Translations under genes and position numbers: made by a program
The notes under the pieces: generated by a model
The model's input: the letters and a program-made list of their open reading frames with translations, nothing else
What the model was told of the DNA's origin: nothing
Database searches by the model: none
NCBI GenBank assembly: GCA_002897115.2
Contig: BCIH01000013.1
Coordinates: 191,852 to 255,851 of the forward strand
Length of the DNA stretch: 64,000 nt
Direction of reading: 5' to 3'
DNA from: Prototheca cutis
Taxonomy: Eukaryota > Chlorophyta > Trebouxiophyceae > Chlorellales > Chlorellaceae
Part shown: piece after piece, positions 1 through 64,000 of the stretch
Layout of the letters: each line of letters opens with the position of its first letter
How positions within the stretch are numbered: position 1 is the first letter of the stretch

Positions 1-239
1 CCCAATAGGACAGCCCATTCCTGGCACTGCTCCCTGTGCCACCTCTGGCAGGCATTTCGCTGCCGGGACAGAAAGGAGTGCAGTTCTCGGCGGGGGATCT
101 CTCCGATCTGCACCATGCTCTCATCAATCTGTCGTTGAAGGGTCTCCAAGGACATCTGGATGCGCCGGAGGGCATCCTTGGACTGCGTGCGGGTCAGCGA
201 CCCGGCCAAGGGGGACCCCAAGCTCTCGGGGGAGGCCAT
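1..239 (-). CDS. Unknown protein, N-terminal part only (gene runs off the window)
   Basis: An open minus-strand frame runs from an ATG at 239 to the window edge with no stop (79 codons). The product starts MASPESLGSPL and then carries a charged heptad-like stretch (ALRRIQMSLETLQRQIDESM) that could form a coiled coil, followed by HSFLSRQRNACQRWHREQ. I do not recognise the family. The frame also stays open upstream of the ATG, so the true start or an upstream exon could lie before 239. It would be divergent from TIM13. Support is only the open frame and protein-like composition. Confidence 0.35.
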   Translation of the reverse strand, partial: MASPESLGSPLAGSLTRTQSKDALRRIQMSLETLQRQIDESMVQIGEIPRRELHSFLSRQRNACQRWHREQCQEWAVLL

Positions 240-581
240 CCCCAGTTCCCGGCCGTGTCGTTCCAGGGCCTGGCAGGAGGGACGGCACTGCCGAAATGTT
301 CGACACGTTGACAGTGGTGGTCAGAAAAATTGCAGGGCTGTGATAACACACTTCATAATGGTCCATTCAAACCTCTCTGTGGTGAGGTGTCCCGACTTTG
401 CAGAACTGGGCGATCGAAGTCGAGGTAATTTCGGCTTACTCATGCAGCGGGCGAGAATTGGTCCAGCACGGCCATGCCCTGGCATGGAACACCGTGTCAT
501 CCCTCTTGTGTGCATACTTTATTTTGGGTGCAACTGTTTCATCGACCAAGGCCCTCGCGCCTCGTATCCACAGCTCTCGCC
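240..581. promoter_or_regulatory. Intergenic region between divergent gene starts
   Basis: 342 bp between the proposed start of the partial minus-strand gene and the TIM13 ATG. If both starts are right this is a shared promoter. I see no TATA box or repeat I would defend. It is less GC-rich than the coding DNA on either side. Confidence 0.3.
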
Positions 582-1248
582 ATGGACTCCTTCGGTGCTA
601 GCGGCGCTGGCCAGGGCGTGAACGAGGGCCAAGTCATGGATGCGGTATGCATGCGTTGTGCGGAGTGTGCCTGTTATGATGACTGTAGCTGGGAAGGCAA
701 TGGGCCGTTACCCGTCCGCTGGGCCAGCGCATGGGATGTACGGCCCCGCGCGGTGTGCTCGGAAAACTTGTCATACCTCGATCAGGTGCAAGCGGAGCCG
801 CTGCAGTGACTTGCTCTGCATCCCTTGGACACGATGCGCAGATTAAGCAGGAAATGGCTGTGGCTTTCCTTCAAGAGTTTTACCAGGTGCGCATTGTTGA
901 AGTCAGTGTTGTGATGGGGTGGGTGGTGGGGGTCGGCCTGGAGGCTTCAGTTCCGCCTCCCACCATGCTGCTCTCCCCTTCACTCATCGCAGACTGTGCG
1001 CGACAAGTGTTTCAAAGCCTGCATCACCAAGCCCTCCAGCAGCCTGAGCAGCAGCGAGCAGCAGTGTCTGGCCCGGTGTTGCGACCGCTACGCTGAGGTG
1101 CGCCGGGGTTTTCAGGGGGATGCATGGGTTTTTTTTGTTGGTTTGTGAGTTTCTCCCATTACCTAACACGTGATGCCTTGCCAATTGTTGCCCGCAGGCG
1201 ACCCAGGTAGTCACCAAGGCGACCCTTGAGATGAGCGGGTACCAGTGA
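582..1248 (+). CDS. TIM13: Mitochondrial import chaperone of the small Tim family, Tim13-like
   Basis: Four exons: 582-644, 842-886, 993-1097 and 1198-1248, giving 87 residues; every junction is GT-AG and phase 0. Small Tims form hexameric chaperones in the mitochondrial intermembrane space that escort hydrophobic precursors to the inner membrane; Tim13 pairs with Tim8. The diagnostic twin CX3C motif is visible in exon 3: DKCFKAC and, about 15 residues on, QQCLARCC, whose cysteines form two disulphides. Length and the central motif fit Tim13 better than Tim9 or Tim10, but exact subtype is inferred. There is no presequence, as expected for a protein imported by the MIA pathway. A TGTAA signal lies 47 bases after the stop. 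Confidence 0.88.
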
Positions 1249-1294
1249 GCCCATTCACGGGTTCTCCTTTTTTGTGCCCCCTTGCTTCCGTGGA

Positions 1295-1299
1295 TGTAA
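1295..1299 (+). terminator. TGTAA polyadenylation signal of TIM13
   Basis: TGTAA 47 bases past the TIM13 stop codon. TGTAA (UGUAA in RNA) is the common chlorophyte polyadenylation signal. Confidence 0.5.
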
Positions 1300-1480
1300 G
1301 AATCTCACGAGGCCAGGCCTGGTGTACAGGTGCCGACGTTGCAGCGATCAGCACAGGGTGAGTCGTGGGGAGTCAATCGCGGGCCTCAAGGGGACGTGGC
1401 AGCGGCTCCTGATCAGATAGAATGGCGTGCTCGGATAGCACGGCGGCCGCACCCGTTTCAATTCTAATCGCCTTTTGGCC

Positions 1481-2573
1481 CTAGAGGGGCCGCTTGGCGG
1501 GCCGCCCGGGCAGACGTGGGTACTTGTCCGGGGTGGGTCCCACCTTGCGAATGACCAAGGCGGTGCGGGGCAGGCCCGTGCCGGCCATGCTGTGCACACT
1601 GTGCAGTGCCTCCATANACCCACCCAGCTCGGCGATGGCCGGCAACGCAGCGGCGACCTCGGCCTCCGGGGTGGGACCCTTGGCGGCCACGAGCAGGCCG
1701 CCCTGGGCCACCAGCGGCAGACACAGCTCCGCCAGCACACGCGTCTCCGCCACTGCCCGTGCCAGTGCGAGCTGGAAAGTGCCGCGGAGCGAGCCGTCGC
1801 GCCCGGCGGCCTCGGCGGAGGAACACACCACCCGCGCATTGCCCACGCCCGCGGCCGCGAGCGCCGCCTCCAGGAAATGTGTGCGCTTGGCCATGGAGTC
1901 CAGCAGCGTCACTCGCCAGTCGGGACGGGCGATGGCCAGCACGACCCCGGGCAAGCCCGCGCCCGAACCCACGTCGATGACATGGAGTGGACCGGGTGGT
2001 GGGTCATGGTCCCTGCCTTTGTCCCCGGCATCGGCCCCCCCATCGGCCATGTGCGCGTCGATGACGGGAAGCAGGGCCAGGCTGTCCTGGATGTGCCGCT
2101 CGTACGCCTCCTCCCGATTCCGAATGGCTGAAGGTCATGAAGAGTAGGGTGCGGGGATCTGCAACTGAGCGGCTTCCCATCATGGACAGATAAACATTGC
2201 CAGAGCGGCCTGGGCTGCCGCACAACAAGAACATGCAGACCCAGCATTGCAAGCAATAGACAACCCAAGAACCACAAAATCACAGGCCCCCCCCCACCCC
2301 CACACCCGTCAAGTTCATCCTCTGGTTCCAGTCCATGAGGGTGTCGAGGTAGGCGTCCACCTGTCTGAGCTGGGCCGGCGTCATGGCCGGCGGAGCCGGC
2401 GTGATGACCCTCGACAGCAGCGTCTCATGACCGGATGTGCCTGAAAACTGCCTGGGAAGGCATGCGCCTCTTGCGGGGACGACCGGCGGCCGCTCGCATG
2501 GCCGCCACGGCAACAGCCGAGACACTGTCCACCGAACCCCGGGAACGAACACCAGACCCCGACTGGGGCTCAT
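1481..2573 (-). CDS. rsmG: 16S rRNA (guanine-N7) methyltransferase RsmG/GidB, probably organellar
   Basis: Two exons, 2306-2573 and 1481-2127, join in phase (ACG G|CC) to give 304 residues. RsmG methylates N7 of G527 of 16S rRNA using S-adenosylmethionine. Family landmarks appear in order: DWNQRMNLT (about residue 85), AIRNREEAYERHIQDS LALLPV around the splice junction, the SAM-binding loop DVGSGAGLPGVVLAI, then LARAVAETRVLAELCLPL and a C-terminal ALVIRKVGPTP. The intron splits the conserved MNLTAIRN segment. The first 60 or so residues are Arg-rich and poor in acidic residues, like a transit peptide, so the enzyme probably acts on chloroplast or mitochondrial ribosomes; which one cannot be told. 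One N in the coding sequence (1617) leaves one residue undefined. The start is the first ATG of the first exon. Confidence 0.92.
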
Positions 2574-2787
2574 GGAGTACTAGATAGAGTGAGATTTATT
2601 TTTACATAGGCAATGCTTGCAAAAAAATCCCGCTATTGCTGCGTGTGCGGGCACAGGGGCCTTGGCCTTTGGAAAAATGGTCTCGTTGCTGTCTGTCCCA
2701 AAACTTTGGGCTGGGGGACTGCCTGGAGTCCGTGGCACGCCCGCTGCAAGCTCATAGCCCGCCCACCAACTGGCGCTGCAACAACCA
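2574..2787. other. Spacer between RsmG start and IMP1 stop
   Basis: 214 bp between two minus-strand genes; must hold the IMP1 3' end and the RsmG promoter. On the minus strand a TGTAA is followed by AAAAATAAA, see the next entry. Confidence 0.4.
2602..2606 (-). terminator. TGTAA polyadenylation signal of IMP1
   Basis: Minus-strand TGTAA 182 bases past the IMP1 stop. Confidence 0.4.
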
Positions 2788-3783
2788 TTACCACTGGAAT
2801 CCAGGCGGGAACATGTAGTCCGGGATGCCGTTCTTCACCCAACCGGCACTCTGTGGTGGCCAGATCTGCGATTGGTAGAAGGGGGGGATTGAGATGGGGA
2901 CTGGCCGGAATCCACACAACTGCGGCTGGATCCACACGTATAAATGAGCAGCAGACCCAACATAAAGAAAGTTGCAATCCAGTTCCTCCACGCCACACAT
3001 GAGGCACACCCCCTGGTGCGCACTCCTCCGCAGGCTGGAGGAATGTTGAGGCAGCTCCTTGTGGGCGGCACCCTGGCATTGAATGGAAATTCCCCTCCCG
3101 CCCAACCACCAGCACCAAAGAGAAAAACCCTGCCTTGAGGAACACGCGGCCTTGCACCAAGGCCATGGGCACCGGCCCATATGTCCTGCTATCGGTGCTG
3201 TTGTGGTAGTTGTCTCCCTGCAGCCAGACGTGGCCCTCGGGGACGACCGCGGCACGCCCCCCGCCCAGCGGCACCGCGTCGCCCGCGAGTCCCAGCACGC
3301 GCTTGATGACAACGTGCCGTACGTTTTGGACGCTGCGTGCGACGACGACGTCACCCACCCGCAGCGTGCCCAGCTCCACCGACAGCCGCTCGAGCAGCGC
3401 GACATCGCCGCTGCTGGAGAAGGTGGGACTCATGGACATGCCGATGGGCTGCATGAAATAGGGAATAGGGCAGGGCATTTGGGGGGCCCGGCACATGCGT
3501 TGAGCTTATTGCTGCCAGAGCCTGGGACCTTTACACCGGCCCACAAGTCATGGCATGCCGGCCAAGCCCTCCCCAAATGACAGCATTATTCCACGCACAG
3601 CAGGGACATTACCGCATCAAAATTGCCAATCCAGAAGGACTCACTCACCACAGTGAACTCGGCGATGTAGCTGCGCACGACGTGGATGGTAGCGGCGGCC
3701 TTGAGGAACCAGAGGGCACGGGCTAGGATGGAGTTGGGCCCGGCAGTTGCCCAACCCCAGGCCCCGCCCGCGCTGGCCGCCAT
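2788..3783 (-). CDS. IMP1: Mitochondrial inner membrane protease subunit 1 (signal peptidase I family)
   Basis: Three exons: 3649-3783, 3134-3448 and 2788-2865, 175 residues. IMP removes bipartite presequences from proteins sorted to the intermembrane space. The protein has an N-terminal hydrophobic/amphipathic stretch (ILARALWFLKAAATIHVV), then the catalytic Ser box in GMSMSPTFSS, the catalytic Lys in HVVIKRVLGLAGD, and the conserved VPEGHVWLQGDNYHNSTDSR. The last exon encodes IWPPQSAGWVKNGIPDYM..., the usual tail. Intron 2 has a GC donor (CTCAAG|GCAGGG at 3133) and an AG acceptor at 2866; joining there restores the family sequence VFLKIWPP. Reading through instead gives non-homologous protein. 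The resemblance to IMP1 rather than IMP2 rests on the VPEGHVW segment and length. Confidence 0.9.
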
Positions 3784-4612
3784 TGCTCGCCCTATCGACC
3801 TTTAATGCAACCTATTGCATGGTCGCAGAGTATAGAATGGGCCTCTGCAATGGGGTGTTCCCGCCCCGAAACAAGCGCTATCCGCACGAGACCAGCCCGA
3901 CAAATGGCTGGGGTGTCCGGCGCCGCGATCTTGTGCTGAATTCGCTGGCCCTTGTAGAGTCACACACTGCGATAGGGTGATGGGCTGTTCAGGGGCAGGG
4001 AGATGGCCCCGGCTCCTGCGCTGTGAGGGCGAAAAACAAACGCATCACCTCACCGCGCTGAGGTTGCCCAGCTGGCCACCATGCCGACAGCCTGTGACGA
4101 GGTTGCACCCCCACCCTCTCCCCCGGCACCTTGAGGCGCACATGCAACAGTGCCATTGGTGTGTATTCTAGGCAACATCGGCGTCCAAGCCAAGAAGATG
4201 AATCACAGAATGAATCGAAGGAACAACGAGCGCTTTGAGCATGCACTGCTCAGCCAACGGCAGGCCGAGCAAACGGGAGATGCCACAACAAAAGCCAACT
4301 CATGGCAATGCATGGCAAAGGCGGTCTGCCCAAGGACAACGGGTGCAGTTTCTACTAGCTATCGCTCGTGCCGCAGCGTTGGGTGGGTGGCACAGCCGTG
4401 TGCGCATGCGCACATGCCCGGGCAGGCCCCCCCCCCCCCCCCCCCCCCGCCGCCACCGTGAGCACGGATGGATTGGTGGGTCGACTGACCGACCGTGCGG
4501 CGGCGGCGCATCCTCCTGGGGTCCTTGGCCTGCAGATCTGACGACGCTTCAAGGTTGTCTGGGCACATGGGCCTCTGCTCAAGAAAGAGGCAAGAAGAAT
4601 GGGGTGAGAGCA
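3784..4612. other. Intergenic region with a poly-C tract
   Basis: 829 bp between the IMP1 start and the GT14 stop. Apart from a run of 22 C (4427-4448) I see no gene, tRNA or repeat. Open frames here, including one on the plus strand reaching into the GT14 gene, look non-coding. Confidence 0.4.
4427..4448. repeat. Poly-C homopolymer, 22 nt
   Basis: Uninterrupted run of 22 C in the IMP1-GT14 spacer. Confidence 0.9.
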
Positions 4613-5920
4613 TCAGGCGGCGGTGGCCGCCCCACCACCATCCCTGTGCTCGGGCACCAGGCACCCCACCCCCAGTGCCGGGGTGTCGGGGTCGCACGAG
4701 TTGGCCAGGCTGGCAAGTACCTTGCCCGCTCCAGGGCTAAACTTGCGGCCAAACAGCATGCACCGGTCCGGCATCGCCTCATAGGCGCTTGCATTGGCGT
4801 TGGCACTGGTGGCAGTGCCTTCGGTGACCGCGCCGGCGGCACCAATGGGGTGCGGCGCGTAGAGTCGCCAGGCGGAAGCCATTGCCGAAGCAGCGGGACA
4901 TGGCCTCGGTTCCCACAGCCCCCTCCGCATCAGCCCCACCAGGCCCGGCCGGACATCGGCGGCGGCAAAGCGCACGGGGCTCCAGTCCTCGCCGCGCCAC
5001 TCGGCGAACGTGAGCGCGGCGTCGCAGCTGGCCCCGGCCTCTAGACCCCGGGCCGCGAGCAGCGTGGCGAAATAGTGCTCGTCGGCCACGCAGGCCCGCG
5101 ACCCGTGCGAGTTGATCGCCGCACTCGCCAGGTAGGGCGGCAGTCCCAGTCCGGCCGAAGGGTTGTACGAGTAACATTCTGCCGCAAAGCGCCGCCACAG
5201 CACATCATCGTCACGCACGGCCTTTATTTATATGTGTGCACATGAGGTGGTGGTTGGGGGGGGGGGGGCCGCGCCTGTAGGCCGGCCTCCTCGACAAACA
5301 ATACACACACATTCGTCATCCTCCCATGGCTCCACCCCAACCCTTGAGCCCTTGACCCCACACTCACTTCCGCATGCTCACGGACGAGGCTGATCCACTG
5401 GGAGCTCTTGCGCCAGTGTCGTTCCTCCAGCACCCCGGGGATGCGAAGGTACAGCCCCCAGCGCGCGACCGGGTCGCCCGCCGGCGCGCATGCCCCCACG
5501 CGGCTGCGACGCTCGGACAGCAGCTGTGCATGCACGACTGCAGGAGGAAACAGCGGCGCACACGACTCGGATAAAAAAACAAAGCGCTGGTTCCGGGGAT
5601 CTGCGAGTGCTGCGATGACCAGCCGTCGCATGGCCTCGGCCTGGCNGTGGAGAGGGATCACAGTTTGTGTGCTTGTTGGTGTGGGTGGCGCAAGGGGGAG
5701 GGAATATCTTTGTCTGTCTGCAGGCNGCACGGTTCACCCTGGGCACATGGCAGGTTCCTGTGGCCATGCATGCATGCAGGCTCCATCCCCCACCCGCTCA
5801 CACACGATCCAACTCACCACACTAAACTGGCCCCAGTGCACGTAGACCCGACGGTTGATCTGCGTCCCCGCAAACACCGAGTCTGGCCATTGGAGTTTTA
5901 GTTGTTTTTTTTTTTTTTTT

Positions 5921-5968
<48 letters not shown>

Positions 5969-6917
5969 CGGGGGGATGTTGGGGTGTGGTGGGACTCAGC
6001 AGCCATGATCATTGACCAAGCGTCGGGTGGACTGGGGTGAGCACGCATGCATGCCTCTCCCACTCCAAAATGCTCCAACTTCCGACCGCATGACATAATC
6101 GACCACCCTGCACCCACAATCGACCACGCGCACGTCACTCACCCTTGGGAAAGGCGTAGGCAGGCGTTGTGTGGGTGTAGACTGAGAAGAGATCCTGGCG
6201 TGCCAACGGTCCAGCAGGGTCCAGGTCACCCGTCGCCGATTCCGGGGCCTCCATGCCCTGCACCACCTCCTCGTTCCATTCGTCCATCGCGGCTGCCGCG
6301 GCGGCGTTGGACCTCTGGTCCTCGTCCTCTGGCAGAGGCAGCACGCCCCGGGGCCGCGCAAGCTCCGGATGGCCGCGGGCGCTGCCGATCCTATGGCTGG
6401 NGGCCAGCCGCCGACCGGTGGGCATTGTCATGTGGACCGGCGTGGTGACCGCACCTGCATATGCTTCCAGCGGTGCGCTGATTCTATCGTTGATGCCGAT
6501 GTTTCCGCCGACACCGACGTTACCAGCACCACTGACGTCAAACCCTTTGGGCGGTCGTTGGCCGGCTGCTTGGAGGAAGAACGCACGCCAGAGATCCTCC
6601 AGCGGCAGGGGTCCCCGACTTAAAAACAGGAGGGCCACTTTGGGGGGGAGGTCAGAGGGATCCGGTGCCCCAGGCACCACCCCTCGGGGCTCGGGCAGGC
6701 TTACTGTCCTCGGTGCGTCGCCGACATCTCCGTGGCGTCCTAGCAGCAGCGCCAGGCAGCATACCACGGCCAGCAGGGCCAGCAAAGCTCTCAGTGGTCT
6801 GGCATTGCCCATGAACTGCCTCCTCAGCTTGCCCCTGAGAACGCGCATGAGGCTGAGCCTCGTCTGCTCCGCAAGGGACCAGCGCGGGCCGCCCCTGCTC
6901 CCGCCTTGCAGGCCCAT
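4613..6917 (-). CDS. GT14-like (core-2/I-branching, DUF266/BC10) type II Golgi glycosyltransferase
   Basis: Four exons: 6143-6917, 5818-5882, 5368-5640 and 4613-5221, 573 residues, all GT-AG and in phase. The order fits plant DUF266/BC10 proteins: a short cytosolic tail, one hydrophobic anchor (RALLALLAVVCCLALLLG, residues about 43-60), VALLFLSRGPLPLEDLWRAF, FSVYTHT, VFAGTQINRRVYVHWGQFS, then RFVFLSESCAPLFP, WRKSSQWISL, and CVADEHYFATLL near the C-terminus. Plant members are Golgi enzymes that affect cell-wall or glycoprotein glycans; donor and acceptor here are unknown. Between SRGPLPL and FSVYTHT there is an unusually long Gly/Asn- and Ala-rich insert (about residues 125-240). Intron 1 contains a 26-T/38-G tract. 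One N is in exon 1. Confidence 0.85.
5905..5968. repeat. T26-G38 double homopolymer in an intron
   Basis: 26 T followed directly by 38 G on the plus strand inside intron 1 of the GT14-like gene; in transcript sense it is C38 then A26, about 20 bases before the acceptor. Confidence 0.9.
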
Positions 6918-7635
6918 GCGGGGACGGAAAGGGGCCGCCTGGGCACGCTGTCCTCAGGTCACCGCGCACTCGCCCTCACATCACGCAGTCATGTTGCTGA
7001 GATACAACTCCAGCAAGAGCCGGAATCCGCACATGGATCCTTGCTACCAGGGAAGAGGCCTCCTCGACCACACTGACGGACTGTCGTGACCCTTCTCGGG
7101 AGGCAACTGCCAGTACTGTACGCCTTGTTAATGCAATATGAAATTATCGTGCTCGTTGATCCAACAAAATTCTGTCCCACTGGGCGGGCCAATCCCGACA
7201 AGTGTCGCAGCTTCACCTCTTGACGGGAACAGATGTTCACCTGCAGTTTCGGATAGCCATCCGCTTCCCTGCGGGCATCAAGCCCGCGGGCCGCCCCAGC
7301 ACAATGGATTGAGCTCTCCATCAGCTGAGCCCCCGATTCAACCCCTTGATTGAGCACATGAGCTCCACACTCAACGTGGGCCCCAGCTGGATGCCTCTGC
7401 GGTGTGCCAGGGGGCACCGGTCTGCATGGCAATGGCCGGGCCCTAACCCACATCAGAGGTTGAAGGTTCAAGGGCCTGTGGACGGCTCATGTAACAGTCG
7501 ATATCATATACTTTGTGATGTTATCTCGTGAATATAGGGACACCCTCAAGACCCTGTCTGTGAGCTCGCGATATTCATAGTAGGTGATCGACCAGCTCAG
7601 CTCAGCGCGCGCGGATTTCCAGCAACCGGGGGGGG
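6918..7635. other. Intergenic region, AT-richer
   Basis: 718 bp between the divergent starts of the GT14 gene (minus) and the unknown gene (plus). Nothing gene-like on either strand; base composition around 7490-7600 is clearly more AT-rich than the coding DNA. Confidence 0.35.
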
Positions 7636-9685
7636 ATGTCGGCAGCACCGGTGCCAGAGCCAGCCTCGAAACGATCAGCGCACCTCGTTGGTCACTTTCT
7701 GGGCGATTATTATGTTAAATTCGGTGGAATTGACTGGCAGCTCGTAGTGGAGGACCTTGGACGCACTGGATGACCTTGTTCTGTGTCAGGACGGAAGGTC
7801 TGCAGTCCTGGACCGTCCGGAAGTCCACCCGTTGTCAAAAAATGACCGAGCGGGCTGGCAGTGCTCGCCCCACCGAGGTAGGCGATAAAATTCTCTCACA
7901 CCCCGTCTGCCCCTGTCGCCCTGTGCATTTTAAACAATGCTTGATATTCAACCGCAATCTATTGACTCCAATGACTGACTCTCACGGACAGGATCGCTTT
8001 GCGCTTCCCAAGGCCTGCCTCATCGTTTCAAAATCCGGTACCCGCGCAAGAAGGGGTGTCGCAGGTGCTTTGCAGAGCCCAGGAACCTGATCTTGAGCGT
8101 CATTCATCACCACAATTCTCTTATTGCCTGGTCGCAGGCCGCGTTACGTATGGGATGCCCTCGAAGCCAGGCCTCCGTGTACTCAGGTCCGGGTCGGGCG
8201 GTCGTGGCTGCTCGGCGTGCCTGCTTGAACTCAGGGAACCCCCCTAAGCACTCGATGGCCATGCCATGCAGCCCGCCCTTTACCACGTGCCCGCACACAG
8301 ACCTCAACACGAGAGCGAGAGCGGATGGAGAATCGGCATCGTTCCGGGGGGGGCCCCGCCCAGGGACATCAAGACCATTCCCAGTGTGGCGCACAGGCTG
8401 GCGACGCGACAGGAATACCTTGCGGCAGTGCGGGAGCGCGAGAAGAAAGAAGGGCATGATGCAGTCACGGTGAGTTTGGGCCCGTTGGCAACACCATGAA
8501 CCCAGCAGCGGTGACTGAGTGTATGTGAGTGTGTGCCTGGAGATGTGGGCACATGCTTGGCAGGCAGCGTGGGTGTTTCTTGGCTCAGTGCATTGCGAGC
8601 TCCTGGAGTTTTGCAGTTGTACAACCTAGGCACAGAAGTAAATGTCACGCGGCATTGGAAAGCTGAACTGTGCTTCACAATCGGCCAGGCTGGGCGTGCT
8701 CGGTGCAAGCTGTAGCCCCAAAATCCTTGCCCCGCCAACATCCTCCCCAACATGCCCATCACCATCCACAGGCACTTGGGCGTGCACGGTGCCTGAACAC
8801 GGCTTACCGCAAGCACCTGGGTTCCTCTGTGGGAGAGCACTTGGCCTGGGAGTCTGGGTCCGGCCCAGGCCTGCGGTCGGCGCCGGCGAGTGGCCGGCGG
8901 CTACCCGTGAGTGGCCGGCTCCCGGAGGCTCCCATTTCGGGTCGGGGGATTCCATCGGAGGCCACCTCATGGGACATGAGCAAACAGGCACTCTATACAA
9001 CGCGCTCGCCGCGGTTCAGTGCCAGGAGCGCGGCAGAGTCGGCCCGCGCCTCGGCGCCGGACAGGTGGGCGGTTGGGAGGCGGTTGGGGGTTTGTCCGGA
9101 AAGGACGGGGGGAGAGGGGATGGAGTTGGGCATGTGGACCAAATGAAGCAACGTCTTTGTCATGCGGTTGGAAGGAAATTTTTGATAATCCCTCGACTTG
9201 CCGCTGGCAAAGCGCTGCAACCTTCCCCCGGCCCCCGAGCGCAGGGAGGGTCTACGAGCCAAGGCCCTTGCCAAGATGCATGCGACGGCCAAGGTTCAGC
9301 GTGAGGAGATGCAGCGCCAGGTGGCGGCGCTCGAGGCGGCGTGGCCGCATGGTCTTCCGGTGCGGAATCAAGGAGGCGGGGATCTTGTTGTGTGGCCGGC
9401 AGTTCCTGGGCGGGGGCCCCAGATGAGACCTTGCATGCATGCAAACACTGCATGGGCCTCGAGCGCCGCTCCTGCTGCTCACCACCTGGAGTCCATGGAC
9501 CCCGTGCTCGATGTACCTGGGGCAAGTGACTGCTGGGCCCGGTGACCTCAAATCTGTCCGTTGTCGCCGACTGAATCCCATCACACGAGGGTCTCCGCAT
9601 GCATTTGCTCCTCCAGAGACTGGCCAAGTTGCGAGCAGAGGGCGAGGGCTTGAGAGTAGCAGGTGTCGGCTATGGCACGACATGA
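7636..9685 (+). CDS. Unknown protein, eight-exon model with C-terminal coiled coil
   Basis: Proposed exons: 7636-7743, 7790-7877, 7992-8064, 8138-8176, 8301-8469, 8772-9064, 9245-9359, 9617-9685, 317 residues. All junctions are GT-AG and the phases chain without a break, which is the main support. The last four exons are the most convincing; exons 1-4 could be mis-set, since the first also reads as a 45-residue ORF ending at 7773. Visible pieces: MSAAPVPEPASKR then GHFLGDYYVKFGGIDW; a basic HRFKIRYPRKKGCR; PRDIKTIPSVAHRLATRQEY; a Ser/Arg-rich centre; and a C-terminal helix (REEMQRQVAALEAAW, RLAKLRAEGEGLRV). No signal peptide or membrane segment. I recognise no family and assign no function. 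Confidence 0.5.
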
Positions 9686-9956
9686 GCACCCTGGGGCACT
9701 CTGCCCAACACAACTACTGGACGACCCAAGAACTGACTGATGTTGGCAGTGCTGAGCACAGCCGCCCCCTTTCCGACCGGGCTTTTCCTTGGAGCCCTTC
9801 TCTGGCTGCATCCATAATCCCGGGAGCTGGAGGATTTTGAACCACCAGACGACAACCACCAACACCCTCAGACCTCACAATCCTCCCGATGCATAAGGAT
9901 GCATTGATCCACAGCGACAGAGGCGGGTGCACCCTCACATGCTCCATACGTGCATG

Positions 9957-10574
9957 CTACCATGCAGGACCAAAATAATGCAACCAGCTCAGCCAGCAAC
10001 AGCGTCACATCACCCCGGGGTTTACTGGGCATCACTGACGGCCCGAAAATTTCCACACTCTGCATGGCAATAGGAAGGTGGATGACCATCTTAATGATGG
10101 GCCACCTCCGGGGCTGCTTTCCCTTTCCGGGGAGGGAAGGAGCTCCGGGGGTTCCAACCTCCAGTTGGGAAGGCTATTACCCCCCATGATAGATGGATGT
10201 ATGTTCATCAGCACTGCGCCCTTGGGCACTGGAAGCACTCCGGCCGCTCGCCGGTCTTCCGCAGGCTCTGCACGATGTGCCTCATGTTCAGACACGCCAT
10301 CAAGTCTCGGTTCCAGAGACGATGCTTGCTGTTTGGGGTGTAGTAGTCTTTGTCAGTGCAGCGCAGCAGCCCGTGGCACACCACTGTGGGCGTCTGCTCT
10401 TTGCACGACCTGCCCTGCTGCCAAGAAGGAACCCAACCCATCCTCTGAGCGATGCGGCCAGGGAATGCGGGGGCAAACAGGCATCTTGTTTGAAAAACAT
10501 GCCCCTGCTGTGCAGGTGGGAATCTTCTGACGAATCTCGAGAAGGCTTCATCATTTTTGCCCTGCACGGTACAT
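9957..10574 (-). mobile_element. Non-autonomous TIR DNA transposon, copy A, carrying a Fanzor-like gene end
   Basis: The ends are inverted copies of TGCAGGGCAAAAATrATG (left end in element sense near 10570, right end near 9960 with one mismatch). About 178 bp at one end (10397-10574) and 150 bp at the other (9957-10106) match copy B at 22379-22745, which lies in the opposite orientation. The 290 bp between (10107-10396) is unique to copy A and encodes the Fanzor-like C-terminus. I could not find a clean target-site duplication, so exact borders and superfamily are unsettled. Confidence 0.65.
10208..10396 (-). pseudogene. Fanzor/TnpB-family RNA-guided nuclease, C-terminal remnant
   Basis: Minus-strand frame ending at a stop at 10208. 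It reads VVCHGLLRCTD, a short spacer, RLWNRDLMACLNMRHIVQSL and RKTGERPECF, followed by the stop. Fanzor and TnpB proteins end with a zinc-ribbon segment and then the RuvC-III motif WNRD-x2-A-x-N, whose Asp is catalytic; here that Asp is codon 10304-10306 and is intact. The RP-E-x-F tail after the motif also recurs in the eukaryotic and giant-virus members as I remember them. RuvC-I, RuvC-II, the wedge domain and the first CXXC pair are missing: the frame continues upstream only into the TIR element's shared non-coding end. It is therefore a truncated relic. Family assignment is from motif recognition, not a search. Confidence 0.5.
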
Positions 10575-11925
10575 AAACCATTGGGTCCATGCATCAGAAC
10601 ACAGTAGTAGCAGAAACATACGGTCATAGAGTCGAAGAAAACGTGCTCCAACAACATTGGGCACACACAGGGAGGGACAAACTGGCAAGCAGTGCTTGGT
10701 TTCATTTGCATGGACATTCTGGGACCATCAGGTGCCCCAAGAGGTCGACAACAGCACCATGTGCTTGTGCAAGGGCAACGAAATTGGGGAATCACAAGAG
10801 GGAAATTTGAAGTTGGAGCAGCAAAATCTGGCTCTGATCGCCCNTGGACAAGCAAGCTATGTCAGTCAGTTCTGGCATTGGGAGAATTCCTGACAAGAGG
10901 CACATGTGCCTGCCCACCCACTGGGACCGTGGGGGTTTCTTGTCGGGTGATGGCACCGTTCCGAGCCACCAACATGATCAAGGGTTGCACCCCTCAAGGT
11001 TATGAGCACCCAGCACAAATGTCATATCTGGGAAGTCTGCTCTCAGGGGTCCTCACGGCGCGTCTGTCGCAGCGCAGTCCATGCGTTCCCTGCATGGGGC
11101 CACTGCATCGCCGTTGCTCGGGCATTCAACGAGTGGTGTGCTCGAACCGTTCATGCTGCAGGCGCCTGCAGCCGTCGGCTTCAGTGTGAGCATTTGCTCG
11201 GCCGCCGGGGAACCAAGCACCCTGGCAAAAAGGGTCCTCTTGTCAGCTGGGCACAAGAAAAAAGCCCATCGACACAGCACGGCAGGCAACCACGTGCCTC
11301 TCTCGACTGCATGCACAAGATCAATGTCACACTTAAAACGACATGGCGTCCCGACACCAAGATCTATTCGCCCGGCGCAGCAGCGTCGCGGCACAGGTGA
11401 TGAAGCCCGCTGCAAGCCCGACGGCATGGATCCATGCATGTCCAGGCATATGCCCGACTGGTTGGCAGCCAGAAAGAGCTGTGGCCTCCGACGGGCCAAC
11501 CCTGTCCTTGGTGCTGGGCTGGGCCGTTCCAGATCCCAGGGGCCGAGTTCCACGCACCACGTGCACCACAACCCAGGTGGCCCAACAAACCCTCCAGAGG
11601 GGCTGGGGCCACCTGCGGCTCGGCACATGGTCGACCGGGCATCTCACGTCTCGATTGGGGCGTGAGGTGTTATGTGGCATCCACCGCCGCATCGCTCCGG
11701 TTCCCGTGACTGCAGGCATCGTTCGTTGGCTTGGCAAGCACGTCCAGCCCGGAAAGCTTTGCCAGCAGCTGGCCCGGATTCAGGCGAGCGGGTCGAGGTC
11801 CAAAGGCTACGCGAATTGCCCTTCAGCAGTAATACGCGCTGCTGTCATCTCTTGTCCCGCTGCAAAAGGGCGGCAGGGCGGCCGGCATGCCGGGGCGCTG
11901 GCTCGCATTGTCCCAGCTCTCCTCC

Positions 11926-12379
11926 TCAAATGGTGCCTTGAGGCAAGGGCCGGGACAATGCAGGGCCATGCCCGGGCATGGCCTCTCTTTGGCGCAGGAT
12001 GATCTCTTCAAAAAAGGCCTGCGGCAGACAGATGCAGGGGAGTGTGCTGTGTGGCAGATCGCCACAAAGAGAGGGGGGGCGCAGAGGGACAGCTGGTGTC
12101 TCACGAGAGCACACGCTCCCGCCCCACGTCACGCACCTCTTGGATGTGGGGCCACGGGCACCGCACCGGGTCCCAGACGTAGCCCGGCGGGATGAAGTCG
12201 AAGAAACACACGCGCACGCATTCCAGATTGCACGCATCGCCATACTGCAGCGTGGCGTACCTCACGGCCGCCGCAAATGCCTCGATCAGCCTGTGACAAG
12301 CAGGGGTGCAGCCAGCGTGTCGGCCGACCACATGGCCCCTGCCGCTCAGCAGGCGTACTCACCAGACTCGGGTTGACAT
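11926..12379 (-). CDS. Three small exons: separate 87-residue gene, or 3' end of the SR-like gene
   Basis: Two coding exons are clear: 12137-12290 and 11926-12018, joined in phase 0. They encode LIEAFAAAVRYATLQYGDA, NLECVRVCFFDFIPPGYVW, DPVRCPWPHIQE and AFFEEIILRQREAMPG, ending at a stop at 11926. Two 5' solutions fit equally in phase. (a) A separate gene with a 17-nt first exon 12363-12379 (ATG then a strong CTG|GTGAGT donor), product 87 residues. (b) Splicing from GA|GTACGG at 12427 inside the upstream gene, which would extend that protein. In (a) the ATG overlaps the upstream stop (TAATG), which is unusual, and GTACGG donors are used in SPB1 and RRF here, so I lean slightly to (b). Function unknown; two Cys-rich aromatic stretches are the only marked feature. 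Confidence 0.5.
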
Positions 12380-15300
12380 TACACCACAGACGACACCAAC
12401 CAAATAACTCCCTCTCCCCGCCCGTACTCTCTCGGCACGCTCGTCCTAAACTCGCCCAGCGTCACATCGCNNGGCACAACCGCTTGCCCCACGTCGTGGA
12501 CTTGCGCTTCCTCGGCCGGAGGAGGCCCCCTGTCCGCGGCCTCTGTCACGCCGTCACCACCGGCGGCAGCAACCGGTTGACCTGCTGACTCATCGTGGCG
12601 CCAGGGAGCAGCCTCCATGTCCACAGCAGAAACCGGCAGCTCCATGGTTGTTTGCGGAGGCTCAGCGGCAGTCTGTGGCGGCCAGGTGGGTGGCTCGACG
12701 GTGGTTGGGGCCGTGCCCAAGGGAAGCTCGGTTGAGACCAGGGCTGCACGCAAAGATGATTCCATAGTGCTTGGTATCACGCTCACGGATGACTCGACAT
12801 CCAGACGCGCCTCGACGGGCATCTGGAATAGGGGCTGCGCTGCATCATCAATGCGGTCAGCGGCGTGCTCCGGCACGATCTCTGTGGAAGGTGGCACGGT
12901 TTGGTCTTGAGGTGCGGACGTGGGTGGGCTAGGGGAGACCGGCCCTCGCTTGGTACCCGGCTCTGTTTGTCGGCCGTCGGCGGCTGCCGCATCAATTGTC
13001 GCAGTTTCCAGAACGTCGGACGCCGCCNGGACAGCCAGTCCAGCTGCCTGGGGGGCATCCCGCCCCGCCTGGGCTTCAGACCTGCTGGGGGCGGTTGCCT
13101 CTGGGTCTTGCCGCACTGCTCCACCAGCAGCCTCGACGAGAGCGTGACTCGTCTCCCCCATGCCTTCCCCCATGCCTTCCGGCGGTGCTCGAGGCAGGTC
13201 GCGCGCAGTCCCAGCGGACGCTCCCGGTCGAGGCACGCCCTGCGCAGCTGCCAGCCCGGATGACCCAGGATTCAGCGCCGAGGCCCTGGCATTAGTGCTG
13301 GAATCAAGATTCCCTGCCGAGGGTGTTGCACTCGGAACAGATCGGCGCAGCGCCGGCGTCGGATCTTCTGGAGCGTCAGGTCCAGGTGCCCTGGCCACCG
13401 AGGACGTCACCTCTCCCCCCCCCGCACCATCGTCACAGCCGCCGGTCTGTGCGGTGGTTTCCAGGCTGGGCGTCGTCGTGGATACGAGCGACGGCTCCGT
13501 TGTCGCGTGCGATGCGGCCGTCTCCTCTGAAGTCTCCACGATCGTCGACGCCAGGGACGTGGACGTCAAGCGCNACGGCTTCGTCTCGTGATGAGACACG
13601 CCACTGAGGGAACCGGCCACCGTGTCCGCTGGTGGCGGCTGGGCTGGGCCCAGACTCCCGGGCGACCGTTCTCGCACCGGCTGCGTGGAAAGGTCGGCGC
13701 TGCAGAGTGTCTCCAGCTTCGANGCAGGTGCCCTGCGCTCCAGTGGAGCCAGTGGCGATGCTGCTGCTGTCCTCTCCAGCACCGGCATTACGACTCTCAG
13801 CGACACGGGATCGCTGGGCGGGTGCGCGTTGTCCCGCGGGTCTTCTTGAACGGCCGGTGGCATCCAGGGCGAGCCAGCGCCCAATCCTTGCAGCATGACC
13901 CACCGCACGGGGCCCTCCCCGCGCTGCTGGCCACCGGGTGACGACGGTCTGCTTGGCGGCCGACCGATGTCATCTGTGCCAGGTATCTGCGCCGCAGTGA
14001 GCTCACTGTTTCTTCGCACCTCGGCGCTGACAGTGCCGGCAGATGCGCCCTCAGGACCGGTCCTCATGTCCCGGGTGATGGTGCGCGTCGTCCGCCCGCT
14101 GACCACAAAGTGCTCTGCGGCGCCAGAGGGTAGCACCGTTGCGTGGTGTTCCTGGTCGCTGCTGCTGCCTGCGTGCCTGTCACGTATGATCGTGTGCACG
14201 ATGCCGCCGCCGATGTGCAGTGGCTCGTCACCGTACGCATCATTGATCCCACCTTCCCGGTTCCTGTCGCGGATGATGGTTCGCACGATGCCCGTGCCGG
14301 ATCCATGTGCGGCCAGACCGTGTGCGGCCAGATCATGTCCCTCCACACCGTGCACATCCGTTGGCAGACCGCCGGGTGTCCAACCCTCACCGGGTTGACC
14401 CTCCGCGCGATGGAGGCCGGCGTGTTCTCGCTCGGTGCCCCGTTCCCCCCGCATCGGCGACGCCGGATGGGACTCGCTTCTCCGCGAGACCTTGATGGCC
14501 ACCTGCCCGTCCCTGTCCTTGAGGAAGGCCCGACGCTGGACCGGCGACGACGGCCCGTCGACGTCCTTTCCATCAGGCCCAGCCCGCCCGTGCCACGGCT
14601 GGTGGCTNCCGCTGCTGCCGTTGTCGGCATGGCCATCGTCGCGCACATGCCCCCGATCCTTTGAGCCAAACCTTCCACCCCGCCGCCCAGCGCCACGGCC
14701 GCGCAACCGCAACTCCCTCCTCCGGCCGCGGCCCCCTGCACACGGGTGCGTGGTCATGGTCAAGGACAAACGGCGGCGAAAGGCAAGGCAGGAAGCGGTT
14801 CAGAAGTGCACCTGTTACTCCATGACAGAAGCAAGCTGGTGGGACGCAGTGCCCCCACCTCCCTTTTGCCCATCGAGCGATGCATGTCAACCATGCTGGC
14901 CGTCATATGGGGATTTCTGAAGTCCCCAGGGCCGTGCGTACAGCATCGGCAGCAGCACCGACAGACACCCCCCTTGATCGGCAAGCTGCTAGACCGCGCA
15001 CAAAGCGGGCGTGCCCCGGACACAGCACACAGTGCGCGGTCCCCCGGGCATGTGTCATTGCAGGGCCAGCATGTGCTGCAAAGGCCCGCCACCCAAGCAG
15101 CAGCAGCTTGCATTTCTCCTGCACAATCCCCCCCACCCCGACTCACCGCGGACATTCTGGTAGCGTGGATGGATTGCACGCTGGCGCTCTGTTGCTCTCC
15201 AGGTGTCCTCTTCGTGCCGCGCACCGCTCGCCTGCCTCTTTGCATCTGCCGGCTTGGGCCTGTGCTCGGCGCCCTGCACTTGGCCTGTCCCAGAAGGCGC

Positions 15301-16398
15301 AGCACCCGTTTCCGCTCCGGCAGCGCCCGCCGACGCGTCGGGCCCCCCGCCATTGCGCACAGTAAAAACGGCGNTGAACGCGCTGTGGCCGTCCTTGGTG
15401 GGGGGGTGCGCTGCCTCCAGCCGCTGCTGCTTCGCAGACCGATCGTCGTCACGGGCGCGGTGGGCCGGGGATGACGACCATCCGGTTTCCCGCCCTTTCT
15501 CCGCTGTCGAGTCGCGGTGCTCAGTGGGACGCGAGTCTGTTCGTCGCGGCGGCGACACGGCGCGGGGCCGTGGCGGCCGCGGACCCGGCGAACTCGACCT
15601 GGGATCTTCGCGGTGGTCAGACCGTGCCACAGGTCTGTTGGAGAGGATCGACCGCGGGTGGGATGCGGTCGCTGATCTCGGCGCCGGCGACCGTGACCTC
15701 GCGGACAAGCGCGGCGCCGGCGACCGAGACCTTGTCAATGCACTAATCCGGCGCGGGTGGCGGGGACTCGGCGCCGGAGAGCGCGCACTCACTGGACCCA
15801 AGCCCCCATCCCCTCGTTGCCGCGGCGAGCTCGGGCCTGTGGTTGTCGAGCGCTCCTTCCCGGGTGAGCGGGGCCTCGAGGTGGAGCGGTCCCCCATGGG
15901 CGACCGTGCTCCCAACGGAGCCGTGGACTGGCCAGGGCGTGGCCTGGATAATGGCACGTGGTGCTCCTTTGGTGCTTTCCCCATGTCTCTGCGGGAGACT
16001 GGGGCGGGGGGCGAGTCCTTGATCAGGTCTTCTCCCCGCCAAGGATGCTCCTGCCGCTCCTGCTGCCGCTGGGCCCGGGCTGCATCCTCCGTCCTGTCGT
16101 AGGCCATGATGCGCTGCCTAAGGATATCCATATCCTTCTGCATCTTCGCATACTTGTCGGCCGCCCAGCGCATGTCAAGGTTGTCCACCTGGCTCCGCAA
16201 GTCGCGGAGCCGGGAGGCCCAGGTACCCGCCCGTTTCTCCCCCCGCTTCTGGCCTGCGAGATCCAGGGGAGGTGACAGTGCAGGCATGGAGTCATGTCCG
16301 TGCGACTGGAAAGGATCAGTGCGCCTTGAACTGGCCCCGCGCGTACCGGCCTCATCTTCATCAAAGTCGATGAGGATGCGGGGCGACTGCCGACCCAT
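12379..16398 (-). CDS. Large intrinsically disordered SR-like protein
   Basis: Two exons, 15147-16398 and 12379-14735, join in phase (GTC CGC G|GG) to give 1202 residues, or about 1268 if the small 3' exons at 11926-12290 belong to it. The N-terminus has an acidic patch (RILIDFDEDEAG) and a coiled-coil stretch (LRDLRSQVDNLDMRWAADKY, MQKDMDILRQRIM). Residues about 150-330 are rich in RS, RSP and SP dipeptides (RSRSPAPR repeats). Exon 2 opens with an RG-rich run (GGRGRRRELRLRGRGAG) and then has three related blocks, GIVRTIIRDRN, GIVHTIIRDRH and RTTRTITRDM; the rest is Ser/Thr/Pro/Glu-rich low complexity. SP/RS dipeptides suggest a phosphorylated nuclear RNA-processing factor, which is inference. 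No RRM or other folded domain is seen. Start chosen at the first ATG in frame; a GTG lies just upstream. Confidence 0.6.
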
Positions 16399-17400
16399 CG
16401 GGATCACGCCGCCGCTGCAGGGAACCGACCCTTCTTCATCCCGGTAAAACTTTCATTGCAGCAGGTCTTGCCCGCCTGACCAGCTGTGGCACGACGAGAG
16501 GCACCCAGCCCGTCTTGCGCCGAGTAGTCAATTACAGTAACCGCCGTGCTACTCCAACATGCTGGTTAGCGGCCCAGTCCCGAGACACCTGCAAGGATCA
16601 AAAGTGCATGTGTGTGCCTATCTAATCGACCTTTCAACTCCCTTCCGAATGACCCCGACAGGCGGGGGGGGGGGGGGGGGGGTGGAACCGGCTTCGGGCG
16701 TGGACACAAGAAATGCTTGCGGGGAGCCTGGGCCATGCAAGGGAGTTTTCTCAGGAGTTTCTCAGGGTGGGGTCCTGGCAGCCGCACACAGGCCAATACT
16801 CTCCAGCAGGCGCACATGCCCTAGCCCCGAGCTCAGGCTTGCACACCGCGTTTTCACCAGCTAAATTCACGTGGTTGTGCGGCTGTCGGCTGTTTTGGAA
16901 TAGGTAGCGGGTTCATGTCCTGAGGCAGGCAACAGGCGGGCACCTGTTGTCGCGTCCTTGCCCTGACAGGTGCCATGCCAACGGCGATGGTCCGAGGTTG
17001 CAGCTCCCGCTGTGCGACAGTCTGCTGCACCAGTGCATGATCACGTCCGGCATGGAAGGACACGGAGGACTATCATCCATGCAGCGTTGGATGAAGCGAC
17101 GGGTGGTCAACAATGAAATGCCCTTTCTTGCAGCCCTTGAATGTTACAATTCAACGCATCCGATGTGGGATTCCCGGAGCTCATGATATGGCGAATGAAG
17201 TCCTGCCTTTTTTGCCTTCAGGGACTCTCCCTATGCCAGTCAGGGCAGGGGTCTCCATGTACCTCCGGGGACCATCTCCACACCTCGGCAGAACAGTTCC
17301 CGCGCAAAGGGGCCTGGACCTCGGAAGCATGACAAAAAGCCCGGACTTGCGCGCAAGCTTTCGTCAGACCGCCATCCAAGCTAAACGTAGAACACTCATC
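16399..17400. other. Intergenic region with poly-G tract
   Basis: 1.0 kb between the divergent starts of the SR-like gene and TOM22. Contains a run of 19 G (16664-16682). No convincing gene, RNA or repeat; short open frames on both strands lack domains. Confidence 0.4.
16664..16682. repeat. Poly-G homopolymer, 19 nt
   Basis: Uninterrupted run of G in intergenic DNA. Confidence 0.85.
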
Positions 17401-17771
17401 ATGGCGGGTTCTGCGGCCGGGAGCAACCCCTTGGTCGGGGCGTCCTACAAGCTCTGGAAGCTCACCCGCAGCACGGGTGCGCGCCAGGGCCCGTGACGAG
17501 GACCGCGGATCGCGATGCCCGTCGGGCATGCATGTATTGGCATGGGATTGCAATGTACGGCGCCTGGGATGGCAGCGATATGGCGCGGACCAGGCAGCCA
17601 GCGCTTCCCATCACCCTACTCCCCGCAGGCAAGGCCGCTTGGATCGCCGGTACCACCTTCCTCGTCCTGTTCGTTCCCTTCATCATCGAGATGGACCGCG
17701 AGGCGCAGCTTATGGAAATCGAGAACCAGCAGCTCGGTGCCCTGACCGGCCCTGCCCCCGCTGCCAAGTGA
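17401..17771 (+). CDS. TOM22: Mitochondrial outer-membrane import receptor TOM22 (plant TOM9 type)
   Basis: Two exons, 17401-17476 and 17629-17771, joined as ACG G|GC to give 72 residues. The central segment STGKAAWIAGTTFLVLFV and the following PFIIEMDREAQLMEIENQ are the signature of plant TOM9/TOM22: a basic edge, one membrane span and a short acidic tail. TOM22 anchors the TOM complex and docks presequences. Yeast and animal TOM22 carry a long acidic cytosolic domain; as in land plants this protein lacks it, which supports a green-lineage host. Confidence 0.9.
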
Positions 17772-17917
17772 TTGGCCCCGCAGGCTTGCTTCACTGTGGG
17801 AAGGCACCGCTGCATTGTCTGGCGTGACCCTTATCCCTCCTTCGCCGGGCACAGTTCGCCAACAATTACGTAAATACCGTGCGATTACCGCGTTTTCATA
17901 CATCACAGAGCATTGCC

Positions 17918-18286
17918 ATGGCCTCATCGGCCGCCCCCGTGCTGCATCTGTACCGCCGGCTGCTGCGGCTGCACGCGCGCGTGCTGCCGCCGCCCATGCG
18001 GGAGTTGGGCAACACGTACATCCGCGACGAGTTCCGGCGGCACCTGCGTAGCAAGACCACGCCCGCACAGTGGCGCGAGTTCATGGCTGAGTGGGACAGA
18101 TATGCCGGCATGCTGACGGCCGCGCCGGCCTCGGCTGAGGGCGGCGGCGTGGCGGCCATGGACGCGTCGGGCGAGATGCCGCCGGAAGTCATCGAGCAGC
18201 TGAACCCGGACCAGAGGATGCGCCTGCAGCGCCTGCAGCTCGAGGCACAGAAACTCCGCGCCGACCTCCTCAGCGACAAGGAGTGA
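17918..18286 (+). CDS. SDHAF3: Succinate dehydrogenase assembly factor 3 (ACN9), LYR family
   Basis: Single exon, 122 residues. The N-terminal LYRRLLRLHARVLP carries the LYR motif that in this family engages the iron-sulphur cluster transfer machinery; MRELGNTYIRDEFRRHL and the later W-REFMAEW segment match ACN9/SDHAF3. The factor protects and matures the iron-sulphur subunit of complex II in the mitochondrial matrix. Length is typical. The gene lies only 146 bp after TOM22 on the same strand. Nothing is missing from the core motif; the low-complexity stretch around residues 70-85 is variable in the family. Confidence 0.88.
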   Translation: MASSAAPVLHLYRRLLRLHARVLPPPMRELGNTYIRDEFRRHLRSKTTPAQWREFMAEWDRYAGMLTAAPASAEGGGVAAMDASGEMPPEVIEQLNPDQRMRLQRLQLEAQKLRADLLSDKE

Positions 18287-18745
18287 GCGAGGTGTGCTGG
18301 GTTGGGCCAGCAGGCCTCGTGCTTGCTGAGATAATCGATGATGGAGGAGACACTTTGACTGCCAAGGACTGGTGTGCGGCAAGAGCATGGGAGAGCCACG
18401 AAAGCATCCAGTGGAGTTCAGAGACTCTCGCCTTGCTGTGTCTTTGCCGGACCCATTGACCCAGGCTGTGTTGACCTTGCTCTTGTTGTCGATAAACGCT
18501 TTAGTGTATCAGGGACAAGTGCACGGGTACCTCGGCCGTGGCTTTGCATGTCACCTTTTTTTGTCTTTTTTGTGTGGGTGCGGGGGTGGGGGAGGAAACT
18601 TTGCTTCATCTGCAATAAGGCCGTGTTTCAGTGCTGGGCCCAGATCAAGTTTGTGCAGGAACGACCAGGCGTCCTCAAGGAAACAGATATGCATGCCACA
18701 GGGGCGCCCACGCCAGTCGATGGTGTACTCCCGCACCCACACAGC
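18287..18745. other. Convergent intergenic region
   Basis: 459 bp between the SDHAF3 stop and the SPB4 stop; shared 3' flank. No gene or repeat seen. Confidence 0.4.
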
Positions 18746-18928
18746 TCAGTCGTCGCCCAGCATGCGCTGCATCTGCTTGCGCCGCTGTTTCTTTTGCTTG
18801 CGCTTGAGCTTGACCGCGCGGGCCTCCATGGCCTGCGCCAGCTGTCCCTTTGGCATGTCATCCTCGGCTTCGCTGTCGTCGCTCACGCCCAGTGCCACAT
18901 CGAATTCGTGCTGTTCGTTCGTGTGTAT

Positions 18929-18965
<37 letters not shown>

Positions 18966-20582
18966 TGGATGTGACAAGCAAGGGGGTGCAGGCAGGCATC
19001 GTGGGCAGAGTATGCAGGGAGTGCTGGGTCTGCATGGTCTGATGACGCAAGGCAACACCCACCCACACATACATCTCTTCACCTGCGAGATCTTGCCCTT
19101 TTTCAGACGCTTGAGCAGGGCATACTCCCGGGCCAGCTCCTCCCGTTCGTCACGGGCTTCCAGCACGCGGCGCTTGCTGGCAGTCAGGCGTGCACCGGCT
19201 ACGGTGGGGGTGGCAGCAGTGGCAGGCTTTTCCGCGGATTTCTTCTGGCCGGTGGGTCCTGTCGCCGCAGGAGCACCTTCAGCGGCTTCCTCCGCCTGCT
19301 TCTTGCGCAGCAAGGCCTGCCGCTGCTTCTCCCGGGCCTTGTCCTTGAACCGGACTGCGGGCAGGGGAGATGGCACTGTTGGTGTCTATATAGGGAACTG
19401 ACTGGCTTTGGAGTTCGAGGCGGTCCACCTCCCCCCCCCNCCCCACACACACACACACACACAATATGACCCCAGGTCACACCTGTCTCCGGGTCCACAG
19501 CCGACGCCTCGAATCCGTCCAGCCGGTTCTTGCCCTTTTTGATCTCCGGCATGCGCGGCAGTCGCAGCAAGCCAAAGGACGCCGCCAGCTGTCCCAGTGG
19601 AAGCTCCTGCAGGGCATGCATCCCATGGCATGGTGAAGCAACGGGCATGCTGTGGATGAGCATGCCATAAAAGAAACGAACAGAACATGCCCAAACCCAA
19701 ATGACCCCCCCTCCCCCAATCACCCTTGCATCCCACCTGGAGGCGGAGGATGAGGTTGCACTGGTGCTCCTTGTACCCCCGGATGAAGGTAACAAAGGCC
19801 TTGACCGAGGCTTCCATCAGCGCCCGATCCGTCTCGGCGCCCCGCCGCACCACCGCCCGTGCGGCGACACCATCGTGCGGCTCAGGAGCTGCACGCTCGG
19901 TGATGGGAACCTTGCGTCGTCGCAAAAACTCGATATAGCTGTCCTCATGCGGCATCAGGAACACCAGCGCGTTGCCTGGGTTATGTGGCATTTGATGGTG
20001 AGTGGGTCGTCGAGGGGGCCTGGAGAGAGGCTGTGGCCGCGCCAGACAGAATGCAGACCAGGGTGCAGATCTCCTCATCACAGAACACCAACCCCTTTGC
20101 TGTTGGTCCCAGCCTAACAACAATGCTTCCCCCCCAACAACCCCAAAGATTATGACGATCACCCTCCAGCAAGGACCCTCCATAATCACACTCCTGAAAT
20201 TCTAAGAGGGACGCACCGGATCGACCCATGCGGGCTGTGCGGCCGACACGGTGGACAAAGGCGGCCGGGTCCTGGGGCGGGTCTGCCTGTACAATCCACT
20301 GCACGTCCGGGATGTCCAGGCCCCGGGCAGCGACATCCGTGCACAGCAGCGTCCCCGAAGGTGCAGCTGCAAACCCAGCCAANGTCGCCTCGCGCACCGA
20401 CTGCTTCATCCGGCCGTGCATGGCATGCAGCTTGACTGTGCTACCGCTGCCGCTGGGAAGCAGCAGCGGCAGTGCCCGGGCCGCCCAGTCCACGCATGCA
20501 CAGGTAAGGAAATACACAATGACCTTGTCATTGCCATGCGCCTGCAAGCACGGAAAAAGAGGTGGAATTTTATTCCTTGGCG

Positions 20583-20662
<80 letters not shown>

Positions 20663-22220
20663 ACTGTATTTTGTCAGAAGATAGTGCTATCACACAAGAA
20701 CAGCAAACAATGCATCCAAACTAGAACGCGAGCAACAAGCAAGCAGACAAACAGACCTGGAGGAACGCGGCGAGGGCGGCCAGTTTGTCCCCGGCGGGCA
20801 CAACCTGGTAGGTGATGGCCAGGCCTTCGGGCGTGCGCTGCTCCAGCGACTCCTCGTGCCGCAGTGCGGTACCCGCCAGCACCGCCCCACCATTGCCTTG
20901 TCTCCCTGCACCACCGGCAGCGCGAGTGACGGCGACATTGACACGAACGGCGTTGCGCAGGCCCGCCCGCGCGAGCTCCTCGACTGCCTCGGTCTGCGTC
21001 GCGCTAAACAGACCCGTCCGCCGCTGGCGGGGCAGGGTCGCGATCAGCGAGTCCAGCTGCTGCTTGTACCCCATGCCAAGCAGCTGGTCTGCCTCATCCA
21101 AAATAAGCACCTCCACTGTAAATCGGGGGAAGTTGTATTGAGGATTTCTGCTCCTAAAAGACAGTAAGGATGGCCCCCTCTATGCCAGACAAAACACAGA
21201 ATGTACAGTACAGGCGCCATGAACAACAAATGGACATGAGCAAATAAAAGCTTGCCTTTTTTGAGCTCCAGCCAGCCGGCACAGTTTCTTCTTATGTCAT
21301 CCAGGCGGCCGGGCGTGCCGACGAGAAGGTTGGCACCATGCTCCCGCAGCCGGCTGATGTCCTGAGCCAGCTCACTGTGGTGTTTCNCGTGGTTGGGTGG
21401 ACGGGTGGGTGAGCGAGTGCAGGAATGAGTTCAGGCAGTGGCAGTGGCAAACTATGCCACAGACACAGGGACTCCGGCCCTCGAACATCCCGTCCCCGAG
21501 CGGCGCCATGCACTCAGAATTACCCAGCATGGTCCTGCATGATTGCCCTCCATCGCGCAGGCCAGCAACAACAACAAGGCTACTGCCCGTGGCCCTCCCC
21601 ACGCCATCAGGGCCACCCCCGGCCATCCGCACCTTCCGCCCAGCAGCAGGGCGGCCTTCAGCCATGGCAAGGAGGCGATAAAGGGCTCTGCTACAGTGTA
21701 AATCTGTTTGGCCAGCTCGCGCGTAGGCGACACTATCACAGCTCCCACCTTGTTTATCATGGGGGTTTGAAGTAGCGAGGGGTGTCATGGCTTTTTCTTG
21801 TGAGGAAGTTGCCTTTGGGAGAAGCGACCCATCCGTGGCGTGCGTCTTCCCCGCTGTCAAGTGGAAAAGAGTCTCCTGGGCATGCTCCCTCCCATGGCCC
21901 ATGAACACGTTGCTTTCAGCATGCACACAGAACATGCACTCTGAGCATTCCCTCCCTCCATGGCCTCTTGCCTGGTGTTTGCGCAGGGGTTCTTCCAGAC
22001 GGCGTAGGATCTCGATCACGGGAATGACAAAGGCCAGGGTCTTGCCGGAGCCCGTGCAGGCATCCACGGCCACGTCCTTGTGCTTGAGGAACAGCGGGAT
22101 GGTCGCCGTTTGAACGGGCATGGCCTGGGTAAAGTTCAGTGCCTCCAGGACGGCCAGAGTTTCGGGAGCCAGGCAACCCAGCTCCCTAAACCCTTCGCCG
22201 CCGGTGTCGGCCGACGCCAT
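18746..22220 (-). CDS. SPB4: DEAD-box ATP-dependent RNA helicase SPB4 / DDX55
   Basis: Nine exons: 21972-22220, 21633-21748, 21256-21374, 20757-21115, 20217-20541, 19737-19975, 19483-19606, 19083-19354 and 18746-18910; the chain closes in frame at 655 residues. Spb4 is a nucleolar helicase needed for 60S subunit (27S pre-rRNA) maturation. Motifs in order: Q motif region [13 protein letters not shown], motif I ACTGSGKT, Ia SPTRELA, GTPGRL, motif [23 protein letters not shown], and [12 protein letters not shown]. After the helicase core come the DDX55-type segments [16 protein letters not shown] and [13 protein letters not shown] and a basic tail [14 protein letters not shown]. Introns 1 and 3 have GC donors (CAG|GCAAGA at 21971, AAG|GCAAGC at 21255). 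Introns 4 and 8 hold 78- and 36-base homopolymers. One N falls in exon 5. Confidence 0.93.
18929..18964. repeat. Poly-G, 36 nt, in SPB4 intron 8
   Basis: In transcript sense a run of 36 C ending about 18 bases before the acceptor, so it lies where a polypyrimidine tract would. Confidence 0.85.
19444..19463. repeat. (CA)n microsatellite in SPB4 intron 7
   Basis: About 10 CA units preceded by a C run with one N. Confidence 0.8.
20584..20661. repeat. Poly-G, 78 nt, in SPB4 intron 4
   Basis: Longest homopolymer in the window; C-run in transcript sense, about 42 bases before the acceptor at 20542. Confidence 0.85.
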
Positions 22221-23550
22221 TTTCTCCCGCTGCAAGCGCTGCTCACTCCTAAACAGACCAACTTGCTTGTGTATTTATTGCATTTTCATATGTTTATACT
22301 TATGCATGCATTGTGCGAGCGNCGTCAGGCATACGAAAATGACTGAATGTTCGAGCCGCATCTCGTCGGGTCCCCCCTGTACAGTGCAGGGCAAAAATGA
22401 TGAAACATGCCGAAATTCGTCGACTCCCACCTGCACAGCAGGGCATGTTTTTCAAACAAAATGCCTGTTGGACAGCATTCCCTTGCCGCATCGCTCAGAG
22501 AATGGGCTGGTCTCCTTCTCGGCAGCAGAACAGGTCGTGCAAGGAGGTTTTAGAAAGTCCTGGACATTGACCCTGGCACGGCAATTGTCACACCTTGGTG
22601 GCCCATCATTAAGATGGTCATCCACCTTCCTATTGCCATGCAGAGTGTGGAAATTTTCGGGCCGTCAGTGATGCCCAGTAACGCCCGGGGTGATGTGACG
22701 CTGTTGCTGGCTGAGCTGGTTGCATTATTTTTGCCCTGCATGGTATCGTCGCATACCCTTTCATTTTACCCCCTTCTGATCAGCCCACTGTCGTCCGCAG
22801 CGTGACGATGGGACCTCCCAACTTTCAACAACATTCCTGCCCGCAGTACCACCTCCCCCCCCAAAAAGGCTGCTGTGGATTTTTGAACGCATGGTCTCCT
22901 CACGAGGTGCTCTACTGTGCTGTCATGGGCGGAGCTGCGATGCTCCACCCAACGAGGTATTTTTTCAATGGGCCAGCTGGCTCCACCCGCAAGAGAGTAC
23001 TGTGTACATCCCGATTGCCTGCTTCATGATTCCTGCTCTTGTCTCGCTGTTGCCTTGCTGTTTGACCAGTTTCAGATGTGTCATGCCATCTCGGCTCGTA
23101 CTGTGTAGGCACTTCGCCCCGTGACTCTCAGATCAGGGGGACGGTCCAGCGGCCACCAGGGGGGCCGCTACCACTGTGGCGGCTGCAATGTGACCAGCGC
23201 GGCTGCAATGATGCCACTGGGGGTTCAAGTGGATGGGAATCCACAAAGCTCTCCACTCGGTTGGGAAAGCAAGGGACAAGGAGATGCTCAATACCACTTC
23301 CAATGCAACGCTCCACAAGATCAGGCGGCCGGTGTGTCCGCTCAGTAAAGCTTGGCATTGCCCGACGGATTCAAGCGTGTTTTTTCAAGGCTGGCAAATG
23401 TCAGCGATATCTTGCTGGACACCGTGGAAAGGGTTGGGGGGTGGATGCAGTCTGGGTGGTCTTGCGAAGCTGTGCATGGGGTGCCCATCCAATTGCCAGT
23501 ACCAGCCATCAGGCCTCCTCCCTCTCACCACCAACACCGCCCCACACCTG
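22221..23550. other. Intergenic region holding TIR element copy B
   Basis: 1.3 kb between the SPB4 start and the SulP stop. The TIR element fills 22379-22745. The rest (22746-23550) has only short frames without recognisable domains. Confidence 0.45.
22379..22745 (+). mobile_element. Non-autonomous TIR DNA transposon, copy B
   Basis: Bounded by TGCAGGGCAAAAATGATG at the left and the inverted TGCAGGGCAAAAATAATG at the right. Shares about 168 bp (22379-22546) and 149 bp (22597-22745) with the ends of copy A, but only 50 bp separates them, so the Fanzor-like segment is absent. The two copies are inverted relative to each other, 12 kb apart. No coding capacity. Confidence 0.65.
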
Positions 23551-26500
23551 TCAGTGGTGATGGTGATGGTGGGCGTGGCTGCGCCTGCGCTGGCGCTCGT
23601 CAGCGACGCCGACTTCTGCTGCGATGGAGAGGTCCATCGTGTTGGCCCGCATGATGATGACCTGGAGCACGGCCAGGACTTGGGGGACCTCGGCGGCCAG
23701 ACGGCTGAGCGATGCCCGGCTGAGCGCCCACACCCGGGCCACGGGCGACGCACACACCGCCCGCGATCCGTGTGGTCGCGCCAGGAAAAAATCGGTTGTT
23801 CCACCCACACAGCCGGGGCCCAGTTCAAAGGCACGGACGGGCTGTAACATCGCCGACGGCTGTGGTGTGCCGGGTCCAACGCCGAGCTCCTCCACCACCA
23901 TCTCCGCCTCCAACACCGCAAACCGATGCTGGTCCACCTGCGGTGTGGGGTTTTTGTTGGATACTCTCATTGCGTGGGTAGGGTGGGAGTTTGCAGGTGC
24001 CCGGACGATGATGATGCATCACGCAGATAGCAATCGGCGATGTCCCTGGCCGCCAGACCCAATGCCGCACCACAACTCACCCGGAGCGACCCTTTCTCGA
24101 CGATGTACATCTCCTCCGCCTCCTCATCCAGCTGCCATAGGACCTCCCCTGACCGCAGTACCCTGCTGTCCAGGTACTGCATGAGCGTCCCCGCCACGTC
24201 CTCGGCCGCATCGGGTGGCACCAGCGCCATCTGCACGATTTGAGTTTTGTTTTGCGCTTGTTATGTATGGTGTCGGATCGCATTGCATTTTCAACACGCT
24301 CTCTACAGATGCAAGGATTCCAACCTATACACGTACCTTTTCCAGGTGCTGGCGGATCAGGTCTGCGAGTGACAGCTTTGCCAGCGGTGGCCGGCACAGG
24401 CCGTAGCGGACAGCTGTTGCGACATATTGGTCCTCGACGTACCGCAGCGCGGCCTGCAGGCTGTCGAACGCCAACGGTTCCACGAGTGCAGGGCCGGAGT
24501 ATGGCTGCGTCCACGGCATGTCTGGCAGGTCCATCACCTCACGCAGCACGCCCGAATTGTGGCTGGGAAGCACCCCGGCCTCGAGGTCCAGTCCTTCCAC
24601 GCGACGACCCCCGGCCAGCTGCTGTTGTCGGGAAGGAAGTGGTGCCGTCGTGCCGGGAGTGAAGTCGTCCGCGGCTTGAGCGCCGCCACGCATGGCCGTT
24701 GCACCACCGACGACCTCGAGCAAAGGCGGCCAGGCGATCAATCTCGCGTCCAGGCCGTGCGCTGCCAGCAACTCGGCGATGCCGTCGTGGCCGGCGTCCG
24801 CAAGCAGCGGGGTGACACCCAATCCCACGAGGTCTCGAGCCAGCACGGCAAAGGTCCGGGCGCCCGTGGCGTCCAGGCCCCGCGCCGCCGAGAAATCGAG
24901 AACCAGGTACCTCGGCGACGCACGCACCGCGCCCAGCGCCCGGACCTGCCGCGTGCCCTCCCATTTCTCTCCTGTTCGTGCCGCGGCCGTCGCCAGCGCA
25001 ACCTGGGACGGCGTGGGTTCAGCGCCGTTCCCGTGCTTTCTTGGCGGCTCCACCAGCGAGCCAGCCACCTCGTCCAGCTCCCGACTCAGGGCATGGGCCG
25101 ATCCGAAAAAGACAAAGCCCTGCATCCGCGCCACGACACACCGCCCGGAAAACAGGCCCAGCGCTGCGTGCTGCTCCATCGTCCGGATGACACTGGACGC
25201 CATGCCCCGGCACGTCTCCAGGCCCATGATCTGAGACTTTGCGTACGCATACGTGAAATACAGCGTCGCCAGCACAATGCCCCCAGCAATGCCACCCTCC
25301 AGTCCAAACTGGGTATGTGGGTTTGATGGGTTTGTGGGTGGGGGACTGTTCGGGGGGATTTTGTTTGTCGGTTTAAGGAGCAGGGATGAAGCAAGGAGGA
25401 TGGGAGTGTGTGCCGCTTCCCCTCTCCCCCTTTTCAAAAGAAACCCTAAGCCCTTACCTGCATGACAAAGGCAAACGTCAGCCACAGGATGGCGTACTCC
25501 TTGCCAGTGAGCTTGTAGTAGGAAAGGATCAGCCAGTCGCGGGAAATCTCCACCCCAAACCAGACAAGCAGCGCCCCGAAGAAGAAGTTTGGCATGTACT
25601 GCAGTGGGAAAGAAGGAATAGCGAGCGGGAAGTGCACGCCAGAGTTGATGGAAATGCCACGAGCCTGTCCAAACCTCAACCCCGCCAACATGATCAGGCA
25701 GGCGAGGCTGCACGCTCATGCAGCCCGAGGGGCACATAGACCAGCGCTCCCAGCGCTCCAGCACCCTGCCCCACCAACCGCACAAGCACGCACACACCTG
25801 GACGATGGAGAAAGGCAGCGCGAAGATTAGCAGCTCGAGGGCGGCCACCGTGACGCCATTCCAGCGACTGAACACTCCGGCCCGCATGGTGAAGATTGTT
25901 TGGCTGCAGACAGGATTGCATGTGGATGGGTGGGGGGAACCTTGTGTGTGTGTTGGTGGGTGAGTGAAGGGGGGTAATACAGCCATGCATTGCATTGCTC
26001 GCTTTCCCATGGTCCAAGAGAATTCATCCCTGGCAACATCCTCACTACGTGCCTGAAGATGTAGCTCCCAGTAAATCCGATGCCAGCAACGCCCGTCACC
26101 ACATTGGAGACACCTACGGGCCCCCGGTGGAATGCCGGCCGGCTGAGATCGACGACATGAGAACATCGACAGCATTTATGTGATCCATTTAATTATGTTC
26201 TTGTGACTTTGTTATGCCACATGTATCAACCCCGCATTCTCCACAGCATCCCATCCCCCCCTCACACAGCAAACAACAGACTCGCCGACGGTGANGAGTT
26301 CCTTGTCAAAGTCGATGCGTTCGGGGAGGTCCTGCTGGATGGCGGCGATGTCCATGCAGCTGCCGAAACACACCACCAGGGCCAGACCGACCAGCTGGGG
26401 GGGGGGTGGGAGGAGTCGCGTGTTTTGCCGGGTCGCACAGCATCAGTGGCGGTTTCATGAAACAGCTGTCACATGCCCTGCGCATCTTCTCCCATCGAGG

Positions 26501-28864
26501 CCCTTTCTTCCACCATGCACGTCTCCAAGCTGAGCATCTTCTCCAGCCTCCCCACCCCCACCTTTCCAATTTGCTTGAACGCCGCGGAAAACAGGATCCC
26601 GTCAAATTTTAGGTCTTGGATGTTGAACAGGTCCCACAACTCCCAGAACTTTTGTGTCCCGCTCTGTTGCATTTTATAATTTATTTTATTTTTATTTTTT
26701 GGCGGCGGGGCGGGGGGGGGGGGCAATACAGGGTTTGAGTGGACGTGATTCCCGCCACAGGAGGAGCATCGCCCACGGAAAATCAATCACCCCCCTCCCT
26801 AGCACAGAAAATCAATAAACCCCCCTCCCACACATCCCATCACACAAAGACATACCGCAGGTCGGAGGACCCAATCGCCGTCCATAGCGTCTTCCAGGCT
26901 GTAGCCCAGAGCCAGGCGGCCGGCGTGGAAGGCCAGCACGATCAGCGCCAGCACGCAGGTCAGCGCCATGGGGTGCGCAAAGTGCTCCATGGTGTACATC
27001 ATGGCCAACGTGGACAAAACCGCTGGAACCAGCTTGGTCAGCGCGTCCGTGCTAAACATGTTCAGCCACCTGCAGGGAGTTGCCGGGGTGGTGGTTGACA
27101 TTGAGATAGGCGGTTGACGTTCAGATTTTGCAGCTTGTTTTGCGAATGTGTTGCAGCGCACATCGCAGGGTGTACGATGGTGAACACCCTGTTGCTGTAC
27201 GAAGCATGCGCTCCGACAACGGCCTTCCTCAACCCCCGGCCATTCGGTCTCACCCTGAGAGCTCTGAGATGTCGATGGAGCAGGCCAGGCCCAGGCCCGA
27301 AGCGATGCAAAAGTAGCCCACAAAGCCTAGATATCCCCCGATGACCGGGAGCGGCAGGAACTGCACCATCTCTGCCAGCTTGTACCGGGCTGCGGAGTGT
27401 TTTGGGGAGTGGGGTGGCGGTCGTTGGGGCCTTGCCCTGGAAGTGAACGAGGCAACAGTCCAAGCAAGTACCCGGTCCCCAATAGGTCATACCAACGAGT
27501 AGGGTGCAGATGCCGACGAGGGTGGTGGATACGGTCATGGTGAGGAGGCTGGTCCCCAGCGCGACCCGTGCATCCGAGCCGGCTTCGGCGGCCAAGGTCG
27601 CAATGGACGTTGCCATGGCCGACATGAAGATGAGCCCCACATCCTGCACCTGCCCGATGGCGAACGGCAGCGCCGACATTGCCATGAACACGAGCTGGTG
27701 CACGGCACTGGAAACAAAGAAAAACTTGCACAGCAGGTCCAGGTACGGCGTGTACACAGGCTCCTGCAAGTATTTTGGGGGGTTGGAGGAGAATATTTGT
27801 GTGATTTTGTTTGCAATTCCGCATTTGCTGATCGCAAACCCAACACACAACATGCCTTGAACACGATGGCTGCATAGGCGATCAAGCTTGGGATGGCGGC
27901 GACAGCGTTGACAAATCCGAACACCACCGCCTTGGAAGCGGGCGTGTGTGGGCGCAGTGCGGCGGCTATTTTGGCCCCAGCCGCTGCCTGCTCCTCCTGG
28001 ATCGTGCTCAGCAGCCGGGCTGACCGGCTGCTGGAGCGGTAGATCAGCTCGGAATCCCGGCGCTCCGGCAGCACACCAGTGGGGCTTCCCCCCAAGGGTG
28101 CGGGGCTGCCTTCGACGAGTGCCTCCACGGCTGACCGCTGTCGCTCCCCCTCCAGCAGCGCCTGGGTCAAAGCGCTGCCGGTGTCCTCGGGCAGAGGGGA
28201 CTGCAAGGTTTGATTTTTTAAGGGGGGGAATACGGGTGGAGAAAGGTGGGCATGTCAGGGTAGTAGTCTTCCATTCCGGGGAGCCCAACAGAGTGGGCCC
28301 TGTGCTCTAAGGTCAAGCACTGGGCGCAAAGCCCAGCCGTCTCGGGTCGCGACAAGTTTCTTAATGGCCATACGACACATGTCTCTGCCCAGCCATGGGC
28401 GTCATGTGGCACCATGCCGATGGTGGCATGCCCCCCCCCACCCACACAGGCCACCCTAGGGGAAACCCTAAAAGCTTTGCACCCCGCCTGCAACAACAGC
28501 GCACAGGTTCCCCGCAGCGACAGGCCATTCTATAGAACATTTGCACATTCAACAGCCCAAAATCTCGCATCGCGGCCCGAACAACACCAAAGACGCGATC
28601 TCGGGTCGACCGCCGCACCTGACCGCTGCTCGCGGGGCCTGACCAAGGGCTGGGCACCCCGCGCAGGCTGCCGGCTCCATGCAGCAAGAACGCATGCGTC
28701 CCATAGGAGCCAATTGCCGCCTTGCTAGAGCCCACGGTTTGGTCCACAGACGCTCTGGGAGAGGGTGGAACGATGGGGATCGGCTCATGCCGGCTGCCTG
28801 GGGACACCACAGGGTGACTCCTCAGGAACGGCGATGGCCCTGGCTGTTCCGGCCGCCCGTTCAT
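23551..28864 (-). CDS. SulP/SLC26-type anion transporter with STAS and cNMP-like C-terminal domains
   Basis: Thirteen exons: 28619-28864, 27856-28200, 27493-27763, 27254-27389, 26856-27069, 26562-26663, 26286-26394, 26053-26113, 25798-25903, 25458-25598, 24337-25308, 24081-24230, 23551-23937; 1079 residues in frame. A disordered N-terminus leads to the membrane domain: AIPSLIAYAAIVFK, YTPYLDLLCKFFFVSSAVHQ, LPFAIGQVQDVGLIFMSAM, GIGFTGSYIFSQTIF, LPFSIVQYMPNFFFGALLVW. Then a STAS domain (RYLVLDFSAARGLDATGART, with the site where an anti-sigma-antagonist Ser/Asp sits) and a cyclic-nucleotide-binding-like unit (LRSGEVLWQLDEEAEEMYIV, EKGSLR). This layout resembles fungal YGR125W/Vsb1 rather than plant sulphate transporters, so the substrate is uncertain and a vacuolar site is possible. 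Introns 2, 7 and 8 have GC donors. The protein ends SHAHHHHHH. Exon 1 is the least certain. Confidence 0.87.
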
Positions 28865-29165
28865 TTTTGTTCCAAATGAGGCCCAAGCTGACCATGCATG
28901 GGCATAGTGGCTTAATCAGAACCGCATCCCAGTTTCGAGATGGCGCCAAGCCGAGCTGCCCCTGGGGTTTTGGTCTTGGTTAAAACCCGAAAGTGGTGGA
29001 GAGCGCGACGTCGTTGGATGCCCTCTGCCCCAAAGTCCGGGTCCACGTGCCATGAATGCGAGCAAGCGCATCGCATTTGATGTCCCAACATAAACTGGGC
29101 CCTCTGCGCCCGTATTCCACGCTACCCATCAATACAATTCCAAACCGATCTGAATACTGATCAGT
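28865..29165. promoter_or_regulatory. Bidirectional promoter region, SulP/PEMT
   Basis: 301 bp between divergent start codons. No TATA-like box I would defend. Confidence 0.4.
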
Positions 29166-29979
29166 ATGGTGGCCGTCACGGACGCTGCGCCTGAAGACTG
29201 GGCAGTGATCACATCCTTGGCCCTGCCGCACCTGCTGTACGCCTACATCTGGTTTTACAGCGCACAATGGCACAAGGCATTTGGAAAGAAAGCGGTTGAA
29301 CGATTCGAGAGCGCGGCGTGGGCACTTAAAGGTAACGAATCTCCGCCGGATCACTCTCGTGTGTGCTGGGGAGTGAGGGCCCCTGCGCAGCCGTCACTTT
29401 GGGATCGTGATGGACGTTCTTTCCCTGCATCGCCTCCTTTGACTTGCTCATACTTCTGCAGTCGTTCAATTTTCTTCTGTGGTGTACTGGTACCTGCACA
29501 AGACATCCGGCGTCGTGGACATGCTTGCCATTCCTCCCCTGGCGGCTGTGGCAGCACTCGTGCTGATGAGCGCTGGCCAGGTATGCTGCTCTGAATGGGG
29601 GACAAGAGGTTGCCGGAAACATTTGAACTGTTTCTATTCGCATTTTGAAGAGCTCTGCCTACCTGTGACACCTGATCACGTTCCCTCCCCCACCGACCAT
29701 GCACCCACCCCCACGCGTTTGCAGGCCCTGAACATTGGCATCTACAGGGCCATTGGTCATGCGGGCGTCTACTACGGCTTCAAGCTGGGCCACTCTGTGC
29801 CGTGGGTCACGGGATTCCCATTCAACGTCGTGCCGCACCCGCAGTACGTGGGCAGCGTGCTGAGCATCTGGGCGGCCGTCGTGCTGTTCTGGACCCAGGG
29901 CCCCGTGGGCACCGGGTTGCTGGCAAGCTACTGGACAGGGCTCTACATCGTCACTGCCATCCAAGAATCTTATTTTTGA
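29166..29979 (+). CDS. PLMT: Phospholipid N-methyltransferase (PEMT/Opi3/PLMT type)
   Basis: Three exons, 29166-29331, 29462-29580 and 29725-29979, 179 residues, GT-AG and in phase. The enzyme methylates phosphatidyl-monomethyl- and dimethylethanolamine to phosphatidylcholine in the ER. Four hydrophobic segments are visible (ALPHLLYAYIWFY; the segment around SSVVYWYLH; LAAVAALVLMSAG; VLSIWAAVVLFW). The signature NVVPHPQYVGSVLSIW near the C-terminus is the SAM/lipid-methyltransferase motif shared with PEMT and Opi3. Length is close to plant PLMT (about 165) and PEMT (about 199). Head to head with the SulP gene. Confidence 0.9.
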
Positions 29980-30383
29980 AGAGTTTTTCGTCGAGTTTTG
30001 GCACCCACTGCTGTTGTCCCGGTGACCTGACCCTGTCCGGCCGCCCTGCTCCAGCTCCGCAGCTGGTTCGTCTTTACACATTTCAGATTCTTGAGCCGTT
30101 GGCCACTCGCCGCAGTCACGACTGGGAAACGAAACAGGACAGCAGCAGCGCCTCAAATCGGTTGCCACCTAAAGAAATAGCGGCTACGGAGTTTGGACAC
30201 GAAATATGTATGGCCACAGTGTTTTTTGCATGTGTGATGGGAAGGGAATTGCATGCATGCACGGGATGATCTGCGCGCTACGTCCATGACTAGCACTACG
30301 GCATGATGACAACAACAAGTAATCGACTGATCGCGGTGGCGTTCATCGAGGGCAAGAACCGGGGAACTGGCCGAATGACTCCG
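29980..30383. other. Convergent intergenic region
   Basis: 404 bp between the phospholipid methyltransferase stop and the ABCG stop; nothing else recognised. Confidence 0.4.
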
Positions 30384-33300
30384 CTACAGCCTGGATGTCT
30401 TGGATCGCAGGGCAAAGTATCCCCAGATCCTCAACACAATGAGGGCGCCCAGGAGGATGAAGCCGTTGCGGATGGCATCGCCCGTGTTGTCTGGGTCCTG
30501 CAGCAGCTGCAACGAGCTCTTGATATCAGTTACGGGCGTGCACTCTGGGTTGCTCTCGGGGCTGCCCGGGTTGGTGGGGATGCAGGTGGTGCTCCCCGTC
30601 TCCACACAGGCGTACACGATCCGGTCGTTGAACTCGACGTGCAGCGTGATGCCGAGGCCATAGTACACAAAGGAAGCGTACCGCAGCCACCCAATCCAGA
30701 CGGGCAGATCCACCACCAGGAAACCTGGGGGGGGGGGGGGTTCGAGTGGGACGGGATGTGCGTGTCGAGCGACCATAGCATGATGATGAAGAATAAGCGT
30801 GCAGGCAGGCACTCCTGTTCCCCGAAGGTTCCCTCTTGACACCAACTCCAAACACGCAGATCACGGCTCACCTGCCATCAGGACCGAGGTCAGCATGATG
30901 ATGGTGGCATAAGTCTGTGCCGCCTTGGGATTCATCACCAGCGTACCGATCAGCAGCCTGTGTGGTAGTGTTGCGTCGTGGAGGGAGTGGGGTGTCAGTT
31001 CAACGTTGCAAACCGGATTCCAGTATAACCGTTTCAGCTGCACTGCAACACAGCGCCTCCTCCCTGCCCAGGAAAACCCTCAATCCCCCCTTCCCCCCAT
31101 ACACCCCCTAAAAACCCTCACATACCCGATGCTTTGAGCCACCAGCATGACCAGGATGACGGTAAAGTAGTTTGCGAAAAAGGCCGATGCGCTGTAGCGC
31201 AGGCCCGCCATGAAGTAGACAATGATGATGTAGAGCGTGGGAAGCGAAAAGTCCATGGGCCAGTCCGACATCAGCCGAGCAAAGTAAAACGCTGACAGCC
31301 TGGCGGTGGTCGAGAGGCGGCGCGGGGGAGGGGGGGTTCGTGTGTGCCGGATGGCATGCCCGCTGTTGCATGCCCGTAGCTGTGCAAGGGCGCTTTACAC
31401 CAGGGGCTTCCATTCCCGCCTTCCTCCCACCATCAAGCCAGCTCCTTTCAAACTCGCATTAAAAAAACCACTGTGTGACCGGCCACAGTACCTGTACATG
31501 CCACTGGCCCGCTCCTTGAGCATCATGCGTTGCTCCCCGGGGAAAGTGAAGATGGCCGTGAACATTGTCCGGAAGGACAGGAAGATGAGTTCAAAGAACA
31601 GGAGGCCTGCCGGGGGGTTGGGGGGGGGGGGAGAGGGCGATGTGGACGGTAGGCATTGGGACTCAGGAGCATTGACTGTACGTGGATACACAGCAACACA
31701 CAAACACGGCATCGAACTTACCAACAGTGTTCCTAGAGGCCGCGATAGTGTCGTCCTGGGCCTTTTGGAGCCAGAAGAGACCGACCAGCACAGCAATTAC
31801 CATGAGTTGCAGGATATCGTTGAACGACCACGTCTGGAGGGGGCGCGGTAGTAGAGCGGGTGCGTTGTCAGGGATATGCCGCTTGAATCAATCACGGCGC
31901 TCGCCGCAGTCGCACAGCCCCCAGCCCATCAGCACACACACACACACACACACACACCTCAAAGCGCCGGGTTCGCAGGGACCGCTGGAAGAGAATGCGG
32001 ATCTGGGAACCATAGGATGCGCCCCAGCGGTCCTCTGCAGGCACACCATTCCGCGCCTCATCGCCGGGCCCACCGGCCCCCGTCTCGACGTCATCAGCAC
32101 TGCTGACATGGAAGGCGNCGTGGCCTTCTCCGAGACCAGCGACTTTGGTGGCAACATTGTCCACGCCGTTTTCCACAATGGGGATGGTCGCCACACTGAC
32201 CCCACGGCTGTCGGCCTCAGCGTCGCGGGCCAGCTGTGCGGATTTGATTGGGAGGGAGTGCAGGGCCAGGATTAGTGGACTGGGTCTTCCGAGGAGCCGT
32301 TCAATTTTACAACCCAATCAAACCAGGTGCGGTCTCTGACACCTAAAACTTTTCCGGCACAGATCAGACATACGATCATTTCCTCCACAACACCCTGCCT
32401 GCCTGACTGCTCACCTCGCGGAGTTCCGGAATGTCCCGCTTGGCGTTGAACCCTTCTGTCGGGTGTCGGGCCAGGAACAGCTCCGAACACTCCACCAAGT
32501 ACCTGGAAGTAGTGGTAGAGGGGAGGTTGGTGGAATCACATCTCCTAGCCTCCTCGCGAGGCACATCTACCTAGCGGCGGCTGCTGTTGGTGCGTGCAGG
32601 GGATTCGACACCACACACATGCCCCCCAACAGCTCCCCCNCCNCCCCCTNCCCCCGCCCCAAAAGCAAGTGACCAACCCAACGCACTCTCGGGTCTCCTC
32701 GCCGTTGCGCTCCGGGGACGAAACGTCGGCGGAGGCCAGATCCAGGATGAAATCGGCGACGTTCACCCGGTAAGGCAGCGTGTAGCCCAGTGCATCAAAC
32801 CAGTCCACGACGTCCTTGGCCCTGCCGTGGTACAAGCAGTGCCCTGTAGGGATGCCGGGGAGATTTTTTTTTTTTTTTTTTGGGGGGGGGGGGGTCTGCC
32901 TTCCACGCTCTAGAGTGGTTATATGGCCCATCGAATCGCCACAGCTTGAACGTTCCCATTCACATCTGCTGTTCCGCTCAAGCAATCAAACAAACCCACC
33001 ATCGATACCCCCCCCCCCCCCCCNNNNNNACACACACGCGCGCGCGCGCGCGCGCACAGCCAAACAAAACATCACAGTACCTCTGGACAGGAGCATGAGA
33101 TTGTCGAGGGTCTGATACAGCCGAGAGGATGGCTGATGGATTGTCGTGACGATGACACGCCCGCCTCTGGCCAGGTACTGCAGCATCTCCAACAGGTGCA
33201 TGGCCGTGGTGGAGTCGAGCCCCGAGGTGGGTTCGTCCAGGAACATGATGGAGGGGTTGATGAGCAGCTCGTGCCCCACCGACGTGCGCTTGCGCTCGCC

Positions 33301-34315
33301 GCCCGAGATGCCCTTGCGGAAAAACCCGCCGACGATGGTGTCCCGGCACGACCCCAGGCTCAGGCCGGTGATTACGTCATCCACACGCGCTGCGCGGTCA
33401 GCGGCGCTCATGTCGCGCGGCAGGCGCAGCGCCGCCGCATAGCTCAGCGTCTCGTGCACCGTGAGCGCCTCGTAAAGGAGATCGTCCTGCATGACGTAGC
33501 CCACCTGGCGCTTGAGCTTCTTGGTCAGGAGCTGGCCGTTGAACAGCACCTCGCCCTGCACCTTCATCGACTTCTGTGCCCGCGCTCCCAAAATGGACAA
33601 AAGGGTCGTCTTGCCCGAGCCGGAAGGGCCCATCAGCGCCAGCACCTCCCCAGCCGGGATGCGAGCCCGCACGTTGAACAAGATCTGGCAATGGTGTGAG
33701 TGGAGACATGAGCGGGCGGTGTGAAGCTGGTCGCCCTGTCCATGTGTGCCGTGAGTTTGTAGCGATGAAAGCAAACAATGCATACACCCCACAGCATCAG
33801 CTGGGGCGACCAAGCAAGAAAAGCGTGGCGCGTTTGCGCGGCGGGCATTGCCGAGTGCCCCAAACGTGATGTAATGATGAGTAGAGGGTCTGCGCGGCAT
33901 GCATGGCAGTCACACCCGTCGACGACCACCGCCGCCGTGGACAAACACACAAAATCGAGTGTGCAAACAATCTGTAAACCCGCACCTGACGCATCGCTGG
34001 CTTGCCATCCCCGGTTGACCCTGCGCCCTTCTTCACGACGTTCAAAGGGTTGAGCTGTTGCCGGAGGGAGGCGCCTTGAGGGTTAAAGTTGGGTACGAAT
34101 GCGCTCACATTCTGCACCTCCACCGTCACCCTCCGGTTGTCAGGGATGGATTCGATGATGGACAGGTTGCTCAGATCGGTTTGCCCAATCTGCAGCCTGG
34201 CATCATGGGCGCGCTTGTTGAAGCTCGCCCCGCGTCGTTGCTGTACCGAGTCCTGGGCGATGCCCGAGGGGTCGCGCTGGGCGACAGAGGGCGGTGTATG
34301 CTCCACGGATTCCAT
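30384..34315 (-). CDS. ABCG (white-brown) half-size ABC transporter
   Basis: Ten exons: 33986-34315, 33081-33684, 32687-32843, 32415-32502, 31958-32233, 31722-31833, 31492-31606, 31126-31299, 30872-30957 and 30384-30724; 760 residues, all GT-AG, in frame throughout. The nucleotide-binding domain comes first, as in ABCG: Walker [11 protein letters not shown]-loop VMQDD, signature [12 protein letters not shown], Walker [15 protein letters not shown]-loop TTIHQPS. A linker is followed by about six membrane segments ([82 protein letters not shown]). ABCG half-transporters dimerise and export lipids, sterols or hormones; the substrate here is unknown. A large extracellular loop with paired Cys ([11 protein letters not shown]) precedes the last helix. 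Exon 5 encodes an unusual acidic, Gly-rich linker with one N. Confidence 0.93.
31933..31957. repeat. (CA)n microsatellite at an ABCG intron donor
   Basis: About 12 CA units; in transcript sense (GT)n begins exactly at the 5' splice site after exon 5, giving many GT dinucleotides in a row. Confidence 0.8.
32864..32894. repeat. T18-G13 tract in ABCG intron 2
   Basis: Same T-then-G arrangement as at 5905-5968. Confidence 0.8.
33008..33058. repeat. C16, six Ns, then alternating CA/CG repeat
   Basis: A C run, a six-base N gap and about 29 bases of strictly alternating purine-pyrimidine, inside ABCG intron 2. The Ns mark an unresolved repeat, so true length is unknown. Confidence 0.8.
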
Positions 34316-35224
34316 TTTTAAAAGGTAAATAACAAAATGTAAGAATGAAAAACATCATAACGAGCAGTGTATTTTTTTTTGTGCCTGGTCGCATTCCATG
34401 CAACTCGCAAAGCTGCCTGACATCGTCGTGACGTAAACCATGAGATCAGCGGAACGAGGCAGGTTTTCATCGGAAATCGGGAATCTCAGGCCCGGATGCC
34501 GGCTGCCGGTACATCCCATCGCCAAAGTACTGGCAAACATCGGCATGAGCAGGATCATGTGGGAAATCGCGTCATGCGACCAGGTACGGCTGCTGCGGGT
34601 CTCGTCGTAGTGTACCCATTCACGACCAAACGAGATCAATATTTCTCTTTCTGCTGACTGAAAACTCGTTACATGGATTAAAGGGGAGGGGAAAGGTGCC
34701 ATTGAAACCCAAACGGGGCCCACCTTGCTAGACGAGAAGGCAACCAGAGAGGAGAACTAGTCATCGTGGGAGGCCCATGCCTCGCGCCCGAGTGGCCGCT
34801 ACCGTACCAGGGCCTAGGTTTTGAGATTTCTCTGCCATGGAAGTGCAGCACCACCCTCGAGGTCGAGAAACGACCTAGCCCTCGCTCATTGTTGCAAGTC
34901 CGGATGGAATTATGTCGAAAGTTTCGATCGATTCTCACTCCGGACAGATCACCGACTGGCGTGGGCTTGGCCAGCGTTGTGTCGTACCGTGCGCGTCGTC
35001 GCGGTGATCCTCATGGTGATCCTCGGGACATGTCGGCGAAACGCAACACCAGAGCGCGTTCCACGCCGTGCCTCTGACAACCTGACTATTGTGTTCGGAT
35101 TCTTGGGCTCATGACACTCGCTCTTATCCTTACAAATTGGATGGTCAGTCGTACAAGAAGTTCAGCCAGGGGGAGAGGGGCTGCAGAGAGCGCGTCAGCC
35201 TGCGGCACACCCATCCGCCGCCGC
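34316..35224. other. Intergenic region
   Basis: 909 bp between the ABCG start and the SPB1 stop. Frames of about 100 codons occur on both strands (for example 34355-34723 minus) but without domains or splice support. AT-richer near 34316-34640. Confidence 0.4.
35130..35134 (-). terminator. TGTAA polyadenylation signal of SPB1
   Basis: Minus-strand TGTAA 91 bases past the SPB1 stop. Confidence 0.45.
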
Positions 35225-38059
35225 TCACCGCCGGCGCTTGCCGCCTCGGCCGGCCTTTTTCCGCGCCGCGGCGCGGTCCATGCCGCGCTTGTCTTTTCGC
35301 ATGCGCGCGTCCAGGTGTGGTCCCTTCTTCTTGTACTCGTCGGAGCGGGACGGCTTCTTCTTGCCCTTGCCGCGGCCGCGTGCCTGGCGGTAGAGCTTTT
35401 CGATCTCGCGGATCTTGGCTCCCGCGGAGCCGTCCTCGGACGCAGCGATGGCCTCGGCCTTTTGCCTCGCCGTGGCCAGGCGCATGGCCAAACGCTTGGC
35501 CTTGCGGGCCTTGGCCTCTGCCACCTTCTTCATCGGCCGNGCGCCGACGGCCCGCAGCGTGTCCTTGGCAGCCTGGTGCTCCTCCGCGCTCACCTGTGCC
35601 ATCGGCCGCATGAACTTTCGCTCGTCGTCCTCGAACCATGACGGCAGGCCCGTGTCGTGGCTGCGGCATGGTGATCGTTGGGTCTCGTGTTGGAGGAAAA
35701 AAGGTTGATTGGGGGAGTTTATCGAAAAATGTGGCGAGGTCCTCTCATACCCAAACACAGCCACTCCATCCAAAAAACAAACACACACGAATACACTTCC
35801 GTACAATGCGTAGCGGTTGTAGGCAGCTTCGACGATGTCATCCTTGACTTTGCGCCGGATCATCTTCTTGGCAAGGGCCATCATCGTGGCCTTGGCGTCG
35901 TCATCCAGAAGCTCCAGCTCATTGTCCATATCTGAATCGCTGTCCGAGTCCGAGTCCGTCATGGGGACTTCCTCGAAACCATCTCCGTTGTTTACTGTCG
36001 CAGTGTTGGCACCGCTGCGCTGCTGTTTCTTGCTGCGTTTGGCAGACGGGCCCGTGGTGGGCACGGCATCCGGGTCCGCATCCGACGGCTCGGGCAGCAA
36101 ACGAGCTGCAGCAGTGCCGTTACCGGCAGTCTTTCCACGGGTGGATGCTGCACGCTGCTCCATGGCAGTAGCACCAGCAGCAGCAGCCTTGTCGTCACCG
36201 TCAAATGTGGCATCATCATCGTCGTCGTCATCGAACACCTCGCGAGGGCGGCCGTTTCCGGCCGGAACGGCATGCCCATCGTCATCGTCACCATGCGCAT
36301 CGCCAGAGCCGACGGCGAGGTCGGCGTCGGCAAAGGCGTCCTGGCTGAACCAGCGCGCGGCGGCGGCGGCGCCCGTGGCGGGGACACCCGTCTTTGAAGC
36401 GTCCAGCGACACCATCAGTCCGCCCCCCGGTTGAGCGCCCGGCTCGTCGTCGTCGTCGCTGCTCCACGGCAGCGCCGTGCCCGCGTCAGCACCTTCGGGC
36501 AGTTCCTCGTCGGTCAGCTCGCCGTCCATCCCCTCGCGCCGCCGGCGCTTCTTGGTCGCGCCGGTCGGCCGCGTGCGCCGGCGCTGCTGGTACTCCGAGT
36601 ACATGCGCTCCATGTCCTCGTCCTGCTGCGCGTCGTACCGCCGGTCTTCCTCCTCCGAGTCGATGTCGTCAGAAGAGGCAGCGGCCCGTCTGGCCTCGTC
36701 ATCAGATTCGTCGTCAGAGTCGCTGGCGCCAGGGGCGGCGGCGTCGTCGACCGCACTCATTGCTCCCTTGCTCTTGATGGCAGACAACGAAAACAGGCTC
36801 TCGGGTCCGAGCTCCTCGCCGATGCCCTCGGTCGCGGCCAGCTGCGCGGTGCGCAGCCGCGACTTTTGCCGCGTCTCGCGGCGCTTGCGCTTCTCGCGCT
36901 TGGCCTCGCGCTGCTGCCGTGCCTTGAGATCCTCCATCTCTTTCGCCAGCGTGTCCTCCTCATCCTCTGAAGAGGATGACTCTTTGCCGTCTTTGCCACC
37001 TTCCCCAGTGGCGCCCTCCTTCTCACGCTGTGCACGCTCTGCGGCGGCCTTTGTCAGCTCGGCGTGCAGCTTCCGGTGCCAGACCACCAGCTGCTTGAAC
37101 TCCGACTTGCCCAGGACCTGCAGATCCTGGCACAGCAACGTAATCTCGCTGGTCGTCAGGGCATGGCCACGAACCCAGGCCGCGAGGTCGCCTCCCTCCT
37201 CCTCCCCGCCGGGCACAGCCGCCTCCGTCGCTTCGGCCGTCGCTGGGTCGGCCTTGAGGTCGATGGCGGTGAATTGACCCAGGGGTGCCATGCAGTCGCG
37301 CGCGGCGATAAAGTCGGCNGCGGGGATGGCCTTGTGCAGCGTGGACAGGCCGTCCTCGTACCCCTCGCGGTAGCGGTGCTGTTTGTGCTTGAGCCGCAGC
37401 AGCGCGTCGGGGCCTGCGGGGCCCGGGGCCTCGGCCACATCACGGAACAGCACGCGGGGGTCGAGCAGCTGTGGGTCGATGCGCGCGGGGGCCTTGTACC
37501 CCTGGCACACAACGAAGATTTCCGCCGAAGTGGAGCGTGATGCAGCGGGCTTGGTGGCCTCCACGCGCTTGAACAGCTGGCGCATCGCGTACACCAGCGC
37601 CGTGTAGTCCTTGGACCGAAACACTTTGGTCACAAACGTGCCCCCGGGGGCCAGCGTGTCGGTGGCCAGGCGCAGCGCCTCCAGCGCCAGCGCTGACTGA
37701 CTGTACGCCTCGGTCGCCCACGCACCGCCCACGTTTGGGGCACCGTCGTGCACGACCGCTTCAAACAGCGTGCCATTGGCCTCGCGACGCAACAGGGCCC
37801 TCGTCTCCGCGGTCGTGATGTCACCCACAAACGTCTTGGCACCGCGGACGGGCCGGATGGGCACCAGATCCACGCCGATAATCAAACTCCCCACGGGCAT
37901 GTTCTTCACCGCCACCTGAAGCCAACCACCTGTGCAGTGTATTCATTGTTTTTCGTTCGAGTCGTGCTGCTTTTGTGTCTGTGAAGTGGGAGATTCCTCA
38001 GAAATTGCTGTGTCACACACAAGGGCCGCCCTGAGGCGACAACAACCCTCCCCCGCTGT

Positions 38060-38131
<72 letters not shown>

Positions 38132-38492
38132 AGCACCAATCCATTCCAAATACCAGCCAGCGCACCTGGTGCCGCGCACAGGTCCAGCAGGGACCTGGAA
38201 CTGGACAGGAAGTCATACTTCCTGTTCAGCTGGATGAGCTTGAAGGCCGCACGGGAGCGGTAGCCTGCAGAAGAACGGAGGACGGAACTGAGCCCAGGGC
38301 CGGCACCCGGCCTGGACCTCCGAGAGCAGCCCCACCACAGCCCAAGCACGACAATACGCAATATTGATTGAACAATACATAGCACACCATATTCACAGCG
38401 TTGGCAAACCACGCGCGGGTCGTACCCTGCTCTTTGGCGAGGTGGTAAAACTTATCGAGCCGTGTCTTTCCCAATTTCTTCTTCTGCCCCAT
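35225..38492 (-). CDS. SPB1: SPB1/FTSJ3 rRNA 2'-O-ribose methyltransferase
   Basis: Four exons: 38426-38492, 38166-38264, 35805-37929 and 35225-35660, 908 residues in frame. Spb1 is an AdoMet-dependent nucleolar enzyme that methylates 25S/28S rRNA (in yeast Gm2922) during 60S maturation, so it works in the same pathway as SPB4 in this window. The RrmJ/FtsJ domain is N-terminal: [23 protein letters not shown] motif [25 protein letters not shown] and [11 protein letters not shown] supply the K-D-K residues. The centre is acidic and Ala/Asp-rich; the conserved C-terminal Spb1 domain begins around [20 protein letters not shown] and ends in a basic tail. Intron 3 uses the donor TT|GTACGG, which restores RYAFHDTGLP. 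Intron 2 contains 71 C. Two Ns in coding sequence. Confidence 0.93.
38061..38131. repeat. Poly-C, 71 nt, in SPB1 intron 2
   Basis: Uninterrupted C run; a G run in transcript sense. Confidence 0.85.
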
Positions 38493-38937
38493 GGTGCTTG
38501 CTGTTTGGGGATGTAAATGGTACCGTCCAGCCACCAATGAAGCCACAAAGTGGCGAGGCGAGCCGTGCGGGCACTTGGCGCGCATATGTATGCCTTGCAT
38601 GGCGGAGAATGCTCTCCTCGCGGCAGGGCCCCACCTCGCGCCCTGGGATTGACCTGGGAATTTCGGACCCTTTGGGGACCCTTTGCCCCCCCATCATGCA
38701 GGATCCCCGGCGCTCTGTCGTTGGGCAAACCGCCATTTGGCCAAAACAATTGATCCTCTCTAATATTTCAAAATCTCAGTGTACACAAGTTGCAAGCATG
38801 AGGGAGAATTGTTAGGGAGAAACAGAAAAGCCTCGAGTGTGCTTGGAGGGTTGGGGGCCAGTGAGGGCCAGGCAGCAGCGTGGACACCTGACACCTCTAA
38901 AGTCCCCCCTTTCCAACAAAAATACCCAGCCCCATGC
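38493..38937. other. Spacer between SPB1 start and GALE stop
   Basis: 445 bp holding the SPB1 promoter and the GALE 3' flank; nothing else recognised. Confidence 0.4.
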
Positions 38938-40448
38938 TCAGTCCCTCTTGGCGGCGGTGGCCTTGGTGTCAAAGCCGTCGGGGTTGTTGCTTGCCCACCG
39001 CCACTGGTCCTCGCACATCTCCTTGACGCCGAGCTTTGCCTTCCAGCCCAGCTCGCGCTCGGCAGTGTCGGTAGCGGCCCACACGGCCTCGGCGTCGCCC
39101 GGCCGGCGGTCCACCAGCTTGGTCTTGACAGGCAGACCGCTGGCCGCCTCAAAGGCATGCACCATCTCCAGCACCGTCGTGCCCTTGCCCGTACCCAGGT
39201 TGTATGCCACGGCGCCCAGGCCGGGTGTGGCCTCCAGCTTCTCCACGGCCGCCACGTGGCCCCGGGCAAGGTCCATGACGTGGATGTAGTCACGCACACA
39301 CGTGCCGTCGGCCGTGGCGTAGTCCGTGCCATAGACCGACAGCTCGGGGCGATGGCCCAGCGCCACGGCTTGCACCCACGGCATCAGGTTGTTCAGCATC
39401 ACCTGATCCTCCCCAATACGACCTGTGCATTGCTTGTGGCGGTGTCATTGTTTGTATCTTGTGTGTGCGCATGTTGTGCATAGGTGTTGGAAATCGAGAT
39501 ACGGCAACGGCCCATGGCCCCACCATCCACCCGGCTCAATACGCAGCATACCAACCCACCCATGGCCCCACCATCCAAAACATCAAACCCCAGCACGGAC
39601 GCACCAGAGGGGTGGGCTCCGACGGGGTTGAAGTAGCGGAGCAGGANGATGCGCCACTCCGGGTCGGCCTTGGCGAGGTCACGGAAGATCTCTTCGTTGA
39701 TGATCTTGGTGCGGCCGTAGGGGGACACCGCCTCCAGGCGGTGCTTCTCGTCGATGGGCACATACTGCGGGTTGCCGTAGACGGTGCAGGAGGAGGAAAA
39801 GACGATTTTCTTCACGCCCGCGCCAAGCATGGCCTTGGCCAGGTTCACCGTGCCCACAACGTTGTGGTCGTAGTACTTGAGTGGCTCGGCCACGCTCTCG
39901 TTCACATACTTGCGTGCCGCAAAGTGGATCACGCTGTCAAACTTGGTCTCCGCAAAGACACCCTCCAGGAAGGCCAGGTCACGCAGGTCACCCTGTGTTG
40001 AGTTGTTGTTGTCGTTGTTAGGAATGGGGTTTGGGGGCCTTTCTGGGGTGTGCATATGTGCCATTGGGCGGATTCATGATTGGCGATATCCTGAGCTGTC
40101 CTGGGCTGTCCTGACATCCACTCCCCAACACAGCCCCCTCGATGCCGACATTGATGAAGCGCAGGCGGTCGGCCTTGTCCCCCGCCAGCTCCTTCATGCG
40201 CCAAAAGGCCTCCTCCTTGCTGTTCTCCAGGTTGTCGATGACCACGGCATTGTAACCCGCATCGATCACGGCCAGGGCGGTGTGAGATCCTAGGACAAGG
40301 GGCACAGCGCATGGAGTGAGTCGGCAGCAGTGCTGGCAATGCGCCACGCCCAGAGTTGCCCTTGAACGCAGGATCGCAATGCGGGCAGTCGGGCAGCGGG
40401 CTCACCGATGAAACCCACGCCACCGGTCACCAGCACATTCTTGCTCAT
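38938..40448 (-). CDS. GALE: UDP-glucose 4-epimerase
   Basis: Four exons: 40406-40448, 40132-40289, 39605-39992 and 38938-39422, 357 residues. The enzyme interconverts UDP-glucose and UDP-galactose with bound NAD. It is a short-chain dehydrogenase: NAD-binding [14 protein letters not shown] at the start, [20 protein letters not shown], the catalytic triad residues in SSSCTVYG (Ser) and SPYGRTK (Tyr and Lys), then [18 protein letters not shown] and [15 protein letters not shown]. Length equals that of plant and fungal enzymes. The exon 2 donor is the one weak point: GGG GCT|GTGTTG is canonical but poor, and GGG|GCTGTG (GC donor) gives the same phase. It supplies UDP-galactose for glycosyltransferases such as the two encoded nearby. 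One N in exon 3. Confidence 0.93.
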
Positions 40449-40897
40449 GGTTTGGCAAGTGCAAGCACGGATCAGCGCCTCGCGAGCTGTACGAACAGCA
40501 AACTCTTCCTGGTACTTCAGATGTACTGTTTTTTGCGGAACGATGAGGGCGAATCTGGCGTCGTTCACTTGCAGGACAGTTCACGGCCGTCGCTGACGCC
40601 GAGGCAGCTGATGCCAACCATCGGGAAAGGTTCCTGTGGGAGGAGGCCCGTGACGAGATCGCCGGATTGAGATCCGTTTGAAAAGCCCCGAGTTCTTCCA
40701 AGTCTTGATCAGGCACAGCACTGCTTTTTATGCACGAAGGATTCCCAATTATCGACAGTGTCGGTGGAATGCAAGCAGGGAACAAGGCCCCTGGGCTGCG
40801 CGACCCAACGTTGCTAACGGCTACCTGGCAGACAGGCTCACCGGCACGCTGCACCCATGGACCGGCCTGATAGCTGGATGCTGGATTTTCACGTGTC
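40449..40897. promoter_or_regulatory. Bidirectional promoter region, GALE/glycosyltransferase
   Basis: 449 bp between divergent start codons, no recognisable element. Confidence 0.35.
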
Positions 40898-43141
40898 ATG
40901 GGAATCATGAAGACACAAATGGATCGCCGTAACCGGCGCTCGGGCCGCACTGGGCCCCTGCTGGTGGTCCTTGTCGTGCTGGTGGCAGGGCAGGCTGTTG
41001 GTGCAGCGGGTGCGCGGTGCATCAGGTGCCTACAGTCCGAAAAGCCCCTCTTTGGTGACGCATCGAGCTACGACGTGTCTGAGGGCCGCCGAGAAACGCT
41101 CTTCTCTGGGAAAGGGGGTGGCCTGGGCGTGGGCCAGCGCCACGATGCGGTGGCTGCCACCTCCACCCCCTCCCCCTCCCCCTCCCCCGGCCCAGGCGGG
41201 CCCCCTCCCCCCAGGGGCCTGGCGCCCGACCTGCCAAAGTCACCACCCAGTCCCCTGGTGCACAGCGAGGACCAGGCCTCCATGCAGGCCGCGCTGGCCG
41301 AGCAAGCGGCACAAAAGGGCATGGACGTCCGCGATGTGCAGCACGTGCAGGCACAGCGCGCGGCCAAGTCCCAGCAAAAGGTGGACGGCACGCTGGCTGG
41401 CGGTGCGGCCATGGAGGCTCCCTCTGTCTCGCAGGGTAATGCCACGGCGCAGGCCGGCGCCGTGCCTGGCACTGCGCGCCGTGCCGCCGCGCGCATGGCG
41501 GAGCGCCTGTCGGCGCGGCTCCGCGCCGCGGGTGTCGGCGACCTGCACGTGCTGTCCGATCCCGTGACTGAGCCAGATGTGGAGGCCACGCATGCGGCGT
41601 GGGTGGACGCGGTGCCGGCACCCTGGCTGCCACCCGAGCCGCAGCTGTATTTCCTGGACCAGCCGGGCGTCGGTAGACTTCTGATCTGGGGCCCCAATGA
41701 CACGCTGCCCCGCGATGTGGCCCGGCCCCGGCGCGCCGAGGTCTGGCTGGTATCGTTCCTGCGTCCCGGCCCCGGCGTCGTGGCAATGCTACCGCACTTT
41801 TTGCGGCACTATGCACGGCTGGGCATCGCCCCCGAGCGCATGGCCTTTGTGTTGCATGTGGAGAGCGGTGTGTATGGCCCTGACGGCGGCTCCAGTCGCA
41901 GCACCTCTGGAGATGCAGCTCTACGAACCGCAGATGGCGCGCTGGGCGGCCCCGCAGCGGAGCTGGCAGCGGTCCTCGACGCCTGGGGCGCGGACTACCG
42001 GCTGTGGGTCGGTCCCGACGGCGCGGAGGCTGCGCTGGCCCTGCGCCTGCGAGTCCTGCGTCGCGTGCCCGTGCACGACTGGGTGGTCCAGGTGGCCCAG
42101 GGCGAGCTGCTGGATCTGGGAAACGACACGGCACCGCGATTTTTCGCCGGCCGCGATGCCGAGGGCGCCAACTGGGTCGAGGGCGGCNTGGTGGATCGTG
42201 TTGCGGCTGACGGCGGGCTGCCGACGGTCTCGACTCGCCGGTCGCTGTTTGCTCAGTTCCCACTCGCCTGCGACGTCACGTCGGGGCTGGTGTTGAACGG
42301 TGATGATGGCGCAGCGGCTGCTGCTGCAACGGGATCAGAGCGCACGGGACCCGCGCGGCGGATCATAGCACACAAGGGCTTTTTACGGCTGCGCATAGGC
42401 CAACGGGAGGTGGTGCCTGCTGCCGAGGCACGGGCATACTTTGGCAACGGGCAACGGCAAGAAGCCTCGGCAGAGACTTCCGGCACGATCCGGGCCCCCG
42501 GCGGGGCGGGAAGCCTTCGCCCGAGCGCCGACTGCGGCGTCGCCGACGGCCTCGTGCCCGAAGACTTGTTTGCGCTCACGCCCTATGACACGTATTGGAA
42601 GTACTACCGCGCGCCGCTGATGACGGGCAACTCGTTTCTGTGGGAGCCCCGCAAGTCTGCGCAGCAGGTATATGCTTGTGGTCCCGTGGTAGTCGGGGGG
42701 GGGGGGGGGGGGGGACACGCCTAGAAGCGAACAACGTGCAGTTGGACCACCTCTTGGAACCCCAAAACTGCTCATGAGGCTGCAGAATCTGTCCATGCGG
42801 TGAGCCGAGCATACAAACAAAACCCCTGTTCATCCCCACCGCCACCACCTGCACACCAGGCAACGGTACATCGGTTTGCGTGGCACGCCGGGGTCAATGC
42901 CAGTATTGCTGCCATGTTTGCGGGCGATGCCGATGTTCATGCGGGGTGTGCACGCCGGCAGCCGGATTCCACGGACACGCCCGCGGCCAAGCTGCAGCGT
43001 GCGGTCGCCGATCGCCAGGGACTGCCGGTGACCGACCTGGGGCTGCACTGCGCCCCGGCACGTGATCCGCTGCTCTTCCCACTGCCCATGGCAGTGCGGG
43101 GTGATGCAGCGCAGAGCCTGCACGCAGCTGGGGCCTCTTGA
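40898..43141 (+). CDS. Putative secretory-pathway glycosyltransferase (GT2/GT92-like)
   Basis: Two exons, 40898-42667 and 42860-43141, 683 residues, phase 0. The N-terminus is basic then hydrophobic (GPLLVVLVVLVAGQAVGAAG), a signal peptide or anchor. A Pro/Ser/Gly-rich stem with SPSPSPGPGGPPPP follows (about residues 85-110). The core shows LVSFLRPGPGVVAMLPHFLR, HYARLGIAPERMAFVLHV, VHDWVVQVAQGELLDLG (where related enzymes have an acidic DAD-like metal site), VDRVAADGGLPTV and IIAHKGFLRLRIG; exon 2 opens with TVHRFAWHAGVNASI, a frequent end of this family. Assignment to a precise CAZy family is uncertain, and the replacement of the usual acidic pair by AQGE raises the question whether it is active. 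Shares its promoter region with GALE. Intron contains 20 G. Confidence 0.7.
42695..42714. repeat. Poly-G, 20 nt, in glycosyltransferase intron
   Basis: Uninterrupted G run 27 bases after the donor. Confidence 0.85.
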
Positions 43142-43398
43142 GGACAGAACCAGCACATGTGGTGCAGCAGCCTCAAGAACCCTAAGACCCCCCCCGCAAA
43201 AGGAGAGTTGTGGGGCAGGCAAGCACTCTCCCACATCCTAGACCCTCCTTGGAAGTTCAGAGGTAGAAACGGGGGTAATTTTTTCCCCTGCCCCTGGCAC
43301 ATGGCTATGGCCATTCTCCCAACTACCCGACAAAGTACATGATACAGAAGTTTGCTTGTCAATGAGCATGCTCACCTTGCCTGACACTGCACCGCACC

Positions 43399-43434
43399 CT
43401 TTGCGCGCGCGCGCGTGTGTGTGCGCGTGCGTGT
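43399..43434. repeat. Alternating purine-pyrimidine (CG/TG) tract
   Basis: About 35 bases of nearly perfect GC/GT alternation, a composition prone to form Z-DNA. Confidence 0.7.
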
Positions 43435-43698
43435 CGCTGCTCGGGTGGCAGGAGCGGTGGATGGATGCCGGTGTTCGGAGCAGCCCTGCACTGCATTCCA
43501 CCCATCCCACCCGCCTACCCACCAAATCGTGCCACCACCAATTTTTCCGTCCGACTGCATCGGCAAGCCGGGCCCTCCGCCGCCACATCTGTTTCTTTTC
43601 CATATGTCTCCCTGCCCAGCTCACGCTCTCTGCACGAACTGTATGACTCGTCCCGAATGCACATGTGAACGAGGATCCCTGCCTGCTTGTTTGTTTAT

Positions 43699-43703
43699 TT
43701 ACA
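43699..43703 (-). terminator. TGTAA polyadenylation signal of the PhyH gene
   Basis: Minus-strand TGTAA 219 bases past the stop. Confidence 0.35.
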
Positions 43704-43921
43704 AGAGTGCTGGTGGGTCATGATAGTGCTGTTCTGGAAGTGGGCCGTGCCTGACGAGGCAAAGGGTCATTGCCAGTGAGCGGTCCTAGGAGGGGGACTG
43801 ACTGGTGGAGCTTGCAAGCATGCCAGGGGCAGTTGATGGTGTCCTGCGGTCTCCAGCACGCAGGCCCGTCTTCTGGTGGGGATCAAACAGTGCAATCCAT
43901 CGCCGCTTCCACACAAGCGTT

Positions 43922-44912
43922 TCAGCTCACCGACTGCACAACGACTGTATCATCATACAGGGGCACAAACGGCATGTCCTTGGGCCGCTGGAGCCAATTG
44001 GTTTCCGGGTACGTGACCCCGGGCGTGCCTTCGAGGACGTGGACAGAGTAGGCATGCCGCGAGCGGTTTGACTTGTTTTCGTCGCTACGATGGACCAGTG
44101 CCCCGTGCAGGAGCACCAAGTCCCCCGCTCGGACGGGCAGCGGCACGAATTCCTCTGCGGGCGGTTGCCGGGGCTCGGCATCGAACCGTACCGAGCCGTC
44201 GGGTGCCCGGAGGAAGCGGCGGGCCACGCCGCGCGTGTGCGACCCTGGGACGGCCCACAGGCACCCGTTGTCGAGACCCGCATCCTCCAGCGCCATCCAC
44301 AGGCCCACCACCGAGGGTGGGTCGGAGTAGAGAAAGGTGCTATCCTGATGCGGTACCACCTCGCCCCCGATGCCCGGCTGCTTGAAGATGTACATGGACT
44401 GCGCGGGCAGTGGCCGCCGGAAGCCCAGCGCACGCAGCACCCCCGTGAAACGCGGCGACTGCGACCATGCCGCAAATGTCGGCTCACGCTCGTGCAGCGC
44501 GTGCCCGATCTTGTTGATCGCGTTCTGTTTGGGCTTGATCAGCGCCCCAGCGTCGTCAAAGGCCCCGGCCTCAAAGAAGAAACGCACCTCCCCGCCGCTG
44601 TTTAAAAAGTACCAATCCGTTGTCTCCTTCTGTAGTTGCAGGGGATTTTTTTTTTTGGGGGGGGGGGGGCTTTGATGAGCTCGTGGGCGTGGAGTTCTCA
44701 ACAACCCCTCCCTCTCATAAGCCGTCCACACCCACGCAAGGCCTTGCCTGGTTCTTGGTGTTGAAGATGGAAATTTCCTTGGGCTCAAAGGCCTCTACCA
44801 GCTCCTCTGCTCGTGCTCTCATGGCCGCCAGCTCCTCGGCCCCAGTGAAGCCGGGGATGACCAGGTATCCATCCCGCTCGAAGCTGGCCACCTGCTCGGC
44901 GCTCAGCGCCAT
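43922..44912 (-). CDS. PHYHD1: Phytanoyl-CoA dioxygenase (PhyH) domain protein, PHYHD1-like
   Basis: Two exons, 44748-44912 and 43922-44629, 290 residues, almost the length of animal PHYHD1. PhyH enzymes are Fe(II)/2-oxoglutarate dioxygenases; the substrate of this branch is not settled. Visible: FERDGYLVIPGFTGAEEL, then NTKNQKETTDWYFLNSGGEV, KIGHALHEREPTF, the iron ligands in VVPHQDSTFLYSDPPS (H-x-D), LDNGCLWAVPGSH, LVLLHGALVHRSDENKS (distal His) and SRHAYSVHV with the 2-oxoglutarate Arg. The single intron has a GC donor (AACCAG|GCAAGG, 44747); only this junction gives the family sequence NTKNQKETTD. No targeting signal is obvious. Confidence 0.92.
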
Positions 44913-45250
44913 GCCCGCGAGCCTGCCCAGCGCTCGATCTCTCCAAACTTATTCCTTGTTATAACAGAATGTGGACATCAAGATTCAAGTATTTGGGGAG
45001 GCTGCAGCAAACGCCCTGGATTGATATGCTAGATAGAGACGTGCCCTTCCACCGAAGTGATCTGGAGAGGAGAGAACCACATCCAGCGCAGCAGGCATCC
45101 GACCATCGCAACCTGGAACCGATTCCAGTCGCAGCATGGGTCATGGCTCTTACTTTCAGGTGACTGGTCGGCATTGTCTTAGTCTCGGGCATTGCACGGG
45201 ATTGTGCATCAATTGAGTACGGAGGCGAGACTCGGGCAGAGGCGGGCGCC
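44913..45250. promoter_or_regulatory. Bidirectional promoter region, PhyH/SART3
   Basis: 338 bp between divergent starts. Confidence 0.4.
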
Positions 45251-48200
45251 ATGTCGGACGAGGAAGACAGAGACACATCCTCATCGTCGTCAGACGACAG
45301 CGACGATGAAGTCGTGGACATCTCCATGGAAGATGCCAGTGCCATCATGGATGCGGAGGAGGCTCTCGAGGCCAATCCATACTACTACGACGGCCACATC
45401 CAGGTATGTGCATGCGGGATGTCTGATGATGAGGCTCCAGGGGAGCGTGAAACTGCATTCCAGCTCTCCTTTCATGCATGCACGGCAAAATATTGGTGCA
45501 TGAACATGCATATATTCTGTTTACTGGTTGATGGTATTGCAATTTGTCTCTGTCTACTTCTGCTAGGGATGCATGGTGCACGTCCAATGCCGTTATGGAT
45601 GGGGATGCAGGTTGGGACACAACCGCTCTCTCCTCTACCTCCGAAAACGAGTCCACCGCTCTCTCATGCAGTGCATAGCACTCCTAAGAAAATGTGGGCT
45701 GCGGACCAAGCTGCGGGAAGCCCGGCAGTCCATGCAGGCACTGTTCCCGCTCAGCCCAGCGCTGTGGCTGGACTGGCTGGCCGACGAGCGTGCCGGCACG
45801 GGCGCCGCGAGCCCGGAGTTTCTGGACCGGCTGCATGCCATGGCCACGGAGGACTACCTGTCTGTGGATGTCTGGCTCGCGCGGCTGGACTATGCCAAAC
45901 AGCGCACGAACCTGGCTGACGCATCGGCTGTGGACGCTCTGCGTGAATTGTTTGAGGAGGCGCTCTGCGCCGGTGGCCTTCACGTCCAGCAGGGAGACCG
46001 CCTCTGGGATGCCTATAGGAGGTCTGTGGGTTGTGGTCATTGACTGGGGTTGTGAGCCGTGCAGATGTCACCGTCAATTTGGGGGGGTGGTTAGATTCCT
46101 GAAACTGGGAGAGCCCAGAAGTATCAAGCGGATCTTATCGATCTTCTGTCGGCAGGTTTGAGGAGGACGTGGCGGCTGCTGCTGCTTCTCAAGCGACTGC
46201 TGCTGCCGATGATGGCGGCACCCCGGCCGAACCCAAGGACGGAAAGGGGGGGAAGACTGATCGTGTCGCCACCTTGCTTCGTCGACAGCTGGCAGTGCCA
46301 TTGGTGGGGCTTGACGCGACGCTGGAAGCATTCAAACGTCACACCGGCGGCGACGTGGATGCCGCAGCGGTGGCCGCGCACCGCCGCGCAGCAGAGGCCC
46401 TGGCAGCTCGAAGCCAATATGAGGCGATACTGTCGGCCCCGCGGCCAGCGCCCGATGCCGAACTGCTGGCCGCATTCCAACAGTATTTGGACTTTGAGGC
46501 CCGGCACGGCGACCCGGCACGCAGCCGCTGCCTCTTTGAGCGTGCAATCGAGGCCTTCCCAGTCACGCACACGCTCTGGCTGCGCTACGGCCGGTTTGCA
46601 GAGTCCCTGCGCGACGGCCGGGCCGCCGCTCGCGTGTGGGCCCGGGCCACGCGCAATTGCCCCTGGGTCGGCGCGCTGTGGGAGCACCGCCTGCGGGCGC
46701 TGGACCGCGGCGCGGGGCTCAGTGATGATGACGATGAGATCGACGGTGGAAAGGAGGAGAATCTGGTTGCAGAGGCGGCAGAAGTCTACGCCGCTGCGCT
46801 GGCCGGGGGCATGCAGGTCGGTTAGTTGCAGCCATCACAAAGGCATGCGTTCATGCTGTCTGTCATGAATGACTGTCTCCCACACTTCCAATGGGCGTCA
46901 ATCCTCCCGCCATTCCAAGAAGCACCTTTACCGTCCTTCACAGCATCGCTGCAGGGCTATGATGAGCACATCTCTGTCGTGCTAGCCCGGGCGCACTTTC
47001 TTCGCTGCCGCGGGCGGCTGCAGGAGCTGCGGGACACCTTTCACGAGGCGGAGCGCCTGCTGGCCGAGCGGTTCCCTGGCTCGCTGGACCAGAGCTTGAG
47101 GTGTGGTCCATTGCTGCTGTCTGTTGTATTGTTGAGTGTGTGCAGGTGCCTCCCTGAACTGGGCCGTAGTCGTTCACAGGCCCCTCATCTTCCCCGAACC
47201 CCCACCTGCTCCTGCCAACAGCCACCCAACCGACTAAACCCTCCCTCCCTCTGCAGCCTGGTGACCTGCTGGGCAGAGGCAGAAGCAGCGCTGGCCGACG
47301 CAGCACCCAAAGGGACTCCGCCCGATCTGTCCCCGGCTTTCAAGGTCTGGGAGACGGCGCTGCGGTCACCACTGGGCCGGCGCCGCCGCGTCTGGGCGGC
47401 GGCCGCATCGTTTGCGCTGCNACACCGCGCCGTGGACGTGGCGAGGGGCGTCTACCGGCGGGCCTACGCCCGCAGGATGGAAGACGGCAGCCAACCAAGA
47501 CTCTGCGCCGACTGGCTCGAGTTTGAAAACCTCTATGGCTCGTAAGTTTCTTTTCTTTGGGGGGTGGAGGGGAGGGAGGGAGATGTTGTTTACTTGCTTG
47601 TGTGTCAGCTGCTGAAGCTGGTGGCTTTGCAGGCACCAGATAAACAGGAGTGGGGAATGCAATGTGCCATCGTAAAAGCGGCCATGCAGCTGCACTCAAG
47701 CATCCATGCGGCCATCCATCCCCTCACAGTGCTGAGCAGCATCTGGATGCGAGCCTGAAAGTGGAGCCCATCCTTGAGCAAGCCGCCGCTGCAGCAGCAC
47801 AGCAGCAGGCCGAAGCAGCAGCCGGAGCCGCCGTCCGGCCAGAGATGACCCGAGACGAGGCTCGAGCCCGACGACAGGCAGCCGACCCCAACTTCCAGGC
47901 TGCATCCAAAAGGCAGCAGCATGGTGGACAGCAGCAGAAGCAGAAGCAGGCTCGGCCACGTGAGGTGGAGACGGTACCGCTGGGTCCCGTGGTGGCCGGA
48001 GCATCAACGAAAGATGATGAGGGCACCGGCATGCCGCCGCCGCCGCCCAAGCGACCGAGAACTGGTGCTGCAGCAGTCGATCACGGGGATGGATCCGCCG
48101 ACGCACAAGGTGATGCCGGCCACCATGCGCGGGATAGAATCCAGGGCAATAAAGAAAGCACGATGGGGGACGCGGTTTCCCAAGGCGACAGCGCTGGTCC

Positions 48201-49011
48201 TCGATCGGCAGACTCCACGCAGCAGCACATTGCCTTTGTGAAGCATCTCGCCCCGAGCGTCACAAGGGCAGACCTGCAGCAGCTGTTTGCAGATTGCGGC
48301 CCCGTGCGCGAGATCCGGCTGGGGTACAACCCCGTGACTAGAAAGTCCAAGGTGAGGGTTGTTCGGTCGAATGTGGGGCTGCCGTGATGTCTGTATGGTT
48401 TGGGTTTTCCATGAGGCAAACGGGGTTTCTTTCTTCCCAGGTCAAGCACAACATCATGGTCGTGGCGGGGCCACACCGGGGTTCTTCATTTCTTATCCAA
48501 ACGACCCACTGAGCTCAACCTGTCCTGGTCAATGCAGGGCTTTGCATATGTGGANTTTGCGACAGCCGAGGGACTGGAGCGGGCATGCCGATTGGACGAC
48601 CTGCAGTACCAGGGCAAGCATCTGTTTGTGGCACCTTCCAACAAGGGGCCTCCCCCTGCTGCTGGCAACAAGACTGGCAACGCTAGNACGGAAGGCGGAG
48701 ACGCGGGCAGCCCTCAGAACCAAACGCCCGCCAAGCCTGCACAGTCATCCAGGGAGGTGGAGCAAACCCGCCGCCAGTCCCGAAACCCAGTTGCCGAGCA
48801 CACCGGGCCCAAGCCGCGGCTGTCGTTCACTCCCCGAGCAGCCACACTGAGAGGCGACTCCGTGCTGCCAGGTGGCGGCCGACCAAGGCCCAAGGCTCAG
48901 CTGGCCGACAGCAGCTCGCATGCCCCCACTGATGCCTCCAGGGCTGAAGATGACAGCGGCCCCAAGTCCAACGCGGATTTCCGGGCCATGCTCTTAACTG
49001 GGAAGCAATAA
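45251..49011 (+). CDS. SART3: SART3-like spliceosome recycling factor (HAT repeats plus RRM)
   Basis: Seven exons: 45251-45403, 45672-46021, 46156-46816, 46955-47100, 47257-47541, 47730-48351 and 48538-49011, 896 residues in frame. SART3/Prp24-type factors reanneal U4 and U6 snRNPs after splicing. An acidic N-terminus (SDEEDRDTSSSSSDDSDDE) is followed by HAT repeats: MQALFPLSPALWLDWL, YLSVDVWLARLDYA, YLDFEARHGDPARSRCLFER, HTLWLRYGRFAESLRDGR, FKVWETALRSPLGRRRRVW. A Gln/Ala-rich helix (Lsm-binding region in homologues) leads to one RRM, split by intron 6, with RNP2 IAFVKHLAP and RNP1 GFAYV-F. Animal SART3 has two RRMs; a second is not seen. The C-terminus ends FRAMLLTGKQ, like the conserved SART3 tail. 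Confidence 0.9.
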
Positions 49012-49295
49012 GGGCTTGCTGGTCTGGTTTATTTCTCTCATGAAGATGGTCGTTTTGCCATGTCAGCAGCATGTGCGGAGAACGACAAGCTGATCAACAG
49101 AGCAGGGGTTTCAAAGCAGGCTTCGTGACGCGCAGGTTTATCAACAGAGATGCAGCAAAACATGTGTGCGTGTGTGTGTGGGTTTGGGGAGGGGGTTTGA
49201 GAGGTGGCGGAAACTCCAGAGNAAAAGGGTTCATACAGTACCTAACAAAACAGTGTCTTGGGAACGAGTCATTCATCGCAAAAAGAATACAATGC

Positions 49296-51171
49296 TCAAA
49301 TCAGCCAGAGGTAGCCCAAGCCCGCGCCAATGGCGAGCCCCAGCGTCAACGCCAGGACCATGACTGACGCAGCCAGGCCGGCATGCTGACCTGGCACCCG
49401 GGCAGGCCCCGCAGCCATGGCGATGCTCGTCAGTGCACCATTCGTCAGCCCCAGCACCAGCGTGCACAGCGCCAGGGCCACAGGGGTGTGTACTGCGTGG
49501 GGGGTGGTTAGGGTTTTATGCTCGGAAGCAGGTGATGGATTTCAGCAAAGTGTTTGGTTCAGTCTCACAAGCTCAGGCTATGGAAAGGGTCCTTTCTATG
49601 CCAAGGGCGCACCAACCAACAAACATGCTTCACCCGAGAAATAAAATGCGGGGATGAAGAGCACGCGGGCGGCCACGGCAACGAGAACCGTGGTCTGCCC
49701 GGCGGCATGCAGCGCCGGCATGGCCATGGGCAGCCCCTTGCCGGCAACGTCGCCCATGTTGAACAGCGTCATCAGACCCAGCATGTACCAGCCGCCGCTG
49801 GCGCCCGAGCCGCCCTCCTGTGCATCCTCCACCAGCACTCCAGGAAAGATGCTCAGCGTCACTCTGGGAGTGGTTTTGTTTGGCGGGGGGCAGGATGGAC
49901 TTCTTATGAAACAAGTTCGTTCTCTTGCTGGCGGTTCTAGACAAGACACTGCCTTGAAGGCAGGGCTGGACCTTACCACTCCATCCTCNGAGNGTCCAGC
50001 TATCCGCATCATTAGAAAGAGCCCCCCCTCCCCCAAAAATGCTACGCACATGTAGATGAGGCAGTTGGCAAGAACAAGACGCCAAATGGCCGCCAACGTG
50101 CTTCGTAACGGGGACCAAGAGGGACCGGCCCACGCAGGCTTGCCGGCGAGCTCAAGTGCGGACGAATTCGGTGTGCCCTCTGCGACCAGCCGCGCCGAGG
50201 GAGCGGCGGCCTCCGAAGACAGCACCTCTGGCGACTTCTCGGTAGCACGCAATTCGCACAAGGGCTCGCGCTCTGGAGACGTCCATGGCAGGGTTTCTGT
50301 GTCTTCAGCGGGGGTACCATGGCCCTGCTGATGCGGAGGCGGTGGCTCCCGAGGCGTGCGCATGCCTTCACTTTGCTCAAAAGGAGGCACCACCTCGCGG
50401 AGATCTTCGGCATCCACGAGAATTTCGTGTTTTTGTTCCCACGCCGGCTCGGGCTGGCGCTGGAAAACCATCGCGCAGCCCAGGGTCCAGGTGGCAGCCA
50501 GGAGGAAGCTGGCCACGGCACTGGCCTGCAGGCCGGCGGCTGTCCCGGGCACGGCGGCCTTGCTCAAACCACGCAGGGCACAGGAGACCATGCCCGCAAC
50601 AGCTGTCCCAGCCACCAGCGCCTGGGTCAGCTGGTGCGGCCCCGCGCCGGCATGCGCAAACAGCGCGGGCTGGCTCAGCGCATCGAACAGCCCAATGCAG
50701 CCCAACACCGCACCGGTCAGGCCCAGGCTCGCAGAGGTGCTTGTGACAAGGGTGGATGCTGCCAGTGCAGTGAGCAGACAAACACAGGCACCTCCAAACC
50801 CCACAGTCACGCGTTTCCGAACGGGCAGGGCGGCGTGCCAGTGCGTCACGGCCGCCACGCTGGCAAGGTTGACCGGCAGGTAACAGACAGTGAAAAGCCG
50901 ATCCGAATGCCATCCCTGGGAGCACAGTTGGTGGAGATAGCACGGAGAGAGATGGTTGGGTCGAACATGTATCTGTGTCGCTGAATGGTAACACTTTGCA
51001 CCCCAAACATCAGCCCAGGTCATTCACTGCATCACGGACCGGGTAACGGGCTTCAAAGTAGTCGGCAGCTGTAATGATGGTGTTCCACGAGGCAAGGGTG
51101 CCAGAGCCCAAGAGGACATATGTCAGCAGGGCTGCAGCGCTTGGGGCAGGAGCAGCCTCACGATGCGCCAT
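49296..51171 (-). CDS. Equilibrative nucleoside transporter (ENT/SLC29)
   Basis: Four exons: 51028-51171, 50050-50915, 49634-49863 and 49296-49492, 478 residues in frame. ENTs carry nucleosides across the plasma or organelle membrane; land-plant members are often proton coupled. TM1 reads LLTYVLLGSGTLASWNTIIT with the ENT-typical GxGxLxxWN, followed by DYFEARYP. Further spans: LLTALAASTLVTSTSASLGL, GAVLGCIGLFDALSQPALF, IWRLVLANCLIYIVTLSIFP, WYMLGLMTLFNMGDVAGKGL (the conserved FNxxD-xxG motif), ALALCTLVLGLTNGALTSIA and the last VMVLALTLGLAIGAGLGYLW. A hydrophilic Pro/Glu/Ser-rich loop of about 90 residues lies between TM6 and TM7, the usual place. The exon 1 donor (GCA|GTGAAT) was chosen because it alone keeps the frame. 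Confidence 0.9.
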
Positions 51172-51729
51172 GCTCTCCCCCCGCAGGCCCCTTGCAGTGA
51201 ACCTCAGTGCTTGCGCTACATCATGGACGACCCTTCGTGGCCATGAACGAAACAAACAAAAAGCTCGGACAGACAGTTTCCGTCTGGATCGCGCCTGACA
51301 GTATCTACCGAACGAGACCCTGCGGGTCCCGCAAGGTTCTGGCTGTTTTGAGAACGCTGCCGAGTTTGGAGCTCGCTCGTTAACAGAGGACTCCTGCTTC
51401 GAGTTTCGAGTAATTTTGAACAATAATGTTGAGCAGGTCACATAGGTGTTTTGATCACTGCAGTCCCTGTGAACATCAGCTGCCCTGCGAGTTGACCCAA
51501 CGGGATGGAGCCAGTGTCGGATTGATGGGTGGAGCCCAGGCTTGTCACCTGCAGCGTGCCTGTGCCGTGGGTGGGAGGTGAGTAAGAATGGTGCCTGCAT
51601 GTGCATTGGCTTTGGTAGCCCTCTCGAATCATCAGAAGTGTATCGCATTGAAAACATTATAAACTGCAGGGGAATTCGCCCTCAGACAGCTCGCAAGGGA
51701 TCCGCCCCAGTACTGCGGGAGAGGCGGCC
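51172..51729. promoter_or_regulatory. Bidirectional promoter region, ENT/RRF
   Basis: 558 bp between divergent starts; AT-richer near 51340-51470. No specific element recognised. Confidence 0.35.
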
Positions 51730-53138
51730 ATGCTCTCCCTCCGATACTGCCATCGCGCCGCAAGGCAGATTGTTGCAGCCACTGCATGGTGCGCATTCGG
51801 CATAATGCACTGGAATGTCGCATTCATCGAGCCATCTGGGTTGTGCATGTGCGTTTTCCCCACCTCCCACGCAGTGCTGTTGGTCATGGGTTCCAGGAGG
51901 TCGCCACTGCTGGCACCAGGAGCCTGGACATGGAGGCTTCTGTCGCGCCACGTGCCCTGCCCAGCCCCCCTTTCATGTGCAACCAGCTGTCCTTCTACTC
52001 CAAGGCCGCCAAGAGTGAGGCCCTATTGTTTTGGGGAACGGGTGACAGCGACCGTGTGTGCGCTGCGCCGTGAGAACCTGCATCCAAGTCCTGCCTCACC
52101 GCGCGCACTTGTGCAGAGCAAGGCAAGAAGGGAGCGGTCGCACCTGATGCTGCCAACCCCGCGGAAGCCATTTCCGAGGTTGATCTTTCAGAGTACAAAA
52201 TGTACGGCCCCGTGGATGTATGCACTTGGGGGTTGACGGGTTGGATGGGGTGCTTGACTTCAACCCAGTAACACCAATGCCTGGGCCAAACACTCTGCTT
52301 TTGACCGTCTGGCACAGGGAGATGGAGATGGCACTGGAGCATCTGCAGCGGGAGCTGGCCAACATCCGGACAGGCCGTGCCACAGCAGGCAGGCCTGGTT
52401 CTTTTATGCAATGCGTGTGATTTTGGCAAAGGCCAGGTGGCAGGGGAAGAGGCAGACTCCAGACGAGTCGCCGGCGCACCGGCCAACGTTGCTTGCTTGC
52501 TCATGACGCATCACCACCTCACTCGTTACCAAAGACTTCTCCCCTTGCTTCCCAAACAACTCAGGAATGCTGGACCACCTCAAGGTGCACATGTACGGCG
52601 AAGTGCTGCCCATGAAGGCCTGTGGTTTGGCAACGGTCCGTGACCCCCAACTCCTCGTCTTCAACGTCTTTGACCCCTCGGTGAGNGAGTGGGTCGAAGC
52701 GGGAAAGCTTGCATGCATGCATGCACGCATGCATGGTAGGGAACTCCCAACTCAGGTCTTGACCGCACCTTGAACCCCACCGCATGTCTNCACATAACAA
52801 AAATAAAGGCAACTGGTGCTGTGGAGGCGGCCATCCGCGAGTCTCCCCTGGCGCTCAACCCGCGGACAGAGGGGCAGGACATTCTGGTGCCCATCCCTCG
52901 GCCAACGGCGGAGACGCTGACACAACTGGGCAAGGTGTGCAAGGCCGAGGGCGAGCAGGCCAAGGTCGTCATTCGGCAGCACCGCAAGGAAGCCATGACC
53001 GCGGTCAAGACCGTGTCGGCTGAGGACGCCCGCTTCCGCCTGGAAAAGGAGGTGCAGGAGCTGACCACAGACTACACCGCCAAGGTCGATGCANTGATTG
53101 CCGCGAAACAGAAATCCATCAAGGAACACTCCACCTGA
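51730..53138 (+). CDS. RRF: Organellar ribosome recycling factor
   Basis: Six exons: 51730-51788, 51875-52014, 52117-52201, 52318-52388, 52565-52680 and 52809-53138, 266 residues in frame. RRF with EF-G splits post-termination ribosomes. The first exon encodes MLSLRYCHRAARQIVAATA, a basic amphipathic presequence, so the protein is organelle targeted (chloroplast or mitochondrion). The mature part has the RRF landmarks: MEMALEHLQRELANIRTGRA, MLDHLKVHMYGEVLPM, VFDPSATGAVEAAIRES, ILVPIPRPTAETLTQLGKV and a C-terminal helix with VVIRQHRKEAMTAVK. Exon 3 ends at AT|GTACGG, which restores the frame; intron 4 has a GC donor (GCAG|GCAGGC, 52389) giving GRATAGMLDHL. One N in the last exon. Confidence 0.92.
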
Positions 53139-53393
53139 GGAATGTTCCCGTTCTCGCTGAAGCGTTCTGTCNCGCTGTGAGTGATCCATGCTGGCCGGGT
53201 CTGCAGCTGCGATCCACACGAAAAGAACACAAGCTCGAGTGCAACNTTAGGAGCAAGGGTTTCCAGGCCAGATGAGGGTTTGCTTGCTTCATAAACAGCC
53301 AGTGAGAGAACAGCTTGCTTTCTTGTGTGTCTATCAGTCAAACAACACACTCGACACGGAAATGCCCTGTCCTGTGCATGCCAGCTGATCCGC

Positions 53394-56300
53394 CTACTGC
53401 GTCGGGCCGCCACCAAGCGTGCCGTCGGCAGAAGAGCCTCCTCCCCGGCCGCGGCCAGCCCGGCCCCGACCGCGCTGCAACGCACTTCGGCCGCCGATGG
53501 TCCTGCCCCCTCGCCCGGCTGCATGATGTGTATTGTTGCGGGGAACAAAGTCAGAACTAGGTCAGGTGCCGTTATCGTACGAGCACACGGCAGGCCCCCC
53601 ATGGATTCCTTCCTGGCAACCCCGCCCAATGAATCAGTGCCTGACCCAAGCCACGCAGCCCTTCCCCAATAACACCACCCCAATCCCCCAACACACACCT
53701 ATCGGTCGGAGGGTGGATGGGCCAGCTGGCGTCGCGGGCGAGGCGGCAGCTTGCGCCGGGGATGCCGTCGCCGACGGTCCGGCATCCGCCGCGCCTTCCC
53801 CGCCAGGCGTCGCAATCTGTGGGTTCCACTGGATGGGCTTGCGCTGCCGTCCCGCCCGCTTACGAGGCTGTTCGCTCCCGGGCGCTTCACCTGCAGGGGT
53901 TGACACACCCGCCGACGGACTGCCAGCTGTGGCTCCCTGTTGCTGCTGCTGCGTCTTGGCAGGCGCAGTGCTAGGCGCCTCCTGTGTCCGGGCAACCGCC
54001 TTGGTCACCGCCCGCGGCGTCGTCGCGGCAGCTCCAGCGCTCTCCACCTGTTCGCCCGCGGCTGACTGCTCTTCAGGCTCTTGATCCTGTTGCTCCTCCT
54101 TCACAAACGGGGCCTGCGCGTCGGCTTCAGCAGGCTCATGCTCCGCAGCTTCCTCAGCCTCGGCATCCGTCAGGTCCAGCTCGGCATCGGTGCCCACCAG
54201 CAAGTCCTCTTCCTCTCCCTCCACCTCTTCGAGCACGCCCACTTCTGGACGAGGGAATGGTGAGCCTGAAGGCAGATGGAATCATCGTCCACAGCTGATC
54301 ATCCTTCAGCTCGCGCATGCTGACAGCCAGCCCGACCCTATTCCCCAACTTCTCACCACCAGCGTACATATTCCTATGCACCCGCATAGAAACAAAACCC
54401 CCGCTCCAAACCTTGATCGGCCTCGGTTTCCTCCTCGACATCGCCGCGTTGTTGCTGTTCTGCCAGCACATTGGCCGTCTCGCCGGGCCCCGCCTCTGGC
54501 GCCGTCTCTGCCAAAAGCTCCTCCTCCACCGACTGCTCAGCATGCACTTCTGGCTCCTCTTCCTCAGCTGTCGCCTCAACCTTGACAGCAGGGCTGCCAG
54601 GAGCGGCAGTGATCCCATGTACTTCTCTGACCGGCTCGGCCTCGACTTCCACAACCTCTGGTTTGGCCTCTGCCTCTGCAGGCTCGGTGGCACTGTCACC
54701 AGCGACGGGAACGGCGACAGTGGTCGGCTCGACGACCTCCGGATGAGGTTCAACAATGACCTCTCCGACGACTGGTGCCTCCGTCTCAGCTGGCGCCTCC
54801 GTCTCAGCTGGCGCCTCCTCCATGGCGGCCTCAGGCTCCTCGTCTTCTCCTTCGTCTACCACAAAGGCTTCCTCCACCTCGTGCTGCTCCTCCATTTCCA
54901 GCTCGTTCTCAGCCTCCTCTTCCCCGGCCTGCTCATCGGGCTCCATGTCCACAGACATGGCCTCCTGTTGTATGGGCTCGGGAGTGATGACCTTCTCGGC
55001 AGCTTCCTCGCCGATGCCATCTGCCATCTCCGCGTCCTCTCCCTCCTTTTCTTCCTGCTGCTGTTGTTCGGGCTCTGCCTCGGCCTCTTGAGCAGTCACC
55101 ACCGTCGTCTCGGCGGCTGGCACCCGAGGAGCATCAAAGAGGGCCTCCTCAACGACAGGCGCCTCGGCTGATTGACCCGGCGCCTCCTCTGCAGTCGCGG
55201 CAGCAGCGCCCTCTGTACGCGCCCGTTTCCCGGGCGGGCCCTCGGCTTCCACCGCGGCCTCGTCGCCGCCGGCACCGGCACCAGCAGCCCCCGCCACCCC
55301 CGCACCCCGCGAGCCGGCGTGCTTGCGCTTCTCCAAGTCGGCGGCCAGTCGGGCCTGTGCCGAGCTGCGGATGGCTTTGAGGGCCGAACTCGCTGCCGCC
55401 CGCGCATCGGGCCGCGAAGGCGTCGCCTGAGCCACCGCCCGCTCCTCCAGCTCCTGTGTTTTCATTTATTTATTTATTTGTAAGGGGTGGGATGTTTGTT
55501 TGGTGGGTTGGCAAGCCATGCATTAGTAAACACCTGAATCCGCAAGACCAATCCCCCCCCAACTGTTATCTAAAAGCCAACCAAACGTAGCACAGCACGC
55601 ACACACCTTGACGCGTGCTGCGGCGGCGTCACGCTCGGTCCGCGCAGCTTCCAGTTGGCCTTGTAGCGCGTCGAGCCTTGCAGCGGCGGCTTTGTTCCCG
55701 GTGCGCTCGGCCTCGAGGGCCGCCCGCGCTTCCTTGGCGCTGGCGGCGATCTTCCTTGCCGACTCCAGCGCGCGCTGCTGCGCCGCCCGGGCGGCAGCTT
55801 GCGCATCGTCAGCTGCCTGTTTCGCNGCCGACAATTCGATCTCCAGTTCCTGGGCCCTGGCCCTCGCAGCGACCAGCTCTTCATTGGCGGTGGCTTGGGC
55901 GGCCTCCGCGCTGCCCNCAGCTTCGTCCTGCGCCGCAAAGCGCTGCTCCAGCTCTGCCAGCCTGACCTCCTTGGCTGCCTGGACCTCGCGCCATTTCGCC
56001 AGCGGCAGACGGTCACGATTACACACGGCGTTGATCGCCGTGTTGAGCTCTGCAGCACGGCGGCGGTGCCGCAGCGACTCTTCCTTTGCAGTGGTCAATG
56101 CCGCGTTCGCCTCCGCCAACTGCTTGTCCATCTTCGTCTTGGCCTCCATTGATGCGGCACGTTCAATTGCAACAGTCTCCTGCAACTTTGTGAGCTCAAC
56201 TTCTTTCTCCCCGGCCAGCTTCTCGGCGGCCGCCAGGCGCTCTTTCACAGCGGCCAGCTCCGCCATGACCCGCGCGTGCTCGCCTGCATCGACGTTTTCG

Positions 56301-59300
56301 TACTTTTGCATCAATGCCTGTGCGCGCAGCTGCCAGCGTCGCTCGGCGTCACGTGCAGCGCGTGCTTCGGCTTCCGCCGTCTCCACCGCCGCTGCAAGTT
56401 CAGCTTCCCGCCGACGCAGCGGCGCCTCCCGTGCCTCGGCCGCCGACACCCGCCCCTCCGCCTCCTTCAGCGCCGTCCGAAGTCGCTCGCCCTCGGCACG
56501 CAGCGTCGCGTTGGATTCCCGCAACAAATCCGTCGCGGCCACACGCTCCAACAGCGCGGCCTGCGCTTCGCTGTCTCGGACAGCCGCCGCCGCACGGTCC
56601 GTCGCTGCTGCCAGGGCGCCCCGAGCTTCTTCGGCGGCCGCCGCCGCCGCGTCACGTTCGGACCGAAGCCGTGCCGCCTCACGCTGTGCAAGTGCCAGCC
56701 CCATCTCCGCCGCCTCACGGTCCCTCCGCAGCGACCGCAGCACATCTGCCAGGGACGAAGTCTTTGACGACGATGCCGGCGGCGTTGCTGTTGTGGCGTC
56801 GCTGATGGTGGTGGCGGCAGATCCATCGCCCTGTCCATCACCACCAGCAATCTTCCCGCTGCGCACCGCGCTTTCCAGCTGGGACAGCAGCTCGTCGCGG
56901 CGTGCGGTGAGCTCGGTCACACGTCGCTCGGCTGCCGCCAACGTGGCACGGGCTTCTTCAGCCGCGACGCCAGCGTCCCGGCGGGCCTCGGCCGCCTCTG
57001 CCCTTGCCCCGGCGGCTTCGTTGGCCAGGGCCTCGGCCCGGGCCGCCAGACGGCCTCGCTCAGCATCGAGCGCTGCACAGCGCTGCAACGCAGAGGCGTG
57101 GGACAGCACCTCGGCTTCGTATGCCCGGGCGGATTCCGCGGCCCTCTGTTGGGCGGTCTTCAGCTCCTCCGCCGCTGCCGCCGCCTGCCGCTGCGCCTCT
57201 GCCATCGTGGCAGTACTGGCCGCGAGCTGTTCCTGCAGGCGGTCAATCTCCGCACGGCGAGATGCTTCCGCGCGCTCAAGTTCGGCGGCAAACTCGCGTT
57301 CCGCCGCCCGGGCCTCCACCAGCGCAGCTTCACGCTCCTCCAGCAAGGAACGCAGTTCGTTGGATTCCCTCTCGGCGGCCTCGACACGCTCCGTGGCAGC
57401 TAAAGCGTTCCGTTCCGCGTCCAGACGCGCCGCACGCAGCGCTTCCTCCGCCGTCCGTGCGAGCGCCTCGTACTCGCGTGCGTTCGCCCTTTCTCTTGCG
57501 GCCTCCTCCCGCGCACTCGTCAGCGCCGCGCGTGCCAGCGCCAGCTCCGCCGCCGTCCCTGTTCCTGAGGAAGGAGCTCCTTCGCTCGGGGAGGACGGGG
57601 TGCCAGCCGTTGCCGGCACTGTGGCCGCTGCTGCACGTTCCTCTGTACCCGGCGCAGCTGCCGCAGAAGCACCGCCATCAGCTATAGGCTCGCCCTTGCC
57701 TGCACCACGGTTTTGCGCAGCAAGCATGGCCAGCGCATGGTTTTGACCTGCCCGTTCCTCGGCCCGGCGCGCCGCTTCGGCGGCGGCCTCGGCACGGGCC
57801 TCGGCGACTGCGGCTCGAGAGGCGGCAGCGGCGGCGTCCTCGCGCGCAGCAGCCGCCGCAGCCTCGAGCGCCGTCGCCCGCTNGCGAGCGGCCCGCTCCG
57901 ACTCGGCCAAGGCAGCTGCTGCCGCTTCGAGTTTCGACCCCGCCGCATCGGCCTCGCGCCTCAGCACGATGAGATCCTGCTCGTATCGCGCGGCGACCTC
58001 CTTGGCCCCACGGAGCTCGACTTCGAGCTCCGCTTCTTTCGCCGCAGCACGTTCACGCGCCGCACCAGCCTCCACGGCCAGCCGGGCATTTTCGCGCGAC
58101 AGCTCGGCGATCTGCGCAGCCGCCGTTTCTCGAGCTGCAGCGAGGAGATCGCGCTCCGCAGCGGCGGCCGCGGCGTTGGCAGATGCCCGGCGCGCGGCGT
58201 CGCGGGCTTCCTCTCGAGCACTCTGCTCTGCGGCCAATCGGCTTTCAGCAGCCGCCAGCAGCGCCTGCGCGCGTTCGCGACCTGCGAGCATACCCTCGGC
58301 CTGCGCACGCGCGAGGTCCAGCGCCTCTCGCGCACGCTTGGCCGCCCCGGATTCGTACTCGGCCTGCGCCCGCGCGGCGCCGAGCTCCGCGCGTGCCGAA
58401 GCGCCGGCCTCGCGCGCCGCCGCCAGGTCCTGCCGCAGCGCGTCGATCGTCGCGCTGCCGGCCTCCCACGCGCGCTCCGCATCTGCCTCGGCCTGCTCCA
58501 GTTTCTTTTGAAGCGACTCTATCAACAGCGCCTGCTGGTCGTTGCTCTTGTTGTCGGCGGAGGGGGGTGTCCCGCTGCGACCCGGGGTGGCGCCATGACC
58601 CGGCGTTCCCGCCACCGCCGTTTCCACATCATCACCACCGCCGCCTCTGCTGCCTGGCGTCATCAAAACTTGGTCGTCACCCTCGCCGACTCCGACGACG
58701 GCGACGCCACGGCGGAGGAGCATGTCGCGGAGATCGTCGCGCTGGCGTGTGACACGAGCCAGCAACGCACTCGCATCCTTTCTCGCAGCCGCCAGGGCCT
58801 CCAGGTCGGCCCGTACTTCGGCCAGCGCCGCCTCATGCTCTGCTCGCACTGCTCCCAGCGCCTCCTCGCGTCGCGCCTCGGCCTCCGAAGTCAGCTCGCG
58901 ATTCACCGCCACGAGCTGCACGTTCCGCCGCTGCAGCGACGCCACGTCCTCGTACGTGAGTAGAAGCGCGTCTGTCACTGCCCGCGCGTCGGTTGTGGTG
59001 GCGGAGCTCTTGTTGAGGGCGCCCTCCCCGGTGGTTGGACCGCTGCCACTGCTCTGGTTCGCCGCGAGGACATGGACGAGTTGGGCCGACACGTCGTCGA
59101 CCGTCTGACTCAAGCGAGCCATCTCCCGCTCGTCGCGTCTCCTTGCAGCTCGGAGGGCCTCGACCTCTGCGCGAGCAGCCCTGGCTTCGCGCGTGGCAGC
59201 GTCGGCTTCCGCCCTTGCGGCAGCGTGCGCCGCCTTGAGCGTCTCGTGCTCCGCGGCCTGTTCCCGGACGAGCCCTGCACGCTGTTCGACAGCCGCGTAA

Positions 59301-61072
59301 ACCTCTTCCAGCACAATCTCCGCCTGCTTGGCACGCAGCGCATCGCGCGCCGCCCGGCGCCGGGCCGACGCGTACCGCGCAAACAGCACCGCCCGTGGTA
59401 AGCTCGACGCACTGTTCGGCATCCGCTGCTGCTCTTCAATACCGATATCATCATGGTCGTTGCCTCCGTCCTGAACATCACCATCATCCTCTTCTTCTTC
59501 CGCCGTCTCGGCCTCCTCGGTCGTCATCGCGGCGGCGTCATCCTGGCCCTCCGATCCAGCAAACAATCCAAGTACCTCGTCCTCGTCCGACGATGCCACC
59601 GGACCCCGACCATCAATGTTCCCGGCAGCAGCGAGCACGCGAGTCGCCCGGGAACGCTCGTCCTTTGCTCGGGCCTCGGCCGCGGCGCGGGCGGCTTCGG
59701 CCGCGTCGAGCGCCGCCGCCTGCGAAGCGGCCGCGGCCGCCACCTGCGCCCGTAACTCTGTCAACGCGGTCTCCAACGCCGCGGCACGACGCTCCCGTTC
59801 GTCCCCGGCTTCGCGCAGCAGGGCCGCCATGCGCTGCGACATGGCCAGTTCCGATTCCGCAGCCGCCAGGCGGGCCGCCGACTCTTCGCGCGCCCTCCGC
59901 AGCTCCGACGCCGCTTCCTCCGCGGCGCCGTGCTGCGACTCCAGCGCAGCCCGCAACGCGTCGCGCTCCCGAGTCACGGCCTCACCCTCGGCCGCCGCGG
60001 TCACCAGCTCCGCACGCAAACTGGAAAGCGCCTCGCCGGCCGCGGCACGCTCCCGAGCAGCTGCCGCCGCCGCCCGCTCCAGCTCGGCACGGGCCCAGTC
60101 GCCGCCACGGGCAGCCAGCGCGCGCTCCTGCTCCAGGCGCGCAACCTCGAGGGCCGCACGACCCGCCTCGGCACGGGCCTCGCGCGCCGCGGTCGCCGCC
60201 GCCGCGCTTTCTTTCTGTGCATCGGCCGCACGCTGTTGTGCCGCGGCCAGCCGCGTCCGCAGCTCAGCCGCCGCCACGTCGCGGTCGCCCAGCGCACGCT
60301 CCAGTGCGGCGATGTCGCGCCGTGCGGCAGCCAACTCGCTGCGCTGTTTGTCCCCGGCGACGTCGCGAGAGCTCAGGCTCTCCACCAGCCGGGCGACCTC
60401 CGCCCGTGCGTCGGAACGGTCCTGCAATAGGATTGGTTGATTGTTTGTTGTTGTGTTGGATTGGACTGAGCTTGGCTTGAATGTGCGTTGTGGTGCAGGG
60501 TGCAATTGAGGTGGAGGAGATGGACCAAGCCCCCACAATGCCGCGGGTCTTCCCCCGTCGGCCACTCTCCCTCGCCCCTTGCGGCCATCTCAAGGCTCAA
60601 ACCCCCCTCCACCCCTCCCACCAACAAAACAAGAAAACTACAGCACTTGCCTTCTCGAGCTCCTCTACGCGCTGGACCAGGCCTTGCTTTTCGGCCAAAA
60701 TTTTGGCATGGCTTGCCTGCAGGCCGGTGTAGCGCCGCTCAATGGCCTGTGCGGGACAGGGGCGCAGGAGAACGGGCGATGGATGCGCGGAACTGACAAA
60801 TACAATCTTGTCATGATGCACTGACCGTGAAATGTGGCCAACCAGAGCTCAGGCCCGCCCGTAAGCGCTCCCCCCTTCGCCAGGTGGAGGGCCCCATGGC
60901 TCACAGCGATTCCCAGTGATCCGAGCGATTTACCCCCGCACCAGAACCTCGCCCACCCCACCTGTGCCGCCTGATCCGCATTGATGGATGCCGCCTCAGC
61001 ATGGGCCCGACATGATGCCAGCTCCCGCTCCAGCTCCGCGATGCGGGCATCCGCACCGGACGGGCTGTCCAT
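53394..61072 (-). CDS. TPR: Nuclear-pore basket protein TPR/NUA/Mlp-like, giant coiled coil
   Basis: Six exons: 60962-61072, 60651-60746, 55607-60421, 54412-55453, 53699-54244 and 53394-53518, 2244 residues in frame. TPR/NUA/Mlp proteins form the basket on the nuclear face of the pore and act in mRNA export and spindle checkpoint. Nearly the whole first 1750 residues are heptad coiled coil rich in Ala, Glu and Arg (YTGLQASHAKILAEKQGLVQ at the start). Exon 3 alone is 4815 nt. After it come a long acidic tail (VEEE, EEQHEVEEAFVVDEGEDEE), QRKPIQWNPQIATP and an RG-rich end (GRGGRTIGGRSALQRGRGRA). Size and the acidic tail fit Arabidopsis NUA and human TPR. The first two exons are short, and intron 2 has a perfect GC donor (AAG|GCAAGT, 60650). 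Other long coiled-coil families cannot be fully excluded. Confidence 0.78.
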
Positions 61073-61376
61073 CACTCCCACGCCTGGTGCCCCAGGCCTC
61101 CCACCAGGTCACCGATCAAACGCTCACTGGAGCCCTGGCATCATCAATATGTTCTTGTGGCAATGCAAGCTAGTGCCTGGAGAGAGGATGCCGTTCCGAA
61201 GCACAAGGCTTCCCCTCTCGATCTCCCAAGTGCTGCTAGGCGGAATCGAAATTTGTGGCCACCCTCGGGGGAAGGAGTCGTGCTCCTGAGCGCACCCATA
61301 AAGCGCTCCACGCTGCCCATATTCGCCATCCATTCCCACTCCTGTCGTCTGCATTCTCTCCAAACAATCCATCATC
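61073..61376. promoter_or_regulatory. Bidirectional promoter region, TPR/RSZ
   Basis: 304 bp between divergent starts. Confidence 0.4.
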
Positions 61377-62731
61377 ATGTCTAGGGACGCCCCGCCCGGC
61401 ACCAAGGTCTACGTCGGCAACCTGGAGCCAGACACCCAGGAGTCGGCGCTCAACGATGAGGTACAGTCGCATCTGCAGCCATCGCACCACCCCATGCCAT
61501 GTGGACGTCAAGGTTTCCTCGCATCTCTCTTGGCGGTTCACGGGAGCAACCCCTGAGAGCGCCGTCGCCACTGCAACCGTCCCGCCTGATGCTTCACATC
61601 CCCCCCCAGTTGACGTCACGCTTCCCTCCAACAGTTCTCCAAGTTTGGACGCGTTGCGGCTTGCTGGATCGCGAGGAACCCCTCGGGTAAGTTTGCGTGT
61701 GTTGCGTGAGGGCTCGGCGGTGCATTGTGAGACGTTTCAGACCGTAGTCCCAGCCTGTTAGGGCTGCATGTGCCTGGCCATGGGCAGGGTTGGCATCATG
61801 CTCACCTGGGGGACCTCCCTCCGAACAATTGCACTCCAGGTTTTGCCTTTGTCCAGTTTGAAGACGCCCGGGATGCCGAGGATGCAGTCCGTGAGCTGAA
61901 TGGCAAGAACGGCTGGCGCGTGGAGGTTGCCCGTGCCCCCCGCTCCCGCGACGCCGCCCCCGGCGGCGGCAGGTGCGTCCACGATTGATGTCGCCGTGGT
62001 TGGTGATCCAACTGTTGTCTGCGAAGCGCGCTGATGATACGGGGGCATTCGGTCCCATTTGTCAAGAAGAATGCAGGTGCTTTGAGCCACGTGGCGAGGG
62101 GGCCCCAGAATTGATTTACCTGCTTTCCGGCCCAACGCACTGCATGTATGCTGTTGTTTTCGCAGGTGCTACATCTGCAACGAGCCCGGTCACTTTGCCC
62201 GCGAGTGCCCCCGCAGCGGCGGCGGCGGCGGCGGCGGCCGCGGGTATGGCGGCGACCGTGGTGGTTACGGAGACCGTGACCGCGCCTACGGTGATCGCGA
62301 CCGTGGCTACGGCGATCGCGGCTACGGCGGCGACCGCGGCCACGGGGACCGTGATCGCGGCTATGGCGGCGACCGCGACCGTGCCTACGGTGGCGACCGT
62401 GACCGCGGGTACGACCGTGATGACCGCCGCTCAGACCGCTACGATGACCGGAACAGGTAACGGTTGGCTGCTGGGTGCTGATTGAAAGGGAGGGTGAGAG
62501 TGGTTGTCTTCTGGTTGAGTTTGCTGTTTTGATGATGCCTGTGAATTGCTGCATTCCCATGCCTACAAAGGAGTGCCGTCTGATTGCATCACCATGCACC
62601 ACATGTAACCACGCAGGGACTATGACCGTCGCGAGGAGCGCCGCGAGCGGAGCCCCGTCCCGGAGCGGCGGCGCGAGAGGAGCCCGCCTGTGAACGACAG
62701 GGCCCCCCGCCGCGGTTCGCCCGAGTACTGA
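61377..62731 (+). CDS. RSZ22: RSZ-type splicing factor (RRM plus CCHC zinc knuckle), SRSF7-like
   Basis: Five exons: 61377-61460, 61635-61686, 61840-61972, 62166-62456 and 62617-62731, 224 residues, all GT-AG. The RRM has RNP2 KVYVGNLEP and RNP1 GFAFVQFED; WRVEVARAPRSRD ends it. The zinc knuckle CYICNEPGHFAREC (CX2CX4HX4C) follows, the layout of plant RSZ22 and animal SRSF7. These proteins bind exonic enhancers and recruit the spliceosome. The C-terminal third is unusual: instead of long RS runs it has about 15 Gly-Asp-Arg/Tyr units (GYGDRDRAYGDR type) and only a short ending RRERSPVPERRRERSPP. A TGTAA signal lies 98 bases past the stop. Confidence 0.92.
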
Positions 62732-62828
62732 ATGAGTGCATGGTGGAAGTGTCGATCGCTGATTGCTGGCTGGCTGCAAACTCCCGATGAACCCCTGCGC
62801 ACTTGCAAGGCAGGACCTGGCCCTTCCC

Positions 62829-62833
62829 TGTAA
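62829..62833 (+). terminator. TGTAA polyadenylation signal of the RSZ gene
   Basis: TGTAA 98 bases past the stop. Confidence 0.5.
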
Positions 62834-62914
62834 GAAACGTTTGGGTTATGAAGACGGTCGCAGACATCAGTCATCGTCGTGCACAGACAGACTGTGAAAC
62901 CTGCAGCGATCCCT

Positions 62915-62919
62915 TTACA
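62915..62919 (-). terminator. TGTAA polyadenylation signal of SMU1
   Basis: Minus-strand TGTAA 41 bases past the SMU1 stop. Confidence 0.5.
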
Positions 62920-62959
62920 ATCCAGAGGTGCATGCACGCCTGCTTCTCCTGGCAATCAA

Positions 62960-64000
62960 TCACTCTGGTCTCCACAGCGAGAGCACCCCGACGTCGGTCC
63001 AGCTGGCGGTTTGATTCCGGTGGGGGTGGGCTGCCAGGCCGATGGCGCCCTTGTCCGCGACGTGCATGCTGTGCTCCAGCTTTCCCGTCGCCGTGGAGTA
63101 GGCGTGCAGGTCGCCGGCCTCTGTGAGGCAGTACAGGTACGCGCCACGAGAGGAAAGTGCTGAACCAACAACGTCGTTGCCGTGCTCGGCGGCAAGCGTG
63201 CCGCCCGGTTCGCCCACTTGGAAGCTGCGCACCACCTGCCAGCGGGCAGTTGGCTCCTTGGCAGTTGATGGATAGTCGGTGGCTGCCTATGGGCAGACCC
63301 CAGACAAAGAAACTACACAGCGGGTCAGCTTGCGTTCTGTTCCCTCTCCACGGCATCTTCACCCCGCCCGTAAAAAGCACACAAACAAAAGAAAAGAAGA
63401 ACCCGCCCAATGCAGCCAGCACCTGTCCCTGCAGGGTCATGAGGAAGACAGAGGGACATCGCCCGACAACAAACACGCGTGCCGGGCTGGCTGGGTCCAG
63501 CATGACGCGATCCAGGGCCAGGTCGTTTGTCCCCGGCGGCCGCAGCGTGGCCAGGCAGTCACAGCTCCGGGCATCCCAGAGCCGGAGCGTGCCGTCGGCC
63601 GAAGCGCTCACGACACGGGCGCCACCCTGCGCGTACACCGCGCAGTTCACGAACGACGTGTGGCCCCTGAACTCCTTGAGCATCCGCCCGCTCTTGATGC
63701 CGTGCACACTGCTTGTTTGTTGGAAGGGGGTGCATAAGAGCCAGGGGTTGCTTGGCAGAACGTGTGCCATGCAGCACAACAACAACAACAACAACAACAA
63801 CAAGGAGAAAGGAAGAAAGAAAGCAGTATCCATACGCACAGCCAAACAACAGCAAATCCTGGCTTACCGGATGAGACCGTCAAAGGAGGCGCTGAGGATG
63901 TTCGTGCCGTCGGGGCCAAAGGCCAGATGCGTCACTCCCTGACTGTGTGCAGAGTCGTAGCGCCGCAGGTTCTGCCCCGTTGCCAGCCGCCACACCTTGA
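62960..64000 (-). CDS. SMU1: SMU1-like WD40 spliceosomal protein, C-terminal part
   Basis: Three exons are inside the window: 63868 to beyond 64000, 63423-63708 and 62960-63286; the 5' part lies outside. SMU1 is a WD40 protein of the spliceosomal B complex that works with RED. The blades read KVWRLATGQNLRRYDSAHSQ, GVTHLAFGPDGTNILSASFD, VHGIKSGRMLKEFRGHTSFV, VVSASADGTLRLWDA, and the final part GKLEHSMHVADKGAIGLAAH and PHRN...VLSLWRPE, which matches the conserved SMU1 C-terminus. Junctions are GT-AG and in phase. It stands tail to tail with the RSZ splicing factor. Confidence 0.88.
63778..63803. repeat. (AAC)n microsatellite in an SMU1 intron
   Basis: About 8.5 units of AAC between the two upstream SMU1 exons. 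Confidence 0.85.

Follow-up and report, generated by a model that had tools for sequence, protein, structure and literature searches.

A block resembling the RuvC-III motif of a Fanzor nuclease lies between inverted repeats in the window, the whole 64,000-nucleotide stretch of Prototheca cutis DNA analysed here (contig C13; genome of 19.9 Mb in 23 contigs; window GC 0.59-0.67). The locus raises the question of what kind of element carries this block, and whether a Fanzor protein has a part in the upkeep of copies that do not encode one. The element occupies 610 bp at 9960-10569, is bounded by terminal inverted repeats with a duplicated TA outside them, has its Fanzor sense on the minus strand, and is a non-autonomous, deletion-derived MITE of a Fanzor1 transposon family. 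The explanation that fits best as a whole, with a probability of roughly 0.6, is that such MITEs are moved by a transposase and restored by Fanzor in trans, and that a motif found beside them is the footprint of this restoring step, the transposon-adjacent motif (TAM).

The minus-strand frame at 10208-10861 contains CHGLLRCTD, RLWNRDLMACLNM and GERPECF, as the preliminary description of this DNA had it, and the catalytic Asp codon that was there said to be intact was confirmed by direct reading. The same description recognised the last 60 or so residues of a Fanzor. About 63 codons are present, and a 114-aa frame aligns to the C-termini of Parasitella parasitica Fanzor1 (PpFz1, PDB 9cf0; E=1.6e-9) and Spizellomyces Fanzor1 (SpuFz1, 8gkh; E=0.0024). 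Profile searches, which had been proposed as a check, gave no Pfam or NCBIfam match to the short C-terminal fragment alone, and support came instead from these sequence alignments. The missing profile match is what would be seen if the RuvC-III-like block were a chance match in a non-Fanzor frame. This was rejected, and its probability is negligible, because the fragment itself matches Fanzor1 and longer copies in the genome have the full C-terminal domain.

One long copy, taken over its C-terminal 297 aa, matches PpFz1 with E=1.5e-47 and SpuFz1 with E=9.1e-26, and both PDB matches at E<=1 for this longer copy are Fanzor1. RuvC-I, RuvC-II, RuvC-III and the zinc ribbon are all found in the longer copies, where, as anticipated, RuvC-I and RuvC-II precede the segment seen in the window. 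The Fanzor1 signature D-X(125,275)-[TS][TS]-X-X-C4 zinc finger-X(5,50)-RD (PMC3627910; this and the other papers are cited from extracts) occurs in L043 and L045 as FIDPGRGD ... DEFRTSKRCPAC ... CTNEKC ... WNRD. Codons for the RuvC-II Glu and the RuvC-III Asp are each present in 9/9 long copies and that for the RuvC-I Asp in the 8/8 that are readable there (the ninth has N), with a stop inside the 297-aa stretch in one of the nine. With the Pfam TNB profile, longer copies reach 21.7 and 23.1 bits, below its cut-off of 26.3. HTH_OrfB (PF12323), a weak test of affinity to Fanzor2/TnpB, has no match in the genome at E<=0.001. By these tests the longer copies stand nearer to Fanzor1 than to Fanzor2/TnpB.

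The inverted ends described earlier are real (9963-9980, TGCAGGACCAAAATAATG, 2 mismatches; 10549-10566, TGCAGGGCAAAAATGATG on the minus strand), with the limits then given a few bases off the true ones (Table 1). Aligned to the full-length element e7, the window copy matches in three blocks, e7 positions 14-179, 2938-3217 and 3268-3438, and is thus the product of internal deletion, which bears out the earlier suggestion of a Fanzor in a DNA transposon that was subsequently reduced. The deletions amount to ∼2.75 kb, with a 3-bp overlap at the junction, plus ∼50 bp. The catalytic triad and the C4 zinc ribbon are both incomplete: RuvC-III alone is left, the first CxxC of the ribbon is deleted, and its last Cys is replaced (CTDKDY). 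The second family copy in the window retains e7 positions 14-216 and 3293-3441 and is without the Fanzor C-terminal coding piece.

Table 1. Features of the Fanzor-derived element and of a second family copy in the window (positions are those of the window).
Feature	Position	Strand	Basis
DNA flanking the 3′ end; prospective guide, should a Fanzor guide RNA be made from this copy	9938..9957	-	
TA target-site duplication, 3′ side	9958..9959	.	aligned copies
3′ terminal inverted repeat, inward, plus-strand reading CCATGCAGGACCAAAATAATG	9960..9980	-	
3′ terminal ∼145 bp, better-conserved non-coding end; putative guide-RNA scaffold	9960..10105	-	conservation in two MITE classes
Fanzor1 C-terminal ∼63 codons and stop TGA (10205-10207)	10205..10399	-	
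RuvC-III Asp codon	10304-10306	-	read directly
Junction left by the ∼2.75-kb deletion, with a 3-bp overlap between the alignments on either side	10397..10399	-	
5′ part of the Fanzor element, preceding the coding region	10397..10569	-	alignment to e7
5′ terminal inverted repeat CCGTGCAGGGCAAAAATGATG	10549..10569	-	
TA target-site duplication, 5′ side	10570..10571	.	aligned copies
TGTA in Fanzor sense, fits [ACT][GC]TA; candidate transposon-adjacent motif	10570..10573	-	
Second family copy, ∼355-bp class	22382..22743	+	TA at 22380-22381 and 22744-22745

A DNA search with the window element, in which the best 40 of 373 candidates were scored, found at least 40 near-full-length places, of which one is the element itself and 39 have 83-91% identity, and at least 2 partial places. 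A search with the 22382-22743 copy, scoring 40 of 375 candidates, likewise found at least 40 near-full-length places, the copy's own among them. The end pattern TGCAGGGCAAAAATRATG, with up to 2 mismatches allowed, matches 413 times genome-wide and its reversed control 0 times. Two 5′ end types occur: the type a pattern has 353 matches, a figure that includes 3′ ends within 3 mismatches, and type b (TAACGGCAG...) has 126, with no match to either control. Paired copies with the second 5′ TIR type, TAACGGCAGAAAATGATG, keep the type a 3′ end, and many elements therefore have unequal ends. Among paired copies there are two size classes, ∼581-619 bp and ∼348-363 bp. Their members are short, TIR-bounded, lack a working gene and form many copies of uniform size, and both the ∼590-bp and the ∼355-bp class are MITEs. 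Four further elements (L040, L042, L079 and L080) have 3′-type sequence at both ends, and two of these are only 96 and 112 bp long.

The 297-aa query has at least 134 matches in the genome (132 of 303 candidates scored). At least 10 span 290 residues or more, including the query and two diverged copies (66-67%), and the remainder, among those listed, are mostly short C-terminal stubs. Two full-length copies of 3.42 kb, on C7 and C20, are free of N gaps and contain isolated N bases, and several other long copies are broken by N runs. The full-length copies encode Fanzor, and a Pfam scan of 7 of their open frames, on both strands, returned only the sub-threshold TNB match (E=8.1e-5) and a weak antisense DUF (E=0.03). 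Over the shared last 65 residues, the synonymous-site difference is 0.081 in long copies and 0.193 in MITE stubs, indicating that the long copies are younger. Open frames of up to 4597 aa near Fanzor loci, considered as possible transposase-Fanzor fusions, were rejected as products of assembly N runs in the loci fetched. The full-length copies L045 and L047 carry a 47-bp segment (element position 3230-3276) in opposite orientation with 100% identity; it lies 3′ of the stop codon, is an 85% palindrome, and falls where the window copy has a deletion.

The carrier was examined in 72 copies drawn from 81 rows, the 9 left out being near-palindromic elements whose two ends are both of 3′ type, one copy duplicated in reverse orientation, and rows with N at the end. 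TA is in register on the 5′ side of 61/72 copies, on the 3′ side of 59/72 and on both sides of 52/72. The bases beyond TA are unlike on the two sides, so that the duplication is TA, and a GTAC duplication was rejected for this reason. Together with the TIRs, the TA duplication points to a carrier of Tc1/mariner type, as in the SPu-1 and PUl elements (PMC3627910). No transposase domain was detected in the 7 frames scanned from the two full-length copies. Genome searches gave 0 matches for DDE_3 (PF13358), with a control that was positive in 3 of 14 genomes, and 0 for DDE_1 (PF03184), for which the control was uninformative; intron-split genes and assembly gaps could conceal a transposase from such a search. 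Many 5′ ends read TA-CAGTGCAGGGCAAAAA, and this presumably resembles the end of C. elegans Tc1.

The two flanks of the family differ. The motif [ACT][GC]TA was read off a discovery set of ends before it was tested, and held-out ends (43 5′ and 37 3′) were fetched afterwards; ends without TA in register were left out (11/72 and 4/43 on the 5′ side, 13/72 and 4/37 on the 3′ side). In Fanzor sense the motif is present in the 5′ flank at 59/61 discovery ends versus 31/59 in the 3′ flank, and at 35/39 versus 21/33 held-out ends (p=0.011), or 94/100 versus 52/92 when pooled. As background, 788/1889 TA sites of the window at large, counted on both strands, have the motif. Among the 100 pooled 5′ flanks, 94 have G or C at -1, 70 have T and none has G at -2, only 5 have T at -3, and 41 have T at -4. 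The sides differ at -1 to -4 (pooled chi-square, p 5e-5, 6e-5, 1e-4 and 2e-4), the 3′ flank being less constrained, and show no difference at pooled positions -5 and -6. For the held-out ends alone, p from -1 to -6 is 0.27, 0.016, 0.15, 0.09, 0.036 and 0.019, with only -2 below 0.05 among the first four positions. By class, the 5′ and 3′ counts are 30/31 vs 19/29 (∼590 bp), 23/24 vs 12/25 (∼355 bp) and 6/6 vs 0/5 (long copies), and the one-sided motif also holds in MITEs without a nuclease gene.

An asymmetric target preference of the transposase could be responsible, in which case these would be plain MITEs, deletion derivatives of a Tc1/mariner-like Fanzor element, moved by that enzyme only, and Fanzor would have no role in how they spread or are retained. 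The ends, the TA duplication and the size classes need nothing further, and, as expected of a target consensus, the 3′ flank has the same preference in a weaker form (-1 G in 43/92, -2 T in 40/92; motif in 52/92, compared with 0.417 of TA sites in the window, P=0.003). A palindromic preference with random orientation would make the two sides equal, yet positions -1 to -4 differ (each p < 0.0002), and the two 5′ TIR types, unlike in sequence, show a similar 5′ bias, in 60/65 ends of type a and 34/35 of type b. By itself, a transposase that contacts its target asymmetrically could produce the flank bias. Transposition without Fanzor is a serious possibility, to which about a third of the weight is given, and the one-sided [ACT][GC]TA is a candidate TAM. 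The TAM of SpuFz1, CATA, has TA at its end (PMC10432273). That of PpFz1, the closest solved relative, is ATN (PMC11423790), which counts against the TAM interpretation. The SpuFz1 and GtFz1 motifs are given in opposite order in the extracts of PMC11423790 and PMC10432273.

The two ends of the element also differ in conservation, as measured in 36 copies of the ∼590-bp class and 27 of the ∼355-bp class; the motif pattern used to select copies was not the same for the 5′ as for the 3′ end. Mean pairwise identity of the TIR is 0.933 and 0.955 (∼590 and ∼355 bp) at the 3′ end versus 0.769 and 0.853 at the 5′ end, where the two end types account for part of the difference. Subterminal identity is 0.895 and 0.908 at the 3′ end and 0.859 and 0.876 at the 5′ end. 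Bootstrap intervals for 3′ minus 5′ identity lie above zero in both classes, and column permutation gave p of 0.035 and 0.045. Conserved non-coding sequence adjoining the 3′ TIR, one mark of a Fanzor guide-RNA (OMEGA) locus, is present in the family. The preliminary description had suggested looking for a conserved guide-RNA region next to one end of the element: a conserved region does exist at the 3′ end, and its identity as a guide RNA is putative. A transposase alone would presumably protect both ends alike, and conservation that extends past the TIR and exceeds that of the 5′ end speaks against movement without Fanzor.

In Fanzor1 elements of insect viruses, the TIR and target-site duplication are predicted to lie within the RNA scaffold, with the RNA reaching ∼15 nt past the duplication (PMC10711439). 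By analogy with such Fanzor1 reRNAs, 9938-9957 would hold the guide of the window copy. Folding of the 3′ end in two single copies was no better than in shuffled sequences (z -1.21 and -0.30). One alignment of the 3′ end yielded a weak consensus structure (-8.9); the consensus of 56 aligned 3′ ends folds at -21.0 kcal/mol, a value reached by 2/200 column shuffles, and the antisense consensus is slightly better (-22.3 vs -21.0). Changes on both sides of a pair are seen in only 2 of the 36 pairs, which does not exceed the shuffles, and this want of covariation favours the plain transposase account. A 3′ guide RNA is accordingly suggested by position, conservation and the flank motif, and not by structure.

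The one-sided motif and the better-conserved 3′ ∼145 bp together fit a TAM and a guide-RNA region served by Fanzor in trans. Under this preferred reading, a transposase, probably of Tc1/mariner type, would move the MITE by cut-and-paste. The retained 3′ ∼145 bp would provide the scaffold of a Fanzor guide RNA, with the 3′ flanking DNA as guide, and Fanzor made by full-length copies would cut the empty site in trans, so that the MITE could be restored. The [ACT][GC]TA 5′ of the element would then be the footprint of the Fanzor cutting step, i.e. the TAM, and the Fanzor coding stub in the MITE a near-neutral passenger.

A stronger form of this reading, that the MITEs are guide-RNA-only selfish elements, is put forward tentatively, being somewhat less probable than its negation. 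Having lost the nuclease and kept its 3′ RNA gene, each insertion would program Fanzor, supplied in trans by full-length copies, to cut the insertion's own empty site, and would be copied back. If true, the family would amount to a naturally occurring swarm of drive elements with one nuclease in common in an alga-like genome, and the one-sided motif in nuclease-less elements would be a genomic fossil of this activity from which the TAM can be read directly. Nuclease-less MITEs with many insertions offer a statistical test of Fanzor action in trans, and a candidate TAM can be read from the genome sequence before biochemistry. Both bear on what Fanzor does for its transposon.

The stub itself might alternatively be kept as a functional C-terminal peptide. 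The RuvC-III Asp codon is present in 26/26 MITE stubs and a real in-frame stop in only 2/26. Stop-making changes number 4 versus 12.5 expected (2/400 simulations as low), though selection of the copies by tblastn favours open ones, and the pooled pairwise Nei-Gojobori ratio is ∼0.67 (0.665) among stubs and 0.53 in long copies over 297 residues. However, N/S in the 26 stubs is 2.375 against a neutral 2.73 +/- 0.28 simulated with a spectrum taken from the 3′ end (33/400 as low), and the ∼355-bp class, which has no stub, still occupies at least 40 places. Selection on the coding stub is near neutral, and a retained peptide is very improbable. A stretch of ∼40 bp over RuvC-III (window 10286-10327 and the other ∼590-bp copies) has an identity of 0.951 vs 0.864 for the whole stub. 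Third codon positions in this stretch are as conserved as first and second, so that selection on the protein is not the cause, which again argues against a peptide; this conservation is left unexplained by the preferred reading of Fanzor acting in trans.

Both Fanzor1 carried by TA-duplicating elements and Fanzor copies with internal deletions are already known, and what is new here is the one-sided flank motif and its occurrence also in nuclease-less copies. Among the titles and abstract openings listed in a literature search, there was no account of Fanzor-derived MITEs. SPu-1 of Spizellomyces punctatus, with 17 full-length copies of ∼2.1 kb and 33-bp TIRs, resembles the present family in its TIRs, putative TA duplications and single Fanzor1 ORF without a transposase (Bao and Jurka 2013, PMC3627910), and in a SpuFz1 TAM that also ends in TA (PMC10432273). 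It differs in that the full element here is 3.42 kb and that, among the copies listed, deleted classes predominate. PUl-1, PUl-4 and PGv-1 share TA duplications and mariner TIRs, and some have Fanzor1 only, but others carry a mariner transposase (PMC3627910), and none was found in the genome searched here. CMe-1A (with TE-N2, from Cyanidioschyzon merolae) is likewise a high-copy algal Fanzor1 family, but is described as lacking TIRs (PMC3627910). CRe-1 to CRe-3 of Chlamydomonas also have truncated and internally deleted copies that retain the 3′ end, but are non-autonomous Helitron2 elements (PMC3627910). The closest solved protein is PpFz1, whose alignment with the 297-aa C-terminus takes in RuvC-I, RuvC-II, RuvC-III and the zinc ribbon; it differs in the TAM given above. 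In Auxenochlorella UTEX 250-A, possibly a sister lineage or near relative of the host, the most abundant repeat is an uncharacterized Fanzor-encoding element; the likeness, compared by description only, is to a Fanzor-bearing repeat in a streamlined trebouxiophyte genome of 63.9% GC (PMC12636532). The present family supplies ends, deletion classes and flanks for the kind of element reported there (PMC12636532).

Further Fanzor-like sequences are present in the genome. PF07282 has at least 97 matches genome-wide (150 of 181 candidates scored), some of which belong to the family of the window element. A second Fanzor-like family (L001-L008) has many copies and a CSAC...CxSCG zinc ribbon, and within 1.5 kb of these loci there is no end repeat of the window element's family except one weak partial match (L002). 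At L056:1179-8948 (C4:1442900-1452800), three diverged Fanzor copies that are 66-70% identical lie within ∼8 kb, without a clear end repeat of the window element's family; they possibly represent another family or a resident gene. One of them has a 680-aa open frame, and TGCCCTGTAATAGCGAA is shared downstream. As a protein query, the whole 680-aa sequence found nothing at E<=0.001, and its RuvC part found two unnamed relatives. A 647-aa protein from an ENA contig (P0001) is a Fanzor that is 62% identical to the diverged L056 copy over the RuvC part.
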